A stretch of 64,000 nt of DNA. It comes from Nocardia sp. NBC_01730 (GTDB lineage: Bacteria; Actinomycetota; Actinomycetes; Mycobacteriales; Mycobacteriaceae). Position 1 is the first letter of the stretch; every line of letters starts with the position of its first letter. A program made the position numbers and the translations under genes. This document shows, in pieces, positions 1 through 64,000 of this stretch. The stretch covers positions 2,108,001-2,172,000 of the forward strand of contig NZ_CP109162.1 in the NCBI RefSeq assembly GCF_035920445.1, written 5' to 3'. The notes under the pieces are model-generated. The model was not told where the DNA came from. It worked only from the letters and a program-made list of their open reading frames with translations, and made no database searches.

Positions 1-229
1 GTGATTCGGCCAGTTCGCGCACAGCCTGCCCGGGAAGAGACGGGTCGACGACGACTGTCACATCGACGTCGCTGCGCCCGTGTCGATAGTCCTCGAGTGC
101 GATGGACCCGACCGCGAAGACGCTGACGAGATGAGGCCCGCAGACGGCGCCGGTGCGCTGAACAAGGTCTGCCAGGTAAGGACGCAGCTCGGTGGGGAGG
201 GATTGTGGGTCCACGAGAGTGCCGGTCAT
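1..229 (-). CDS. Nucleotidyltransferase-domain protein, 3' end outside window
   Basis: The minus strand is open from an ATG at 229 to the window edge (76 codons). The product has a nucleotidyltransferase signature: a VGSIALEDY stretch followed by SDVDVTVVV, which is the GS...DxD pattern of Pol-beta-type enzymes such as aminoglycoside adenylyltransferases. The two aspartates of DVD would bind the metal-nucleotide. The N-terminus is complete and the C-terminus is cut by the window edge, so the substrate cannot be inferred. An adenylyltransferase acting on an aminoglycoside or another small molecule is the natural guess. Confidence 0.6.
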   Translation of the reverse strand, partial: MTGTLVDPQSLPTELRPYLADLVQRTGAVCGPHLVSVFAVGSIALEDYRHGRSDVDVTVVVDPSLPGQAVRELAES

Positions 230-420
230 TCGGCCAGTATCCAGCAGGGCTCCCCCACCGCCACTGCGGCACCGAATCGGACCAGTGCGCACAACCGAAC
301 CGACCTCGATGGATCACGGCGCACTGCTCGGCCTGCCGACGACCGTCTTCCCGATCGCTTCGTCCTCCCGGTCTCGGAAGTCGAACACGACGACCGTGTG
401 CGAAGTTGTGGTCTCTCGGG

Positions 421-1966
<1,546 letters not shown>

Positions 1967-2168
1967 TCACGTTCGTCCCACCTGATCTCGGTCGGACGCC
2001 GCGCATATCGTGGTGTGGTGGCGCTGATTTCGGTGCTTTCGCACGATCCTGGTGAACGCGAGGTCGGTCGTCAACGGCGACGGAATCAGGCTCCAGAAGT
2101 AGCCACGCGTCACCGTGCATCTCGAAAACGACTGGAGATACCCGGCGCTCGAGCACCACGATGGTGCG

Positions 2169-2345
2169 GTGGCCAGGACAGAGGAAACCGCGAATCGGAT
2201 CATATGGAAGGATCTGCCGCAACCCGTGCGCGACGCGATCGAGCGCCGTCTGGGCAGCCGGGTCCACTCAGCGCTCAGCCAGTCGAGCGGGTTCAGCCAC
2301 GGAATGGCGGCACGATTGGAATTACGGGGCATTGGGAGCGGAACA
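2169..2345 (+). pseudogene. N-terminal remnant of an aminoglycoside-phosphotransferase-like gene
   Basis: The plus frame reads IIWKDLPQPVRDAIERRL, then LGSRVHSALSQSSGFSHGMA and ARLEL. This matches the N-lobe of APH-family phosphotransferases, where a DLPxxVRxAIExxLG helix is followed by a GGFSxGxAARL glycine loop. After ARLEL the frame loses similarity and no HxDxxxxN catalytic loop or DxD follows before 2426. The gene is therefore truncated or frameshifted, and no activity is expected. Confidence 0.5.
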
Positions 2346-2420
2346 GCCGCCTCCCCGCACCTCCACGCTCGCCGAACCTGCGCTACCACCAAGCACAGTC
2401 GGCGCGAGTGTCGCGACGAT

Positions 2421-2472
2421 GGCTGAGTCGACGGCTGAGTCGACGGCTGAGTCGACGGCTGAGTCGACGGCT
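2421..2472 (+). repeat. 12-bp tandem repeat, four copies
   Basis: The unit ggctgagtcgac is repeated four times without mismatch at 2421-2468, followed by the partial unit ggct. In one plus frame it encodes (AEST)n. It lies between the phosphotransferase remnant and the end of the small secreted protein gene, in no intact gene. Slippage at such arrays makes copy number variable between strains. Confidence 0.9.
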
Positions 2473-2508
2473 GGCGTGGCTATAGGAGCCGGACATCAGA
2501 TGGGCCCC

Positions 2509-2856
2509 TCATCCCCAGGTCGCTTGGTCGGGCATGGTCGAGTTGAAGATCACGTAGAAGAACTGGCCAGGAGCCAGTTCGTTCATGTCGTGCCAACCGC
2601 CCCACAGGTCGCGCTGGTAGTAATTCTCTGTCCCGCTTCCGTCGTCGTAGCACACGATGTTCGCGGTGCCGAACGGGCTCCAATACACATCGGTACGCGG
2701 GCGGGGCGCTTCGAGAGGCGCGCGGAACAGGTGGCTACACGGGGTGATCACCGGGTCGTAGTAGGTCGGCCGGGCGGCGGCAGCCGGCGCGAGCGCGGTG
2801 ATTCCCGCAGCGATAATCGCAGCAGCGCTGAGTCCTCGGCGGACGGCGGAACGCAT
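2509..2856 (-). CDS. Small secreted protein, function unknown
   Basis: A 115-aa protein starting MRSAVRRGLSAAA. The N-terminus is a typical Sec signal peptide: an Arg-rich n-region, an Ala-rich hydrophobic core and an APAAAAR cleavage region near residue 29. The mature part has two Cys, is aromatic-rich and ends in a VIFNSTMPDQATWG tail. The ATG at 2856 is preceded by TAGGAG at good spacing (AGTTAGGAGCAGAATTG), so it is preferred over the longer frame to 2961. The family was not recognised. It looks like one of the many short exported proteins of Nocardia/mycobacteria. It lies downstream of the RiPP operon on the same strand, but 440 bp away. Confidence 0.72.
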   Translation of the reverse strand: MRSAVRRGLSAAAIIAAGITALAPAAAARPTYYDPVITPCSHLFRAPLEAPRPRTDVYWSPFGTANIVCYDDGSGTENYYQRDLWGGWHDMNELAPGQFFYVIFNSTMPDQATWG

Positions 2857-3299
2857 CAATTCTGCTCCTAACTGGCGGAATAGGGTTCGTTCCCTGCTGT
2901 CGACGACTGGCGAATAATCGTTACCAGCACACTGAGCTTCCGCGCCACGACTGTCGACCACCTGGCTCGTAGATACGAAACCTGTTGTGACTCAATAGTT
3001 CTACCAGAGATTGAGCGCAAACTGCCGCCAGCGCTTTCCCCTGGTCGGCGGCCGTGCCCACGTTTCAGGGACGATGAACGGGTGCTTGTGCGCACGGTGC
3101 TTGCTCATCGGTTCCGAACCGGTCGACTCGTAATCAAGCTCAGCTTTGACCTCGCCAACGGGCTAGGCGACAAACGCACCCGAGCCCGGGGATATGGCAA
3201 CGTCGCCGCCCCGCCCGCCGAAGAAGTCGAGCATTTGCTGGATGTCGATCCAGGCGAGTAAGCCGCCGGACTCACCGGGTGATTCAGCTTGTCGTCAAT
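2857..3299. other. Intergenic stretch, no convincing gene
   Basis: Between the secreted protein and the end of the RiPP operon. The only notable open frame is on the plus strand from a GTG at 3082 to a TAA at 3261 (59 codons, containing RTGRLVIKLSFDLANG and ending LLDVDPGE). It lacks a clear ribosome binding site and a recognisable family, so it is noted rather than called. Confidence 0.4.
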
Positions 3300-3887
3300 T
3301 CAGAAGGTGGTACACGGAATGGGGAAGGTTCGGACTCGGTATGGTGACAACAGGAAATGCGCACCGTCGATGAAGACAAGGTCGTTGTCCCGCAAGGCGG
3401 CCAGCAGTATCAATTCATCGCCGGTCAGCGCATCGACATGGGTTGCCGCGGCCAGCGCACGGAACCGGGTGGTGTGCGGCTCATCGAGTGTGGCGCGAAA
3501 GCTCGCTTCGGCTCGGCGAATGTCCCTGATAGCGACGAAATCCGGACCGTACCGGTAAGAACACAGGCCGACCTGGTGGCGTTCCCGCCACCGAGCCAGC
3601 GTCTCTTTCGCGGTGTAGCCCTCCGCGTGCGCAGGTGGCGGCAAATGCACAACGCCGTCCAGTCCGTGCGGCGCCGCAGAGCCGAGTGTCCAGTCGATCC
3701 GAACACCGGCCTCCATCGCCGCACCCAGCAACCGCAGCACTGCGAAGTCGTCCGCCCCACCACCGAATCGCACCGGATCGGCGATGGTGACGACCTGCCC
3801 GAGCCGCCGGGCGGCGGCGACCGTCTCGTCCGGCTTTGTGAGGTCGGCGATGACGGTTTCCGGCCACCGTGCCAGTGGATCGGTCAT
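3300..3887 (-). CDS. DUF5825-like protein, RiPP-cluster partner
   Basis: A 195-aa soluble protein beginning MTDPLARWPETVIADLTKPDE. Its ATG overlaps the stop of the radical SAM gene by 4 nt (ATGA), so translation is coupled and the long upstream extension in frame is rejected. It contains an alpha/beta-like segment (VVTIADPVRFGGGADDFAVL), a DWTLG...LDGVVHLPPP block and a C-terminal LTGDELILLAALRDNDLVFI helix. It resembles the DUF5825 proteins found beside B12-radical SAM maturases of the TIGR03975 type in actinobacteria; the match is by recollection of layout and sequence style. It might help in precursor binding or complex assembly. No catalytic motif was seen. Confidence 0.72.
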   Translation of the reverse strand: MTDPLARWPETVIADLTKPDETVAAARRLGQVVTIADPVRFGGGADDFAVLRLLGAAMEAGVRIDWTLGSAAPHGLDGVVHLPPPAHAEGYTAKETLARWRERHQVGLCSYRYGPDFVAIRDIRRAEASFRATLDEPHTTRFRALAAATHVDALTGDELILLAALRDNDLVFIDGAHFLLSPYRVRTFPIPCTTF

Positions 3888-5785
3888 GTCGGCTCCTCGA
3901 TGCGCAACAGCACCGGCTCCGGTTGTTCCGGCCGCACGATCGAGCGTTCGATCCCACCCGGCGTAGTCGCCACTCCGAGCCAGCGACCACCTTCGGTGAA
4001 AACCAGCCCGTTGGCCAGTTGCGCGGCGAGCCATTCCGCCAGTTCCGCCTGATTCCAAGGGAATCCAGCCGAGGCGAGATTGCGATGCAACGCGGGAATG
4101 GTGCGGCCATGCTCCAATTCGGCCCAGGTTTCCCGCTCCCTCGGATCGGTGAACACGTAGTCGTGTGCTGCCCAACCGAACCGGCGATCCCTGATAATCA
4201 GCACGCCGTCGATATCGCTACGCAGCAAGGAACTCTCCGGATAACGCGCTTGCCATACAGCAATTGCGGCGTCCAGTGGGGCAACCTGCTCGTCGGTGAT
4301 GCCCTGATCGGGAGTGTCGAACTCGTAGACGAGGTCGGCGAGCACCCTCGGGTCGAGGTCGTACACTGCATGGTATCGCTCGGCGGGAGCGCGTTCGGTG
4401 AAGCCGATGGCCGGATCGTCGAAATTCGGCGAGAACCTTTCGAGGAAGATCCGGGCGGTTCCGCCTGGCGGCTGAAGGTGCACCAGCGCCGGAACCTGCT
4501 CGATTATCCTGCGGTAGTCATCCGCGCTTTCGCCGGGAAATCCGTACAGCCAGTTCCACTCCACGGTGATCCCCTCGGTTTCCAAGTCCCGCAACGTGCG
4601 CACGTTGCGGACTCCACCGATACCCTTGTCCATTCTCCGCAACACATCATCCACAAGAGACTCGATGCCGGGCTGCACACGCCACACCTTCGCCGCCCGC
4701 AGAGTCGCTGCCTGTTCCGCGGTGATGTTCGCCTTGATCTCGTAATGCAGTCGCAAGTCGATGTCCATCGTGGCGATCTCCGGGAGCGCGGTACGCAGGT
4801 AGGAGACATCAAGGATGTTGTCAACCACGGTAACGTCCAGTGTGCGATGTTTGCGCACCAAGTGGTCGAGTTCGGTGACAAACCGGGACGGTTCCTTCGC
4901 CCGGTACGTCATCGTTGACCCGTTCAGGCCGCAGAAGGTGCAATGATGTTTCTCGCCCCACCAGCAGCCACGCGAACTTTCCAGCACCAACTCCGGTTCA
5001 GTGAACTCACTGACCACACTATTGTCGTAAGTCTGAAACCAATCGTCGAACAATGGGACACGCATGTCGGCGGGACCGACCGGGGTGCCCCTGTGATCGT
5101 TCACCCGCTGCGCGCCATCGGCGTCCCGCCAGCACAGTCCGGCAATCGACCCGAGTTCGCCGTGGTCCGAGCGGAGCGCGCCGAGCAATTCCGGAAATGT
5201 CTCGTCGGATTCGCCGCGCAGCACCAGGTCGACGAATTCGAATTCCCGGTGCAGGGTGACGCCCATGATCCCGTCGCAATTATAGCCGCCGAGCAGGGTG
5301 CGAACTTCCGGTGCGCGTTGCTTGATCCGTTTCGCCACGGCCAGGCTCGGCACGCTCTGACTGAACGTGGAGGTGAACCCGACTATTTCCGGATCCATGG
5401 CCAGTACCTCGTCGGCGACCGAGGAGACGAATTCGTCCGCGAGTTCCCGCATTCGTGAGATCGGATCGAGGGCGATCCGGTGCCGCCGCGCGTAGTCCGC
5501 CATCTGCTCGATCCCGAATGCCTGGCCGTTCAACGCGCCGGCGAACACCCATTCGCCGAGCGCGTGCACGAACCCGCCATCAGAGACCTCGAGATAGTCG
5601 GGCACCGTCAGCCCAGCGTCCAGCAGTACTTCGGCCCAGCGGATATTGGCGTAGTAGGCGATGGGTTCGGCCATGCCGTGCTCCACACAACTCGCCTTCA
5701 GCACGCCGAGCGCGAGCGACGGGCGGCTCAACTCGTGCCACGGCATGCACACCAGTACGGTGCGCGACGAACTCTCGACACTCAC
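3884..5785 (-). CDS. B12-binding radical SAM RiPP maturase (TIGR03975-like, probable C-methyltransferase)
   Basis: A 633-aa cytoplasmic enzyme. The N-terminal third looks like a cobalamin-binding Rossmann domain (VLVCMPW..., PEIVGFTSTFSQSVPSLAVA, RTLLGGYNCDG). The radical SAM core follows near residue 275 with ESSRGCWWGEKHHCTFCG, a CX7CX2C cluster motif instead of the canonical CX3CX2C, then a TIM-barrel-like region with EGITVEWNWLYGFPGE. The SRGCWWG...HCTFCGLNG block is typical of RiPP maturation radical SAM protein 1. Such enzymes probably methylate unactivated carbons of a precursor peptide; that reaction is inferred from the family. It starts at a GTG that overlaps the stop of the 172-aa gene (GTGA), and its stop overlaps the next start (ATGA). 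The precursor candidate lies at 6300-6464. Confidence 0.88.
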   Translation of the reverse strand: MSVESSSRTVLVCMPWHELSRPSLALGVLKASCVEHGMAEPIAYYANIRWAEVLLDAGLTVPDYLEVSDGGFVHALGEWVFAGALNGQAFGIEQMADYARRHRIALDPISRMRELADEFVSSVADEVLAMDPEIVGFTSTFSQSVPSLAVAKRIKQRAPEVRTLLGGYNCDGIMGVTLHREFEFVDLVLRGESDETFPELLGALRSDHGELGSIAGLCWRDADGAQRVNDHRGTPVGPADMRVPLFDDWFQTYDNSVVSEFTEPELVLESSRGCWWGEKHHCTFCGLNGSTMTYRAKEPSRFVTELDHLVRKHRTLDVTVVDNILDVSYLRTALPEIATMDIDLRLHYEIKANITAEQAATLRAAKVWRVQPGIESLVDDVLRRMDKGIGGVRNVRTLRDLETEGITVEWNWLYGFPGESADDYRRIIEQVPALVHLQPPGGTARIFLERFSPNFDDPAIGFTERAPAERYHAVYDLDPRVLADLVYEFDTPDQGITDEQVAPLDAAIAVWQARYPESSLLRSDIDGVLIIRDRRFGWAAHDYVFTDPRERETWAELEHGRTIPALHRNLASAGFPWNQAELAEWLAAQLANGLVFTEGGRWLGVATTPGGIERSIVRPEQPEPVLLRIEEPT

Positions 5786-6303
5786 ACGTCACCGCCTTGC
5801 ACTGCGGCGCGGTGGATTGTGGCGATCGTGTGATAGCAGTAGTCCTCAACTGCGTGTGACGGGACTCGAGGCACGTTACTCAGCGCGTCCACCCGATTCT
5901 CGGTTAACGTGCTGTTGAAGTGCCGGGCTGCGGCCAGCACGACCAGTGCCACCAACTCGTAGTGCACCTTGAGTCGTCCAGTGCATTCGCCGCCCACGCC
6001 GCTGTGCCTAGGGCAACGCATTCCATGGCTGCACACCACGATGCCGGGAATGGCCTCGCTCAGCCGGTCGTCTACATCTTGAGCAGCGACCCCATAGTGA
6101 CGCCGCCCAAGGCCCCCGAGTAGATGCGGCCTGCGCACTACCGACCAGAACCGCCACTTCCAGCTGATCGCGCGGATTCCTTGCACCGCGACGAAAGCTT
6201 GCTCGTCAGTGAGCGCCCCGAGAAGCGGAAGGGATGGCTCCAGCCACGGCGGAAGCCCTGATGGTGCGCATCCCTCCCGCGTGCCGGAGAGCTTCCGTAT
6301 CAA
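5782..6303 (-). CDS. Uncharacterised RiPP-operon protein, 172-173 aa
   Basis: The frame opens with a TTG at 6303 whose last bases form the TGA of the precursor ORF (TTGA overlap). It ends GTGTGA, overlapping the GTG start of the radical SAM gene by 4 nt. Coupling on both sides argues strongly that it is translated. The protein has an aromatic basic helix (ISWKWRFWSVVRRP), a Cys pair (VVCSHGMRC) plus another Cys at GECTG, a hydrophobic helix (VALVVLAAARHF) and a C-terminal EDYCYHTIATIHRA segment. No family was recognised. A recognition, protease or chaperone role in the operon is possible but unproved. Confidence 0.65.
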   Translation of the reverse strand: MIRKLSGTREGCAPSGLPPWLEPSLPLLGALTDEQAFVAVQGIRAISWKWRFWSVVRRPHLLGGLGRRHYGVAAQDVDDRLSEAIPGIVVCSHGMRCPRHSGVGGECTGRLKVHYELVALVVLAAARHFNSTLTENRVDALSNVPRVPSHAVEDYCYHTIATIHRAAVQGGDV

Positions 6304-6464
6304 GCTGTCTCGATGTCCTTCTTCAGTCGGACATCCGAATCGAGGATGCGCGTCGTCGGTTTGACGCTGAGCTGCTGGATCTTTTTAACCGACAACACAG
6401 ACTCTGCCTGATCCGGGACGTCGAGCTGGGCATCCGAATCGAAGATTTCTGAATGATGTGTCAT
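6300..6464 (-). CDS. Candidate RiPP precursor peptide, 54 aa
   Basis: A short ORF with a strong ribosome binding site (GAGAGGAG, 7-8 nt before the ATG at 6464). It is the first gene of the four-gene overlapping operon and ends with a TGA inside the TTG start of the next gene. The peptide begins MTHHSEIFDSDAQLDVPDQA, is acidic in its first half and Lys/Arg/Thr-rich later (SVLSVKKIQQLSVKPTTR), and ends LDSDVRLKKDIETA. It has no Cys, so lanthionine or sactionine chemistry is unlikely; C-methylation fits the neighbouring maturase. The motif I-F/L-D-S-D-A/V-Q/R-L occurs twice, near each end. Its role as the maturase substrate is inferred from position and size. Confidence 0.72.
   Translation of the reverse strand: MTHHSEIFDSDAQLDVPDQAESVLSVKKIQQLSVKPTTRILDSDVRLKKDIETA
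6332..6446 (-). repeat. In-frame 16-bp direct repeat inside the precursor gene
   Basis: The plus-strand sequence catccgaatcgaRgat occurs at 6332-6347 and 6431-6446 with one mismatch. The 99-nt spacing is exactly 33 codons, so both copies encode the same motif (IFDSDAQL and ILDSDVRL). This suggests an ancient internal duplication, and possibly two recognition or modification sites. Confidence 0.8.
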
Positions 6465-6483
6465 GGGACACTCCTCTCGTGGG

Positions 6484-6561
6484 TCAGATGATCATAAGAA
6501 CTCCCCGCCTTACCCACAAGATCGCGCGTTGAATCACCGATAGAAGTTTGTCGAGTCTCAT
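6484..6561 (-). CDS. Possible 25-aa hydrophobic cationic peptide upstream of RiPP precursor
   Basis: A mini-ORF starting MRLDKLLSVIQRAILW and ending VRRGVLMII. Its ATG overlaps the stop of the preceding 19-aa ORF by 4 nt (ATGA). Its own stop is 19 nt upstream of the precursor ATG, just before the GAGAGGAG site. The sequence would make an amphipathic, positively charged helix. It could be a leader ORF controlling precursor translation, a second precursor, or a chance frame. No homologue is known to me. Confidence 0.32.
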   Translation of the reverse strand: MRLDKLLSVIQRAILWVRRGVLMII

Positions 6562-6617
6562 GTGACGGTTGACGCTTTGGCTTCTGAGCTGCTGTCGAGA
6601 GGTGAGAGCTGAGGCAT
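6558..6617 (-). CDS. Possible 19-aa leader ORF at head of RiPP operon
   Basis: A mini-ORF encoding MPQLSPLDSSSEAKASTVT. The ATG at 6617 is preceded by GGAAAGGA six nucleotides away, a good Shine-Dalgarno. The stop overlaps the start of the next 25-codon ORF (ATGA). Together they extend the pattern of overlapping genes seen in the RiPP operon. Evidence is limited to the RBS and spacing. Confidence 0.35.
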   Translation of the reverse strand: MPQLSPLDSSSEAKASTVT

Positions 6618-6810
6618 GGTCCGTCCTTTCCAGCGTCGTGAACCGCCGCCGAGGCATCTTCGAGCCCACCTGGTTCGTCCCAGCCCATGCCATCTCGGCC
6701 GCCAGCGGCCTGAGTCATTGGGTGGCCAGCCCGGCGGTCGCCAACGTCGGTGCCAGCAAAGCTGCGCATGCGGCATTCCCCGCCAATACCTCGCGATTGT
6801 CGGAGCCGAT

Positions 6811-7647
6811 TCAGGAACGATTGCGAGCGTGCGTGATTCGGCCACACGCCGCCGTGAGAACCGCCACCACCATAACGGTGATCAGTTGCAGCACATTCCA
6901 AGCCACCGGGTTGTGGACCGGTAGTGCCAACGGTTGCTGGTATGTGGAGGCCCCTGCGATGACGGCCGGAGTCCGCGGCTCGGTCGGCGGTAGAGGTGGT
7001 GGAGCGGGGGGCGATGGCGCGGGGGGTGCCGCAAGCATTGGTGAACCCGGCTGCGGCGGGCCGAGTTGTAGCGGGATATCAGGGTAGGGATCAGGGAGCG
7101 GTGCGCCCGGCAGCAGCAACAAGCAGGTCAGCAGCGCGCTTCCGGTGACCGCGCTGCCGACGACCGCACTCCCGAGTGCGGATTCGGACCACCAGCTGCC
7201 GGTAGCCGATCCGAGTGTCATCAATGCACTCCCGGAGGCGGCGCTGCCCGTACATGCCGCCTGTACGCTGCCGGACTCGAGACCGAGCGCGTCGCTCGAA
7301 CCAACCGCCGCGGTACCCGCTTCGGGCCGCACCGGGCCGAGGGCCAATGGACTGCCCGCACTTTCCGAGCTGCCACTCGAAACCGTTTGTGGCACCGCAC
7401 TTCCGGTGGCAGCCGACACGGCATAGGCAGGCGGTGCGAGCGCCAACTCTGTGCCGACCGCGTCAGCACCTGCGGTGACCGAGGTCCCGCCCGTCGCACT
7501 TCCGGAGGTGAGATCGCCGAGAGACGGCCAGGCCGTCGGATCAGCGGCAGCAGGTGGCGCCACCAGAACAGCTGCGGCAGTCAGTGGAAGGAAGGCGAAT
7601 CCTGCGGTGACCCTACGGATTCGCGTGATGTCGATCGGCGATGCCAT
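6811..7647 (-). CDS. Secreted Ala/Ser/Gly- and Pro-rich protein with C-terminal membrane anchor
   Basis: The protein starts MASPIDITRIRRVTAGF, with a Sec signal peptide whose core reaches APPAAADP near residue 36. A long low-complexity region follows with repeated GSA/TGSA/GSAV units and three or four Cys. Next is a proline-rich stretch (APPAPSPPAPPPLPPTEP) and a single hydrophobic segment near the C-terminus (AWNVLQLITVMVVAVLTAACG) ending in basic residues. This is the layout of a surface protein spanning the envelope and anchored by a C-terminal helix. The family was not recognised. The ATG at 7647 has GAGG nine nt upstream; an in-frame ATG at 7662 is the alternative. Confidence 0.6.
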   Translation of the reverse strand: MASPIDITRIRRVTAGFAFLPLTAAAVLVAPPAAADPTAWPSLGDLTSGSATGGTSVTAGADAVGTELALAPPAYAVSAATGSAVPQTVSSGSSESAGSPLALGPVRPEAGTAAVGSSDALGLESGSVQAACTGSAASGSALMTLGSATGSWWSESALGSAVVGSAVTGSALLTCLLLLPGAPLPDPYPDIPLQLGPPQPGSPMLAAPPAPSPPAPPPLPPTEPRTPAVIAGASTYQQPLALPVHNPVAWNVLQLITVMVVAVLTAACGRITHARNRS

Positions 7648-7684
7648 GTGTGCATACCTCATCTGTCTCGTACCGGGAGGCTGG

Positions 7685-8434
7685 TCAACTCCCGTTTCGG
7701 AAACGGGTCAACGCCAGTTCGAAGGCGTCCCGCGGTACAACGCTGCCGCCGGAGAACGGCCGATCGAGGTTGTAGATCGCGAGGATCACCCAACCGACGA
7801 CGACACCGAGCACGGCGGTCATGAGCATGCTCCGCCTGGTGATTTCCTGGTCTGCCAGCACCATGCGCAACAGCAACAGAGCGGTTCCGAACCACAGGGC
7901 GGCGTAGAGGAACCCGGGTATCGACAAGCTCGCATCCATCGCCCGGTCGTACCGGGCTTGCGCGACTCTGCCGAGCCCGGCCAAAACGCTGGAGCGCTCA
8001 TCGTCCGCGTCGCGCAGCGCCGCCGCCTCGGCGCGCAGCTTGTCGAACGTCTGCTGGGTCGATTCGCTCAGCTGGCGTTTCTCGGCCATGACCGGCCATT
8101 CGCTGCCCAACACCTGCGTGGTGTAGTCGCGCACGAGCCCCTGGATCCGATCGCGTTCCGCCTGCGGCAATTTGTCCGCGGCAGAGTGGACTTCGACCAG
8201 CGCCTTGGCCTCGGCAACAGTGTGGCTGTGTGCGTTGTCGTAGTTCTGCCAGCCGATCACCACCACCAACGCGACCACCGCAGTGAAGAACGTACTGATG
8301 ATCTCGAGGACCAATCCGTCGGCACCCTCTTCCTCATTCTTACGCCACGACTCCGGGCGTAGCCGGTTCGCTAGAACGAGGACGGACACCGCGACGAGCG
8401 CGGACAGAACGGGCAGAGCCCATTGCAGAACCAT
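7685..8434 (-). CDS. DUF4239-like (bestrophin-like) integral membrane protein
   Basis: A 249-aa protein with four predicted membrane helices: two N-terminal (LQWALPVLSALVAVSVLVLA and STFFTAVVALVVVIGW) and two C-terminal (FLYAALWFGTALLLL and MLMTAVLGVVVGWVILAIY). Between them is a cytosolic helical region with QLSESTQQTFDKLRAEAAALRDADDER. This two-plus-two layout with a hydrophilic middle is typical of the DUF4239 family, of unknown function. The ATG at 8434 has AAGGAG six nt upstream; the longer frame to 8476 has no such site. Confidence 0.7.
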   Translation of the reverse strand: MVLQWALPVLSALVAVSVLVLANRLRPESWRKNEEEGADGLVLEIISTFFTAVVALVVVIGWQNYDNAHSHTVAEAKALVEVHSAADKLPQAERDRIQGLVRDYTTQVLGSEWPVMAEKRQLSESTQQTFDKLRAEAAALRDADDERSSVLAGLGRVAQARYDRAMDASLSIPGFLYAALWFGTALLLLRMVLADQEITRRSMLMTAVLGVVVGWVILAIYNLDRPFSGGSVVPRDAFELALTRFRNGS

Positions 8435-8934
8435 GTGATGCTCCTTATCCCGGGGCAGCCGTTCGCCCATATGCAATCACGACTTATGTTGAGGGACAAT
8501 AGATGACGACGATCATGTGGCGGGTGGGGGTGTCCAGCGGCGGGCGCGTAGCCGGGCGGAGGAGACGCCGAAGTCTTCTTCAAATGTTCGGGAATGGCGT
8601 AGCGCATGACTCGACCGCGGGTCAGGGAGCTGAGTTCGAAGAGGGCGCCCGGGACGACGTCCTCGTAGAGATCGGTGAGTTGGCGGGTAAGGTGGGCGCC
8701 TTCTTCGCTGGGGCCGATGTAGCGCGTCGGGTATGTATCGAGGAATTGCCCGGCGGATTCCAGGTTCTGGGGCGCGTGCGTCTGATCGACCCCGAGCATG
8801 GCGCCGACGACGCGCCAGGCGTAGAAGAGTCGGGGATCGATCATCAAGAGCTGGTCGTTCTCCTGCGCGACGAAGTCACCGAGTGTGGCGTCGATGCGGA
8901 CCTTGAACGCACCCGGATCGTATCGATCAGACAT
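8371..8934 (-). pseudogene. C-terminal part of an MpaB-like oxygenase (DUF2236), probably broken
   Basis: From an ATG at 8934 the product reads MSDRYDPGAFKVRIDATL and includes LFYAWRVVGAMLGV, RYIGPSEEGAHLTRQLTDLY and a VMRYAIPEHLKK segment. The GPSxEGxxLT...PGxLF...MRY pattern matches the C-terminal part of MpaB-type haem oxygenases. The expected N-terminal haem-binding half (about 200 aa) is absent. The frame runs 64 nt into the DUF4239 gene with an implausible Cys-rich tail, so the true end was probably lost. The start overlaps the preceding small ORF by 8 nt. Confidence 0.42.
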
Positions 8935-9112
8935 CGCCGGAAGCAGCGCGTCGCGCCAGCACCCGCTGAGCGAGGATTTCCAGGTGGGCAGACGGCACGG
9001 TGGCATACCGGTCCAGCGCCAGCCGACCGCGCGCTTTCAAATCCCTCTCCGCGTCGCCCGCCAGCCCGACCACATCCGACCGCCGCAGCAGCCCCCGCAT
9101 CCGGCCCACCAC
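8927..9112 (-). CDS. Short hypothetical protein, about 61 aa, possibly a gene fragment
   Basis: The minus frame contains GLAGDAERDLKARGRLALDR and AHLEILAQRVLARRAASGDV. Composition is normal for a helical coding segment. It ends in a TGA that overlaps the ATG of the MpaB-like fragment by 8 nt. A GTG at 9112 follows a GAGGAG 13 nt upstream; the frame stays open to 9262. No family was recognised. It may be a remnant of a larger gene. Confidence 0.3.
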   Translation of the reverse strand: MVGRMRGLLRRSDVVGLAGDAERDLKARGRLALDRYATVPSAHLEILAQRVLARRAASGDV

Positions 9113-9388
9113 CGGGCCGACGCGGCTCCTCGCTGAATCCGCTGGACCGGCCGCCAAGAGCACGGCGTCATCGCCTCGAGATCCGGACTGAAAAGACTGT
9201 TGCGACAAACGATCACGCTCCCCATACCGTGCGAACGATTCGACACCGTGCTGTCCCAACAAGATCGGCCCGGCACGCCCAGTGTGACATCAGCTCTGCG
9301 TGGACACGGCGAGAACTTGCTCCAGACTTCGCAGGAACTACAGGCGGTCCGGGCGACCAACTGCTGTCGACGGCCTTGCTGCATGCCG

Positions 9389-9546
9389 TCAAGTCAAGAT
9401 CTGCCACAACGCCTGAACATAGCCGTGCACGGCGTAGATCTGGACGCCTTCGCGGCCGGCCTCACGCGCCCGGACGGCTGCTGCGGCGAAACCCTCCACG
9501 ACGCCGGGCATTTCACCGGTCCGTAACGGGGAAGATTATGTCCCGT
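9389..9546 (-). pseudogene. Old yellow enzyme (NADH:flavin oxidoreductase) fragment
   Basis: The minus strand reads LRTGEMPGVVEGFAAAAVRA followed by REAGREGVQIYAVHGYVQAL. In OYE-family flavoenzymes the helix before the active site reads EIxxxVxxFAxAAxRAxxAGFDGVEIHGAHGYL, a close match. A TGA at 9389-9391 ends the frame soon after HGYV, where the barrel should continue, and no upstream barrel is visible in this frame. Only about 50 codons remain. Confidence 0.5.
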
Positions 9547-9689
9547 AGAGCGGTTCACGCACATCCGATGCCGACACACTTCGGAGTCCGCGTTGTAGGC
9601 AAATCGGCATTCGAGTTCGGCTCCCTCGATGTCGAGGTCGGAGATGTAGCACGGGAACCAGCGCAGATGGCACAACCTGCGGTTTCCGA

Positions 9690-9848
9690 TCATGGCTCGC
9701 GAGGCTGAACGAGTTTGATCGCGCCGGCCGCGGCGAAGACGAGGGCCGGCACGATCTGCAGCGTCCACAGCGCCGCCCCGGCCTCCCGCCAGGTTTGGTG
9801 CCCTTCGAGGACCATCCACATAGCGCTGATCACAGTGCCTATGAGCAT
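9690..9848 (-). pseudogene. Truncated DoxX-like membrane protein
   Basis: A 52-codon ORF from an ATG at 9848. It ends ALWTLQIVPALVFAAAGAI then KLVQPREP and a stop. DoxX proteins commonly begin with a first helix ending A-F-x-x-A-G-x-x-K-L-x-x-P-R-E, as here, but continue for another 70-80 aa with three more helices. This one stops immediately after PREP, so it is truncated. An intact DoxX gene is present at 48500. Confidence 0.42.
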
Positions 9849-9967
9849 CGACGCTGAGCTCCGTCCCGGGCGTGATGGTGTAGCGCCCGGCCGCTACACC
9901 GGGCGCCACGTCCCGCATCGGAATATCGCAGCTGCCAGGTCCGGGAGTAAGTCCGTAGCGTCGTCGG

Positions 9968-10396
9968 TCAGGCTCGGCGCAGGGCCAGGACGGGGATTGT
10001 GCGGATGCCTTCGGTCTTCTGCGCGTAACCGGCGAAGCCGGGGTAGCGGCGAGCCTGCTCGGCGTAGATCCGATCCCGTTCGGCTCCGGTCACCTCGGTG
10101 ACGGCCACCGGGTAGGTGTCGGTGCCGCGTTCCACTTCACCCGTGCCGGCCGTGATCAGGTTGTAGTACCAGTCGGGGTTGGTCGGCGCTCCTGCCTTGG
10201 AGGCGAAAACATAGATAACATCTTGATCCTGCTCATCCGGCAGGTACATCATCGGACTCACCAGTTCGCGTCCGGTCTTGCGACCGCGATTGTGTACCAG
10301 CACAACGGGGGCGCCCTCGAACGGGCCGCCGACCCGGCCCTGGTTTGCCCGGAATTCAGCGATGATCTTGGTGTTCCAGTCGTGAGGCTTGGTCAT
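9968..10396 (-). CDS. Deazaflavin (F420)-dependent nitroreductase family protein
   Basis: A 142-aa protein (MTKPHDWNTKIIAEFRANQG...) of the Ddn/nitroreductase split-barrel family common in F420-producing actinobacteria. Diagnostic parts are GRVGGPFEGAPVVLVHNRGRKTG, PMMYLPD, VIYVFASKAGAPTNPDWYYN and RYPGFAGYAQKT, which form the F420-binding fold. These enzymes transfer hydride from F420H2 to quinones or nitro compounds in the cytoplasm or at the membrane. The ATG at 10396 has AGGAG ten nt upstream; the ATG at 10405 is too close to it. The start overlaps the stop of the preceding ORF by 4 nt (ATGA). Confidence 0.9.
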   Translation of the reverse strand: MTKPHDWNTKIIAEFRANQGRVGGPFEGAPVVLVHNRGRKTGRELVSPMMYLPDEQDQDVIYVFASKAGAPTNPDWYYNLITAGTGEVERGTDTYPVAVTEVTGAERDRIYAEQARRYPGFAGYAQKTEGIRTIPVLALRRA

Positions 10397-10719
10397 GTTG
10401 TGCATTCTCCTGTCACGGCAGGGCGTGCGGTGCTCGGCACGCTCGTGGGTTCACCGGGTAGTGAGGCTACAGACGACGGTTCCCAGTTGTCCGCGATCTG
10501 TTCGAGAGAGATGTCCTGAGTGCGGGTCTGACGCAGTACCGAGTTGTCGTCGAGGCCGGCGAGCAGGAACTGGGCGGTGAGCGTGAAGTCGCCCGGCGCG
10601 TCGGCTTGGCGGAGCAGCACGGCGATGTGCCGGAGGGGCCCGACCTTGCGGCTGGACCCCAGTTCAGGAATTGTCCGGGGTGCGTTTGCGCGGGTCCGTC
10701 GGCGTGAACGGGTCTGCAT
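10393..10719 (-). CDS. Hypothetical protein, up to 108 aa, coupled to the nitroreductase
   Basis: The central part reads GPLRHIAVLLRQADAPGDFT, LTAQFLLAGLDDNSVLRQTR and QDISLEQIADNWEP, with amino acid composition typical of a real protein. Its stop overlaps the nitroreductase start by 4 nt (ATGA). The first 15-20 codons are Arg-rich and overlap the PPOX remnant in another frame, so the true start may be lower. No family was recognised. Confidence 0.4.
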   Translation of the reverse strand: MQTRSRRRTRANAPRTIPELGSSRKVGPLRHIAVLLRQADAPGDFTLTAQFLLAGLDDNSVLRQTRTQDISLEQIADNWEPSSVASLPGEPTSVPSTARPAVTGECTT

Positions 10720-10990
10720 CGATACCCCATGAGTTGACCCAGTTCGGGATCAATTCGATCCAGCGTGGGCCGAAGCCGCCGCCGAGGACTTCGCCGCCGG
10801 ACTCCTGTATGAGCACCTCACCCTTGATAGTCCCCCCGCGGGGTGCCCATGTCGGTTCGGTGACGAGGTCGTCGACAACGAACGCCGCGTGCGGCTTGAC
10901 GCGGAGGTGGCGAATGTAGAGCCGTTCCTGACCGCGATAGCTGTGCCCGCCGATCTTGATGGTCTCTCGCTCGGCGTCGAGGTGGAATCA
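10664..10990 (-). pseudogene. PPOX/F420-type split-barrel oxidoreductase, N-terminus lost
   Basis: The minus strand reads FHLDAERETIKIGGHSYRGQ and RLYIRHLRVKPHAAFVVDDL, then TEPTWAPRGGTIKGEVLIQE and ends WVNSWGIDADPF... before a TGA at 10664. The pattern (IxIGGHxxxxxxKxRxxxxNPxAAxVVDDL...WxPRGxxIxG) is that of pyridoxamine-oxidase-like, F420- or FMN-dependent proteins. An in-frame TGA directly precedes the FHLD segment and no start or N-terminal beta-hairpin is present, so the 5' part is missing. The C-terminus looks intact. Confidence 0.6.
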
Positions 10991-11230
10991 GGTCGGTGAA
11001 TCGGCAGTTCTCCATCGACCGGTCGGAGTCGGAAAACCCATGTGGCACAAGGACTTCGGCACTTGGTGATCCGTCAGGGCGCCGCGGTTCGGTTCACCGA
11101 GACCAGCAGCCGACCCCACCGCCTTCGAGGTCGAGCACGGCAAACGCGTTCACGGCTGTACCGAGCCGGCCCGCCCAGGGACTTCGGGAAGTCCGTGGGC
11201 GGGCGGCTCGGGCGTCGGATGATCCCAGGG

Positions 11231-14200
11231 CTAACGCAGAGGGGACTCGATGGCCTCAACGATGCGGGGGCGGAGTTCGGCGACACGGATGACCGCGTCG
11301 ACGGAGCCGACCTCGATGGCGCGCTGGATGCTGTGCACGCGGTCGAACTCCGCGGCCACCTCGCCGAGCTTCTCCGCGCGGACCGACGAGCGGAGCTCGT
11401 CGAGCTCCGCGGTCAACGCACCGCGGTTGGCCCCGGAGGCGGCCGCGGCGCGGGCCTCCAGGTCCCGCACGCGCGGGTCGGCCGCGGTGCGGGCGTTGAC
11501 GTCGCCGGAGAACACCACCGCGGCGGCAGGGGCGCCGCCGAGCACCGAGGCGAACGAGCCTTCCAGCGCAAGCACGGTCATGTTCGGGTTCAGCGCCTTC
11601 GAAAACACCACGAACGCGCCGCCGTGGTACCGCGAGATCACGCAGAACACAATCGGCCCGCGGAAGTTCACGATCGCGCGGCCGATCTCGGCGCCGTACT
11701 CCAGCTGCAATTTCCGCATCGACTCCGGGGAGCCGTCGAAGCCGGACAGGTTTGCCAACACCACCAGCGGCCGGTTCCCGCTGGCCGCGTTGATCGCCCG
11801 CGCGGCCTTCTGAGATGACCGCGGGAACAGCGTGCCCGCGGTGTAGGTGTCCGGGCCGTCGGTGGGCGGAAAACCGCGCCGCGGCACCGACTGTGACTCG
11901 ATGCCGAGCAGGCACACCGGCATGCCACCGAGATGCACGTCCTGCACCACTGCGGTCTCCGCGTCGGCCATGCCCGCCCAGCGTTCCAGCACCGGGTGGT
12001 CCTGGTCGGAGAGCGCCCGCATCACAGTCCGGATGTCGAACGGCTTCTTACGGTCCGGGTTCGCCTGAGCGGAGAAGATCTCGCCAACGGTGGTGAAGTC
12101 GCTGTCCACCACGGCATGTGGGAAGTCGGAGACGTCGCGGTCGACGGGGTCGGTCGTCTTCGCCCGCCGCGGCGCCTCCTCGCCTGGTGCGATGTACGTG
12201 TGGTCGTAGTGCGACATCAGCACATCCCGCGCGGCGGCCAGGTTCGGCGCCCAGTACTGCGCCTGCCCGTTCGGTCCCATCACCCGGTCGTAGCCGCCGA
12301 TGCCGAGGTTGTCCTCGGCCGACACGCCACCAGAGAAGTCGAGCGCTTCCTTGCCGGTGAGCACCATTGCCGAGTCTGGCGTCATCACCAGGATGCCCTT
12401 GGTGTGCATGAGCATCGTCGCCTCAGCGTTCCAGTAAGGCTGCGCGCCGACGTTGATGCCCGCGACCACGATATTGATCTCGCCGCCGTCCTGGGTGAAC
12501 TCGACGATCCGCTTGAGCGCCGCGGCCACCCAGTCCATGTTCTCCGTGCCCGACTCCATAGAGATCCGGGCGCCAGAGGACAGCGCGTACCACTCCAGCG
12601 GCACCTGCATCCGCTCGGCCAGGTCCAGTGCCGCGATCACACGGCGGCACTCCGGTTCCGACAGTGCGCCGAGCGACTTCGTCGGGTCGCCGAGCAACAC
12701 GACCCTGGTGACGCCCTGCGGGTGCCGCAGGGTGGGCGTGGTGACCACGCCGGCGACGAGCGCCGCGGTGTTGCGGCCCTTCGGCCGGTCAACCGGCACC
12801 AGCGCGTGGTCGTCGAGGTCGTGCTCAACGAAGTCGCCGAGCAAGCCGGTCAACTCATACGGGTACACGGTGTTGCGGCTGCTCGCGCGCAGCACCTTCT
12901 GTCGGTAGTCGTCAACCGGCTCGACCGGCTCGGCCGACGGTTCTCCGACCGTCAGCTCGGTGCCGCCGGTCGCGTCGAAGGAGATGCGCACGGTGAGCTT
13001 GGTCAGCTCGCCGGTCTTCCGGTCGCGCTGGCGCGCGATGAACAGGATCTCCTCCAGCCCTGCGCCTGCGGCCGTCGGCAGCACGCGCCCGGTGATCATC
13101 TCCAGCTCCGCGCGGGTGAGGTCGCTCGGCGGCCAGATGTAGACCACGATCCGGTTGGTGTTGAAGCGCTTTTTCGATGGCCGCCGCGACTGCGCGCGGC
13201 GGATCGAGTCGATGCAGGTAGCGATGGTGTTCTCGGCCGTCGGCAGCGCGATCAGCCTGCCCGTGTGCTCGCGCAGCCCGGTCAAGTCGCGCACCTGTGC
13301 GAACGCAACAAGGCGGTCGTCCGACGAGTTCTCCCGCGCCACGCACTGGAAGAGGTAGACCTCCTCGTCCAGCGACGGCAGCCGGGTGAGGTCGAACTTG
13401 CTCAGCCGATCAAGCTGCATCCGCTGCGCGATGTACGGGTGCAGGCCGCGGATCAGTCGTTCCTCGGTCATCCCCGTCGTCGACGGGCGGAAGGTGACGT
13501 GGTGGTGCATCACCGCGGCGCCGCGGCCCGCGACGGTGGCGGTGAGTCTGCGCACCTGGTTCGGCAGCGGATGCGTTCTGACGACCTCGTGCAGCGCAGC
13601 CGCCAGCGCGTCGGAGTCCTCCGGCTGCTTCTCCCAGGCGAGATAGATGTCGGCGTCGATGGGGTTACCGCCGCCCGCAAGCTCCGCGAGCCCGCGCAGC
13701 GCGCTGCCCAGCGCTTCGAAGGTCACCGCGCAGGAGACCACGCGCGAGCCCACACGCTCGGCGACCACAAACGTGCAGCCAGCGACCTCTGCGGTACAGA
13801 CGCCGGTGAGCCCCTTGTTGCCGTAGTACCGCCGGGTCAGCACTTCCAGCATGACCGCGCTGTCCAGGTGGTGGCGGATCAGCCGCTGACCGAGAAGCCG
13901 CACCAACGGCTCGGTGCTGCGCACCATCTCGGCGATTCGCTCGGCGCGGTCCGGCGTGTCCGGGTACGCATCCAGGTGGCGCAGATGCTTACGGACATCG
14001 GCATAGACGCGGGCGCGGTTGCGGCGCAGCAACGGCTGGCCGAACCAGGCGAACACCACGCCGCGCGCGAGGTCGGAGACCACAGGGTAGCGGACCTGCG
14101 TTGCGGCCACCAGCCGCTCCAGCGCGAGACCGGCGGGCTCACGCAGCGTCTCGTCGGGCATCGGTTCCCGCAGCCACGCGCGCAGCAATGTCGCGACCAC

Positions 14201-16687
14201 CGTGGCGGTGGCGAACCCGCGTTGCTGAGCAAGGAAGATCCGGAACACTCCGGCTTCGAGCTCGGGGGAACGGTCCAGCTCGGTGACACCGTAGTGCCCG
14301 AGCGCCTTGGCGAGCTTGGCCCGGAACGACTCCGGCAGCCTGGCCCGCTCGACGTCGAGGCTCTGCAAGTAGGTGTGGAAGTACTCGCGGGCGCTGTGCA
14401 CGTGGCCGCTGACGTCCTCGCCCGCAGGCCGGTTGCGGCTCAGCTCGGCGAGGTCGGCGAACACGTCGAGGAGTTCGAGCTCCTCGGCCAGCGGCCGGCG
14501 GCCCTCATCCGTGGCCGCGCGGCGCGCGACGAGGTAGTCGTCGAGCACCCGGCGTTCGTCGTGCGGGTCGACGTCGAAGCCCAGCAGCAGGCTGCGCAGG
14601 TCCTCCTGGCCGCGCGAGGTGCGCTCCCGCACCGTGATCTTCCCGGACGCGGCGGGCAGGTCCAGCTCGACGGACCCGACGGCTGAAGTGTCCTCGGCTT
14701 CGGTGTCGTCGTCGACGAGCGGCTCCAGCCGCAGTAGCGGTGCACCGGTCTCCACCTGGCTGCCCACAGACACGGCACATTCCTTCAGCCGAGCCTTGAA
14801 CGGCGCTCGCAGCACCGTCTCCATCTTCATGCTCTCCAGCACAAGCACCGGGGCGCCCGCCTCGACCTCGGCGCCGACCTCGAGCGGCGTGGCGACCACC
14901 AGCGCGGGCGCCGGCGAGCGGACGACGCCGCCCTCGTCTCGGCTGACCCGGTGCGTCACGCCATCCACCTCGACCAGGTGGATCGGCCCGTGCGTGCCGG
15001 TGAGCAGGCGGTATCGGGTGCCGTTGACGACGATCCGCCCGGTGTGCCGGTCGAAGCGCTCGAGCTCGACGTCGGCGGCACGGACGTCGCCACCCGATTC
15101 GACGCCGACGCGGAACCGATGCGCGCCGACCCGCGCGACGCGCACGCGGTAACCAACGCCACGCAGCTTCAGATCGAGCGGCCGTCCGCTCTCGTGCTGC
15201 ACCTGCGGGCGGCCACCGAACGCCGTCGACAGCAGCCGCTGCCGCTCGACGCGTTCTTCCTCCTCATACGCCTCGATGGCGGCTGCCGCCAGCGCAACGG
15301 CGGAGTGCTGATGCGAGACCAGCCTGCCCTCGCCGCGGGCGCGGTCGATCCAGCCGGTGTCGGCACTGGCGTCGATCACCTCCGGCTGATCGAGTAGATC
15401 GAGCACGAAGCTCTTGTTCGTCGCGCCACCCTCGATGATCACCGTGGTCTGCGCCATCGCCCTACGGAGCCTGCCGAGGGCTTCGTCGCGGTCGCGGCCG
15501 TAGGCGATGATCTTCGCGATCATCGAGTCGAAGTCGGCGGGGATGGTGTCGCCCTCGCTGACGCCGGTGTCCACGCGGATGCCCGGCCCGGTGGGCAGGT
15601 CCAAGCGCACGATGCGGCCCGGGGAGGGCGCGAAGTCGCGGTCGGGGTCTTCGGCGTTCAGCCGGGCTTCGATGGCGTGCCCGCGCTCCGCCGGCGGCTC
15701 ACCTTCGAGTCTGCCACCGGATGCCACCCACAGCTGCGCCCTGACCAGATCGAACCCGGTGGTGGACTCGGTGATCGGATGCTCGACCTGCAGGCGGGTA
15801 TTGACCTCGAGGAACGCGAACTGCTTGTCGACAGGGTGGTAGAGGAACTCGACGGTCGCCGCACCGCGGTAGCCGACCGCGACGGCCAGCCGTTCGGCCG
15901 ACGCCTTGAGCTCGGCCGTCTGCACCGGGCTGAGCACCGGCGATGCCGACTCCTCGATGACCTTCTGGTTACGCCGCTGCACCGAACAGTCGCGGACGCC
16001 GAGCGCCCACGCGGTGCCCTCGCCGTCAGCGATCACCTGGACCTCGACGTGCCGGGCACCGGTAACCAGGCGCTCCAGGAACACGACGCCGCTGCCGAAC
16101 GCCCGCGCGGCCTCCTGGCTGGTGCGTTCGTAGGCGTCGACGAGCTCGGCCTCGTTCGTGATCACGCGGATGCCGCGTCCGCCGCCACCCGCGGTCGCCT
16201 TCAACATCAGCGGGTATCCGATCTCGGCCGCCGAGGCCATCGCGTCCTCCAAGGTCGCGACCGCACCGCGGCTCCACGGCGCGACCGGCACACCGACCTT
16301 CTCGGCGATCAGCTTCGCACCGATCTTGTCGCCGAGCTTGCGCATAGCCTCCGCGCTCGGTCCGACAAAGGTGACTCCGACCCTCTCGCACAGCTCCGCG
16401 AATGCCGGGTCCTCCGCCACGAAGCCCCAGCCGACCCACGCGGCGTCGGCCCCGGTCTCCACCAGCGCGAGCTCAAGCGCCTTCAGGTCCAGGTACGGGC
16501 GCTCGGACGCGGGGCCGAGGTCGTAGGCGATGTCCGCCTCTCGCACAAACGTGGCATTGCAGTCGACGTCGGTGTGCAGGGCGACGGTTTCGATCGATGT
16601 CGCGGTCTCCGCGGCTAGGCCCCGGACAGCGTGAATTAGCCGCATCGCGGCCTCACCTCGGTTGACGATCACGATACGTCTGAACAC
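11231..16687 (-). CDS. Fused acetyl/acyl-CoA carboxylase (biotin carboxylase, BCCP and carboxyltransferase in one chain)
   Basis: A single chain of about 1818 aa that carboxylates acetyl- or another acyl-CoA, giving malonyl-type extender units for lipid synthesis. Domains in order: biotin carboxylase, about residues 1-450 (FRRIVIVNRGEAAMR; ATP-grasp GGGGRGIRV; RDCSVQRRNQKVIEESAS; EVNTRLQVEHPITE); biotin carrier near 585-660 with the biotinyl Lys in ESMKMETV; a helical central region; carboxyltransferase, about 1240-1800 (ALSSGARISMESGTENMDW, INIVVAGINVGAQPYWNAEA, LANLSGFDGSPESMRKLQLE). The order resembles eukaryotic-type multidomain ACC, unlike the usual split AccA/AccD subunits of actinobacteria. 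The GTG at 16687 has AGGAAGG eight nt upstream; the frame to 16744 lacks conservation. The preceding 700 bp are non-coding or degenerate, so transcription probably starts close by. Confidence 0.93.
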   Translation of the reverse strand: MFRRIVIVNRGEAAMRLIHAVRGLAAETATSIETVALHTDVDCNATFVREADIAYDLGPASERPYLDLKALELALVETGADAAWVGWGFVAEDPAFAELCERVGVTFVGPSAEAMRKLGDKIGAKLIAEKVGVPVAPWSRGAVATLEDAMASAAEIGYPLMLKATAGGGGRGIRVITNEAELVDAYERTSQEAARAFGSGVVFLERLVTGARHVEVQVIADGEGTAWALGVRDCSVQRRNQKVIEESASPVLSPVQTAELKASAERLAVAVGYRGAATVEFLYHPVDKQFAFLEVNTRLQVEHPITESTTGFDLVRAQLWVASGGRLEGEPPAERGHAIEARLNAEDPDRDFAPSPGRIVRLDLPTGPGIRVDTGVSEGDTIPADFDSMIAKIIAYGRDRDEALGRLRRAMAQTTVIIEGGATNKSFVLDLLDQPEVIDASADTGWIDRARGEGRLVSHQHSAVALAAAAIEAYEEEERVERQRLLSTAFGGRPQVQHESGRPLDLKLRGVGYRVRVARVGAHRFRVGVESGGDVRAADVELERFDRHTGRIVVNGTRYRLLTGTHGPIHLVEVDGVTHRVSRDEGGVVRSPAPALVVATPLEVGAEVEAGAPVLVLESMKMETVLRAPFKARLKECAVSVGSQVETGAPLLRLEPLVDDDTEAEDTSAVGSVELDLPAASGKITVRERTSRGQEDLRSLLLGFDVDPHDERRVLDDYLVARRAATDEGRRPLAEELELLDVFADLAELSRNRPAGEDVSGHVHSAREYFHTYLQSLDVERARLPESFRAKLAKALGHYGVTELDRSPELEAGVFRIFLAQQRGFATATVVATLLRAWLREPMPDETLREPAGLALERLVAATQVRYPVVSDLARGVVFAWFGQPLLRRNRARVYADVRKHLRHLDAYPDTPDRAERIAEMVRSTEPLVRLLGQRLIRHHLDSAVMLEVLTRRYYGNKGLTGVCTAEVAGCTFVVAERVGSRVVSCAVTFEALGSALRGLAELAGGGNPIDADIYLAWEKQPEDSDALAAALHEVVRTHPLPNQVRRLTATVAGRGAAVMHHHVTFRPSTTGMTEERLIRGLHPYIAQRMQLDRLSKFDLTRLPSLDEEVYLFQCVARENSSDDRLVAFAQVRDLTGLREHTGRLIALPTAENTIATCIDSIRRAQSRRPSKKRFNTNRIVVYIWPPSDLTRAELEMITGRVLPTAAGAGLEEILFIARQRDRKTGELTKLTVRISFDATGGTELTVGEPSAEPVEPVDDYRQKVLRASSRNTVYPYELTGLLGDFVEHDLDDHALVPVDRPKGRNTAALVAGVVTTPTLRHPQGVTRVVLLGDPTKSLGALSEPECRRVIAALDLAERMQVPLEWYALSSGARISMESGTENMDWVAAALKRIVEFTQDGGEINIVVAGINVGAQPYWNAEATMLMHTKGILVMTPDSAMVLTGKEALDFSGGVSAEDNLGIGGYDRVMGPNGQAQYWAPNLAAARDVLMSHYDHTYIAPGEEAPRRAKTTDPVDRDVSDFPHAVVDSDFTTVGEIFSAQANPDRKKPFDIRTVMRALSDQDHPVLERWAGMADAETAVVQDVHLGGMPVCLLGIESQSVPRRGFPPTDGPDTYTAGTLFPRSSQKAARAINAASGNRPLVVLANLSGFDGSPESMRKLQLEYGAEIGRAIVNFRGPIVFCVISRYHGGAFVVFSKALNPNMTVLALEGSFASVLGGAPAAAVVFSGDVNARTAADPRVRDLEARAAAASGANRGALTAELDELRSSVRAEKLGEVAAEFDRVHSIQRAIEVGSVDAVIRVAELRPRIVEAIESPLR

Positions 16688-17405
16688 TCGACAGCCCTTC
16701 CTATGTAATGCACTAGCCCGGTCGGCCGACGCGACACATCCCACGCGCCCCGCTGGCGAATTTGTCTGGAGAAGCTTGTCATGAGGTCGCTGGGGTGCGC
16801 TCGCCGACAGTGGTATCGCCCGCCGCGTAATGCGTTACAAGAGCTGCCCACAACCCACAGGCTAAGCCCTTGCTCCCCTGCCTTCCCAACCAGGTCGGAA
16901 CGAACCGCACCACTTCGCGCACGGCGATGGCGATGTGGCAATCTGCTGGGTGCGGTATCTTCCGTGCGCCGAATCCGGCCGCCACCAATATCGCTCAGCT
17001 GTTGTGTGGGCACCGATGTGCTCCTTCCTGAACCTGTACCTGTAGCAAGTCCTCGGCTACCGCGCCTTCCCGTCCGGCGCGGCGCTGCTACCGATGGCAG
17101 CGTCGGAGCCGCGGGTCCGGGCGCGCAAGTGTGTGGCGGGGCTGCTGGCGGGCTTGGAACCCAGACACGGGTGGACGCTCCACCGAACGTGCTGCTGAGG
17201 TGCGACGCGCGTAGGCCGGCAGCGAAATCTACACGGACAAAGCGAAATTGGACCGACAGATGAACGTCGACTTCTTCGGGGTGGGGTGACTGTCGCGGGT
17301 CGCCTACGGAACGACGAACGAGGAGATGCTGTTCGTCGCTGCGGTGATCCGAATCGCGTGACCGCAAAGGCGCGTACGTCCCGTCAGCGGGGTAGGTTCG
17401 TACGA
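16688..17405. other. Intergenic region with promoter space for two divergent genes
   Basis: 718 bp between the divergently oriented carboxylase and methyltransferase genes. Apart from the MFS remnant at 17016-17180 no gene is supported; other open frames are compositional shadows. The promoters of both flanking genes should lie here, but no clear -10/-35 pair was identified. Confidence 0.5.
17016..17180 (+). pseudogene. MFS drug-transporter fragment with in-frame stop
   Basis: The plus strand reads MCSFLNLYL, a TAG stop, then QVLGYRAFPSGAALLPMAAS. This is the conserved part of DHA2 (EmrB/QacA-like) transporters, usually YLQQVxGYSALxAGLAFLPMA. A CAG-to-TAG change gives the stop, and similarity fades after about 50 codons. 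No further transporter helices are found on either side. Confidence 0.45.
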
Positions 17406-18290
17406 ATGAAGGTCGGTGAACCCAGCCGAACAGCGCTGGCTACTGCATTTTCCCGCGCGTACCACCAGATCGCCCCGGAGCCGCGTATCTTCGTCGATCC
17501 ACTGGCTGTGCGGATCACAGGCGCCAGTCCGGACGAACTGATCGACCGCTGCACCGCGATCCTCGACGAGGCCGGGATGGACCCGATCCTGCAACGTCGA
17601 CGTCGGATGTTCCTGGCCGCGCGCAGCCGCTTCGCCGAGGAAACCCTCGCCACAGCTGTCGCAGAAGGTGTCCAGCAGGTTGTGATTCTGGGCGCGGGGC
17701 TCGATACCTTCGCCTATCGCAACCCCTACGACGGCCTCCGGCTCTTCGAGGTCGACCACCCCGACACGCAGGCGTGGAAGCGCGAACGCTTAGCCGCCAC
17801 TGGGATCGACATTCCGGACTCGCTGACCTTCGCTCCGGTCGATTTCGAAAGCCAAACCCTCGACGAGGGGCTGGCCACAGCCGGATTCGATCGCAGTCAG
17901 CCGGTGGTGTTCGTCTGGCTCGGCGTGGTGATGTACCTGACAAAGGACTCGACGGTCGCCATCCTGCGGTTCATGGCCGGGCAGTCGGCGCCGACGCGAG
18001 TGGTCATCGACTACCTGTACCCGCCCACAAACGATCCGGCTCAGCAGGCCAGGGTCGACCGGGTCGCCGCGATCGGCGAACCCTGGCTCAGCTTCTTCAC
18101 CGCCGAAGAATTCGCCGACCAGCTGCGGACACTCGGCTTCGACGAAGTCGAGGACCACGCAGGGGCGGTCCTGGTGGCGCGTTACCTCGAGCGGCCCGCG
18201 CCGAGCACCGGCGGCGAGGCCGGACCGCATGTGGTGCGGGCCGTTTCACTCGGCAGCAAACGCGAACGAAATGACAGCCCTGCCTCGTAG
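17406..18290 (+). CDS. Class I SAM-dependent methyltransferase (TIGR00027/leucine carboxyl methyltransferase-like)
   Basis: A 294-aa cytoplasmic methyltransferase beginning MKVGEPSRTALATAFSRAYH. It has the family's SAM site VVILGAGLDTFAYR, the acidic-loop EVDHPDTQAWKRERL, the VDFESQTLDEGL segment and VFVWLGVVMYLTKDS. This family is greatly expanded in mycobacteria and Nocardia; substrates are mostly unknown (small-molecule or polyketide carboxyl/hydroxyl groups). The ATG at 17406 was chosen because conservation begins there; the open frame to 17286 encodes a basic non-conserved extension. It stands alone, 18 bp before a fumarate reductase pseudogene on the same strand. Confidence 0.92.
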   Translation: MKVGEPSRTALATAFSRAYHQIAPEPRIFVDPLAVRITGASPDELIDRCTAILDEAGMDPILQRRRRMFLAARSRFAEETLATAVAEGVQQVVILGAGLDTFAYRNPYDGLRLFEVDHPDTQAWKRERLAATGIDIPDSLTFAPVDFESQTLDEGLATAGFDRSQPVVFVWLGVVMYLTKDSTVAILRFMAGQSAPTRVVIDYLYPPTNDPAQQARVDRVAAIGEPWLSFFTAEEFADQLRTLGFDEVEDHAGAVLVARYLERPAPSTGGEAGPHVVRAVSLGSKRERNDSPAS

Positions 18291-18308
18291 CGCCCGGGTG
18301 GTGCCACC

Positions 18309-18937
18309 GTGACCGCTTTTCACCATGTTGTGATCGTCGGTGGGGGCGGTGCGGGCCTGCGGGCGGCCATCGCCATCGCGGAGCACAACCCGCGATTGAG
18401 TATCGCGATCGTTTCCACGGTCTATCCCATGCGCAGCCACACCGTCTCCGCCGAGGGTGGCGCCGCCGCAGTCGTCGGCCGCGCCGACAGCTTCGAAGAA
18501 CACGCATACGACACGGTCGCCGGCAGCGATTGGCTCTGTGACCAAGATGCTGTCGAGGCCTTCGTCGAGGAAGCACCGCGGGAGTTGCTCCAGCTGGAGC
18601 GTTGGGGCTGCCCATGGAGCCGCAGGCCGGACGGGCACATCGCGGTACGGGCGTTCGGCGGCATGACGAACAACCGCACCTGGTTCGCAGCCGACAAGAC
18701 CGGTTTTCACTTGCTGCACACCCTGTTCCAGACCGCACTGTCGTATCAGGACATCGTCAGGTACGACGAGTGGTTCGCCACAACATTGCTCGTCGACGAC
18801 GGCAAGGTGTGCGGCGTCGTGGCCATAGAACTGCCCACCGGACGCGTCGAAACCATTCTCGCCAGCGCTGTCATCGTGTGCACTGGTATCTGCGGCCGGG
18901 TGTATCCGTTCACCACCAACGCCAATATCGAGATCGC
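18309..18937 (+). pseudogene. Fumarate reductase/succinate dehydrogenase flavoprotein, 3' two-thirds deleted
   Basis: The first 210 codons are well preserved: [20 protein letters not shown] (FAD-binding), [19 protein letters not shown] (flavinylation/active-site region with the His), [20 protein letters not shown] and [17 protein letters not shown]. The family is about 570-590 aa, but similarity stops abruptly near 18937. The next codons, in another frame, belong to the iron-sulfur subunit, so a deletion of roughly 1.2 kb or more joined frdA-like to frdB-like sequence. No activity is expected. The start is an in-frame GTG at 18309. Confidence 0.8.
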
Positions 18938-19009
18938 CTCAACTACATCAAGGACTACCTCGACGGGACGGTGTCGTACCGGTGGTCCTGCCGGATGAGC
19001 ATCTGCGGC
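18938..19009 (+). pseudogene. Internal fragment of fumarate reductase/succinate dehydrogenase iron-sulfur subunit
   Basis: Immediately after the flavoprotein fragment, in a different frame, the plus strand reads [20 protein letters not shown] then SICG. This is the conserved segment before and into the [2Fe-2S] cluster of FrdB/SdhB (typically ALNxIKDxxDxTLxFRxSCRxGICGSCG). Similarity ends after the third Cys region. It is the other side of the deletion junction. Confidence 0.75.
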
Positions 19010-19092
19010 GTTGATCATCGTGGCCTGCTACGGCGGCGCTGTCATCGGCTCGAGAACGGCCGCTTACTTCCGTGTAGCACGCGGGACTAAAA

Positions 19093-19136
19093 GTGTGTTC
19101 CGCGCGACCCACCACTATGGATCGCGCGGAACACAC
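19093..19136. terminator. Strong bidirectional hairpin terminator candidate
   Basis: A perfect 15-bp inverted repeat (gtgtgttccgcgcga at 19093-19107 and its complement at 19122-19136) with a 14-nt loop. It sits between the end of the plus-strand fumarate reductase remnant and the end of the minus-strand terpene synthase gene, i.e. between converging transcripts. No long T-tract follows, as is common in high-GC actinobacteria. Confidence 0.8.
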
Positions 19137-19158
19137 CCTGCTTTGCCGACTGCGAGGC

Positions 19159-21168
19159 TTACGGCGCGGTAGTAGCCGGTTCGTCGGCCGGGTAGTAGAT
19201 CTCACGGCGCAGGCGTTCCAAGTCCGGCGCTGCGGAAGCAGAGATCTGCGTGTACCGATCACTCTGATGCCCTCGGAGCGCCACGCTTGTCATCTCGTAC
19301 ATCGACAGGTATTCCTTCCCCCGGCCCGACAAGCCGGGAATCATGCGGAAGAGCACGGGGAGGTAGCGGATCATTTCGTCGATCTGGGCGCGATGCTCGG
19401 CCACCTGGCGCTTCACCTGCTCGACGGCTTCGCGGCGGGTGCACCCGGTCTCGTGACGGACCGCCCGCACCAGGTTGTAGGGGACTTGGTCTGCCTCGTC
19501 CTGATCCAACCCCACCAGGTCGTTCTCCACGAAGGTCACCCAGAAGGCGAGCTCCTCGAGACGGCGGATCACGGGGTGGTTGCGCAGCTTCGACGGCAAT
19601 TCCCGGTCCTGATGCACCTCCATGCAGGCGATGGCGATTTCCATCCCACTGGTCGACATCCGCAGCGGCAGGTAGTCGGCCGTGGCGGGGATGTAGCCGT
19701 TGATGCGATGGTGCGCTTCGCGTTCGCAGGCTTCGAACCACTCCTCGAAGCTGCCGAGAAACCGCTCCTGCCAGCGGGTGGTCCGGCCCTCGCGCAGGCG
19801 CGGCCACAAACTCGCCCACGCCGTCGGGATCGCGCCGGGTCTCCACGGTGTCTCCGGGTCCTGGCGCAGCGTCGCCACCAGGCCACGCCTCAGCGCGGTG
19901 ACAGCTTCCGGGTCCTTCAGCCGCGGATCCTCGAAGAGGTCGTCCCACACCAAGGACAGCATGGCAAGGCCTGCGGTGGTCTGTTCACGGGCCGCGTCCG
20001 CCGGGGCCAAGATCTGTGCCGACTGTAACCGGAGCACTCCTGCCCATCGATGGTGGTGGTCGAACTCGGCTGGGGAGAGGACAAGGCCGGTGTCCACCAT
20101 CCAGCTACTCACCCATCGCGTGACCTCCGGCGGGAGCGCGTAGCGGTGGGCCTCGGGTGGCGGTGTCGCCGGTGGGAGGACCGCGGGACCAGGAGTTCGC
20201 CGATCGAGAATGGACCGGGCGTAAGCGATCATCGCGTGGCGGGCGCGCGAGTCAGCAGGCACAGCGGCGAGCTGACCGGCAGCCTGGTCCATGAATTCAT
20301 CGGCCATCGCCTGTGCTTCGTCCACGGCGCCCGAGGCGATGACAAGCTCGCGGGCGCGGGTGGCTTGCTCACCCGTCATCGCCCTGCGCAGCAGGCGTGC
20401 AAGGCTTTGGTCGCGGGCAGCCGCGCGGATCACCGGAAGTGTGTAGATGCCCTCGCGCAGATCCGTGTTGACGGGCTTGCCCATTTCGTCGGCGGTCGAG
20501 GTCAGATCGAGGATGTCGTCATACAGCTGGTAGACAAGCCCGAAGTGGCGGCCGAACAGGGCCAACGCCTCTTCCTGATCCTCGGGGCGGCCGGCTTGCA
20601 TCGCGCCAACTCGGCATGCCAGCGACAGCAGCGCCGCCGTTTTGCCGTCGATCGCGTCCAGGTAGGACTGCTCGCTGCGGGAGGCCACGTAGAGGTCGGC
20701 GGCTTCGATCACCATGCCTTCGCACATCTGCTCACTCGCGATCGCCCCCACGAGAACTTCGCGCTGGCCGAGTTCGGCCAGCATGCGCGTGCCCGAGGAC
20801 GTCACGGAGTCTCCACCCAATACGGCCATGTGCGATCCCCACACCGCGTTGGCGTTGGGGATGCCTCGACGCTGGTAGGCGTGATCGATGACGTCGTCGT
20901 GGTAGAGCGAGCCCAGGTGCACCAACTCCACCCCAGCAGCGGCGCGTACCGTACGGTCGTCGGCCGGGGCCGCGGGATCGGTAAGCAGGTAGTACGACAG
21001 CAAGGTCAAGGTGGGACGGACCAGGCGGCGAGCGGTGTCCACCCCTTCGTCGGTGAGTGCGGTCAGCTCTGGCCTGCCCCGGAACTGCACGGGTCCGAGA
21101 ACGTCACGGACGCGGTCCAGGTCCGCATCCAGGTGCGGGAAGACAGCGAAATCGATTTCACGTGGCAC
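19159..21168 (-). CDS. Fused polyprenyl diphosphate synthase - class I terpene cyclase
   Basis: A 669-aa two-domain protein. The N-terminal half (about 1-330) is a trans-prenyltransferase with both Asp-rich motifs: DDVID in ELVHLGSLYHDDVIDHAYQR with RRG after it, and DDILD in LVYQLYDDILDLTS. After a Pro-rich linker (GPAVLPPATPPPEAH) comes a terpene cyclase (about 350-669) with WDDLFED as the metal motif, ENDLVGLDQDEAD at the NSE position and a C-terminal RY pair (SDRYTQIS). It would build a C15-C25 diphosphate and cyclise it in one polypeptide. The third NSE position is Asp where Glu is usual. Fungal PT-TC fusions have the opposite order. The GTG at 21168 has AGGAG seven nt upstream; an in-frame ATG at 21192 is less likely. 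No encapsulin gene is nearby. Confidence 0.88.
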   Translation of the reverse strand: MPREIDFAVFPHLDADLDRVRDVLGPVQFRGRPELTALTDEGVDTARRLVRPTLTLLSYYLLTDPAAPADDRTVRAAAGVELVHLGSLYHDDVIDHAYQRRGIPNANAVWGSHMAVLGGDSVTSSGTRMLAELGQREVLVGAIASEQMCEGMVIEAADLYVASRSEQSYLDAIDGKTAALLSLACRVGAMQAGRPEDQEEALALFGRHFGLVYQLYDDILDLTSTADEMGKPVNTDLREGIYTLPVIRAAARDQSLARLLRRAMTGEQATRARELVIASGAVDEAQAMADEFMDQAAGQLAAVPADSRARHAMIAYARSILDRRTPGPAVLPPATPPPEAHRYALPPEVTRWVSSWMVDTGLVLSPAEFDHHHRWAGVLRLQSAQILAPADAAREQTTAGLAMLSLVWDDLFEDPRLKDPEAVTALRRGLVATLRQDPETPWRPGAIPTAWASLWPRLREGRTTRWQERFLGSFEEWFEACEREAHHRINGYIPATADYLPLRMSTSGMEIAIACMEVHQDRELPSKLRNHPVIRRLEELAFWVTFVENDLVGLDQDEADQVPYNLVRAVRHETGCTRREAVEQVKRQVAEHRAQIDEMIRYLPVLFRMIPGLSGRGKEYLSMYEMTSVALRGHQSDRYTQISASAAPDLERLRREIYYPADEPATTAP

Positions 21169-21625
21169 GCGGGCACTCCTGACTGGGTACATCGGTCATC
21201 TACATACACCGTCGATCAGTGAAATTTGACACCACCGATACGCGGAAGATATTGATATCGGCCAATTCTGACGTCACCGTCACTGAACCAGGCCGCGGGA
21301 GTTCATCGCGGACATCGCGCGGGTTGTTCGGCTCGATGATGATGTCGGCGTGTGAAGCGACGCAGACCGGGTCAGTGGCGGCAATTGAGCGTGAGCAACG
21401 TCGGAACCGTCTATCTGTCGGCTCGCCAGGGCGGAATCGTCACGCAGACGTGTCACCGATCCGCGCACCCGTTCACCTGGTGGTGGTCTCGTCGCGGCAT
21501 TCTGTAGTCGAGACAGGCGAGCCCGCCATTCGCCGGCTTTTTATGGGACTCCCTGTAGTCAGCTAAGGTTTGGAGGACAACAGTGAGAGTCCGAACAACA
21601 GTGACAGCAGGACGGTAGGCGCCCC
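21169..21625. other. Divergent promoter region with a possible 11-codon leader ORF
   Basis: 457 bp between the terpene synthase and desaturase starts. A GGAGG sits six nt before a GTG at 21583 that opens an 11-codon ORF (VRVRTTVTAGR) ending in TAG at 21618, only 7 nt before the desaturase start; it could be a leader peptide. Otherwise no supported gene; a 115-codon plus frame here has no recognisable content. Confidence 0.35.
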
Positions 21626-22879
21626 GTGGTATCGGAAAGTTCTACCGGTCGCGTGACGCAGGAATCTGCTTCCACGACGAGTGCGGTCGCAGATGCGGTC
21701 GAGTGCATCGATCCGGACCGGCAGAAAGCGGTGCAACTCCCTCCGATGTCGACGGCAGAGAGCTGGCTGCAGGTGACGTCTGATGCCGTCCCGGTGCGTG
21801 GCAGCGAGTATGCGATGCTGTTGCGTCGAGTGCGACAGGCCGGGCTGCTGGACCGGCGGTTGCGGTACTACGGTCGGAAGAGTGCGATCACCGCAGGGGC
21901 ATTGGCGGCCGGGTGGACGGCATTTTTCTTTGTCGGCGACTCGTGGTGGCAGCTGGGCACCGCCACGTTCCTGGCGGTGGTGTTCGCTCAGATCGCATTC
22001 CTCGGCCATGACGCCGGGCACAGACAGATCTTCGGCACCCGGCGAGCGAACTACCTGTTCGGTGTGATCGCCGGCAATCTCGGTATCGGATTGAGCATCG
22101 GCTGGTGGACCAGCAATCACAACCGGCACCACGCCCACCCCAACACCGAGGGTTCGGACCCCGACATCACGGGGGTGCTGGCCCATTCCGGCGATCGAGC
22201 ACGGACCGGAAAGGGTATCCGTCGGCTTATTTTCCGCTACCAAGCCTGGCTGTTCTTTCCGATGCTGTTCCTCGAGGCCGGTAGCCTGCATTACGCAAGT
22301 GTCCGCGCGGTGATGCGGTGGGCGATCCCACACCGCACCTGGGAGGCGGTGCTGCTCGCCGCGCACGCCGCCGGCTACCTCGGCGCGGTGCTCCTGGTCC
22401 TCTCCCCGGCCAAAGCGGTGGCCTTCATCGTTGTGCAGCAGGGCCTGTTCGGGTTCTACATGGGCTGCACCTTTGCACCCAACCACAAAGGGATGGCAGT
22501 ACTGGCGGTCGGCGACTCCACCGACTTCCTGCGCCGTCAGGTGCTCACGTCCCGTAACGTCCTCGGCAGCCGACTCGTCGACGCAGCCCTCGGCGGCCTG
22601 AACTACCAGATCGAACATCACCTCTTCCCATCCATGCCGCGGCCCAACCTGCGCCGAGCCCAGCCGATGGTCGCAGAGTTCTGCGCCGAACTCAGGCTGC
22701 CCTATTGCCAGACCAGCCTCCTCGACTCCTACGCCCATGCGCTGCGCCACCTCCATGCCGTCGGCCGGCTCACCCCACCGATACGGCTGATCGACCAGCA
22801 CACCGAGTCGGCGACGCGGTCGGTCCAACCGGGTGAATCCCACTTGGACACAACCACAGACAGAACCGAGAAAAGATGA
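21626..22879 (+). CDS. Membrane fatty acid desaturase (acyl-lipid/acyl-CoA front-end type)
   Basis: A 417-aa integral membrane di-iron desaturase. The three His boxes are present: HDAGH (in IAFLGHDAGHRQIF), HNRHH (WWTSNHNRHHAHPN) and QIEHH (GGLNYQIEHHLFPSMPRPNL); Gln in the third box is typical of front-end desaturases such as linoleoyl-CoA desaturase-like proteins. Four helices flank the boxes. There is no cytochrome b5 domain, so an external electron donor is needed. The GTG start at 21626 gives a long polar N-terminus. Introduces a double bond in membrane or storage fatty acids. Confidence 0.9.
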   Translation: MVSESSTGRVTQESASTTSAVADAVECIDPDRQKAVQLPPMSTAESWLQVTSDAVPVRGSEYAMLLRRVRQAGLLDRRLRYYGRKSAITAGALAAGWTAFFFVGDSWWQLGTATFLAVVFAQIAFLGHDAGHRQIFGTRRANYLFGVIAGNLGIGLSIGWWTSNHNRHHAHPNTEGSDPDITGVLAHSGDRARTGKGIRRLIFRYQAWLFFPMLFLEAGSLHYASVRAVMRWAIPHRTWEAVLLAAHAAGYLGAVLLVLSPAKAVAFIVVQQGLFGFYMGCTFAPNHKGMAVLAVGDSTDFLRRQVLTSRNVLGSRLVDAALGGLNYQIEHHLFPSMPRPNLRRAQPMVAEFCAELRLPYCQTSLLDSYAHALRHLHAVGRLTPPIRLIDQHTESATRSVQPGESHLDTTTDRTEKR

Positions 22880-22920
22880 GCTTTCAAGCGATCTCGCGAC
22901 AGAGCGACGACCTGTGGTAG

Positions 22921-23148
22921 CGGCTCTGCAGGTTTGAGGTGCTACCGCCATGCGCCAGTGAGGGCACCGGCAAAAGCCACCTTCTGATCGCGTTGGGTAC
23001 CGAGACCGCGATGGCCGGATATCGAGTGAAGTGCACGTTGGCGACCAAGCTGGTCAACGAACTTGTCGAGGCCGCCGACGAGAAGCAGCTGACCAAAACC
23101 ATCGCCCGCTACGACCGGGTGGATCTTTTATGCGAGCTCGGCATGAGT
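22921..23148 (+). pseudogene. IstB-like ATPase fragment (IS21-family remnant)
   Basis: The plus strand reads SEGTGKSHLLIALGTETAMA then GYRVKCTLATKLVNELVEAA and TIARYDRVDLLCELGM. This is the ATPase core of IstB (GPxGTGKTHLAxALGxxAxxxGYxVxFxTxxxLVxxLxxA), the helper of IS21-family transposases. The Walker B (usually LLxxDELGY) has lost its Asp codon and the remainder is gone. No IstA or terminal inverted repeats were found, so only a scar of the element remains. It overlaps the tail of the MFS gene on the other strand. Confidence 0.7.
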
Positions 23149-24395
23149 CGTGCGGCCCGGACGTCTTCGGCCGACGCTGCGGGCTCATGGTCGGACAAGT
23201 GTGTCCGTTTGGGCAGCAAGAGCGGGGTGGCGAGCAGGAGAACGCCAGACATGGTGATCGCGGCGAGCGGGCTGGTGAGTGTGGCGAGGATGCCCCAGAC
23301 CACCATCAGGGCAGCTTGTAGCAGTTTGCTGCTGCCGCTCCAGGTACTGAGGACTTGGGCAGCACGATCCGCGGGAGTGCGTTGCAGGCGTTCTGTTGCG
23401 TAGATCGGATTGAAGATGCCCATGCAGGTGATCAGCAGGCCCTCGACGATGATCACGGTGAGAAATCCGGGGATGCCGGGACGGATGAACGCGAGACCGA
23501 GTGGGAACAGCGATCGCAGCCAGCCGGAGACGATCATGACCCGGTGCCGGCCGTAGCGGGTCACGAGGCGGGCGGAGAGGCGGGCACCCACGAAGCCGCC
23601 GAGCGCCGGGATGCCGAAGGCAAGACCGTATTGCCAGGCCGGGAAGTGGTACTGGCCCAGCAGGAGGACGGACAGGAGCGGGACGGTCGCCATGATCAGG
23701 CCGCCGACCAGGATCGAGTTGAGGAACAGGCGCCGTAGTGCGCGGTCGCGGAGGATGAACCGCCAGCCGCCGAGAAAGTCGGCTCCGCGCAACCTGGTGG
23801 CCCGGTCGCGGGGTGCTGCGACGTCGCCTCCGCGGATGCGGAGGACCCCGAGCGCGGACAGCAGGTAGCTGAGGGCGTCGGCCATGACAGTGATGACCGG
23901 GCCGAGCAACCCGATGAGTGCGCCACCGAGGGGCGGGCCCACCGCGGTCGCCACCCAGCTCGTGCCCTCGAATCTCCCGTTCGCCACAAGGAGGTGATCG
24001 CTACGGACGAGATATTTCAGATACGCGCCAGATGCGGCAGTGAAGGCGATGCTCGCGGTCCCGGAGATCACCGAGACGACCAGCAGTTGGCCGTAGGACA
24101 GCAAGCCGAGGACGTACGCGATCGGAACACTCACCATCGCGACGAACCGGGTCAGGTCCATCGCGATCATCACCGGACGCTTGGCCCGGTGCTCGACCCA
24201 CGGCCCGAGCGAGACCGCGACAATCGCCGCGACGGCAAGCCCGACCGCCTCCAGAAGCGAAACGGCGAATGCCGGCGAATGCAGCACTCGAACCGCGATC
24301 AGCGGGAGCGCTCCGAAGGCAATCCACGTGCCGTAGGTACTGACGGCGTAGGCCGACCACAGCCAACCGAAACTGCGCCCCAACTGCACGTGCAT
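23109..24395 (-). CDS. Major facilitator superfamily exporter (MFS_3/EntS-like)
   Basis: A 428-aa protein with about 12 hydrophobic segments. The N-terminus FGWLWSAYAVSTYGTWIAFGALPL, the EHRAKRPVMIAMDLTRFVAM loop (motif A-like region) and WVATAVGPPLGGALIGLLGP fit MFS_3 exporters, which pump out siderophores, macrolides or other small molecules. It is divergent from a LysR-type gene 121 bp away, the usual arrangement of a locally regulated efflux pump. The last 30-40 residues are polar and the 3' end overlaps an IstB remnant, so the tail may have been altered. Confidence 0.88.
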   Translation of the reverse strand: MHVQLGRSFGWLWSAYAVSTYGTWIAFGALPLIAVRVLHSPAFAVSLLEAVGLAVAAIVAVSLGPWVEHRAKRPVMIAMDLTRFVAMVSVPIAYVLGLLSYGQLLVVSVISGTASIAFTAASGAYLKYLVRSDHLLVANGRFEGTSWVATAVGPPLGGALIGLLGPVITVMADALSYLLSALGVLRIRGGDVAAPRDRATRLRGADFLGGWRFILRDRALRRLFLNSILVGGLIMATVPLLSVLLLGQYHFPAWQYGLAFGIPALGGFVGARLSARLVTRYGRHRVMIVSGWLRSLFPLGLAFIRPGIPGFLTVIIVEGLLITCMGIFNPIYATERLQRTPADRAAQVLSTWSGSSKLLQAALMVVWGILATLTSPLAAITMSGVLLLATPLLLPKRTHLSDHEPAASAEDVRAARLMPSSHKRSTRS

Positions 24396-24516
24396 GCGAC
24401 TCCTCGCGACAACCGATGTTTGGCTCTCTGAATCACATCAGCCGCATCGTCGCGGGATCAAACAACCAACTCCCGGCGAGCCACAACGATCAGTTGGGCA
24501 TGCGTAAGCTGGAGCA
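24396..24516. promoter_or_regulatory. Divergent promoter/operator region, MFS exporter and LysR regulator
   Basis: 121 bp between the starts of the minus-strand exporter and plus-strand LysR genes. LysR-type regulators normally bind such shared intergenic regions and control both genes. No clear T-N11-A palindrome was pinned down by eye. Confidence 0.45.
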
Positions 24517-25485
24517 ATGGATACCGAGGCGGTGCGATCGTTCGTCCGCGCGGCCGAGCTCGGACAGCTGCAACACGCGGCCGACGAGCTCGGCGTGACA
24601 CAACAGGCCGTGTCGAAGCGGATCGCAGCCCTCGAGCGCGCACTCGACGTCCGGTTGTTCACCCGCACCGCCCGAGGGGTCGAGCTGACACTCGACGGCC
24701 AAGCCTTCCTCCCACACGCCCGAAACATCATCACGGGTGTCGATCGCGCCGTGACCGCGATCAGACCGGGCTCGCGGGCCCTTCGGATCGACGTTCTCGG
24801 CCTGCGATCCGCGCAGGCCGTCGTCCTGCACGACTATTGGCGGTCGCATCCTGAAACCGACCTCGACGTGGTGACCCTCAGGGTCGACGACCCGCGCGTG
24901 GCGGTCGCCGCCGTTCGAGCAGGTGATATCGACGCCTCGTTCCGCACGGTCACCGACCCGGCCGGGCTGCCGCGCGATGTGCAAATGATCCACGCGTTCG
25001 ACTCCCCGCTGGAACTCCTCGTCGGCCCGAGGCATCCGCTGGCCTCCGCACGAACACTGACACCACCCCAGCTGCGCAAGCACCGGATCTGGGTGCCGGG
25101 TATCGCGCCGCGAAGCGAATGGGCAGAGTTCTACGATCAGCTCGCCACCGACTTCGACCTCCGCATCGACGCCGCAGGCCCGAACTTCGGCAACGAGGTA
25201 CTCCTCGACATCCTCGCGGAATCCGCAGACGTGGCCACCCTCGTAGGCGCGCGTGACCGGTACATCTGGCCGACGAACTACGACCTACGCCGCATCCCGA
25301 TCGTGAATCCGACGCTCGCATACCCGCTCTCGCTCATCTTCCCCAGAACGAATCCACACCCAGGACTCCGGGCAATCATCAACCACTTCGGAAACCTGAC
25401 ACCGCTGCCCGAGACAGCCTGGCTCCCATCCTGGGCAAGAACACCACGCCGCAGCGACGGAGACATCGAACACACCCGACGCTAA
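24517..25485 (+). CDS. LysR-family transcriptional regulator
   Basis: A 322-aa DNA-binding protein. The N-terminal winged helix-turn-helix is clear: MDTEAVRSFVRAAELGQLQH, AADELGVTQQAVSKRIAALE and RALDVRLFTRTARGVELTLDG. The effector domain follows, with PGSRALRIDVLGLRSAQAVV and ELLVGPRHPLASARTL. It is divergent from the MFS exporter at 23109-24395 and is the likely regulator of that pump; the inducer is unknown. Confidence 0.92.
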   Translation: MDTEAVRSFVRAAELGQLQHAADELGVTQQAVSKRIAALERALDVRLFTRTARGVELTLDGQAFLPHARNIITGVDRAVTAIRPGSRALRIDVLGLRSAQAVVLHDYWRSHPETDLDVVTLRVDDPRVAVAAVRAGDIDASFRTVTDPAGLPRDVQMIHAFDSPLELLVGPRHPLASARTLTPPQLRKHRIWVPGIAPRSEWAEFYDQLATDFDLRIDAAGPNFGNEVLLDILAESADVATLVGARDRYIWPTNYDLRRIPIVNPTLAYPLSLIFPRTNPHPGLRAIINHFGNLTPLPETAWLPSWARTPRRSDGDIEHTRR

Positions 25486-25505
25486 CGGCCGCTGCCGTCA
25501 ACGTG

Positions 25506-25667
25506 ATGGCCGGCAACAGCTGGACAGACACAGTCCACCGGCCGGACGAGTCTCCCGCTCAGCGGCACGGCGATTCCGGGACCATCGTTATCCAGGTGCC
25601 CGACAACAACTTCGACACCGACGCCACCGCAGAACTCGCCGAAATCGTCCAATTCTTCAATGACTGA
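25506..25667 (+). CDS. Small hypothetical protein, 53 aa
   Basis: A short ORF starting MAGNSWTDTVHRPDESPAQR and ending TAELAEIVQFFND. It begins 20 nt after the LysR stop on the same strand. The acidic, Asn/Asp-rich tail (VIQVPDNNFDTDATAELAEI) reads like genuine protein, but no family was recognised and no strong ribosome binding site was seen. Confidence 0.3.
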   Translation: MAGNSWTDTVHRPDESPAQRHGDSGTIVIQVPDNNFDTDATAELAEIVQFFND

Positions 25668-25975
25668 CTCGCCGCCGACCAGCGAAGCCAGTGTTAAGGT
25701 GCACATGCGGCGGATCTCTCATGCGCGGATTTGTGTTGGTGCGCAAACATTTTCGCGAGGATGCTGTCGCACACAGGCACGCCGACGACGAACTCTGTTG
25801 TCACAGAGCCTGAGTAAGGCACGTCTCGAGTCGGACAAAGATTGGTTAGTGTGAGCAACAGTCACAGCCTGCCACCGCACTTTTCAAGATCACATGAGGC
25901 GATCCCATCCTCGAATCTCGTGCTCCTGCCTCTAGTTACAGCGTCAGCCGTGTCGGTCGCTGGTCTAGATCAAGA

Positions 25976-26176
25976 CAACGTGTACTTGCTCGTGTGCACC
26001 GCTTCTACCTCGAAGATGCGATCGCGCTCGAGCACTCGGTCAGGGCCACGATCGAGCACGGGCACGCGGACAAGCGAAGCTACGCCTGCTCTTCGGTCTC
26101 GTATTGATATCAGACCGAATCGCACCAGCCGTTTCGCATTCCGGTATTCCGGCTCCCCCTCGCCGCGGCCAGCTGA
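25976..26176 (+). pseudogene. GH172 (DUF2961) C-terminal remnant
   Basis: The plus strand reads VHRFYLEDAIALEHSVRATI, EHGHADKRSYACSSVSY, then a TGA in place of the expected Trp, then YQTESHQPF and decay. The DUF2961/GH172 signature is RxHIEDPIxFxxSIRxTIEHGHANxxxxDYSSVAYWYQTEPH, so this is clearly its C-terminal core. GH172 enzymes remove D-arabinofuranose or D-fructofuranose residues. The remnant lies 30 bp upstream of a DUF4185 gene, another D-arabinan-related family. Confidence 0.65.
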
Positions 26177-26206
26177 CCGGTTGGGCCGTGATCGAAGGGG
26201 ACGGCG

Positions 26207-27991
26207 ATGAGTGGAGTGGACCGTCGGCGCTTCATTTCCGGCAGCGCAGCCGCCTTGGCGGCCGGCCTCTGGATGCCAGGAGCCGCCTCGGCCGCACCGT
26301 GGTCACTGTCATCCGACACCAAGGTACGCACCGGTGACACATCCCGCACCGGTAGCACCGCCGCAGAGGCGGTGACAAGCACCTTCTTCGCTACGGTCTT
26401 CGTGGAGAACGCGGTCTCCGTCGGCAGCAACAGCGACGGCGATCTCTGGCCGACCTGTTGGGCGGACGACGACGCCCTGTACTCGGCGAATGGCGATGGC
26501 CGCGGATTCAGCGAGGAGCAACGTCAAGACATTGTTGTCAACCGGATCACCGGCGACCCGAAGTCGGGTATCACCGGGGAACGATTGGCTGCCGCCGACC
26601 AGGTAGGCACCATCTGGGGCGACCCCGACAAGTACAACCGGAAGCCGACCGGGATTGTCTGCGTCGGCGGACGCCTCTACCTGGCCATCCAGGACCTTCG
26701 CACAGGCCCCAGCGACGTCGCCTTCAACGACGCACCCAACGCAAGCGTCTCTTGGTCGGACGATCACGGACGCACGTGGCAAAAGACCCAGCAACCGATG
26801 TTCACCGACCATGTCTTCACCACTATCTTCTTTCTCGACTTCGGGCGCGACTCCCGCGATGCCGAAGACGCGTTGGGCACCGAGGCGGCGCGCTATGTCT
26901 ATGCGTACGGTCTGGACGGCAACTGGCGCGATTCCTCGATCGATACGGTGCCCGACCCCGTCGACCTCTACCTGGCGCGGGCGCCGAAGGACGCGGTCGA
27001 GAACCGGAGCCGCTGGGAGTTCTTCGCCGGACTCGGCAGTGGTGCACCGCTGTGGACCAGGGAGGTCACGGCCAAACAACCAGTGCTCCACGATGACAGG
27101 CGGCAGTACGAGACGTTTCGCGATTCCGGCCAGTACCCGCACAACCTCTCGGTGATCTCCCAAGGTGGCGTCGTCTACATAAGACAGCTCGAGCGCTACC
27201 TGTACACCTCATGGACCGAGTACACGTTCGAGTTCTACGAGGCACCCGCGCCGTGGGGCCCCTGGCGGCTGTTCCTGACCAAGGACTTCGGCGGCTACCC
27301 CTGGTTCGGCCGCGGCGCCCACTGCCCCGGTCCGAAGAACGGTGGCTACGGCACGACCATCCCGTCGAAGTTCATCTCCGCCGACGGCACGTCGATGTGG
27401 GTGCAGTCGAACTGGTGGGTGGGCAACTCCTGTGGCGACGCGACTTACACCTTCAACCTGCGGAAGCTGACCTTACGGCCGTTCACCGCACAAACCCCGG
27501 CAAATCAGCCGGACCCGCGTGACAACCTCGCCCTCTCCGGCGAAGCCGTCACGCCTATCGAGAAAAGCGCACATTACGGTCATGGCGAGTATTACCACGA
27601 CGGCGACCTGACCAAGAGCGAGGACAGCTTCGATCAGGAGAACAAGGACTTGGACTTCTGGGGCTTCACCTGGGCCAAGCCGTACCGGATGAACAAAGTC
27701 GTGTACACCACGGGGAAGATGTTCGACGACGGCGGCTGGTTCGGCGCAAACCTGCGAGTCCAAGTACGGCAAGACTTCGAGTGGGTCGACGCGCCGAACG
27801 CAACCGTCGCACCGCGCTATCCGTACGACGCCTCCGCAGGGCCGTTCAAGACATTCACATTCACGTTCGCGACCACATGGGGTGACGGCGTGCGAATCGT
27901 CGGCAAACCGGGCGGTACCGCTTGCTTCACCTCGATCGCCGAGCTCGAGGTCTACTACCGCGACTCCTGTTGTGGGGGTGCAAATTGGTAA
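26207..27991 (+). CDS. Secreted DUF4185 protein, possible endo-D-arabinanase (GH183-type)
   Basis: A 594-aa exported protein. The N-terminus SGVDRRRFISGSAAALAAGL is a twin-arginine-type signal ending near ASAAP. The body has DUF4185-like beta-propeller features: DGDLWPTCWADDDALYSANG, RKPTGIVCVGGRLYLAIQDL, SWSDDHGRTWQ and YPHNLSVI. The C-terminal 130 aa (NLALSGEAVTPIEKS... to ELEVYYRD) look like a discoidin/galactose-binding module. DUF4185 includes mycobacterial endo-D-arabinanases (GH183) that cut cell-wall arabinan; this function is inferred from family. The ATG at 26207 has GAAGGGGA upstream. It lies directly after a GH172 remnant. Confidence 0.75.
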   Translation: MSGVDRRRFISGSAAALAAGLWMPGAASAAPWSLSSDTKVRTGDTSRTGSTAAEAVTSTFFATVFVENAVSVGSNSDGDLWPTCWADDDALYSANGDGRGFSEEQRQDIVVNRITGDPKSGITGERLAAADQVGTIWGDPDKYNRKPTGIVCVGGRLYLAIQDLRTGPSDVAFNDAPNASVSWSDDHGRTWQKTQQPMFTDHVFTTIFFLDFGRDSRDAEDALGTEAARYVYAYGLDGNWRDSSIDTVPDPVDLYLARAPKDAVENRSRWEFFAGLGSGAPLWTREVTAKQPVLHDDRRQYETFRDSGQYPHNLSVISQGGVVYIRQLERYLYTSWTEYTFEFYEAPAPWGPWRLFLTKDFGGYPWFGRGAHCPGPKNGGYGTTIPSKFISADGTSMWVQSNWWVGNSCGDATYTFNLRKLTLRPFTAQTPANQPDPRDNLALSGEAVTPIEKSAHYGHGEYYHDGDLTKSEDSFDQENKDLDFWGFTWAKPYRMNKVVYTTGKMFDDGGWFGANLRVQVRQDFEWVDAPNATVAPRYPYDASAGPFKTFTFTFATTWGDGVRIVGKPGGTACFTSIAELEVYYRDSCCGGANW

Positions 27992-28184
27992 CGATGCCAT
28001 CCCATCGGCCGCCTGAGCTAATCAGGGGCTCGGGCTGATCGACTCGTGGTCGACCACCGCGGGCTTGATAGTGGAATTTCTGAGACTTTGCTGGATCCGC
28101 GTTTGTACGCACGACCAGTGGATAAACCCGGCTTGAAAGCACCTGATGAAGCGGGTCGACCCCTCCCCGTGAGAGGACCGTTCG

Positions 28185-29363
28185 ATGGGTTTTGCAGAGA
28201 TGCGCCGGTTCCGCCGTGATCCGCTGGGTTTCGTCGAGAATCTGCGCCGCGCCAGCCCGGTAGAGGTGTTCAGGCTGCCATGGGGCGGGTGGTGTGTCGG
28301 CGATACGGGCCTAGCGCTGACGGTATTGAGTGACCACGCTTTCAATGAGGGGATGTCTGGGTTCTTCGGTTCTATGCTGCCTTCGCGGCCTGCTCAGGTC
28401 GATTTCGGCCGCGCTGTGCGCGCGATTCTGCGGATGCATATTCCTGAGTACTGCGAGTCCCTGGCGGCGGCGGTGGTCGAAATGCCTTCCGTCACCCGCT
28501 GGCCTGCGGCCGGGGTCGAGCTGGCGTATCGGTGCACCGCGGACGTGCTGCTGTACCCCGATGGTTCCCCCAGGTTGCGGCAGTTACTGGAGCGAAACGC
28601 ACGCGTGGGCGCGCTTCGCCCGGCGCGAATGGACCAGCGGGCGCGGGCGCAGCTGCTGCGCGCCAAGCTATCGACCGCGCTGACCGAGCAGGTCCGAGAC
28701 CGGCGCAGCGATACCTGCTACACCCCGGAAGCCGAACCACGGGATCTGCTCGATGCGGTGATCGGTGTCTGTCCCGACGAGGTCACCGACCCAACGGTGG
28801 CGCAGCTGTATGTGCTGATGTTCCGGTCCATCGTGGGACCCCTGGGCTACTCGCTCGCGTGGTCGGTACTGTTGGGCAGTCTCCACTCTCCCGGCTCACC
28901 ATGGTCTTGGCCCGTCGACTGGGTCGTACGTGAGGCATTGCGACACCGGCCGGTCTCCTGGATGGTCAGCCGTCCTGTCCCCCATCCCACCGAATTCGGC
29001 GGGATCGCCTTCCAGACCGGCGACCTTTTATCCGTCAGCCCCTACCTGCTCCATCACGACGAACAACACTGGACCAGCCCCGAGGCGTTCCAACCCGACC
29101 GCTGGGCTCAACCGACCGGACACCGCCCCTACGTGCCCTTCAGCTTCGGCCCCTTCACCTGCGCCGGCGCCGCGGTCGCCCACGAGCTGGTCACCGAAGC
29201 AGCCACCACCCTCACCGCCAATACTTACCTGCGCGTCATCGGCGGCGGCGACATACGCCCGATCGTGACCAACGCCGCCATCCCCAGGCCATTCACCCTG
29301 CGCCACACCCCCACAGTCCCTGACCGCGCTCGACAGAGCCGCAGGAAGGAGGTGACACCATGA
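28185..29363 (+). CDS. Cytochrome P450, coupled to a 23-codon ORF
   Basis: A 392-aa haem monooxygenase. The K-helix ExxR is in VVREALRHRPVSWMV and the haem-binding loop is FSFGPFTCAGAAVA, with the Cys ligand in FxxGxxxCxG. PxRW occurs in FQPDRWAQP. The I-helix reads FRSIVGPLGYSLAWSVLLG and lacks the usual A/GGxxT acid-alcohol pair, which suggests an unusual oxygen-activation site or substrate-assisted chemistry. Its stop overlaps the ATG of the 23-codon ORF (ATGA). The substrate is unknown; a peptide substrate is one possibility given the neighbour. Confidence 0.85.
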   Translation: MGFAEMRRFRRDPLGFVENLRRASPVEVFRLPWGGWCVGDTGLALTVLSDHAFNEGMSGFFGSMLPSRPAQVDFGRAVRAILRMHIPEYCESLAAAVVEMPSVTRWPAAGVELAYRCTADVLLYPDGSPRLRQLLERNARVGALRPARMDQRARAQLLRAKLSTALTEQVRDRRSDTCYTPEAEPRDLLDAVIGVCPDEVTDPTVAQLYVLMFRSIVGPLGYSLAWSVLLGSLHSPGSPWSWPVDWVVREALRHRPVSWMVSRPVPHPTEFGGIAFQTGDLLSVSPYLLHHDEQHWTSPEAFQPDRWAQPTGHRPYVPFSFGPFTCAGAAVAHELVTEAATTLTANTYLRVIGGGDIRPIVTNAAIPRPFTLRHTPTVPDRARQSRRKEVTP

Positions 29364-29431
29364 TCAAGGCATTGCGGTTCATCTTCACCAACAGGCCGAC
29401 CCGTTCCTGGAACCCTGCTGATTACGGTTGA
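29360..29431 (+). CDS. 23-aa peptide ORF translationally coupled to the P450
   Basis: The ATG overlaps the P450 stop (ATGA) and is preceded by GGAAGGAGGTGACACC, a near-perfect Shine-Dalgarno inside the P450 3' end. The peptide starts MIKALRFIFTN and ends RPTRSWNPADYG before TGA at 29431: a basic N-terminal helix followed by a short tail with one Trp and one Tyr. It may be a substrate peptide of the P450 (P450-crosslinked RiPPs have Trp/Tyr-rich short cores), a regulatory mini-protein, or the preserved start of a deleted downstream gene. An inverted repeat follows 14 bp later. Confidence 0.5.
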   Translation: MIKALRFIFTNRPTRSWNPADYG

Positions 29432-29444
29432 TCCTGCTACCGGC

Positions 29445-29487
29445 TGGGTGGCTCGTATACCGCGCACAAAGGTATACGTGTCACCCA
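29445..29487. terminator. Imperfect inverted repeat after the P450/peptide pair
   Basis: Arms of 17 nt (tgggtggctcgtatacc and its near complement, 14 of 17 paired) around a 9-nt loop. It starts 14 bp after the 23-codon ORF stop, so a transcription terminator for the P450 operon is likely; the inner gtatac palindromes could also be a protein site. Confidence 0.45.
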
Positions 29488-30572
29488 GTCACCTACCCAT
29501 CGTGATCTACCGCCAACCACACCCACTGCTGCCATAAGAGCAGCGGTCTCAGCACGCGCACATGGTCCCCATCGGCGACGGCCGCCGAACGACTCCACGG
29601 ACCACCATGGCCTCCTACTCGGCGGACCACCACAACGGTGGACACGCCCGTCGGTCGGTCGGTGCGGTACCGCCTGGTGGGATGAACTTCGACGGCAGCG
29701 GCGCCAACTCCCACGACTCGTCCGGCACCAGCCGCTTCGACAAATGCTCGACCGCGACCGAACCTCAAGCAGCACAACTGATCCCGACACGCCGCAAACG
29801 AATCCCGTCGATGTGCGACATCGTCCCAGGTCTATCGAGTTGATCGAGGTAGAACCTGACATTGCGCGGTTTCAGCGTGGATTGGTGTCCCTGACCGCAC
29901 CAGACGAGATACTCCCGCACGGCACATTGCGCTGCTCATCGTCGATGAACTCACACCGTTGCGGTCGAGGATCTCGATAAGCCCTCGACGAATCGCGCAA
30001 CACCACGCTCGCGGGCAGGGCACCCGAACCCGCATCCCGCATCCCGGTGACCGAATCGAGACGAATCCAGGCGTTACAAAATAGTTCTGTGTTCTGCGTC
30101 ACATCATGTTTAGACGCAAATTCCCCGCATACGCGGCGTATCGATGTCCTCGACCAGGGCTTTCCAAGATCGGCAATATCTTTCAGTCACTATTCGTTTG
30201 CCTCATGTTCACTTTTCGTGACCAAGCTGAGATCAGTTCCCCGGACCAGACTTGAATTCTGGTTCGACCAAGGATTAGTTCACACACTCGGAAACGACCG
30301 CAACGGATTTACGTTCACCCGCGGCGGTCGCCGGAGAAACCGGCGGCACCACAGCCCGTGACCGCATTCTCCTCCGCATGACAGCGGCTCCCGCCGGGCA
30401 CCGACCCGAGCACCGCGTCGCGCCGCCAGGAATTCGCCCCCTGGCCTTCACAACAGAATCCGAAAACAGCACATGAGCCGATACAGGCGAACTCCCCCAC
30501 CGAACACCCGCCGTGGATCCGTGCTGTCTCCTCCAGGCCGGATCATTGCCCTAGCAAGGAACTGATTTCGCA
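29488..30572. other. Long non-coding stretch upstream of the lytic transglycosylase
   Basis: About 1.1 kb with no supported gene. Open frames on both strands are Arg/Ser/Pro-rich and look like shadows of degenerate DNA. The part at about 30065-30260 is noticeably richer in A and T than its surroundings and may hold the promoter of the transglycosylase gene. A c-di-AMP (ydaO) riboswitch, common before such genes, was looked for; its conserved GGGGTGAA-like motif was not seen. Confidence 0.5.
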
Positions 30573-31160
30573 ATGCCCGATTTACGCCTTCCTCCCTTCC
30601 GCCGCCTGTCGCTCCGCAACGGAGTCACCCTCGTGGTGACCGCCATCGGCGTGATCGCCGTCGGCGCCTCCGCCGGGGTCGCGATGGCCGATGACAGCGT
30701 TCCGTCCGGCGTTGCGATGGTCGCCGAGCAGCGGCCGGTCGCCGATGCCGCGCCGATCGACGCCCTAGCGCTGCCCGCGCTGCCTGCGCTGCCCGCGCTG
30801 CCGCCTCTGGGCTTCCTGCCCCAGCCACCCCCGGTCTACGAGAACAACCTCGACGGCTGGATCCGCCAGTCCCTCGACGTCATGCGCGTCCACAACATCC
30901 CGGGCAGCTACGACGGCATCCACCGCAACGTGATACGCGAATCCGGCGGCGACCCCCACGCCATCAACCTGTCGGACTCCAACGCCGCCGCAGGCACGCC
31001 CTCCAAGGGACTACTTCAGGTGATCGACCCGACCTTCAACGCGTTCCATGTCGACGGCACCGCATTCGACATCTGGGATCCGGTCGCCAACATCACCGCG
31101 GCATGCAACTACGCGGCCCACCGCTACGGCTCGATGGACAACGTCAACTCGGCCTACTAG
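30573..31160 (+). CDS. Secreted lytic transglycosylase (SLT domain)
   Basis: A 195-aa exported cell-wall hydrolase. The signal peptide runs to about residue 41 (VTLVVTAIGVIAVGASAGVAMADD). A linker with ALPALPALPALPPLG repeats follows, then an SLT domain from about residue 95: IHRNVIRESGGDPHAINLSD with the catalytic Glu in RESGG, GTPSKGLLQVIDPTFNAFH and WDPVANITAACNYAAHRYGS. It cleaves the MurNAc-GlcNAc bond of peptidoglycan. It stops shortly after the last helix, as is normal for this actinobacterial type. Confidence 0.88.
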   Translation: MPDLRLPPFRRLSLRNGVTLVVTAIGVIAVGASAGVAMADDSVPSGVAMVAEQRPVADAAPIDALALPALPALPALPPLGFLPQPPPVYENNLDGWIRQSLDVMRVHNIPGSYDGIHRNVIRESGGDPHAINLSDSNAAAGTPSKGLLQVIDPTFNAFHVDGTAFDIWDPVANITAACNYAAHRYGSMDNVNSAY

Positions 31161-31438
31161 CGGCTCGCCCGCAGCGGAGCATGGCGCCGATCAGGCGGCG
31201 AGGTCGAGCATGTCGGCCCGGACACGGGCATGCGGGCCGCGATGATCTGCGTGGCGGATGTGCTGGCGCGCCGGTTCGGGCATCTGTGCCGCTGAACCCG
31301 GATCGTCTGATCCGTAAGTCGCGTCGCCACGGAGCTCGGACATCAACCACGCAGTCAGGTAGCCGAGGTAGCCGTAAGCCGCAGCGAGCCTGCGGGTCTC
31401 GGTGGATTTCGCACTATCCGAGCAGAGGTGACGGATCC

Positions 31439-31993
31439 TCAGGAGGACTCGCCGTAGAGGGCGCGAAAGTCCTCGAGCGTGCCGGTGTAGTACCCCTGAT
31501 CGTCGGCGAGCTGGGCGCGCGTGATCCGTTCGGGCTGGTCCCGCCGTAGCTGCTGGCCCTGGTCGGACCAGAATGCCTCGTCCGGGAGGCGGTTCGCGCC
31601 GTCCGGCAGAAACTTGATCGCCTCGCCGATCGCCTCAGCGGCGAACTGCCAGTTCAACTCCACCTCGCCGCGGTCCTGGCCGGGTTGCCCCTGGTAGGCG
31701 AGATCCGCGTTGAGCGCGCGGCGTGCGTAGGTGCCCGCCACCAAGACCCACTGCCCAGCGTCGACCAACTGGGAGACGCCGAGACCGAACCAAATACCGA
31801 CAGTCCGACACGCCGCCTCGGAGGCGTAAGGGACCTCGACGTCACCGAGCTCCGAGTGGACCGTCCATGCCTCCTCGCCTTCGGCCAGCGAGGTCTCGGG
31901 CGGGCCGGGCTGGGTCACATCCGGTGCGTCATCGGCCGCGGCCATCAGGCTCAGGTAGGTCTGCGCCTCGGCCAGGGTCCTCGCGGTCAGCAT
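31439..31993 (-). CDS. Conserved-looking hypothetical protein, 184 aa
   Basis: A soluble acidic protein starting MLTARTLAEAQTYLSLMAAA. It contains a TSLAEGEEAWTVHSELGDVE segment, GIWFGLGVSQLVDAGQWVLVAGTY and a C-terminal EDFRALYGESS. The ATG at 31993 has AGGAG seven nt upstream. There is no signal peptide, transmembrane helix or recognisable catalytic motif. The family was not recognised; it resembles short uncharacterised proteins of Nocardia. Confidence 0.7.
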   Translation of the reverse strand: MLTARTLAEAQTYLSLMAAADDAPDVTQPGPPETSLAEGEEAWTVHSELGDVEVPYASEAACRTVGIWFGLGVSQLVDAGQWVLVAGTYARRALNADLAYQGQPGQDRGEVELNWQFAAEAIGEAIKFLPDGANRLPDEAFWSDQGQQLRRDQPERITRAQLADDQGYYTGTLEDFRALYGESS

Positions 31994-32317
31994 CAATTCG
32001 CTCCTGTATCCCGGAAGCTGTCTCGGACGACGAGCAGTCGCTCACCCGGAACCTACCCGGTTCGGCTGCCAGCACGGGAGTTCTCGAAGATCGCGACGGA
32101 AGGCGAAGCGTCGCACCGATTCACGACAGGTTGCGCTCGGCGGCCCAGTCCTCGCGGGACGGCAGCACCGCCGGGGCACCGCCGGTCCAGCGGGGTGAAG
32201 TTGCCGGCGGCCATGGTGGCCTCGGCCGGCTTGGTGCCGAGCACCAGCTGTCGGGGCGCCGTGCAGCCACCGTGTCGTTCCGATCGGCTCAGCGTGACCA
32301 CTGTTACTGTCGGCCCG
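31994..32317. other. Intergenic region between divergent genes, with possible gene residue
   Basis: 324 bp between the hypothetical protein and the GH65-like gene. On the minus strand LGTKPAEATMAAGNFTPLDR and, one frame away, SREDWAAERNLS before a stop read like the frameshifted end of a former gene. The family was not recognised. The promoters of both flanking genes must lie here. Confidence 0.35.
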
Positions 32318-34600
32318 ATGCGACTCGTGTCGAGTGTCGGTACGGTGCTATTGACCTGTGCGTTTGTGCCGCTGCCCGGAATGTCCGCGGTGGCGACCGC
32401 GCAGGGCGGGCAGGCGGTCGGAGACGACTGGTCGGCGGTCTCCGAGACGTTCGAACCCGAGAACTTCCGCGCTGCCCCGTATCTGGGCAACGGACGCATC
32501 GGCGCGATGATCCCGCCGAGCGGAGGCGGATATCAGGACTATGGCGTTTCGGTGCGCACATCGTTCCCCTTAGTGCAACCGCGCTACACCGGAACGTATC
32601 TCGCGGGCTTCTACGCCAGCCAGTCTGTGTCGTGGAACAACAGAGAGGTGATCGCCGCGCTCCCCGCGTGGTCGGGCCTGACCGTCGACGTCGCGGGCCG
32701 AACCTACCAGGCCGACGTCGACCCGGCCGCACTGACGCACTACCGGCAGCGCCTGAACTACCGTGATGCCACCGCCACCACCGAAGCCACCTGGACACCC
32801 GACGCGGAACACCGGCTGGATCTGACCTACCGGACTTTCGTGTCACGGGCGCAGCCGAACCTCGCGGTCCAGCAGCTCACCGTCACTCCCCACTTCTCGG
32901 GGCCGCTCACGGTCACCGACCTGATCGACGGAGCCGCCGCGCGCCGGGTCACCCCGACAACGGCGACCTCCGATCCGAACCGGGGACAGACCACGGTCGG
33001 CGTGCGCGCCGACGGCACCGACAGCACCGCTTTCCTCGTATCCACAGTCGCCACCCCTGATGAGCTGGGTGGCACGGCGTTACCCACGAACGGGTCAACG
33101 GCTGGAATTCGATTCGACGGCACCGTCGCGGCGGGCCGAAGCTACACCGTCACCAAGTACGTGGGAATCGCCTCCGGCGCGGACGGCGCGGACCCGCGCG
33201 CGATTGCCACCGAGGTCTCCGACTCCAGCGCGGCGCAGGGTTTCGCCGCCGCCCACGCCGAACACGCCGCAGCGTGGGATCGCTTGTGGCAGCCCGACAT
33301 CGAGATCCCCGGCCGCGACGACTATCGGGACTGGATCCGGCCCGCACTGTATTCGGTGCTGTCCAGCGTCCGGGCCGGACAGCGGTGGTCCGTGCAGCCA
33401 GCGGGGTTGTCGTCGGACGACTACGGCGGCCTGACCTACTGGGACGCCGAGACCTGGGTCTTTCCCACCCTGCTCGCGCTCTATCCCGAATTGGCCCGCA
33501 CCGTGGTGGATTTCCGCGTCGCGGCGCTACCCCAGGCCGAGGCGAACGCGCGCGCCTACGGGCTGACCGGCGCTCTGTACCCCTGGAACGACGGACCGAC
33601 ACAACAGTGCGCGTCACCGGCGGTGTGCGGACTGGTCCAGGAACATCTGGGAAACGAGATCGCCCTCGCGCAATGGCAGTACTATTCGGCCACCGGCGAC
33701 GAGCAATGGCTGCGTGACAGCGGCGCGCCAGTTATCACAGCTATCGCGAACTACCAAGCCGTACGAGTCGGCCCGAAGCTGCCCGACGGCCACTACCACT
33801 ACGCGCCCGCGGCCGGCGCGGACGAATACGTCTCAGTTTCCGTGGACAGCGCGCTCACCAACGCCGGAGTGATCGCCACGATGCACACCGCGATGTCGGC
33901 GGCCCGGCTGGCCGGACTGCCGGTGAACCCACGGTGGGCCGATATCGCTGCCCACATGGCGATGCCGCCGGACATCGTGCCGGGGGTGCCCGCCGAGTAT
34001 CTCGGCTACCAGGGGGCGAAGATCAAGCAGGCCGACACGGTGCTGATCAGCTACCCGTTCTCCTATGCGGCACCGGGCTATTCGCCAGACGCGACCCTGG
34101 CGTACTACTTCGACCGCACCGATCCCGACGGACCCAACATGAGCAACAGCGTCGGCGCGATCCTCAGCGCGCAGTACGACCCATGCCGCACCCAGCAGTT
34201 CCTGGATCGATCGGTGCAGCCGTACGTCCGACCACCATATCGGTTCCAGTCCGAGGCGCGTGGCGACCGGTCCGGTGAAAACACGATCGGTCAACCGGCG
34301 TGGATCTTCGTCACGGGTGCCGGCGGATTCCTTCAGGGGTTGCTGTACGGGCCGACCGGGTTGCGGTGGGCCGAGACGGGTCCCCGGCTGGACCCGATGC
34401 TGCCCAGCGGGTTTCCCGAGGGGATGACGGTCCGCGACCTCGCGGTGGGCGATAGCAGGCTGGCCTTGCACATCCGACCGGAAGGCACGACGGTCGACGT
34501 CACTTCGGGCGGTCCGGTAACCGTCGAGACGCCGGGTGGCCCGGCGACCATCCGCCCGGGAACACCGCTGACACTGTCGACCAGGAGCGCCTGCCCCTGA
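32318..34600 (+). CDS. Secreted GH65-like glycoside hydrolase
   Basis: A 760-aa exported protein. Signal peptide MRLVSSVGTVLLTCAFVPLP to about SAVATAQG. The N-terminal beta-sandwich (FEPENFRAAPYLGNGRIGAM) is followed by an (alpha/alpha)6 barrel with TYWDAETWVFPTLLALYPEL and VQEHLGNEIALAQWQYYSATGD; the Glu of QEH is the probable catalytic acid by analogy with GH65. It resembles acid-trehalase/PGGHG-type members more than phosphorylases. The substrate is probably a small glucoside such as trehalose or a glucosylated glycan; not decidable here. The ATG at 32318 was chosen because it gives a clean signal peptide; the frame stays open far upstream. Confidence 0.8.
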   Translation: MRLVSSVGTVLLTCAFVPLPGMSAVATAQGGQAVGDDWSAVSETFEPENFRAAPYLGNGRIGAMIPPSGGGYQDYGVSVRTSFPLVQPRYTGTYLAGFYASQSVSWNNREVIAALPAWSGLTVDVAGRTYQADVDPAALTHYRQRLNYRDATATTEATWTPDAEHRLDLTYRTFVSRAQPNLAVQQLTVTPHFSGPLTVTDLIDGAAARRVTPTTATSDPNRGQTTVGVRADGTDSTAFLVSTVATPDELGGTALPTNGSTAGIRFDGTVAAGRSYTVTKYVGIASGADGADPRAIATEVSDSSAAQGFAAAHAEHAAAWDRLWQPDIEIPGRDDYRDWIRPALYSVLSSVRAGQRWSVQPAGLSSDDYGGLTYWDAETWVFPTLLALYPELARTVVDFRVAALPQAEANARAYGLTGALYPWNDGPTQQCASPAVCGLVQEHLGNEIALAQWQYYSATGDEQWLRDSGAPVITAIANYQAVRVGPKLPDGHYHYAPAAGADEYVSVSVDSALTNAGVIATMHTAMSAARLAGLPVNPRWADIAAHMAMPPDIVPGVPAEYLGYQGAKIKQADTVLISYPFSYAAPGYSPDATLAYYFDRTDPDGPNMSNSVGAILSAQYDPCRTQQFLDRSVQPYVRPPYRFQSEARGDRSGENTIGQPAWIFVTGAGGFLQGLLYGPTGLRWAETGPRLDPMLPSGFPEGMTVRDLAVGDSRLALHIRPEGTTVDVTSGGPVTVETPGGPATIRPGTPLTLSTRSACP

Positions 34601-34817
34601 CCCGTCGACACCAGTTATCGACTGCCCGCACCAGGGCGTTGGTCCCAAGCGCCGATGTCCGGAGTCGTTTGCCCTGACGCCCGAAGTCGTCAGCATCCGT
34701 CCGCAGTAAAGCGGTGCGTCGACGGTTCGATCTGCGGGATGAGCGGGAGACGCGTTCGGGCAGGCAAGCCGAGGCGCGCCTCGGCTTGCCTGAAGCGGGG
34801 ATCGGTTTCCCCCTGGT

Positions 34818-35555
34818 TCAGTGGGCCGCGATCCAGGCCTGGTAGTGCGTTGGTGCCAGATGTGCGTCCGGCCCTGCGGTGAGCACATCGCCGGTGACGG
34901 CTGCGAACATGCCTGCCTTGTCGTCGGTGACGACGGTCCGGCTGTCGTGATGTGCCGCGAGCGTGACCCTGCCGAGTTCGTCGAGAGGTAAGACGTCCGG
35001 ACCGGCGACGTTCCGGATTCCTCGCAGCGGGGTGCCGGTGGAGACCTCGACGACCGCGTCGACGACGTCCGCGGCGGCGATCGGCTGAAGCAGGGTGGCG
35101 GGCAGGTTGACGGTGTCGCTCTTGGAGGTCTCGGACAAGACCGCGTCCATGAACTCGAAGAACTGGGTGGCGCGCACGATGGAGTACGGCGTAGGCCCCT
35201 GCCGGAGCAGCTCCTCCTGCAGGGTCTTCGCCCGGTAATAGTCCAGCTGTGGCACCTGGTCCACTCCGACGATCGAGAGGATGACCTGGTGCCGGACACC
35301 GGCCTTGTCTCCTGCGGCGAGCAGGTTGTTCATCGAGGTGCGGAAGAAGTCCACGGACGCCTCGTCGAAGGTCGGCGAGTTCGCCACGTTGACCACGACG
35401 TCGGCGCCCTCCAGCGCCTGGTCGAGGCCCTTCCCCGTGATCAGGTCGACACCGGTGGACGGTGCCGCGGGGACGGCCTCATGTCCGGCTGCGGTCAGCT
35501 TCTGGACCACTTGCGAGCCGATCCGTCCGGTACCGCCGATGACTACGAGCTTCAT
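34818..35555 (-). CDS. NmrA/SDR-like NAD(P)-binding protein
   Basis: A 245-aa Rossmann-fold protein beginning MKLVVIGGTGRIGSQVVQKL, with the GGTGRIG dinucleotide-binding loop. ADVVVNVANSPTFDEA, VILSIVGVDQVPQLDYYRAK (Tyr and Lys of an atypical YxxxK) and PYSIVRATQFFEFMD are typical of atypical SDRs of the NmrA/TMR type, which act as redox sensors or small-molecule reductases. The ATG at 35555 has AAAGG eight nt upstream. Confidence 0.88.
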   Translation of the reverse strand: MKLVVIGGTGRIGSQVVQKLTAAGHEAVPAAPSTGVDLITGKGLDQALEGADVVVNVANSPTFDEASVDFFRTSMNNLLAAGDKAGVRHQVILSIVGVDQVPQLDYYRAKTLQEELLRQGPTPYSIVRATQFFEFMDAVLSETSKSDTVNLPATLLQPIAAADVVDAVVEVSTGTPLRGIRNVAGPDVLPLDELGRVTLAAHHDSRTVVTDDKAGMFAAVTGDVLTAGPDAHLAPTHYQAWIAAH

Positions 35556-36026
35556 GGTTCCCACCTTTCACGGCGCGCCGCTGGGCATGCCGGGGTTCAT
35601 AGCGGTCGATTGCTGCACTGATGTCCGAAGTCCCGATAACTGCGACGGCCCCAAGTCGGTCCACTTTCCCGCGGCCGTGGCACGGACCACCTTGTCGCAT
35701 TTACAGCATCCCATCAGCAAACCATTGGCGGAATCCGTCTGTGCGAGTTCGATGAATTCGAGACCTGCGCTGTTATACGGGCGGAGCCAGTTCGGTGGTG
35801 AGCAGGTCGACTGCGGCCTTCAGCTCGCTACGACCGCGGGTGCTGAGGTGGATGATCTCGGGTAGGTCCCGCAGTAGTGGGTGAGTACCCGCGGGACGAT
35901 TTCGAAGGCGCCACAGAGCGTCACCAGTGAAAGGGCCGGTGTTTCCGGCAGGGCTGGCGATCCTACGGCAATCGGATTCCGCGTTGCGGCCGAGTAGGGC
36001 TGAAGGAATCGATCGGCTCCGAGGTC
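35556..36026. other. Intergenic stretch
   Basis: 470 bp upstream of the NmrA-like gene and before the cache-domain remnant. Open frames on both strands lack recognisable motifs. No promoter or hairpin stood out. Confidence 0.4.
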
Positions 36027-36440
36027 ATGTCCATACCCGTTGAGTCGCTCCCTTATTTCGTCACAGAACTGGCCGACGAGATCTACCTCTCGCTGGCAAC
36101 CATCGGGACCGCGCTGACGAGCCTGTGGGATGGTCTCACCGAGAAGCTGCGGTCCGCTCCCCAGTCGACTGACCTGGCACCGTTGCTCGAGACCATTGTC
36201 TGCGAGTTCGAGCGGCGCGGAAAGCTGTTCAACGGTGCAGGCGTAGTCATGGCCGACAGCGTTCTCGCGGATCGCCCCCGACACCTGGAGTGGTGGCTTC
36301 CGGACGTGCAACGCGGACCCCAACGCCTGATGTTGGAATCGAATCCCCATAGTGAATACTTCTACGACTGCACCGAAATGGACTGGTTCGCGATCCCGCG
36401 CGAGCCCCCGGCGTCCATAGCGCACATCCCGGCTGCCCCC
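36027..36440 (+). pseudogene. Truncated cache/PDC-type sensor-domain protein
   Basis: The plus frame from an ATG at 36027 reads VTELADEIYLSLATIGTALT, SLWDGLTEKLRSA, then FNGAGVVMADSVLADRPRHL, EWWLPD and SEYFYDCTEMDWFAIPRE. This resembles actinobacterial cache-domain proteins with a helical N-terminus and a GAGVVLAPGVLADRPxxLEWWW ... DFYDYTxxEWYAVPR sensor core. The frame then turns into His/Arg/Pro-rich sequence where the rest of the sensor domain is expected, so the gene is broken. Confidence 0.48.
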
Positions 36441-36843
36441 ACCCGCAGCCGTCATCCAGAAAAGCCATCCCGGCCGCAGGTCGCATTTGCTCATGGCAAG
36501 GTCGTCTCGGCCAGTCGGGCATTTCGATGTGTGTCGTCGGGTCGGTCCACCGACCCGTGAGAGCAAGCGCCGACAAAACCGTGGTGTTGCCGACGACCAA
36601 CTGTCGCCGTGCCGCCTGCCGCAGGTGTTTCCGAAACCACCGCGGGCACATGCCGGTGGCGGCCTCGAAGTGCCGGTGCAGCGTTGCCGTACTCGTTTCA
36701 AAGTGTTGGTGCTGTTGGATGCTGGCTGGTATCCGCGGTTGGGGTTAGTGGGGAGTTGCGACGGGTGTCAGCGGTGATGACCGGGGTTCGGTGAATGGCA
36801 ATGCTGGAGTGAGTTCTGATGCGGCTAATCAAGGAGTGCGCTC
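36441..36843. other. Degenerate intergenic stretch
   Basis: About 400 bp upstream of the small ORF and car. On the minus strand near 36600-36720 a segment reads STATLHRHFEAATGMCPRWF RKHLRQAARRQL, weakly like the second helix-turn-helix of AraC-type regulators; no flanking similarity was seen. Otherwise nothing recognisable. The car promoter is expected in the last 150 bp. Confidence 0.3.
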
Positions 36844-37050
36844 ATGCAGAAGAGACTGCCCTATATGACAGCGGTGTTGGACGCGGATACTGCTGCGGTA
36901 GCTTCGGCTGGCGCGCCGACGGCAGCGGCGGCTGCTCCGGCTCAGCCGACGGTGATCGTCCCTATGGCCAGGACTTCGGTCCAGCGAGCTCGCTGGGGCG
37001 ACCGCGGCCGGAGCGGCTGGGAACCGGGTTGTGACACCGGTAGCCGGTAA
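36844..37050 (+). CDS. Small hypothetical protein (68 aa) preceding car
   Basis: The ATG at 36844 is preceded by AAGGAG eight nt upstream, an excellent ribosome binding site. The product begins MQKRLPYMTAVLDADTAAVA, continues with an Ala/Pro-rich middle (GAPTAAAAAPAQPTVIVPMA) and ends in an Arg/Gly-rich tail. It ends 18 bp before the carboxylic acid reductase start, so the two are probably co-transcribed. No family was recognised. The tail may reflect an altered 3' end. Confidence 0.5.
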   Translation: MQKRLPYMTAVLDADTAAVASAGAPTAAAAAPAQPTVIVPMARTSVQRARWGDRGRSGWEPGCDTGSR

Positions 37051-37068
37051 AAGGCAGGTGGACTCGTG

Positions 37069-40000
37069 ATGTCTACCGATACGCGCGAAGTGCGGCTTGC
37101 GCGCCGCATCGCCGATCTATACGCCAACGACCAGCAGTTCGCCGACGCCCGGCCCAACGAGGCGATTACCGCGGCGATCGACCAGCCTGGGCTGCGACTG
37201 CCACAGCTCCTGCGGACGGTGGTCGAGGGCTATGCATCCCGGTCGGCGCTCGGGCAACGCTCCGTGCAGTTCATCAGCGACCCGGAGACGGGCCGCACCT
37301 CCCCCGAGCTGCTGCCCGGGTTCGACACCATCACATACCACGAGCTGTGGGACCGCGCCAGCGCGATCGCGAGCGCCTTGACCAACGGCCCGGAGCATTC
37401 GGTGCGGCCTGGCGATCGCGTCGGCATCCTGGGCTTCACCAGCGTCGACTACACGACCGTCGATGTGGCGCTCATCCAGGTGGGCGCAGTGTCCGTCCCG
37501 CTACAGACCAGCGCACCGGTCACCCAACTCCAGCCCATCGTCGCGGAGACCGAGCCGCACGTGATCGCTTCGAGCGTCGACTATCTCGCCGACGCCGTCG
37601 AACTGGTGCTGACCGGCCACGCGCCTGAGCGGCTGGTCGTGTTCGACTACCACCCGGAGGTCGACGACGACCGCGAGGCGTTCGAAGCCGCTCTGGCACG
37701 TTTGACGGAAGCGGGCAGCCCGGTGGTCCTCGAAAGATTGACCGACGTGCTCGAACGCGGGAAGGCGCTGCCAGCCGCACCGTTGTTCGATCCCTGTGAC
37801 GAGGACGACCCGTTGACGCTGCTGATCTACACCTCCGGCAGCACCGGCGCGCCTAAAGGCGCCATGTACCCGCAGCGGCTGGTCGCCAACTTCTGGCGCA
37901 GGTCTACCAGAACGGCGTGGGGCCAGCAGGGCGCTGAGCCGTTGATCGCGCTCAGCTTCATGCCGATGAGCCACGTCATGGGACGGATGATCCTGTACGG
38001 GACTCTCGGCAATGGCGGTACGACCTATTTCGCAGCCAAGAGCGATCTCTCGACATTGTTGGAAGACCTGGCGCTGGTGCGGCCCACCCAGTTGACCTTC
38101 GTGCCCAGAATCTGGGACATGCTGTTTCAGGAGTTCCAGAGCGAACTGGACCGGCGGTGTTTCGACGGCGCCGATCAAGCGGCTATCGAAGCGGAGGTGA
38201 TGGCGCAGCAGCGGCAGAACCTTCTCGGCGGACGGTCCGTCTCGGCGATGACGGCCTCCGCGCCGATCTCGGCCGAGATGAAAGCGTTCGTCGAGTCCTA
38301 TCTCGACCTGCATCTAGTGGACGGCTACGGCTCGACCGAGGCCGGGGCCATTTTCGTCGATGGCCAGGTGCGACGCCCACCGGTGATCGACTACAAACTC
38401 GCTGACGCTCCCGATCTGGGCTACTTCCACACCGATCAGCCACACCCAAGAGGCGAGCTCCTCGTCATGTCGCACGACTTGTTCCCCGGCTACTACAAAC
38501 GGCCGGAGGTCACCGCCGAGGTATTCGACGCGGACGGCTACTACCGGACCGGCGACATAGTTGCCGAGGTCGGACCCGATCAGCTCATGTACCTCGACCG
38601 CCGCAACAACGTGCTGAAGCTCTCGCAAGGCGAGTTCGTCACAGTCTCGAAGTTGGAGGCGGTGTTCGGCAGCAGCCGGCTGGTCCGGCAGATCTATGTC
38701 TACGGCAACAGCGCACGCGCCTACCTTTTGGCGGTCGTCGTGCCCACCGAGGACGCGTTGTCCCGCGGCTGCGGCGATATCGATTCGCTGCAAGCACTCG
38801 TCAGCGACTCGCTGCAGGATGTCGCCAGCACAGCCGGACTACAGTCCTATGAGATCCCGCGCGGCTTAATCATCGAGACAACACCGTTCACGCTCGAGAA
38901 CGGCCTGCTCACCGGCATTCGCAAGCTGGCGAGGCCGAAGCTCGAGGAGCACTACGGCGAGCGTCTCGAACAGCTCTATACCGAGCTGGCCGCAGGTCAG
39001 GCCAACGAGTTGCGCGCTCTTCGCCAGAGCGGCGCGGACCGGCCGGTGCTGGAGACGGTCTGCCGGGCCGCGGGCGCACTGCTGGGCGTTTCGACCGCTT
39101 ATCTGCGGCCCGATGCGCACTTCACCGACCTCGGTGGAGACTCCTTGTCCGCGTTGTCATTCGCCAACCTGCTGCACGAGACCTTCGGCATCGACGTGCC
39201 GGTGGGCGTCATTGTGAGCCCGGCGACCGATCTGCACATCCTCGCCGACTACATCGAGGCAGAGCGGACGTCCGGCACCAAGCGGCCCACCTTCGCGACG
39301 GTGCACGGCCGCGATGCCACTGAGGTACACGCGCGCGATCTCACGCTCGACAAGTTCATCGACGCCAAGACGCTGGCCGTCGCCCCCACGCTGCCGCGCC
39401 CGAGCGGCGAGGTGCGGACCGTGCTCTTGACCGGCGCGAGCGGTTTCCTCGGCCGCTACCTTGCCCTGGAATGGCTCGAACGATTGGCTTTCGTCGGCGG
39501 CAAGCTGATTTGCTTGGTGCGGGCGAAGGACGACGCGGCGGCGCGTGAACGCCTGGACAAGACCTTCGACAGTGGTGATCCCCAACTGCTGCGGCACTAC
39601 CGGAGGCTGGCTGCCGATCATCTAGAGGTCGTCGCCGGCGACAAGGGCGAACCGAACCTCGGCCTGGATCAGCACACATGGCAGCGGTTGGCCGATACGG
39701 TCGATCTGATCGTCGATCCCGCGGCAATGGTCAACCACGTCCTGCCCTACAGCCAGCTGTTCGGCCCCAACGCGCTGGGCACCGCCGAGCTGATCCGCAT
39801 CGCGCTCACCACGAAGCTGAAGCCGTTCAGCTATCTATCAACCATCGGCGTGGGCGACCAGATCGAACCGTCGGCTTTCACAGAGGACGCCGACATCCGG
39901 ATCATCAGCCCGACACGCAAGGTCGACGCCGGCTACGCCAACGGCTACGGGAACAGCAAATGGGCCGGAGAGGTGCTGTTGCGCGAGGCCAACGACCTGT

Positions 40001-40626
40001 GCGATCTACCGGTGGCAGTCTTCCGCTGCGACATGATCCTGGTGGACACCAAGTACACGGGACAGCTCAACCTGCCGGACATGTTCACCCGGATGATGCT
40101 GAGCCTCATGGCCACCGGCATCGCGCCCGGGTCGTTCTATGAGACCGATCCGGACGGCAGTCGGCGGCGAGCACACTACGACGGACTGCCCGTCGATTTC
40201 ATCGCCGAGGCGATATCCACCCTCGGTGAACAGGTGGTAGACGGGTTCGCGACCTACCACGTGATGAATCCGTACGACGACGGTATCGGGCTCGACGAGT
40301 ACGTCGATTGGCTGATCGACGCTGGGTACTCGCTCGAGCGCATCCCCGACTACCGCGCCTGGCTGCAGCGGTTCGAGACCGCCATGCGTGCCCTGCCTCA
40401 ACGGCAGCGCCAGCACTCGCTACTGCCGCTGTTACACAACTATCAACGACCCGAGAAGCCGATCTGCGGGTCCATAGCACCCACCGAGCGATTCCGTTCC
40501 TCGGTGCAGGAAGCGAAAATCGGCCCGGACAAAGACATCCCCCACGTCTCGCCGCCGATCCTTGTCAAGTACATCACCAACCTGCAGCTGCTCGGACTGC
40601 TCTTCGACTCGTCCGACGCAATATGA
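37069..40626 (+). CDS. car: Carboxylic acid reductase
   Basis: A 1185-aa ATP- and NADPH-dependent enzyme that reduces aromatic and aliphatic carboxylic acids to aldehydes. Domains: adenylation, about 1-640 ([77 protein letters not shown]); phosphopantetheine carrier, about 650-740 ([20 protein letters not shown], Ser of GGDS); terminal thioester reductase, about 745-1185 ([39 protein letters not shown] with YxxxK). It closely resembles Nocardia CARs over its whole length. It needs activation by a phosphopantetheinyl transferase, which is not in this window. The ATG at 37069 follows a GTG at 37066; AGGTGG lies upstream. Confidence 0.96.
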
Positions 40627-40666
40627 CCCCGTCAGGGGCGTCGAGGTCGTAGGCGTCAAGTTCGTC

Positions 40667-41671
40667 CTATCGTCTGCCGGACCCCGCCCGCGCCCCTTTC
40701 GTCTCCCCTTCTTTCCCCCTGAATGTGGCGTTCAGCAAATACGAGCGGGTAAATGCCACTTTCAGACGGTTCAGTAAGGGGGCGAGGGGGCGGGGATCGA
40801 TGTCGTCCAGTGCCTCGGTGAGCAGGCGGATGGGTTCGGTGCACGAGTTGTAACGGGCACTGGGGTCTTTTGCGAGCGACCGGTGCAGGATCGCGTCGAC
40901 CTCGGGCGGGATCCAGTGTTGGCGCTCGGAGATCTCGGGAGGTGGATCGTGCAGTTGGGCCTCTGCGGTGGCCATGAGGTTCGCGCGGGGGAACGGCGGG
41001 CGGCCGGTGAGCAGGTCGATGGCCGAGCAGGCCAGCGCGTACTGGTCCGTCGCGGGGGACACCGTGCCCGCCTGCAGGAGTTCCGGCGCGGCGTACGGCA
41101 CCGACACGACGACGAAACCGTTGGTGGCCAGGGGCGGTTCGGGCCGCTCGAGCCACCGGGCCTGATCGAAGTCCGAGATTTTCACTGTCGCAGGCTCGTC
41201 CGGGCCGACCAACACGTTCGCCGGTTTTACGTCGAGATGGACCACACCGTTGGCGTGCACGAAATCCAATCCTGCTGCGATATGGGCCAGCACGTGGAGC
41301 ACCCGCCGCAGATTCGGGTGCTGGTGCGGCATCCGCACCAACGTCGACGCCGTCGCGCCTGCTACGTACTCGCGCGCAGACCACAGTCTGCCGCCGGTTT
41401 CACCGTGCTTGTACATCCGCACGATGTTGGGGTGCCGTAGTGCGGACAAGACGTCGAACTCGTGCACGAATCGCGCACGCGCCTCAGGTGACCGGCTGTC
41501 GTCTGGCCCCAGAATTTTCAGTGACACAGGCCGCGACTGTTCCGGATCCTCAGCCAGATACACCTCGCTGCTGCCGCCATGGCCCAGCCGGGACTTCACA
41601 ACAAATCCCGCAAACTGGTGACCTGGCTCGAGTACCACCGCCTCACCATAGTTCGCCGGCGTCCGCTGCAT
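40667..41671 (-). CDS. Serine/threonine protein kinase with DFD in place of DFG
   Basis: A 334-aa Hanks-type kinase. Gly-loop RLGHGGSSEVYLAED, Lys in PVSLKIL, catalytic loop VVHLDVKPANVLVG (HLD for HRD, as in many bacterial kinases), metal loop KISDFDQARW (DFD where DFG is normal) and APELLQAG in the activation segment. There is no transmembrane helix or extracellular sensor after the kinase; the C-terminus is a short basic tail. Start taken at the ATG 41671 (MQRTPANYGEAV); an ATG at 41707 is also possible. It converges with car. Confidence 0.82.
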   Translation of the reverse strand: MQRTPANYGEAVVLEPGHQFAGFVVKSRLGHGGSSEVYLAEDPEQSRPVSLKILGPDDSRSPEARARFVHEFDVLSALRHPNIVRMYKHGETGGRLWSAREYVAGATASTLVRMPHQHPNLRRVLHVLAHIAAGLDFVHANGVVHLDVKPANVLVGPDEPATVKISDFDQARWLERPEPPLATNGFVVVSVPYAAPELLQAGTVSPATDQYALACSAIDLLTGRPPFPRANLMATAEAQLHDPPPEISERQHWIPPEVDAILHRSLAKDPSARYNSCTEPIRLLTEALDDIDPRPLAPLLNRLKVAFTRSYLLNATFRGKEGETKGARAGSGRR

Positions 41672-41802
41672 GCCGATGTTGCCACTTGTGCAATCAACTT
41701 CGAGCATTGGCACGTGCCGGCACGGTGTCGGCAAGCGGTCTTCTCGACACTTGTCACTCGCCATACTCGTGCCGGCGCTGCGACCGGTGGCCAATCCTGC
41801 GG

Positions 41803-42000
41803 CTCGAAGTTGCTTGTAGACCAGCTGTGCTCGGCCCCCGCCTGCAGATGGTCGGCGATGATCCGGACGATGGTCTTGCGGACTTCGCGGTCGTTCTGCC
41901 GAAACTCGATGTGCTCTTCGATCTCGCCTCGATCGACATGGGGCGCCTCGATCACGAGCTTGGTTCGCCCGCTGCCACCGTGTTCGGCGTCGTAGGGCAA
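41803..42000 (-). pseudogene. Degenerate fragment, possibly from a pentapeptide-repeat-type protein
   Basis: From an ATG at 42000 the minus frame reads GRTKLVIEAPHVDRGEIEEH, IEFRQNDREVRKTIVRIIAD and HLQAGAEHSWSTSNFE, then loses protein character. The RQNDxxVRxxIxxxIAxHLxxGAxxSWSxxxF pattern resembles the linker before pentapeptide repeats in actinobacterial membrane proteins. Short and uncertain. Confidence 0.25.
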
Positions 42001-42046
42001 GCGTAAGTAGCCGCAAAGGACGTCGACGCACTGCTGGAAGCAGTGG

Positions 42047-42174
42047 GGAAATCCCTACACTTGCCGCGGATTCACGGCCGATTCCGGCATCAGGTTGGTT
42101 TCGCGGCGAAGCACCGACCCCGGAGACCCGGGACCGTCGATTCGGTACTCGCCGGAATAGTAGGAAATCCCTAC
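42047..42174. repeat. Two copies of a 12-bp palindromic motif
   Basis: ggaaatccctac occurs at 42047-42058 and 42163-42174. Each is partly palindromic (ggga..tccc; gtagg..cctac in the second). The interval is 116 bp in a non-coding stretch. It may be a protein-binding site or a leftover of a mobile element. Confidence 0.45.
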
Positions 42175-42183
42175 CTTCGGCAA

Positions 42184-42735
42184 TCAGCGGGGAGACCTTC
42201 GGCATGACATCATTTCTCGATACCGGACCGAGATTTGCTGGCGTAAAGGCAATTTGGCACACGAAGTTCGAGATAAATGGTGATGCGAAGTCCACGCTTG
42301 TGATTCGCCCCCCTCGAATCGGCACCGAGACCCGCTCTCCGCACCTCGTTCACCGGTATCACCCGTACTCAGTCCGGCGCGCCGCGGACAGTGGAATCCG
42401 GTGAGCAGGCCGAATCCACCTTGCCTGCCACTCATTCGAGCGGAAAGGGGCCGCAGGCGGCCATCGGCGATCACTTCGTGTGTGCGATCGTTCCCGCCGC
42501 CGAAGACGACGAGCACGGCACTACGCCGAGCCCATATCGCGATATCGCCCGTAACGACCGAGTGCGGCTCCTGCCGGATATCGACCGAATCGTTCCCGGA
42601 CACAGTCGCTCTCGAACTGGCATATGCGGACCAGGCATCCGTGCCCAATCGATTGCCGAACGCCGCGTCGAGTACCGGAGCGACCACCGGCGGAGTTTCC
42701 TGCGTTCGACCGTCCGGAAATGTGTATACGACCAT
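42184..42735 (-). pseudogene. C-terminal fragment of a nocardial secreted NlpC/P60-like protein
   Basis: The minus frame reads MVVYTFPDGRTQETPPVVAP, VLDAAFGNRLGTDAWSAYAS and VVTGDIAIWARRSAVLVVFG before GFGLLTGFHCPRRAG. The V-x-FPDGxTQ...LDAAF...GDxAxWxxxxAxVVVFG layout resembles secreted proteins of Nocardia with a CHAP/NlpC-like end. No N-terminal part is seen and the tail after HCPRRAG becomes implausible, so the gene is probably incomplete on both sides. Confidence 0.35.
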
Positions 42736-42925
42736 CTCTTCCGCCGACGACTTGCGTGACCGGTCAGATGCACCGACCCTGGCACGCTTCGTGGAGGACG
42801 GAACGTTGCGTTGTCGAGCCCACGGCACAACGCCGGCCCGACGGACCTTTGCGTGCGGCGATCGCAGACTTCCGAACCTGATCAGCCAACCTCCTATAGG
42901 CGCCCAGCGCCGATAGGATACTGAG

Positions 42926-43375
42926 ATGACCCAATCGATTGTTGTGCCTTCTTCCGGGGTGACCCCGGAACAGATCACCGAGCTCAACGCCAAGGGCTTC
43001 GACGGGGTCGTCGGATTGCGGCTGACCGAAGTCACACCCGATCGCGTACGGGGCGAATGGACGATCGAGCCCGTGCTACACCAGGCCACCGGCGTCGTGC
43101 ATGGAGGCGTGCACTGCACGGTCATCGAATCGCTGGCCAGCACCGCGGGGTGGGCCTGGCTGAACCGCGACGGCGGCCCCGGCGGTGTCGCGCTCGGGGT
43201 GAACAACAGCACCGACTTCATCCGCGCCACATCGGCCGGGCCGCTGTATGCCGAGGCCACTCCAGTGCACCGCGGCAGGCAGCAGCAGATCTGGCAGGTC
43301 GTCGTCACCGATGAGCGGGAGCGTCTGATCGCCCGCGGACAGGTACGGCTACAGAATGTCAGTACCGGATCATAA
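42926..43375 (+). CDS. Hotdog-fold thioesterase (PaaI family)
   Basis: A 149-aa acyl-CoA thioesterase-like protein. The hotdog core reads FDGVVGLRLTEVTPDRVRGE, then HQATGVVHGGVHCTVIESLA with the HGG active-site motif (the acidic residue is in the following helix), then GVALGVNNSTDFIRATSAGP and VVVTDERERLIARGQVRLQN. PaaI-type enzymes hydrolyse aromatic or medium-chain acyl-CoA in the cytoplasm. Complete; starts at ATG 42926. Confidence 0.92.
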   Translation: MTQSIVVPSSGVTPEQITELNAKGFDGVVGLRLTEVTPDRVRGEWTIEPVLHQATGVVHGGVHCTVIESLASTAGWAWLNRDGGPGGVALGVNNSTDFIRATSAGPLYAEATPVHRGRQQQIWQVVVTDERERLIARGQVRLQNVSTGS

Positions 43376-44026
43376 CCATCGAACGACATCGCGATCATCA
43401 CCAGAGACCGAGCTGGCGTCTACGGCGCGATCGGCGGTGGTCTCGACATCGACATCCTGCTGGGTGCGCACAGTCTGGGTGCAGAGGCGATTCCGCAGCC
43501 TCGGTCGCGGCGATGCCGGGCTGCTGAGACCACATCGGCGGCGCGTTCGATGTCTTCCGAACATCTCGATTCGCGGTCTGCTCGAACCGATTCGTTGTCG
43601 GCATCGCGTGTTTGTCTTCATGCCCGCGTAGTGACGGCGCACCCGATTCGGTAGCCGCGCCGGCCACCAAGACCGTGGTCAGGTTCGACCACAACCGGGT
43701 CGGCCAGGCAACTCGCCCGAATGACTGGCCGTGCGCCAATAGCATCGTCTACCTTCTGGGGAGGCGAGCCAGATCTGAGTGGATCGTGATCGAGCGCATC
43801 GCCGAACCGGCGGCCGGCTTCACTCCGCCACAACGTCCACGGATCTATTCAGCAAGGAGCTGCAAGTGCGTCTCGACGGCACAGAATCCACCACCGGCTG
43901 CCCCGGTCGGTATCTCACTGTGAACGGCATGGTGACAGCCGCCCGATCCAGGCACCATCCGGACCGTGCGCGGGTCGTTCAGACCATCGACCGCGCCGAC
44001 CGCGGGCACGGGCAGGCGGTGGCGCG
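43376..44026. other. Non-coding or degenerate region before the SDR gene
   Basis: 650 bp. A plus frame from 43779 ends CGATGA, overlapping the SDR start by 4 nt, but its content (His/Arg-rich with TGCPGRYLTVNGMVTAARSR) resembles no family. A plus segment SEWIVIERIAEPAAGFTPP reads more like protein but stops soon after. Nothing is called. Confidence 0.4.
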
Positions 44027-44878
44027 ATGACGGACCTCGACGGTAAGCGGGTGGTGATCACCGGCGCGGCGCGCGGCATCGGTCTGGCCACCGCGCGCGG
44101 CGCGATCGCGCGGGGCGCCCGGGTGGCACTGCTCGATCGCGATGAACTCGAGCTGAAGCAAGTGGTGACGGAACTCGGTGCCGCAGCTTCGGCTTTCGTC
44201 GCCGATGTCACCGATCCCGAGGGGCTGTCGGCGGCCGTCGCGGCGGCCGCGGCCGAGTTCGGTGGCATCGACGTGGTTGTCGCCAATGCCGGAGTGGCGC
44301 CGAAGATGGCGACCGTTGCAGGCACCAGCCTGGCCGAGTTCGACCGGGTGATCGGCGTAAATCTGCGCGGAGTGTGGAACACGGTGCAGGCCGGTTTGCC
44401 GCACCTGGGCGTAAGCCGCGGCCGACTGGTCGTGGTCGCCTCGGTGTACTCGTTCGTCAATGGTGTGCTCGGCGCACCGTACGCGGTCAGCAAGGCCGGC
44501 GTAGAAGCGCTCGCGCGCACGCTGCGCGTCGAGCTGGCAGTGGCCGGGATCGGCATCACCACAGCGTATTTCGGCTTCGTCGATACCGACCTGGTGAACG
44601 GCACCAAGGTCGGTGACCCGCTGTTCGAGAAGACTGAGAAGCTGTTCCCGCGCATGCTCACCAAGCGCATCAGCCCCGACCGCGCCGCCAAGGAAATCCT
44701 GAGGGCGGTAGAACGCAATCGCACCCGAGTCGTGGCGCCCGCCCTCTGGCGCCCCCTGGACTGGCTGCGTGGAATTGTCGGTCCGCTCGGCGACACAGTC
44801 CTCGCCCGCGCAGGAAAACTACGGGACGTACTGGTCCAAGTGCGTGCCCGCGAAGTCTCGTCCCCAAACGAGCCCTGA
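44027..44878 (+). CDS. Short-chain dehydrogenase/reductase
   Basis: A 283-aa classical SDR. VVITGAARGIGLATARGAIA is the cofactor loop (TGxxxGIG), VADVTDPEG the adenine contact, VVVANAGVAP the NAG strand, VVVASVYSFVNGVLGAPYAV SKAGVEAL the Ser/YxxxK catalytic set. The C-terminal extension (FPRMLTKRISPDRAAKEILR and AVERNRTRVVAPALWRPLDW) is typical of mycobacterial/nocardial SDRs acting on lipids or xenobiotics. Probably NADP(H)-dependent; substrate unknown. Confidence 0.92.
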   Translation: MTDLDGKRVVITGAARGIGLATARGAIARGARVALLDRDELELKQVVTELGAAASAFVADVTDPEGLSAAVAAAAAEFGGIDVVVANAGVAPKMATVAGTSLAEFDRVIGVNLRGVWNTVQAGLPHLGVSRGRLVVVASVYSFVNGVLGAPYAVSKAGVEALARTLRVELAVAGIGITTAYFGFVDTDLVNGTKVGDPLFEKTEKLFPRMLTKRISPDRAAKEILRAVERNRTRVVAPALWRPLDWLRGIVGPLGDTVLARAGKLRDVLVQVRAREVSSPNEP

Positions 44879-45076
44879 GCGCTATCGGGTCGGCGTCAGG
44901 GCGGCCGCCTCGCCTGCGCTCGGCCCCGTCGACGTCAGGGCGGGCTTTTGGAAAACGCCACATCAATCACGTCCCCGATCCCGCTCGCAGTCCGGTCGAG
45001 AAAGAAGGTGGTTAACCAGGCAATCGCGTGGAATAGCCAGTCCGATGTCTGCGCCGAGATGACGATGGAGCAACAC

Positions 45077-47023
45077 ATGGACGACGAGATCGAACGCACA
45101 CCGCGGCTCACGGCGTTCCCGCGCATCGACGACTACGGTTTCATCTCCGACTGCGAGGTCAGTGCCCTTATCGCCCCCAACGGAGCGATCGAGTGGATGT
45201 GTCTACCCCGCATGGACTCCCCCAGTGTCTTCGCCGCCATACTCGATCGTTCCGCCGGGTCGTTTCGGTTCGCCCCCGACGACTTCGTTGTGCCGACCGA
45301 TCGCCGCTACATCCCCGGCACGATGGTCATGGAGACGAGCTGGCGCAGCGGCGAAGGGTGGGCGACGGTGCGCGATGTGCTGCTGGTCGGGCCATGGCGG
45401 CACAAGAAGCCCGGCCGTAGCGCCCATCGTCGGACTCCCACCGACTACGACGCCGAGCACATTCTGCTGCGGACGGTGCACTGTGAGACCGGGCAGATTC
45501 AGTTCGGGCTCGACTGCCAGCCGGCCTTCGATTACGGCAGGCATCGCGCCCGTTGGGAATACCTCGACAGCTACCACCTCGCGCAGGCCAGCGCTGACGG
45601 GATCGATCTGCGGCTGACGTTGAGCACCGACATGCGCTTGGGACTGGAAGGTACGCACGCGGTTGCCCGCACCCTGCTGAAGACGGGCGACACACGCTTC
45701 TGCGCGCTCTCCTGGGGCACTCGCAACGCCCCACGTGCCGTTGACGAAGCCGACGAACGGCTGCTGCGGACGATCCACCATTGGCGGCACTGGCTGGCCG
45801 GCGGGCGATTTCCGGACCATCCGTGGACAGCCCAGCTCACTCGCAGCGCGCTGACCCTCAAGGGTCTGACCTTCGCCCCTACCGGTGCCATCACTGCCGC
45901 CGCCACCGCGTCATTGCCGGAAACCCCAGGCGGACAACGCAATTGGGACTATCGATACTCATGGATCCGCGATTCCGCCTTCGCACTGTGGGGCCTGTAT
46001 ACATTGGGCTTCCGCTGGGAGGCGAATGACTTCTTCTCGTACATCCTCGACTTGGCCGAAGAAGCCCAGGACATGCAGATCGTGTACGGCATCGGCGGCG
46101 AAACCGACCTCACCGAGCAGATACTCCCGCACCTGCGTGGCTACGACAATGCCGGCCCCGTGCGCATCGGCAACGACGCATACCGGCAACGCCAGCACGA
46201 TGTGTGGGGCGCGGCGCTGGACTCGGTCTATCTGTACGCCCGACACCAAGATCAAATCGACGCACGGGCCTGGCGGCTGCTGGGCCGGGCGGTCAAGAGC
46301 GCCCTCACCTGCTGGCGCGAGCCCGACCATGGCATCTGGGAAGTTCGCGGGAAACCCCAACACTTCACCTCCAGCAAAGTGATGTGCTGGGTCGCCGCCG
46401 ATCGCGGCGCCCGGCTGGCCCGCATCCACCAGGACTTCGAACGTGCGCATCGCTGGCAACAGGCCGCCGACGAAATCCACGCCGACATATGCGCGCATGC
46501 GGTCGACTCCCGGCAGGTGTTCACTCAGTACTACGGCAGCACGGCGCTGGATGCTTCGACGCTGCTTATCCCACTTGTTCGTTTCCTGCCCCCCGACGAC
46601 GACCGGGTACGCAACACAGTGTTGGCCATCGCCGACGAACTGACCGAAGACGGCCTGGTGTTGCGATACCGCGTCAGTGAAACCGACGACGGATGCGGAG
46701 GGGAAGAAGGCGCTTTCACGATCTGCTCGTTCTGGCTGGTCTCGGCGCTGTCGGAGATCGGCGAAAAGAAGCGAGCCAAACAGCTGTGCGAGAAACTGCT
46801 TGCCTACGCCAGCCCCCTGGGCCTCTACGCCGAGGAAATCGACCCCCGAACCGGCAGGCACTGGGGCAACTACCCCCAAGCGTTCACCCACCTTGCCCTG
46901 ATCAACGCCGTTATGCACGTCATCCAAGACGAACAAGCCATACTGCGGCAGGAACTCGGCGGGGAATCGATCGCCCCACGACTGGACGACGCACCATTCA
47001 CACTGGGATACATCCACCGCTGA
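45077..47023 (+). CDS. GH15-family glycoside hydrolase (glucoamylase/trehalase-like)
   Basis: A 648-aa cytoplasmic protein. The N-terminal beta domain (IDDYGFISDCEVSALIAPNG, AIEWMCLPRMDSPSVFAAIL) is followed by an (alpha/alpha)6 barrel: RNWDYRYSWIRDSAFALWGL, IVYGIGGETDLTEQILPHLR, GIWEVRGKPQHFTSSKVMCW and EEGAFTICSFWLVSALSEIG. The catalytic Glu pair is expected in GIWEVRG and EEGAF. Mycobacterial members of this family hydrolyse trehalose, so a trehalase role is likely. The ATG at 45077 has GGAG six nt upstream; the frame extends upstream to 44948. Confidence 0.9.
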   Translation: MDDEIERTPRLTAFPRIDDYGFISDCEVSALIAPNGAIEWMCLPRMDSPSVFAAILDRSAGSFRFAPDDFVVPTDRRYIPGTMVMETSWRSGEGWATVRDVLLVGPWRHKKPGRSAHRRTPTDYDAEHILLRTVHCETGQIQFGLDCQPAFDYGRHRARWEYLDSYHLAQASADGIDLRLTLSTDMRLGLEGTHAVARTLLKTGDTRFCALSWGTRNAPRAVDEADERLLRTIHHWRHWLAGGRFPDHPWTAQLTRSALTLKGLTFAPTGAITAAATASLPETPGGQRNWDYRYSWIRDSAFALWGLYTLGFRWEANDFFSYILDLAEEAQDMQIVYGIGGETDLTEQILPHLRGYDNAGPVRIGNDAYRQRQHDVWGAALDSVYLYARHQDQIDARAWRLLGRAVKSALTCWREPDHGIWEVRGKPQHFTSSKVMCWVAADRGARLARIHQDFERAHRWQQAADEIHADICAHAVDSRQVFTQYYGSTALDASTLLIPLVRFLPPDDDRVRNTVLAIADELTEDGLVLRYRVSETDDGCGGEEGAFTICSFWLVSALSEIGEKKRAKQLCEKLLAYASPLGLYAEEIDPRTGRHWGNYPQAFTHLALINAVMHVIQDEQAILRQELGGESIAPRLDDAPFTLGYIHR

Positions 47024-47179
47024 CCCCGACACTGGGATTACCCGAGGCCGAGTTGCCCTATCGGGATGCGTACGAGGTTAGGGTTTGGGGCGACTGCCGA
47101 CACTGACCACCTCGACCTGGCCGCCGGTGTCACGGCACAGCAGCGCCTGGCCGGAATCGGGTGTGCGATAGGAGGAGGG

Positions 47180-48472
47180 GTGTCCAGGAAAACGCCGACG
47201 AATGTGCCGGATGAGCTGCGGCGGAGTCTGGGGGTGACCGATGCGGTGGTGATCGGGCTCGGCTCCATGATCGGAGCGGGGATCTTCGCGGCCTTGGCTC
47301 CGGCGGCGCGCGCGGCGGGGTCGGGACTGCTGTTCGGACTTGCGGTAGCGGCGGTGGTGGCGTACTGCAATGCGACCTCGTCAGCGCGGTTGGCCGCGCA
47401 CTACCCGGCCTCGGGCGGCACGTACGTATACGGCCGCGAACGGCTCGGCGAATTCTGGGGGTATCTCGCGGGGTGGAGTTTCGTGGTCGGCAAGACCGCA
47501 TCCTGTGCGGCCATGGCGTTGACCGTCGGTACCTACGCCTGGCCCGAGCAGGCGCACGCCGTCGCCGTCGCGGCGGTCGTCGCGTTGACGGCGGTCAACT
47601 TGCGCGGCGTGCAGAAATCCGCGGTGCTGACGCGGCTGATCGTGGCAATCGTGCTGGCCGTGCTCGGCGCGGTGGTGGGGGCGGCACTGACCTCCCCCAC
47701 CGCCGATTCCGCACGGCTGGTGTTCGGTTCCGACGTCACCGTCGGCGGGGTGCTGCAGGCGGCGGGTCTGCTGTTCTTCGCCTTCGCCGGATACGCGCGG
47801 ATCGCCACCCTCGGTGAGGAAGTTCGCGATCCCGCGCGCACGATCCCGCGCGCGATTCCGCTGGCGCTCGGCGTCACCCTGCTCGTGTACGCGGTCGTCG
47901 CCGCAGCGGCGCTCACAGTGCTGGGACCACAGGGGCTGTCCGAGGCGACCGCGCCGCTGTCGCGCCTCGTACTGGAGGTAGGTGCGAGCTGGCTCGAGCC
48001 GGTGGTGCGGGCCGGAGCCGTGGTCGCCGCGCTGGGGTCGCTGCTGGCGCTGATCCTCGGCGTGTCGCGCACGGCCTTGGCCATGGCTCGCGACCGCCAC
48101 CTGCCCCACGCATTGGCGGCAGTGCATCCACGTTTCGCGGTGCCGTACCGCGCTGAGGTCGCCGTCGGTGTGATCGTGGCCGTCGCCACCACAACCATCG
48201 ACGTCCGTGCCGCGATCGGGTTTTCGTCCTTCGGTGTGCTGCTCTATTACGCCGTCGCCAACGCGGCCGCGTGGACGTTGACTCCGGCCGAGGGACGGCC
48301 CGCCCGGGTCATCCCGGTGCTTGGGCTGGCGGGATGCCTGGTTCTGGCGTTCACCCTGCCGGGGAGGTCGGTGCTGGCCGGGGCCGCGGTGGTGGCCGTG
48401 GGCACCGTGGTCTACGTCGCACGCCATCGCTTCGCTTCCTCTGCCACCACGACACCGAAGGACTGGCAGTAG
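47180..48472 (+). CDS. APC-superfamily amino acid permease
   Basis: A 430-aa membrane transporter with about 12 helices. The APC signature in helix 1 is LGVTDAVVIGLGSMIGAGIF; SARLAAHYPASGGTYVYGRE and FAFAGYARIATLGEEVRDPA RTIPRAIP are further hallmarks. Takes up amino acids or related amines with protons. The GTG at 47180 directly follows AGGAGGAGGG; the frame is open to 47066. Confidence 0.92.
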   Translation: MSRKTPTNVPDELRRSLGVTDAVVIGLGSMIGAGIFAALAPAARAAGSGLLFGLAVAAVVAYCNATSSARLAAHYPASGGTYVYGRERLGEFWGYLAGWSFVVGKTASCAAMALTVGTYAWPEQAHAVAVAAVVALTAVNLRGVQKSAVLTRLIVAIVLAVLGAVVGAALTSPTADSARLVFGSDVTVGGVLQAAGLLFFAFAGYARIATLGEEVRDPARTIPRAIPLALGVTLLVYAVVAAAALTVLGPQGLSEATAPLSRLVLEVGASWLEPVVRAGAVVAALGSLLALILGVSRTALAMARDRHLPHALAAVHPRFAVPYRAEVAVGVIVAVATTTIDVRAAIGFSSFGVLLYYAVANAAAWTLTPAEGRPARVIPVLGLAGCLVLAFTLPGRSVLAGAAVVAVGTVVYVARHRFASSATTTPKDWQ

Positions 48473-48499
48473 CGTATCCACGATCGGAAGGGGTGTCGT

Positions 48500-49000
48500 A
48501 TGTCCGACCACAACACTTGGCTGGCTCGGCTGACCGCGACGACGGCGCCGGGCTCGGTGATCTGGATCCGCCTCTACGTGGGAGCGGTGTTCTTCTTCGA
48601 AGGCATCCAGAAGTTCCTCTACCCCGAGACGCTGGGAACCGGGCGGTTCAACAAAGTCGGTATCCCCGCGTCAGGATTCTTCGCCCCCGTAGACGGGATC
48701 TTCGAAATCGCATGCGGCGCATTGATCTTGGCCGGGCTTCTCACGCGGATAGCAGCAACACCGATGATCGTGAACATGCTCGGCGCACTGCTGATCACGA
48801 AACTACCCATCCTGTGGGGCGACGCGGCACTGTTCGCCGGCAAGTCCGGATGGTGGGACCTCATCCACGAATCCCGCACAGACCTCGCACAACTGTGCGG
48901 CAGCGTATTCCTGCTCATCGTTGGCGCGGGTCCCTGGTCCCTGGACGCCCGCCTCGACCGCAGCCTCGCACCGAGCACGGCGCGTGCGCGTTCACGATGA
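48500..49000 (+). CDS. DoxX-family membrane protein
   Basis: A 166-aa integral membrane protein. SVIWIRLYVGAVFFFEGIQK FLYPE gives the DoxX helix 1 motif, followed by SGFFAPVDGIFEIACGALIL and helices through LAQLCGSVFLLIVGAG. The ATG at 48500 has GGAAGGGG upstream. It starts 27 bp after the permease stop and may be co-transcribed. Molecular role unknown; relatives are linked to redox stress or quinone-dependent oxidation. Confidence 0.9.
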   Translation: MSDHNTWLARLTATTAPGSVIWIRLYVGAVFFFEGIQKFLYPETLGTGRFNKVGIPASGFFAPVDGIFEIACGALILAGLLTRIAATPMIVNMLGALLITKLPILWGDAALFAGKSGWWDLIHESRTDLAQLCGSVFLLIVGAGPWSLDARLDRSLAPSTARARSR

Positions 49001-49049
49001 ACTCTTCGCACGCCCGTGACCACCAACGGCATGGGGATCGGTCAGCCGC

Positions 49050-49292
49050 CGCAACGGGGACTCACCCCTGCGGGCGACGCGACGATGTCGCGACGAAACT
49101 CCTCGGTGTAGGTCGGGCCGCCCCGATCGTAGTTGCGCTGGTGCCGCTTGATATCTGATCGACGTCGTCGGGGTGGTTGATCAACACGAACGGCATCCCG
49201 ACCAGATCGACGGAAACGATGTCCCTGTACTGATCGACCAGCTCGGACAGAAAGGCCAGTGGTGACCGTTGAAATGCCAAGGTCGACCTCAT
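49050..49292 (-). pseudogene. Cytochrome P450 N-terminal remnant, frameshifted
   Basis: From an ATG at 49292 the product reads AFQRSPLAFLSELVDQYRDI VSVDLVGMPFVLINHPDDVD, the start of a P450. Near 49150 the frame shifts by one, and the other frame continues KRHQRNYDRGGPTYTEEFRR DIV, the expected next part. The rest of the gene (ExxR, haem loop) is absent. About 80 codons remain. Confidence 0.7.
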
Positions 49293-49414
49293 CTTCCCGC
49301 GTGGACCGGCGCGTTCATCGTCCCGACCTCCACGGCGGGGACCGATGAATGCATGAATCCATCACCCCGGCAAGGGGATCCGCAACACCAGCCGAACCCC
49401 TGCCACAGACGGCA

Positions 49415-52357
49415 TCATGTGCGCCGCTGCGCCTGCTCGGCGGCAAGGGCGGCGAGTTCGGCTCGCGAGGAAACCCCCAATTTAGTGAACAAGCGGTTCA
49501 AGTGTGCCTCTATCGTCTTCTCACTCAGGTAGAGCTCTTTGGAGATCTGGCGGTTGGTCATGCCGAGCACGACACGGCTGATGATCTCGGTCTGGCGTTC
49601 CGTGAGCGCGCTGAACCCGACGGCGGTCGCCCGGGATCGACTGCGCCGGCCTGAGGTCTGGCGCTCCCCCACCCGGTGTAGTGCCAGACGCGCGCGTTCG
49701 GCGAGCCGCTCGGCACCGCAGGTTTCGAATATCGTGAGCGCGCTGTCGAATTCGTGCCTCGCTGCGGTTTCATCGCCCATATCGGCGAGCGTATGACCGA
49801 GCAGCAGCTGTGCTCGAGCGGCCTCCACCACGGTTCCGCTGATTCGGTATTCGGCGACGGACCGCTCTGCGCTCACGACAGCGGCGTCGGTGTCGTTCCG
49901 CGCGAGCAGGACACGGGCGCGCGCATAGTGGGCGTCACCGATGCGCATGTGCATGATCGTCGCGGCGTCGGTGATCGCCTCGATCTGCCGAGTCACCGTC
50001 TCCGCAGCGTCGATTCGTCCGAGCGCCAGTTCGGCGTCGACTAGTGGCCGAAGGAAGTGCGGCATGGACGACACGTTGAGCATGTCGAGGTAGTCGCCGG
50101 CGTAACCACCGAGCTGGACGATCTGCTGACGGCCACGCCGATACTGGCCCGCCTCGACCAGCAGCCCGCCGTACACGAGCGGCGCGTGCCACGAATACAA
50201 CCCGGTGGGTACCTGTGCACCTGTTCGGACACTGTCGGCACCGGCGGTGAGCGCCTGATCGGTGCGCCCCAACAGCGACAGCGCCCAGGCACGAGTCGCC
50301 TCGGTCATCGCGACCATCGGCGGATTGTCCAGCAGCAGTGCCGTTTCGACGGCGTCTTCGGCGGCGGCAAGTGCTCGTTCGAGCTGCCCCTGCAGCAGGA
50401 GGGCGCAGGCTTTCAGATGCGTCAGATCGACCAGATGCCGACTGTGCCCGGTCATGCGGCACAGCCTGATTCCCCGATCCGCATGCTCGACCGCGTCCTT
50501 CCACCGCTCGAGACACGTTTCGGCCATCACGACATCGGTCAGTCCATTGAGCAGTGCAGGCGCGATATCGCTGTCGGCGAGCGAATCGAGTGTTTTCACG
50601 GCCTCGTCGAGATCGAGCTGCCCGCGCAGCAGCACCTCACCGGACTGGTTGGAACCCAGATAGGCCGCGGCCGCGGTCGACAGGAAGTGCAGCCGGGGAT
50701 CATCGAGTGCGCGGGCAGACTGCCGGATCTCCGACGCCACTGCCAGAGTTCCGGCCCAGTCGAGCATCATCAGGTGGTTCTTGATGAGTTCCAGCTTGAG
50801 CACGGCCGCCTCCACGGTGTCAGGAGGCGTGAGCGCCAACGCGCTCGTCAGCAGGCGCCGGCCCTCGGCGGCGTTGCCGAGGCCCTGTTCGGTCACGGCG
50901 AGCATGGCCATCATCCGGGCACGGTCCCCGGGTGCGGCGGGCGAGACCAGTTCCAGTGCGTCCCCCAGTGCCTCCCTGCTCTCCCGGAGACGGCCGGAGG
51001 CACTCAGCGCTTCGGCCAGCGCCATCACGAGCGCCATCCGCCGCTCGGCGGAAGCACCGTTCGGCAGCAGACGCAAGGCGGCCTGGAACCATCTGGCGGC
51101 GGCGACCGGGGCGCGCGGCGCGGCGGCGGCTCCCGCGTCGGTCAACACGGCGACGGCCGCTTCACCCCCCACGATGCTGCTGTGTTCGAGATGATGCGCG
51201 CGCAGCGTCAGGGTGGAGCCACGGTTGGCGAGCGCTTCGGCGGCCCGTTGGTGCGCCTGTCTTCGCCACCCGTATCCACTTCGCTCGTAGACGGCTCGGC
51301 GGATCAAGGGATGCCGGAAGGCCAGTCGCCCTGGTATTCCGGAATCGTGAACGAGCCCGGTCTCCATCAGCTCGTCCGTCACATGGCCCACATCGGCCTC
51401 GTTCAGGTCGGCAATGTCGGAGGCCAGGTCGAGGTCGAAGGGTTCACCAACGACGGCCGCGGCTTGCAACAGCGTACGCGCGCTCGGTGACAGTGCCCGA
51501 ATCTCTTGTTCCAGGGCGGCCTGGATGATCGCGGGAACCCTGCTGGCCGCATTGGTGCCGGATTCCTGCGAGCCGGGCCTGTGGTCGGCACGTATCCGGA
51601 CACGTGAAAGTTCTTGCAGATAGAAAGGATTGCCTCCGCACTCGCGATGCAGGGCGGCCACCTCGGTTTCGTCGCCGTGCCCGGTGAGTAGCTCGGCGGT
51701 CTCGCGCAGCGACAACGGCCCGAGTTCCAACGACATCACGGTGTTCTCGTAGGCGGCACGGAACAGAGCGGTGGCATGCATCGACGGAAGCTGTCCGGAG
51801 CGATGCGCCAAAAGAAAAACGCACCGCTGCACAGGGTTTCGCAGCAGGTGCGCGATCACTTCGAACGACGCATGGTCGGCCCAGTGCACGTCATCGAGCA
51901 CCAGTAACAACGGCCGCCGTGCCGCCAATTTCTGCAGCGCGACCCGCACGCTGCGGTGAAAGCGGTGCCGCTCTATCCGAACAGGTGGCGCCAGTGATTT
52001 CGCACGCTGATGCAACGACGGCAGTACCCCGCCCAGCTCCGACAGGGTCTCGTCGCCGAGCGCGGTCATCTCCATCCGGGACAACAGTCCGAGCGGTTCA
52101 TCCAGCGCGTCGATCAGGACGGCATACGGAATCTCACGTTCGAGCTCGGTGCCGCGGCCATCGAGCACGTGGACGCCCCTCGTGATCGCTTCCCGACATG
52201 CCTCCTGTACCAATCGAGTCTTGCCGATTCCTGGTTCCCCGGTCACCGCGACCGCGGCAGTACCTCCCTGTTGTGCGACGTCCAGCGCATCGTTGAGCTT
52301 GCGCATTTCATCGACACGGCCTACCAGCGGCCGAATGAATTCTCCTGGCGACCTCAT
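49415..52357 (-). CDS. LAL-type LuxR-family regulator with AAA ATPase domain
   Basis: A 980-aa cytoplasmic regulator. N-terminal ATPase: VAVTGEPGIGKTRLVQEACR (Walker A) and PLLLVLDDVHWADHASFEVI (Walker B), within a MalT/LAL-like region starting RPLVGRVDEMRKLNDAL. A long helical TPR-like middle follows. The C-terminal LuxR helix-turn-helix is LTERQTEIISRVVLGMTNRQ ISKELYLSEKTIEAHLNRLF. Such regulators often control neighbouring biosynthetic clusters; this gene sits just downstream of the NRPS on the same strand. The ATG at 52357 overlaps GGAGGTGAC; a GTG at 52372 is possible. Confidence 0.93.
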   Translation of the reverse strand: MRSPGEFIRPLVGRVDEMRKLNDALDVAQQGGTAAVAVTGEPGIGKTRLVQEACREAITRGVHVLDGRGTELEREIPYAVLIDALDEPLGLLSRMEMTALGDETLSELGGVLPSLHQRAKSLAPPVRIERHRFHRSVRVALQKLAARRPLLLVLDDVHWADHASFEVIAHLLRNPVQRCVFLLAHRSGQLPSMHATALFRAAYENTVMSLELGPLSLRETAELLTGHGDETEVAALHRECGGNPFYLQELSRVRIRADHRPGSQESGTNAASRVPAIIQAALEQEIRALSPSARTLLQAAAVVGEPFDLDLASDIADLNEADVGHVTDELMETGLVHDSGIPGRLAFRHPLIRRAVYERSGYGWRRQAHQRAAEALANRGSTLTLRAHHLEHSSIVGGEAAVAVLTDAGAAAAPRAPVAAARWFQAALRLLPNGASAERRMALVMALAEALSASGRLRESREALGDALELVSPAAPGDRARMMAMLAVTEQGLGNAAEGRRLLTSALALTPPDTVEAAVLKLELIKNHLMMLDWAGTLAVASEIRQSARALDDPRLHFLSTAAAAYLGSNQSGEVLLRGQLDLDEAVKTLDSLADSDIAPALLNGLTDVVMAETCLERWKDAVEHADRGIRLCRMTGHSRHLVDLTHLKACALLLQGQLERALAAAEDAVETALLLDNPPMVAMTEATRAWALSLLGRTDQALTAGADSVRTGAQVPTGLYSWHAPLVYGGLLVEAGQYRRGRQQIVQLGGYAGDYLDMLNVSSMPHFLRPLVDAELALGRIDAAETVTRQIEAITDAATIMHMRIGDAHYARARVLLARNDTDAAVVSAERSVAEYRISGTVVEAARAQLLLGHTLADMGDETAARHEFDSALTIFETCGAERLAERARLALHRVGERQTSGRRSRSRATAVGFSALTERQTEIISRVVLGMTNRQISKELYLSEKTIEAHLNRLFTKLGVSSRAELAALAAEQAQRRT

Positions 52358-52920
52358 GTCACCTCCAAGCACTGACAGCGGATTCGCGGAGTGTCTCTGC
52401 GAATTTCGGCTGCATCGTAACCAGTCCGATCGGCGGCGTCTTGCCAGCGATGGAAGGCGGTTCGTAGGACCGCAGGAGCAGGGAGTTAGCTACGCCAACT
52501 GGTTGCTTCGCGGGCAAATCGGTTGCCGTAGTGCATACTTCGGCACTATCGATACAGTGCCGACAGTACGCCGAGTGCGCGCCGCCCGCCGATCTCGATG
52601 CCTGGTCGCTGCGCAATCCGGACCAGCCGGCCAAGCTGGAATCGACCTGGCCCCAACCTGCCGTCGGTGAAACGCCGCTGCACAACAACCTTCGCCCGCA
52701 CGACACATGTTGGGCACCAATGGCACAGCGTCCGTGGTCGAGACCGGGCGTGGCCGTTTCGCGGCCTGGATCGGACTCGTCCTGCCGGCACCATCGATCG
52801 CCGCCAGCGGGATAGAGCCCGACCCGATCCTTGCCGGACCTTCCTGAGGAGGGACGCCGCCGTCGGACCGGACGCGGTGCGGAACCGACACCGCGCTGTC
52901 CGTCGTGCGGAAGCCGTTGC
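52358..52920. other. Intergenic region between NRPS and LAL regulator
   Basis: 563 bp with no supported gene. It should hold the NRPS transcription end and the promoter of the regulator. A perfect 8-bp inverted repeat (tcggcact...agtgccga) lies at 52540-52563 with an 8-nt loop and is a candidate operator or small terminator. Confidence 0.45.
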
Positions 52921-55900
52921 TCAGCCGTCCTGTCGAGTACTGGTCGCAGTGCCGGACTCGGCGCGCGGAGCGCCGTTCGGCTCAGGCAGAAATCCGGATG
53001 CGATGAAGGAACCGATGTAGATGTCCAGTACGGTCTCGTCGATCGCTGGGCAGCGGATGCCGTTCTGGCCGAGCGCCTTTCGGGTGTTGGTGTCGTCCAG
53101 CACGATATCGGTGGTGCCTCCGGCGTAATTGCCGCTGAGCAGGACCGCACGAACCAAGGAATCGTCACCAGCCGCGTTGCGTGTCCGGGCCTCGTCGGCG
53201 AGCCGCAGCTGGACCGTGTCGAGAGTTTCGGACGCGACGGGTAGTCCACGCCTGCGCAGGCATTCGAGAATATCGCGGAGCGCGACCGGCTTTTCGTTCA
53301 CCAAGTGATACACGATGTCGGCCACCGGCTCGGTCGAGATCGCCACGATGGCGGCAGCCACATAGGACACCGGAACCAGTGCGATCGTTGCGTCCCCGAC
53401 GTCGGGGGCAATGCCGAGGATCGCGGCGGCCCGGATCATGTTCCAGAACGCGTCGTCGACATTGTTCACACCGAGCTGGAAGTCGCCGGAAACCAAGCCG
53501 GGCCGGTAGACGCGGGCGGGCACGCCACGCTCGGCAGCCTGGAGGATCAATTGTTCGGCAGCCCATTTGCTGGCGACGTATCCGTGGGCGGGCAGTTCGT
53601 CGGCGTCGATGCGGGTCGCCTCGCGGAGGACGCTCCCCGAAACAACCGTCGCGGGCACCACGGTGTCGGCGGTGGAGACGAAGTGGACGGGCTTGATCCG
53701 TTGCGTAGTCGCCAAACGCAGTACTTCGCGAGTGCCCTCGACGTTTGTGGCCCGTAGCAGTGGATACGGTTCGACATGGTTGACCCGGGCGCCGTTGTGG
53801 TAGATCGCGTCAACGCGGGCGGCAAGCCGCGCGAAGTCGGCGTCGGCCAGGCCGAATGACGGCTCGGCGAGATCACCGGGCACTGGCACTACTCGGGCCT
53901 CGAGTGTGTCGTCCCACAGCCGGTAGGCTTGCAGTGCGCTGCGGATGCGGTCGCGGCCCTGCCGGACGCTGTCCGCGCGAACCAGACACCACACTTGGGC
54001 CTCGGTACGGTCGACCAGTTCCCGCAGCAGGTAGGCGCCGACGAATCCGGTCGCTCCGGTCAGCAGCACATCACGCGCGGGCCCGGCGTGCACGGGCGCG
54101 AGATCCGCGATGCCGATCTCCAGCCCGAGTACGGCGTCGGCGGCGATCATAGCGGGACTGTGGACCGGAACATCCTGGCCCGCGACGCGCGCCGCGAGGC
54201 CGCGCACGGTGGGGGCGCCGAACAGCGCCGACATCGGCAGCTCGCGGTCGAGCCGCGCGGCCAGTGCCTGGTGCAGGGTGAAGGCGAGTAGTGACGTGCC
54301 GCCGAGCTCGAAGAAACTGTCCTCGACGCCGACCAGGGGGACCCCGAGAACTTCCGTGAACGCGTTGGCGATCAGGTGCTCGATGGGCGTCGAGGGCGCG
54401 AGGAAGTCGCGAGGTCGGAACACCGGCTGAGGCAACGCCGAACGATCCAGTTTCCCACTGGTGTTGACCGGGAACGTGTCGAGTACCAGCACCGTCGACG
54501 GAACCATGTACGACGGCAGCACCCGCGTCAACGACTCGCGCAGTTCCGCGGCGTCGACGTGCGCGCCGCCCGCGGGCACCACATAGCCGACCAGCTGATC
54601 CCCGGTCGCCCCGGTGGTCACCGTCGCCACCGCCTGAGCGACGGTGGGATCGGCCAGCAGTGCGGTCTCGATCTCGCCGAGCTCGATGCGTTGGCCGCGC
54701 ACCTTCACCTGGAAATCAACCCGCCCCAGGTAGTCGAGTGCCCCGGCACGGGTCCACCGCACCAGATCGCCGGTGCGGTACATCCTGGTGCCGGGTGCGC
54801 CAAGCGGGTTGGCGACGAACCGGTCCGCAGTGAGATCCGGCCGCCGGTGATAGCCGTCGGCGAGCTGGGCGCCTGCCAGATACAGCTCGCCGGTGACGCC
54901 GGCGGGAACCGGCCGCAACCGGCTGTCGAGCACGAAGACCTGCGAATTCCATTCGGGTGTGCCGATCAGCACTGCGGTGTCCGTCGCGCTGACCTGCCGG
55001 TGGGTGATGCTCACCGCCGCTTCGGTCGGGCCGTAGAGATTGTGCACCTCGGCGGCGGCGACCGCGTGGAACGCACGGACTGTCTCCGGCGGCAACGCCT
55101 CACCGATGACCAAAACCGCACGCAGTGAAGCCAATGCGCGCGCAGGCGCGTGCGCGGCGAACACGGCGAGCAACGACGGTACGAAGTCGGTGATGCTGAC
55201 CTGGTGCTCAAGGATCATTCGGGACAGGTACCGCGGATCACGGTGACCGTCCGGCGCGGCCAAGATCAGCCGCGCACCGGTCTGCAAGGGCAGGAAATAT
55301 CCCCACAGCGACACGTCGAACGTCGCAGCGGTCTTCTGCAGGTACACGTCGGCAGCGTCCACACGGTACTCGGCCCGCATCCAGGCGAGCTGGTTGCCGA
55401 GGGCGGCGTGGCTGACTGCGACCCCCTTCGGCAGGCCGGTCGACCCGGAGGTGTAGATCACGTAGGCTGCGTGTTCGGGTCGCAGGGGGCACACCCGCTC
55501 GTCGTCGGCGATCGGCGCGGCCGACAGCGTCGACAGATCCAGGGTGTCGACCGTGGTGGCAGGCGCCAGGGTGAACTCGTCCGGCGTCGAGGTCAGCACA
55601 CAGTGCGGTGCCGCCGAGTCGAGCACATGACGGAGGCGTTCATCGGGTTGATCCGGGTCGAGCGGCACGTATGTCCCGCCCGCTTTGGCGATCGCGTACA
55701 TGGCGATGACTTGGTCGAGGGATCGGCGCATAGCCGAGACGACCAGCGCGTTCGGACCCACCCCCTGTCCGATCAACCACCGCGCCAAGCGATTTGCCCG
55801 CGCGTCGAGCTGCATATAGGTCAGGCATTCCTGGCCGAACACCACGGCGGGGGCATCCGGATCGAGCACCACCCGTTCCTCGAACGCCGACATCACACTC

Positions 55901-58900
55901 GCCCTGGCGACAATGGGGTGGTCGGTGTCGTTCCATTCGACGAGCACCCGGCTGCGTTCGACCTCGTCGAGCAACTCGATATCGCCGACCGCCAGGAGGG
56001 GATTCGCCACGACCGCGGACAAGATCCGCACCAGCCGATTCGCGAACTCCTGTGCGGTCGACGCGTCGAACAGATCTGTCGCGTAGGTGAGCACACCCCC
56101 GATCCCCGTGGGGGTGCCGTCGTCGGCGTAACCATCCGCGACAGTCAGATCCAGGTCGAACTGGGAGGTCGCGATGTCGACCGCCATACCCGCGACTGTC
56201 AAGCCGGGTAGTTCGAGCTCGGTGCGCGCCATGTTCTGAAATGCCAGTCCCACCTGGAACAGTGGGTGCCGGGCCGTGGACCGGGGCGGATCGAGAATCT
56301 CGACCAGCCGCTCGAACGGTATGTCCGCGTTGGCGTATGCCTGCACGTCGGTGTCCCGCTGCCGCGCCAGCAGCGCGGTGAACGGCTCGCTCTCGTCGAT
56401 TCGGGAGCGCAGCACCAGGGTGTTGACGAACATCCCGATCAGATCGTCCAACGCCCGGTCCGCACGACCAGCGACCGGCACCCCGATGACGATGTCGCCG
56501 GTGCATGACATCCGTGCCAGCAGCACGGCGAACGCCGAGTGCAGCACCATGAACAAGGTGGCACCGTGTTGCCGGGCAAGGCTGATCAGCGCCTGGTGGG
56601 TATCGGCGTCGATCTGCCAGTGGACGGTGTCCGCGGCCAGCGACTGCACCGCGGGGCGAGGCCGGTCCGATGGGAGGTCCAGCTGGCCAGGCAGGTCGGC
56701 AAGTGCCGCACGCCAATACGATATCTGCTGGGCCGCCAGCGAATCCGCATCGTTCTCCGAGCCGACCGCGGCGCGCTGCCACAGCGCGTAATCGGCGTAC
56801 TGCACCGGCAGCGGGGACCAATCGGGCGCTTCGCCCGCGGCCCCTCGTGCGGTATACGCGCGCATCACGTCTCGGGTCAGCGGGCGCACCGAGGACCCGT
56901 CGGCGGCGATGTGATGCACCACCAGCGCCAGCACATGCTCGCGCGGGCCGAGTTCGAACAAGCCGACCCGCACCGGTACCGTCGATGTCACATCGAAGGG
57001 CGTGGTTGCCAGCGTGTACAGGCGGTCGGCGAGTTCGTCCGCAGGCACCGTCGTCACGGCGGTGTCGGGCATGGCATGTTCGATCGGCAAGATCTCCTGC
57101 ACCGGGCCGTCCTCCGTTGTCGGATAGACGGTGCGCAATACCTCGTGTCGTAAGATGACATCGACGACGGCCGATCGCAGCGCCGACACATCGAGCTGTC
57201 CGGACAACCGGACCGCGATCGGAATGTGGTAGGCCGCGGAACGCGGATCGAAGCGATTGAGAAACCACATCCGTTGCTGTGCGAGGGATAGTGGAATCCG
57301 CTTCGGGCGAGGCCGCGCCGTCAAGGCCGGTCGTCCACCGGCGCCTGCGAGCCGGGCGACGCGCGCGGCCAGCTCCGCGACGGTCGGCGCCTCGAACAGC
57401 GTCCGCACCGGCACCTGGGTGTCAAGGGCGACGCCGAGCCGCGCGGCGACCTGGGTTGCGACCAGCGAATTGCCGCCGATCGCGAAGAAGTCGTCGTCCA
57501 GCCCGACCCGGTGCACGCCGAGCACCTCGGCAAAGGAGTGCGCCACCAGCTCCTCGATGGGAGAGGACGGTGCCCGAAACTCATGAGCCTGGAATACCGG
57601 TTCCGGCAGTGCTTTCCGGTCCACCTTTCCATTCGTGTTCATCGGGATTTCGTCGAGAACCACGAATACTGAAGGCACCATGTACGACGGCAGCACCACC
57701 GCGATCGTCGTGCGCAGCGCCTCGATGTCCAGCTCGCGGCCGGCGGGGACGACATAGCCGACGAGTCGATCTCCGAGCAGCGGATCGTTGTGCGGGACAA
57801 CCACCGCCCGCGACACCGATGGGTGCGTGGCGAGTGCTGCCTCGATCTCACCCGGCTCGATGCGGAAGCCGCGCAACTTGATCTGGAAGTCGTTGCGGCC
57901 CAGATATTCCAGCTCGCCACTCGCACGCTGGGTCACCAGGTCGCCGGTGCGGTACATCCGGCCTCCGGCGGGGCCCATCGGGTTGGCGACGAACCGATCG
58001 GCGGTCAGCTCCGGGCGATGGTGGTAGCCACGCGCCAGTTGGGCGCCTGCCAGATACAACTCGCCCGGCACGCCGTGCGGCACCGGATGCAATCTCGAAT
58101 CCAGCACCAGTGCCTGGGTGTTCCACACTGGCGTACCGATCGGCACCGATCCCGGCCGACTGTCGCTTACCGAGTATGCGGTGGCCGACACCGCGGCCTC
58201 GGTCGGCCCGTAGAGATTGAACAAGTGGGCGGAGTTGTTCTGGCGGAACCGGGTCGCGGTCGCCCGCGGCAACGCCTCTCCGATCGCGAGTACCCGCCGC
58301 AGCGGGTCGGGTAGTGTGCCGCCGCATGCGTCCAGCAGAGCGTCCAGCATCGCAGGCACCACGTGCAGGGTGGTGACGCCCTCGGTGCGGATCAGGTCGT
58401 TGAGGTATGCCGGCTCGCGGTGGCCGTCGGCCGATGCGAGCACCAGGGCACCACCCGATACCGGCCCGCACCAGTACTCCCACACCGACAGGTCGAAGGT
58501 CGCTGTCGTCTTCACCAACACCCGGTCATCGGGGGCCAGGCTGAATTCGGCGGTCTTCCACAACAGTTGGTTGGCAATCGCACCGTGTGTGATCGCGACG
58601 GCCTTCGGCCGCCCCGTCGAGCCGGACGTGAAGAGCACGTAGGCGGTGTTGCCCGGCCGAAGCGGTGCGAGCCGGTCGTCGTCGGTGACGCGCGCGGCCG
58701 AGTGCACCGATAGGTCGACGGCAGCCATGGCTGTCGCGGTCAGCTCGACGACCGGCCGAGCGGCGTCGAGGACCCACTGGAGTCGTTCCAATGGTTGGTC
58801 TGGGTCGAGCGGCAGATACGCGCCGCCCGCCTTGGCTACTGCATACATCGCCACGACCAGGTCGATGGAGCGGGGAATGGCCAACGCGACCACCGATTCG

Positions 58901-61900
58901 GGGCCGACGCCCAGCGAGATCAGATGGCGGGCCAGGCGATTCACCCGGGCATCGAGCTGAGCGTAAGACAACCGCACTGCGCCGCAGACGATCGCGAGCG
59001 CATCAGGGGCTGCCGCCACCTGCGTATCGAACAGCCCGACCAGGGTTTCGTCAGGTGTGCGGCGATCCGTGCCCATGGACAGGGACAGCAGCCGAACCTG
59101 CTCGGCGTCGTCGACGATCGAAATATCGCCGACCGAGATCGCGGGATCATCGAGCACCGACCGCAGGATGCGGGCGTAGCGGTCGATGAACTGCTGCACT
59201 GTCCCTTCATCGAATAGGTCCGTCGTGTAACCGAATTCGATCAGAATGGGTCCCGGGACGCCATTCGCCTCACGTTGGTCGAGTACCTGGATGTGCAAGT
59301 CGGTCTTCGCAAGCCGCGTGTCGATCTCCAGCGCGCGCAGGCCGAGACCAGGCAGCTCGAGGTCGGCGGTAGAGAAGTTCTGGAAAGCGAAACCGACCTG
59401 GAACAACGGATTATGGGCGACCGACCGGACCGGGTTGAGCGCTTCCACCAGGCGTTCGAATGGAACGTCGGAATGTGCGAACGCACGCAGGTCGGTCTCG
59501 CGGGTCCGGGTCAACAACTCGGTGAAGCTCGCATCGAGGTCGACGCGGGTGCGCAGGACCAAGGTGTTGACGAACATTCCGATCAGGTCGTCGAGGGCGG
59601 CTTCGCCACGACCTGCCACGGGGGTGCCGATGGCGATGTCGGAGGTTCCGGACAGCCGCGACAGCAGCACCGCCAAGGCGGTCCGCATCACCATGAACAG
59701 TGTCGCGCCGTTGCCCAGAGCCAGTTCGAGCAAGGCGCGGTGCACTGTCGGAGTAAGGGTGAGCCGGACCGTGGCGCCGCGGAATGATTGCGCGGGTGGG
59801 CGTGGCCGGTCGCTGGGCAGCACCAACTGGTCGGGCAGGCCAGCCAACTCGGTCGTCCAGTAAGCGATCTGCCGCGCCACCAACGATTCCTGGTCGCCGT
59901 CGGAGCCCAGCAGCTCACGCTGCCACAGCGCGTAGTCCGCGTACTGCACCGTCAGCGGACGCCACGGCGGCGCCGTCCCGTTGCTCCGCGCGGTGAATGC
60001 GGTGGCGAGGTCCCGGATGAGCGGAACAGTAGACGAACCGTCGGCGCAGATGTGGTGGACGACGAACACCACAACGTAGTCGTGCGGAGTGCGGAACAAC
60101 CGCACATCCACCGGCACCTCGGCGGCGACATCGAATCCGCGCAGCGCGACCGCGCGCGCCAGGTCGTCGATCTCGTCGTCGGCCGCGGTGACAGGGGTGA
60201 GATCCGCAACCGCAGGGCTCGTCACCAGCACCACCTGATGTGGTCCGTCCCCGTCGACCGGGTACACGGTCCGCAAGCTCTCGTGCCGCTGCACGACATC
60301 GGTGAGCGCAGACCGCAAGACGGTCACGTCCAGATCCCCGGACAACCGCACCGCGAACGAGATGTTGTCCACGGCGGAATCGGTGTCGAACTGGTTGAGC
60401 AACCAATATCGCTGCTGCGCATGCGACAACGGGATGCGAGACGGCCGCGGCCTCCTGGTCAATACTGGTCGCACATCCGCTTCGGCATCCACCGAACGCC
60501 GGGCCAACCCGGCAACAGTCGGTGCTTCGAACAGCTCACGCACACCGAGGCCGGTTCCCAGTGCCGCGTTGATCCGCGCCAACACCCGCATGCCGACGAG
60601 CGAATTGCCGCCCAGGTCGAAGAAGCTGTCGTCCAGACCGACGCGTTCGGCGCCGAGCAGTTCCGCGAAGGCCGCGCTGATCACCTGCTCGGCGGGGGTG
60701 GACGCCGCCCGGTAGACCGGTGCCGACAACTGGACTTCGACGGCGGGCAGCGCCCGACGATCGAGTTTGCCGCTCGCGGTGAGCGGAAGGCTGGGCATCG
60801 GAATGATGTGCTGCGGAACCATATAGGCGGGCAGCGACCGCGCAGCGTGATCAGCCAGCTCCGCCGTATCGATGTCGGCGCCCGCGGTGGGAACGACATA
60901 GCAGGCCAGGAAGTCACCCACATGCTGGTCGTGCCGTACGACGACGACGGCGTGGTCTATCGATGGATGCGCAGCGAAGGTAGCTTCGATTTCGCCCAGT
61001 TCGATGCGCAGCCCACGTAACTTGACCTGAAAATCGGTGCGGCCGAGGAACTCCAGGTTTCCGTCCGGCAATCTCCGGACCAGATCACCGGTTCGGTACA
61101 TCCGGGTGCCGATCGCACCGAACGGGTCGGCGACGAATCGGCCCGCGGAGGCCGGGCTGTCACCGAGGTAGGCCCGTGCCAGCTGTACGCCGGACAGGTA
61201 GAGCTCCCCTGGCACGCCCGGTGGCACGAGGTGTAGTCGTGAATCCAGCACATACGCGCCGGTGTTGGGGACCGGCGTACCGATCGGGACCGCACCGAGA
61301 TGGTGGGGGCTGCACCGGAACACCGTGGACGTCACGGTGGCTTCGGTCGGGCCGTAGGTGTTGTCGACGATGATGTCGTGCCGGAGGCGCTCGAGCACAG
61401 TCGGCGAAAGTTGCTCGCCGCCGATCGACAGATACCGCAGGCTCGACGGCAGTTCGGCGCGATCGGCCAACAGCAGCGCCAGCATCGATGGCACGAACTC
61501 GAGGATGCTCACTCGGTGCGTCCGTGCCTGTGCGATCAGATAGCCGGGGTCGAGATGGCCGTCATGCCGCGCGACGACGAGTCGCGCGCCGATCTGCAAT
61601 GGCAGGAACAGCTCCCACACCGAGGCATCGAACGCGAACGGTGTCTTGTGCAGGACCGCGTCGGTGGGACCCAGCTCGTAGTGCGCCCGCATCCACGCCA
61701 TCTGGTTGACCACCGATCGGTGGCTGACCACAACACCTTTCGGACGGCCGGTGGAGCCGGAGGTGTAGATGACATATGCGGCGTTGTCCGGGCGCAACGA
61801 CGCCGACCTGTCGCTGTCGGAGATCGGCGCCGCACTCATGTCCGTCACGTCGAGCGCGTCCAACAGCACCACCGGACATCCGGGTGCACTATCCAGCTCC

Positions 61901-64000
61901 ACACCGTTCACGGTGAGCACGAGGACGGGGGCACTGCTCGTCAACACATGGGCGATCCGCGCATCGGGATGATCCGGATCGATCGGCACGTACGCACCGC
62001 CGGCTCGCAGGACCGCATAGACCGCGACCAACTGCTGCATCGAACGCCGAACAGCGATGCCCACCCGTGATTCCGGACCGACTCCGGCCGCGACAAGATA
62101 CCGTGCGAGCCGGTTCACCCGCGCATCGAACTCCCCGTAGGTCCACTGGTCGTCGCCGAAGACCAGCGCCGTGGCATCAGGCGTTCGGATGACCTGGGCG
62201 TCGAACAAGTCCAGCAGCGTTCCGGACGGCGCGGGTGCGGCGGTGTTGTCGGATGCGCCGAGTAGTGCGCTCTCGGATTCGGACAGGATCGCGATATCAC
62301 CGACTGGTGTGAACTCGTCGCGACTTACCGATTCGAGTACCGCGATATATCTGCGTGCGAACGATTCGGCAGTGGCGTGGTCGAACAAGTCCTGCGCATA
62401 GCCGATTTCGCCGAGCAGGATGGACTTGCCGTCTTCGTCGGTGTTCTCGGTGAGCGTCACTCCCAGATCTACCTTGGCGACCTCGGTGTCGAATACCATC
62501 TGGGTGATGCCGAGTCCGGGGAGCTCGATCCGAGGCTGCGCGAAGTTCTGCAGCATGAGCAGCACCTGGAACAACGGCGCATAGGACAACGAGTGTCCCG
62601 GCCGCAGCAGCTCGACGACCCGATCGATACTCAGGTCCGCGTGATCGTAAGCGGCCAGGTCGGTGTCGCGGACGCGGGCGAGCAGGCGGGAGAAGGACTC
62701 CTCCGGCTGCACCTCGGCGCGCAGCACAAGGGTGTTGCCGAACATCCCGACCAACTCGTCGAGTGCGCCGTCCCCGCGGCCGGCGACCTGTGTGCCAACT
62801 GTGATGTCGGTATTGCCGGACAGCCGGGCCAACACAGCGACCAATGCCGTGTGCACCACCATGAACAGTGTCGCGCTGTGCTCTGCGGCCAGCCGCCGCA
62901 GCCCATCGGTGACGTTCGCGTCGACCGAGAACTCCACGATGCCTCCGCGACCCGACGGTGTCGTCGGTCGCGGTCGATCCCAAGGAAGAGCAAGCAACTC
63001 GGGTGATCCGGTGAGCTGGCGCACCCAGTATGCGGCCTGCCGCGACGACAACGACTGCTCGTCGTCCTCATCGCCGAGCAGTTCGCGCTGCCACAGCGCG
63101 TAGTCCGCATACTGGACAGGTAATCGGCGCCATCCCGGCACGGCACCAGCCACACGCGCTTGATAGGCGGCCGCGAAGTCTCGGGCCAACGGTGCCAGCG
63201 ACATACCGTCGCAGGCGATGTGATGCGCCACCAGAACCAGGACATGCTCGTGCGGCGCGAGCCGGAACAGACTGGCGCGCATCGGCACATCCGACGTCAG
63301 ATCGAAACCGACCGAGACTGCTGTCCGGATCCGTGCCGGGATGTCGGTGGCCGTCGTCGGCTGCGGCTCCAGCGTCGGTGCCGTCTGCGGTGAAAGTAGT
63401 TGCTGGAATGGACCATCCGCGGAGTCGGGATAGATCGTCCGCAACGGCTCGTGTCGTTCGACCACATCGCGCAGCGCCGCCTGCAGTGCGTCCGGATCGA
63501 TGGTGCCGGTCAACCGCAGGGCGAAGGGAATGTTGTATGCCGCCGATGCGGTGTCGAACTGGTTGAGGACCCACATGCGTTGCTGGGCAAACGACAAGGG
63601 AATCCGCGCGGGCCGCGGTCTCGGGACCAGCGGCGGCCTGCCGCCCTGGCCGGCCAAGGGCGAAATCCGAGCCGAGAACTCTGCCACGGTCGATACCTCG
63701 AACAGCACCCGAGCCGAGAACTCGGCGTCGATCCGCGCCTTGATTCGCGCGACCGCCTGGGTGGCCAGCAGCGAGTTGCCACCGAGTGCGAAGAAATCAT
63801 CGTCCAGGCCGACTCGTTCTACGCCGAGGACGTCAGCGAAAATGTCGGCGACCGTGACCTCGATCAGGCTTGCCGGAGCGCGGAAGACCGCCGTGGCGAC
63901 TACCGGCGCGGGTAACGCCTGGCGATCCAATTTGCCATGCGCAGTCAGTGGAATCGCATCGATCACGACGAATGTCGTGGGCACCATGTGGGCGGGCAGC
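52921..64000 (-). CDS. Nonribosomal peptide synthetase, 5' part outside window, terminal reductase
   Basis: The frame is open from the right edge to a TGA at 52921 (about 3690 aa shown). Order from the N-terminal side: end of an A domain ([10 protein letters not shown]) and carrier ([12 protein letters not shown], about 63780); module C ([12 protein letters not shown], about 63220), A ([15 protein letters not shown], about 61750), T ([10 protein letters not shown], about 60610); C ([11 protein letters not shown], about 60050), A ([14 protein letters not shown], about 58620), T ([10 protein letters not shown], about 57470); C ([11 protein letters not shown], about 56910), A ([15 protein letters not shown], about 55450), T ([10 protein letters not shown], about 54300); then a thioester reductase ([30 protein letters not shown]). 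No epimerisation or thioesterase domain is seen. Product release should be reductive, giving an aldehyde or alcohol. Approximate A-domain codes by eye: DAWESGTVT, DLWHAGLVS (Ser-like), DVWDVGLVS. Confidence 0.95.

What the first reader, a model, noticed from the sequence alone, without database searches (positions are those of the whole stretch)
3300..6464. Four-gene RiPP operon with a B12-radical SAM maturase and every junction a 4-nt overlap
Seen: a 54-codon ORF, a 172-aa protein of unknown family, a radical SAM protein with CX7CX2C, and a DUF5825-like protein, joined by TTGA, GTGA and ATGA overlaps. Known: TIGR03975-type maturases are associated with RiPP maturation and probable C-methylation. 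Inference: this is a complete, tightly coupled pathway for a C-methylated peptide without Cys-based crosslinks. The 172-aa component appears undescribed. No transporter or obvious protease is in the operon.
Basis: partly seen in the sequence, partly recalled or inferred. Interest (0 to 1): 0.85.

Follow-up and report, generated by a model that had tools for sequence, protein, structure and literature searches.

The report
Peptide operon with a split self-cutter
A four-gene Nocardia operon seems to make a small chemically methylated peptide whose own tail carries the cutting residues of a phage-type self-cleaving domain, while the next gene supplies the rest of that domain, which would be a new way to release such a peptide.

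Summary
In detail: four minus-strand ORFs at 3300-6464 joined by TTGA, GTGA and ATGA. The radical SAM protein is a TIGR03975 RiPP C-methyltransferase (541.5 bits, cut-off 281.85); the last gene is DUF5825 (85.1 bits). The 54-aa ORF ends in SDVRLKKDIETA, like the catalytic Ser-x4-Lys strand that opens a Peptidase_S74 domain (self-cleaving chaperone of phage tail spikes and MYRF). The 172-aa protein matches the rest of that domain. Read as one chain, three of three pairs pass the Pfam cut-off (25.1-26.2 bits; cut-off 22); the second proteins alone give 18.0-19.4 and ten control fusions 17.4-17.7. Proposed: the B12 radical SAM enzyme with DUF5825 C-methylates residues in 1-42; the 172-aa body captures the tail and cuts at D42|S43. 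Homology is well supported; methylation, trans cleavage and product are inferred. AlphaFold2 with Foldseek did not recover the fold. In 28 other TIGR03975 loci no relative of either small gene was found.

The parts
6300..6464 (-). 54-aa precursor ORF (P0003); residues 1-42 are the proposed modified part
   Evidence: six relatives; 22 residues invariant in 8 rows; mean column identity 0.66 (1-20), 0.85 (21-42), 0.98 (43-54)
6303..6338 (-). S43-A54, SDVRLKKDIETA: catalytic strand of a Peptidase_S74 domain; S43 codon 6336-6338, K48 codon 6321-6323; predicted cut between D42 and S43
   Evidence: Ser/Lys dyad spacing as S587/K592 of MyRF and S911/K916 of endoNF (PMC8326128, passages)
6471..6478 (-). 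GAGAGGAG, likely ribosome-binding site of the 54-aa ORF
   Evidence: read from sequence; by eye, not scored
5782..6303 (-). S74-body protein (P0002), TTG start overlapping the stop of the 54-aa ORF
6055..6204 (-). residues 34-83 of the S74-body protein, matched to PF13884 positions 14-55
   Evidence: (18.0 bits alone; gathering 22)
5983..6033 (-). C91-x5-C97-x2-H100-x6-C107, invariant in 12 of 12 rows of A1; possible zinc knuckle in place of the S74 beta hairpin (inference)
   Evidence: absent in the more distant P0030-P0032
3884..5785 (-). B12-type radical SAM RiPP C-methyltransferase, TIGR03975
   Evidence: 541.5 bits, residues 10-606, cut-off 281.85; Radical_SAM 40.0 bits, B12-binding 27.2 (below cut-off 32.1)
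4931..4966 (-). CX7CX2C cluster motif, residues 274-285
4076..4273 (-). part of the C-terminal domain of the radical SAM protein, residues 505-570, homologous to DUF5825
   Evidence: 22.4 bits, E 1.2e-4, below gathering 25; hhalign 96%, E 4.5e-9; N-terminal control 8.9%
3300..3887 (-). DUF5825 partner protein
   Evidence: PF19142 85.1 bits, cut-off 25
6300..6303 (-). TTGA stop/start overlap, precursor to S74 body
   Evidence: same TTGA in L038; relatives P0006 and P0007, on contigs with 54-aa ORFs ending ETA, begin with Met at this place (their DNA was not seen)
5782..5785 (-). GTGA overlap, S74 body to radical SAM
3884..3887 (-). ATGA overlap, radical SAM to DUF5825

Best explanation
This is a RiPP-type operon whose release step is a split S74 (intramolecular chaperone autoprotease) domain. 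The 54-aa product is the precursor. The B12 radical SAM C-methyltransferase, helped by DUF5825, adds methyl groups to residues within 1-42. The last 12 residues are the catalytic strand of an S74 domain with nucleophile Ser43 and general base Lys48. The 172-aa protein is the rest of that domain; it is made in coupled translation, binds the tail by completing its own fold, probably as a trimer, and this assembly places Ser43 and Lys48 so that the bond D42-S43 is cut. The modified peptide 1-42 (possibly trimmed further) is released and the 12-mer stays with the body. Shown: gene order, family of the maturase and of DUF5825, S74 homology of the pair, conservation of the motif. Inferred: methylation and its sites, binding in trans, cleavage, trimer, export, function.
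For: TIGR03975 541.5 bits and DUF5825 85.1 bits. S74: fused pairs from three sources score 25.1, 26.2, 25.9 on PF13884, their second proteins alone 18.0, 19.4, 19.0; the last 12 residues alone in front of the body give 25.8; 6 of 6 shuffled-ORF1 fusions, 3 of 3 fusions with other RiPP precursors and the S43A/K48A fusion stay at 17.4-17.7. In a continuous S74 domain profile position 1 is the Ser of SDGRLKED. Of 11 body relatives scanned singly 6 pass the cut-off alone: P0011 27.6, P0030 27.3, P0025 27.2, P0032 24.9, P0031 23.6, P0018 22.1. hhalign of the body family to a continuous S74 sequence: 79%, E 1.6e-5, with W, G, AQ and Y of the core aligned. S43 D44 R46 L47 K48 K49 D50 I51 E52 T53 A54 invariant in 8 of 8 rows; codons 43-54 differ from N. 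jinanensis by 4 synonymous and 1 replacement change. SD.R[LIV]K.D[ILV] occurs 2 times in 965,508 six-frame codons of the window and loci L038-L072, both in this ORF. Small ORF and body lie on contigs of equal length for 4 further sources, three with neighbouring locus tags. Ser-Lys dyad mechanism: PMC8326128 passages, PMC3742443 passage.
Confidence: 0.52

Rival explanations
1. The S74 pair is a chaperone or recognition module without cutting: the 172-aa body grips the precursor tail and presents residues 1-42 to the radical SAM enzyme; another protease of the cell removes the tail.
For: S74 domains drive folding and trimer assembly as well as cutting (PMC8326128 passages); no leader-binding domain was found in the operon at E<=1 by Pfam or NCBIfam.
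Against: Both catalytic residues are invariant in 8 of 8 rows; a mere binding strand would not need Ser43 and Lys48 (though all rows are from close relatives).
Confidence: 0.2
2. The operon does not make a free peptide: the 54-aa and 172-aa chains form a lasting split S74 protein, which is itself the radical SAM substrate and the working product.
For: Other split S74 pairs exist in Nocardia; three of them (L067-L069) were checked and have no radical SAM relative nearby.
Against: At least 11 of the 28 other TIGR03975 loci have a short RiPP-like precursor beside the maturase, by eye.
Confidence: 0.1
3. The two small ORFs are one gene read through a programmed -1 frameshift, so that the cut happens in cis as in phage spikes.
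For: The body lies in the -1 frame in the window, in L038 and in the secreted Nocardia pairs.
Against: At the junction the window and L038 have TTG and P0006/P0007 begin with Met, as expected of a start codon; no slippery heptamer seen by eye; in L074 the split pair is in frame 0 behind a stop. A -1 frame is also what any 4-nt overlap gives.
Confidence: 0.08
4. The mature product is the invariant C-terminal 12-mer SDVRLKKDIETA, not the N-terminal part.
For: It is the most conserved stretch (0.98).
Against: Its conservation is explained by S74 homology.
Confidence: 0.05
5. An ordinary TIGR03975/DUF5825 RiPP operon with an unrelated 172-aa gene; the S74 likeness is chance.
For: Second protein alone is below the Pfam cut-off; no fold match.
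Against: Two halves of one domain in the right order in adjacent genes; controls flat at 17.4-17.7; PF13884 assigned beforehand to several relatives.
Confidence: 0.05

Closest known systems
Clavusporin-type B12-rSAM/DUF5825 pathway (Streptomyces clavuligerus cluster L072; that this cluster is the clavusporin one is my inference from the name)
   Same: TIGR03975-type maturase (41.7% identity) followed by DUF5825; a small Cys-free precursor just upstream, MQKDVIHNDPLAGDEENRKPSVGITITVPFRNAEDADED
   Different: It has an alpha/beta hydrolase and an MFS transporter upstream and no relative of the S74 pair; precursor not similar to the window's
Peptidase_S74 / ICA domain (endoNF, a phage endosialidase; MYRF)
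   Same: Ser-x4-Lys dyad, cut just before Ser, core residues of the body
   Different: There one chain cuts itself as a trimer and the domain is part of a large protein; here catalytic strand and body are on two genes and the chain to be freed is a 42-residue peptide
Biphenomycin-like YHxYxY clusters with a second B12-rSAM and DUF5825 (PMC12257519)
   Same: B12-rSAM next to DUF5825 (passage)
   Different: MNIO-based hydroxylation and cross-linking with a TldD-type protease in the characterised cluster; none of this among the four genes here
Secreted split S74 pairs of Nocardia and L074
   Same: Small ORF ending a few residues after the S74 motif, body in a second ORF
   Different: Small ORF has a signal peptide (by eye); no radical SAM relative in L067-L069

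Membership tests
TIGR03975 RiPP maturation radical SAM C-methyltransferase | Score above NCBIfam cut-off over nearly the whole model | tested here: met
   541.5 bits, model 2-605 of 606, cut-off 281.85
TIGR03975 RiPP maturation radical SAM C-methyltransferase | Radical SAM cluster motif, here CX7CX2C | tested here: met
   CWWGEKHHCTFC at residue 274; PF04055 40.0 bits
TIGR03975 RiPP maturation radical SAM C-methyltransferase | Cobalamin-binding domain | tested here: inconclusive
   PF02310 27.2 bits, below gathering 32.1
TIGR03975 RiPP maturation radical SAM C-methyltransferase | C-methylation of the neighbouring peptide | not testable with these tools
   needs mass spectrometry
DUF5825 (PF19142) | Score above gathering | tested here: met
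   85.1 bits vs 25
Peptidase_S74 (PF13884) | 172-aa protein alone above gathering score | tested here: not met
   18.0 vs 22; 6 of 11 relatives scanned alone are above
Peptidase_S74 (PF13884) | 54-aa ORF and 172-aa protein read as one domain above gathering score | tested here: met
   25.1; two further pairs 26.2, 25.9; 10 of 10 control fusions 17.4-17.7
Peptidase_S74 (PF13884) | Catalytic Ser and Lys five residues apart at the domain start | tested here: met
   S43/K48 invariant 8 of 8; profile position 1 is that Ser in a continuous S74
Peptidase_S74 (PF13884) | S74 fold and trimer | tested here: inconclusive
   AlphaFold2 of the body alone, without catalytic strand or trimer; no S74 match in Foldseek or VIA
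Peptidase_S74 (PF13884) | Autocleavage before Ser | not testable with these tools
   needs expression
Clavusporin-type pathway | B12-rSAM followed by DUF5825 | tested here: met
Clavusporin-type pathway | Precursor like that of S. clavuligerus | tested here: not met
   local alignment of five 54-aa family members scores no better than shuffles, z -1.0 to -0.2
Clavusporin-type pathway | Hydrolase and MFS genes beside the precursor | tested here: not met
   none among the operon's four products or the five neighbour ORFs scanned with Pfam; more distant genes not scanned, and an MFS-like ORF by eye lies 17 kb away at 23109-24395

The most novel reading that the evidence does not exclude
A RiPP precursor that carries the catalytic half of its own releasing protease: peptide and protease are complementary halves of one split S74 domain, so that recognition of the tail, folding of the protease and cleavage are one event, placed after C-methylation by a B12 radical SAM enzyme. 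It would be a tail-recognition and release mechanism unlike any RiPP protease known to me, and a use in trans of the phage-spike/MYRF self-cleavage domain that I have not seen described.
Probability: 0.45. Interest if true: 0.86.

Novelty: new variant of a known kind. Interest (0 to 1): 0.72.

Why it matters
If true, it links two fields that did not meet in the paper searches made here: RiPP biosynthesis and the self-cleaving chaperone of phage tail spikes and MYRF. It gives a directly testable two-chain system for an enzyme described as acting within one chain, a possible 12-residue tag that is cut off just before its Ser when a 172-aa partner is added, and a class of C-methylated peptides that RiPP miners would list without a protease. 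It also suggests that S74 domains split behind their catalytic motif are overlooked in actinomycetes.

Tried and rejected
Structure: AlphaFold2 of the 172-aa protein with 12 and with 19 rows (pLDDT 74.8, 77.7) gave no S74 or other convincing match in PDB (both models) or BFVD (first model only). I take this as no real test of the fold, because the catalytic strand and the trimer are missing, but it is a result against. Sequence search of PDB with the body profile and with the fused pair: 0 hits at E<=10.

Phage or plasmid origin: body absent from the phage and plasmid collections by tblastn and, as a profile, from IMG/VR. PHROGs gave nothing better than E 0.043 for the body, PADLOC nothing at E<=0.01.

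Distribution: the body profile was found in the own genome only of 397 genomes of the order, in 0 of 35 and 0 of 297 genomes of two other families (the tool notes that an empty answer without a positive control shows nothing), and in 1 locus (N. jinanensis) of the GTDB genome contigs. The maturase at E<=1e-60 is in 4 of 150 Nocardia genomes; two of these (own, N. jinanensis) have the S74 pair and two (L039, L040) show neither part. The PF13884 genome searches (3 of 60 and 3 of 246 genomes over the cut-off) missed the window's own gene, so their negatives mean little for split domains. The 28 comparison loci were searched with the window's own two small proteins (phmmer) and the motif, not with a general S74 profile, and in L060 the maturase starts at the contig edge, so its upstream side was not seen.

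Precursor homology by local alignment with the precursors of L056, L070 and S. clavuligerus: none. No promoter- or terminator-like site in 2900-6900.
Full report
What is there. The window (own genome G000, 8.68 Mb, same genus as G070, whose contig has the length of the N. jinanensis contig NZ_BMMH01000025.1) holds four overlapping minus-strand ORFs at 6464-3300. An earlier attempt in a wrong frame failed.

The two large genes. The 633-aa protein is TIGR03975 at 541.5 bits over model positions 2-605 of 606, with CX7CX2C and a sub-threshold B12-binding domain (27.2 vs 32.1 bits). The 195-aa protein is DUF5825 at 85.1 bits. I fetched 26 TIGR03975 loci: the 3 other Nocardia and the 23 other places over the cut-off in 394 genomes of the class. 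A relative of the window's DUF5825 was found in 17 of 26 at E<=0.01. One published passage states that a homologous B12-rSAM/DUF5825 pair C-methylates amino acids in clavusporin biosynthesis (PMC12257519, passages only). DUF5825 is itself a relative of the C-terminal domain of the maturase: hhalign 96%, E 4.5e-9 over 86 columns, against 8.9% for the N-terminal part of the same maturases.

The two small genes look like halves of one domain. Pfam gave the 172-aa protein a weak match to Peptidase_S74 positions 14-55 of 58 (18.0 bits, gathering 22), i.e. without the start of the domain. Of 11 relatives scanned alone 6 pass the cut-off (22.1 to 27.6) and 5 do not (12.4 to 21.8). The missing start of an S74 domain is the strand with the catalytic Ser and Lys: in a continuous actinomycete S74 (L073, 54.0 bits) profile position 1 is the Ser of SDGRLKED. 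The 54-aa ORF ends in SDVRLKKDIETA. Reading the pair as one chain raises PF13884 to 25.1 bits; two other natural pairs go from 19.4 to 26.2 and from 19.0 to 25.9. Controls: one shuffle of the 54-mer and five, three other RiPP precursors, and the pair with Ser43 and Lys48 replaced by Ala: 10 of 10 at 17.4-17.7. The motif SD.R[LIV]K.D[ILV] was seen twice in 965,508 six-frame codons of the window and loci L038-L072, in the 54-aa ORF and in its N. jinanensis counterpart; the looser S[DE].[RK][LIVAMF]K three times, the third a chance hit in L044. hhalign of the 12-row body family with the L073 domain: 79%, E 1.6e-5.

Conservation. Seven 54-aa family members (A2) and L038 make 8 rows: mean column identity 0.66 for residues 1-20, 0.85 for 21-42, 0.98 for 43-54. 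Between the window and L038 codons 43-54 show 4 synonymous and 1 replacement change, codons 21-42 6 and 6. Of the six relatives of the 54-aa ORF, four lie on contigs whose length equals that of a body relative (P0019/P0006, P0020/P0007, P0021/P0015, P0022/P0009), three with adjoining locus tags. For P0023 and P0024 no body, and for the bodies P0005 and P0010 no small ORF, was seen in these lists. The DNA match to N. jinanensis covers 6438-3302, i.e. from inside the 54-aa ORF to the end of DUF5825, and no other long stretch of the window: as far as this one comparison goes, the four genes are the conserved unit.

Mechanism. In MyRF and endoNF the domain cuts just before the Ser of the dyad (S587/K592; S911/K916), in MyRF only as a trimer (PMC8326128, abstract and passages; PMC3742443, one passage). 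Carried over, the bond D42-S43 would be cut when the 172-aa body takes up the tail of the precursor, leaving the Cys-free peptide 1-42 as the C-methylated product. The TTGA overlap (with Met at that place in P0006 and P0007, whose DNA I did not see) fits coupled translation of two chains. Which residues are methylated, whether cutting follows methylation, and how the peptide leaves the cell are open. The body also has an invariant C-x5-C-x2-H-x6-C (12 of 12 rows) that may bind zinc; this is inference.

How unusual. No relative of the body and no S74 motif (apart from the chance hit in L044) was found in 25 of the 26 fetched loci (the 26th is N. jinanensis) nor in three Streptomyces plasmid loci: 0 of 28 outside this cassette, with the limits told under Tried and rejected. 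At least 11 of those 28 have a short RiPP-like ORF beside the maturase, by eye (L045, L046, L051-L053, L055-L057, L070-L072), such as MQKDVIHNDPLAG...VGITITVPF beside an alpha/beta hydrolase and MFS gene in S. clavuligerus. Literature searches, seen as listings only unless said: DUF5825, 2 papers (one read in passages); TIGR03975, 2; clavusporin, 3; S74 with RiPP, 10, none on the S74 peptidase by title and abstract start; the ICA domain, 48 with 20 listed (two read in passages); 'peptidase S74' with 'ribosomally synthesized', 0; 'chaperone of endosialidase' with 'radical SAM', 2 phage papers; 'intramolecular chaperone' with RiPP, 6, none on this by title; 'radical SAM C-methyltransferase' with 'RiPP maturation', 1 review (passages, nothing on S74 in them); 'tail fiber domain-containing protein' with RiPP, 0. 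Most subscription journals are not covered.

A wider pattern. Stand-alone S74 domains in other Nocardia are also split behind the motif: 8 of 148 genomes hold a relative of the L069 body, in 10 places. Nine of these places carry GPMAQD; beside seven of the nine my pattern found a small ORF (signal peptide by eye) ending ...(S/N)(D/N)RxIKR(D/E)...W-(D/E)-(R/H)-stop with the body in the -1 frame, beside two (L083, L086) it did not. L074 from another family has the same layout in frame 0. Joining the two ORFs of L069 raises PF13884 from 24.5 to 29.7 bits. Two continuous S74 proteins were seen (L073, L075). So the split is not confined to the RiPP operon, which makes a working split domain more credible but also allows that the pair serves something other than peptide release.

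Results against. No S74 fold in the predicted body. Body alone below the family cut-off. N. jinanensis lacks the start codon and first codons of the 54-aa ORF near a contig end; this may be an insertion, an assembly edge or a decayed copy. Precursor unlike the three other TIGR03975 precursors tested. All 54-aa rows are close relatives (70-81% identical to the window's, and 61% for L038), so invariance of the motif is weaker evidence than its match to S74.

Noticed in passing
L067, L068, L069, L074, L079, L081, L082, L085: Secreted stand-alone S74 domains in Nocardia (body in 8 of 148 genomes) and one other actinomycete are split right behind the catalytic motif into a small signal-peptide ORF and a body ORF. 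In Nocardia the body is in the -1 frame, in L074 in frame 0 behind a stop. Unknown whether reinitiation, recoding or decay.
   Followed up: partly
window 3300-3887 and 4076-4273: DUF5825 is homologous to the C-terminal domain of the radical SAM maturase beside which it is encoded, as if a duplicated domain.
   Followed up: partly
L038 1-130: In N. jinanensis the first ~28 nt of the 54-aa ORF and the 100 nt held upstream show no match to the window upstream of the ORF; the contig starts there. Possible insertion, assembly edge or dead copy.
   Followed up: partly
window 479-1966: Prolyl-tRNA synthetase with ProRS-C_1 domain, the archaeal/eukaryotic-like type (recalled), near the RiPP operon on the other strand; not checked whether the genome has a second ProRS.
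   Followed up: no
window 7685-8476: Bestrophin-like membrane protein upstream of the operon.
   Followed up: no
window 19159-21192, 23109-24395 and 28185-29363: Long polyprenyl/terpene synthase-like, MFS-transporter-like and P450-like proteins further along the window (by eye).
   Followed up: no
L056, L057, L070: The maturases scoring closest to the window's outside Nocardia sit beside a distinct precursor type, (E/V)(I/L)KKV...EKRP, unlike the MQKDxIxNDP type of S. clavuligerus.
   Followed up: no
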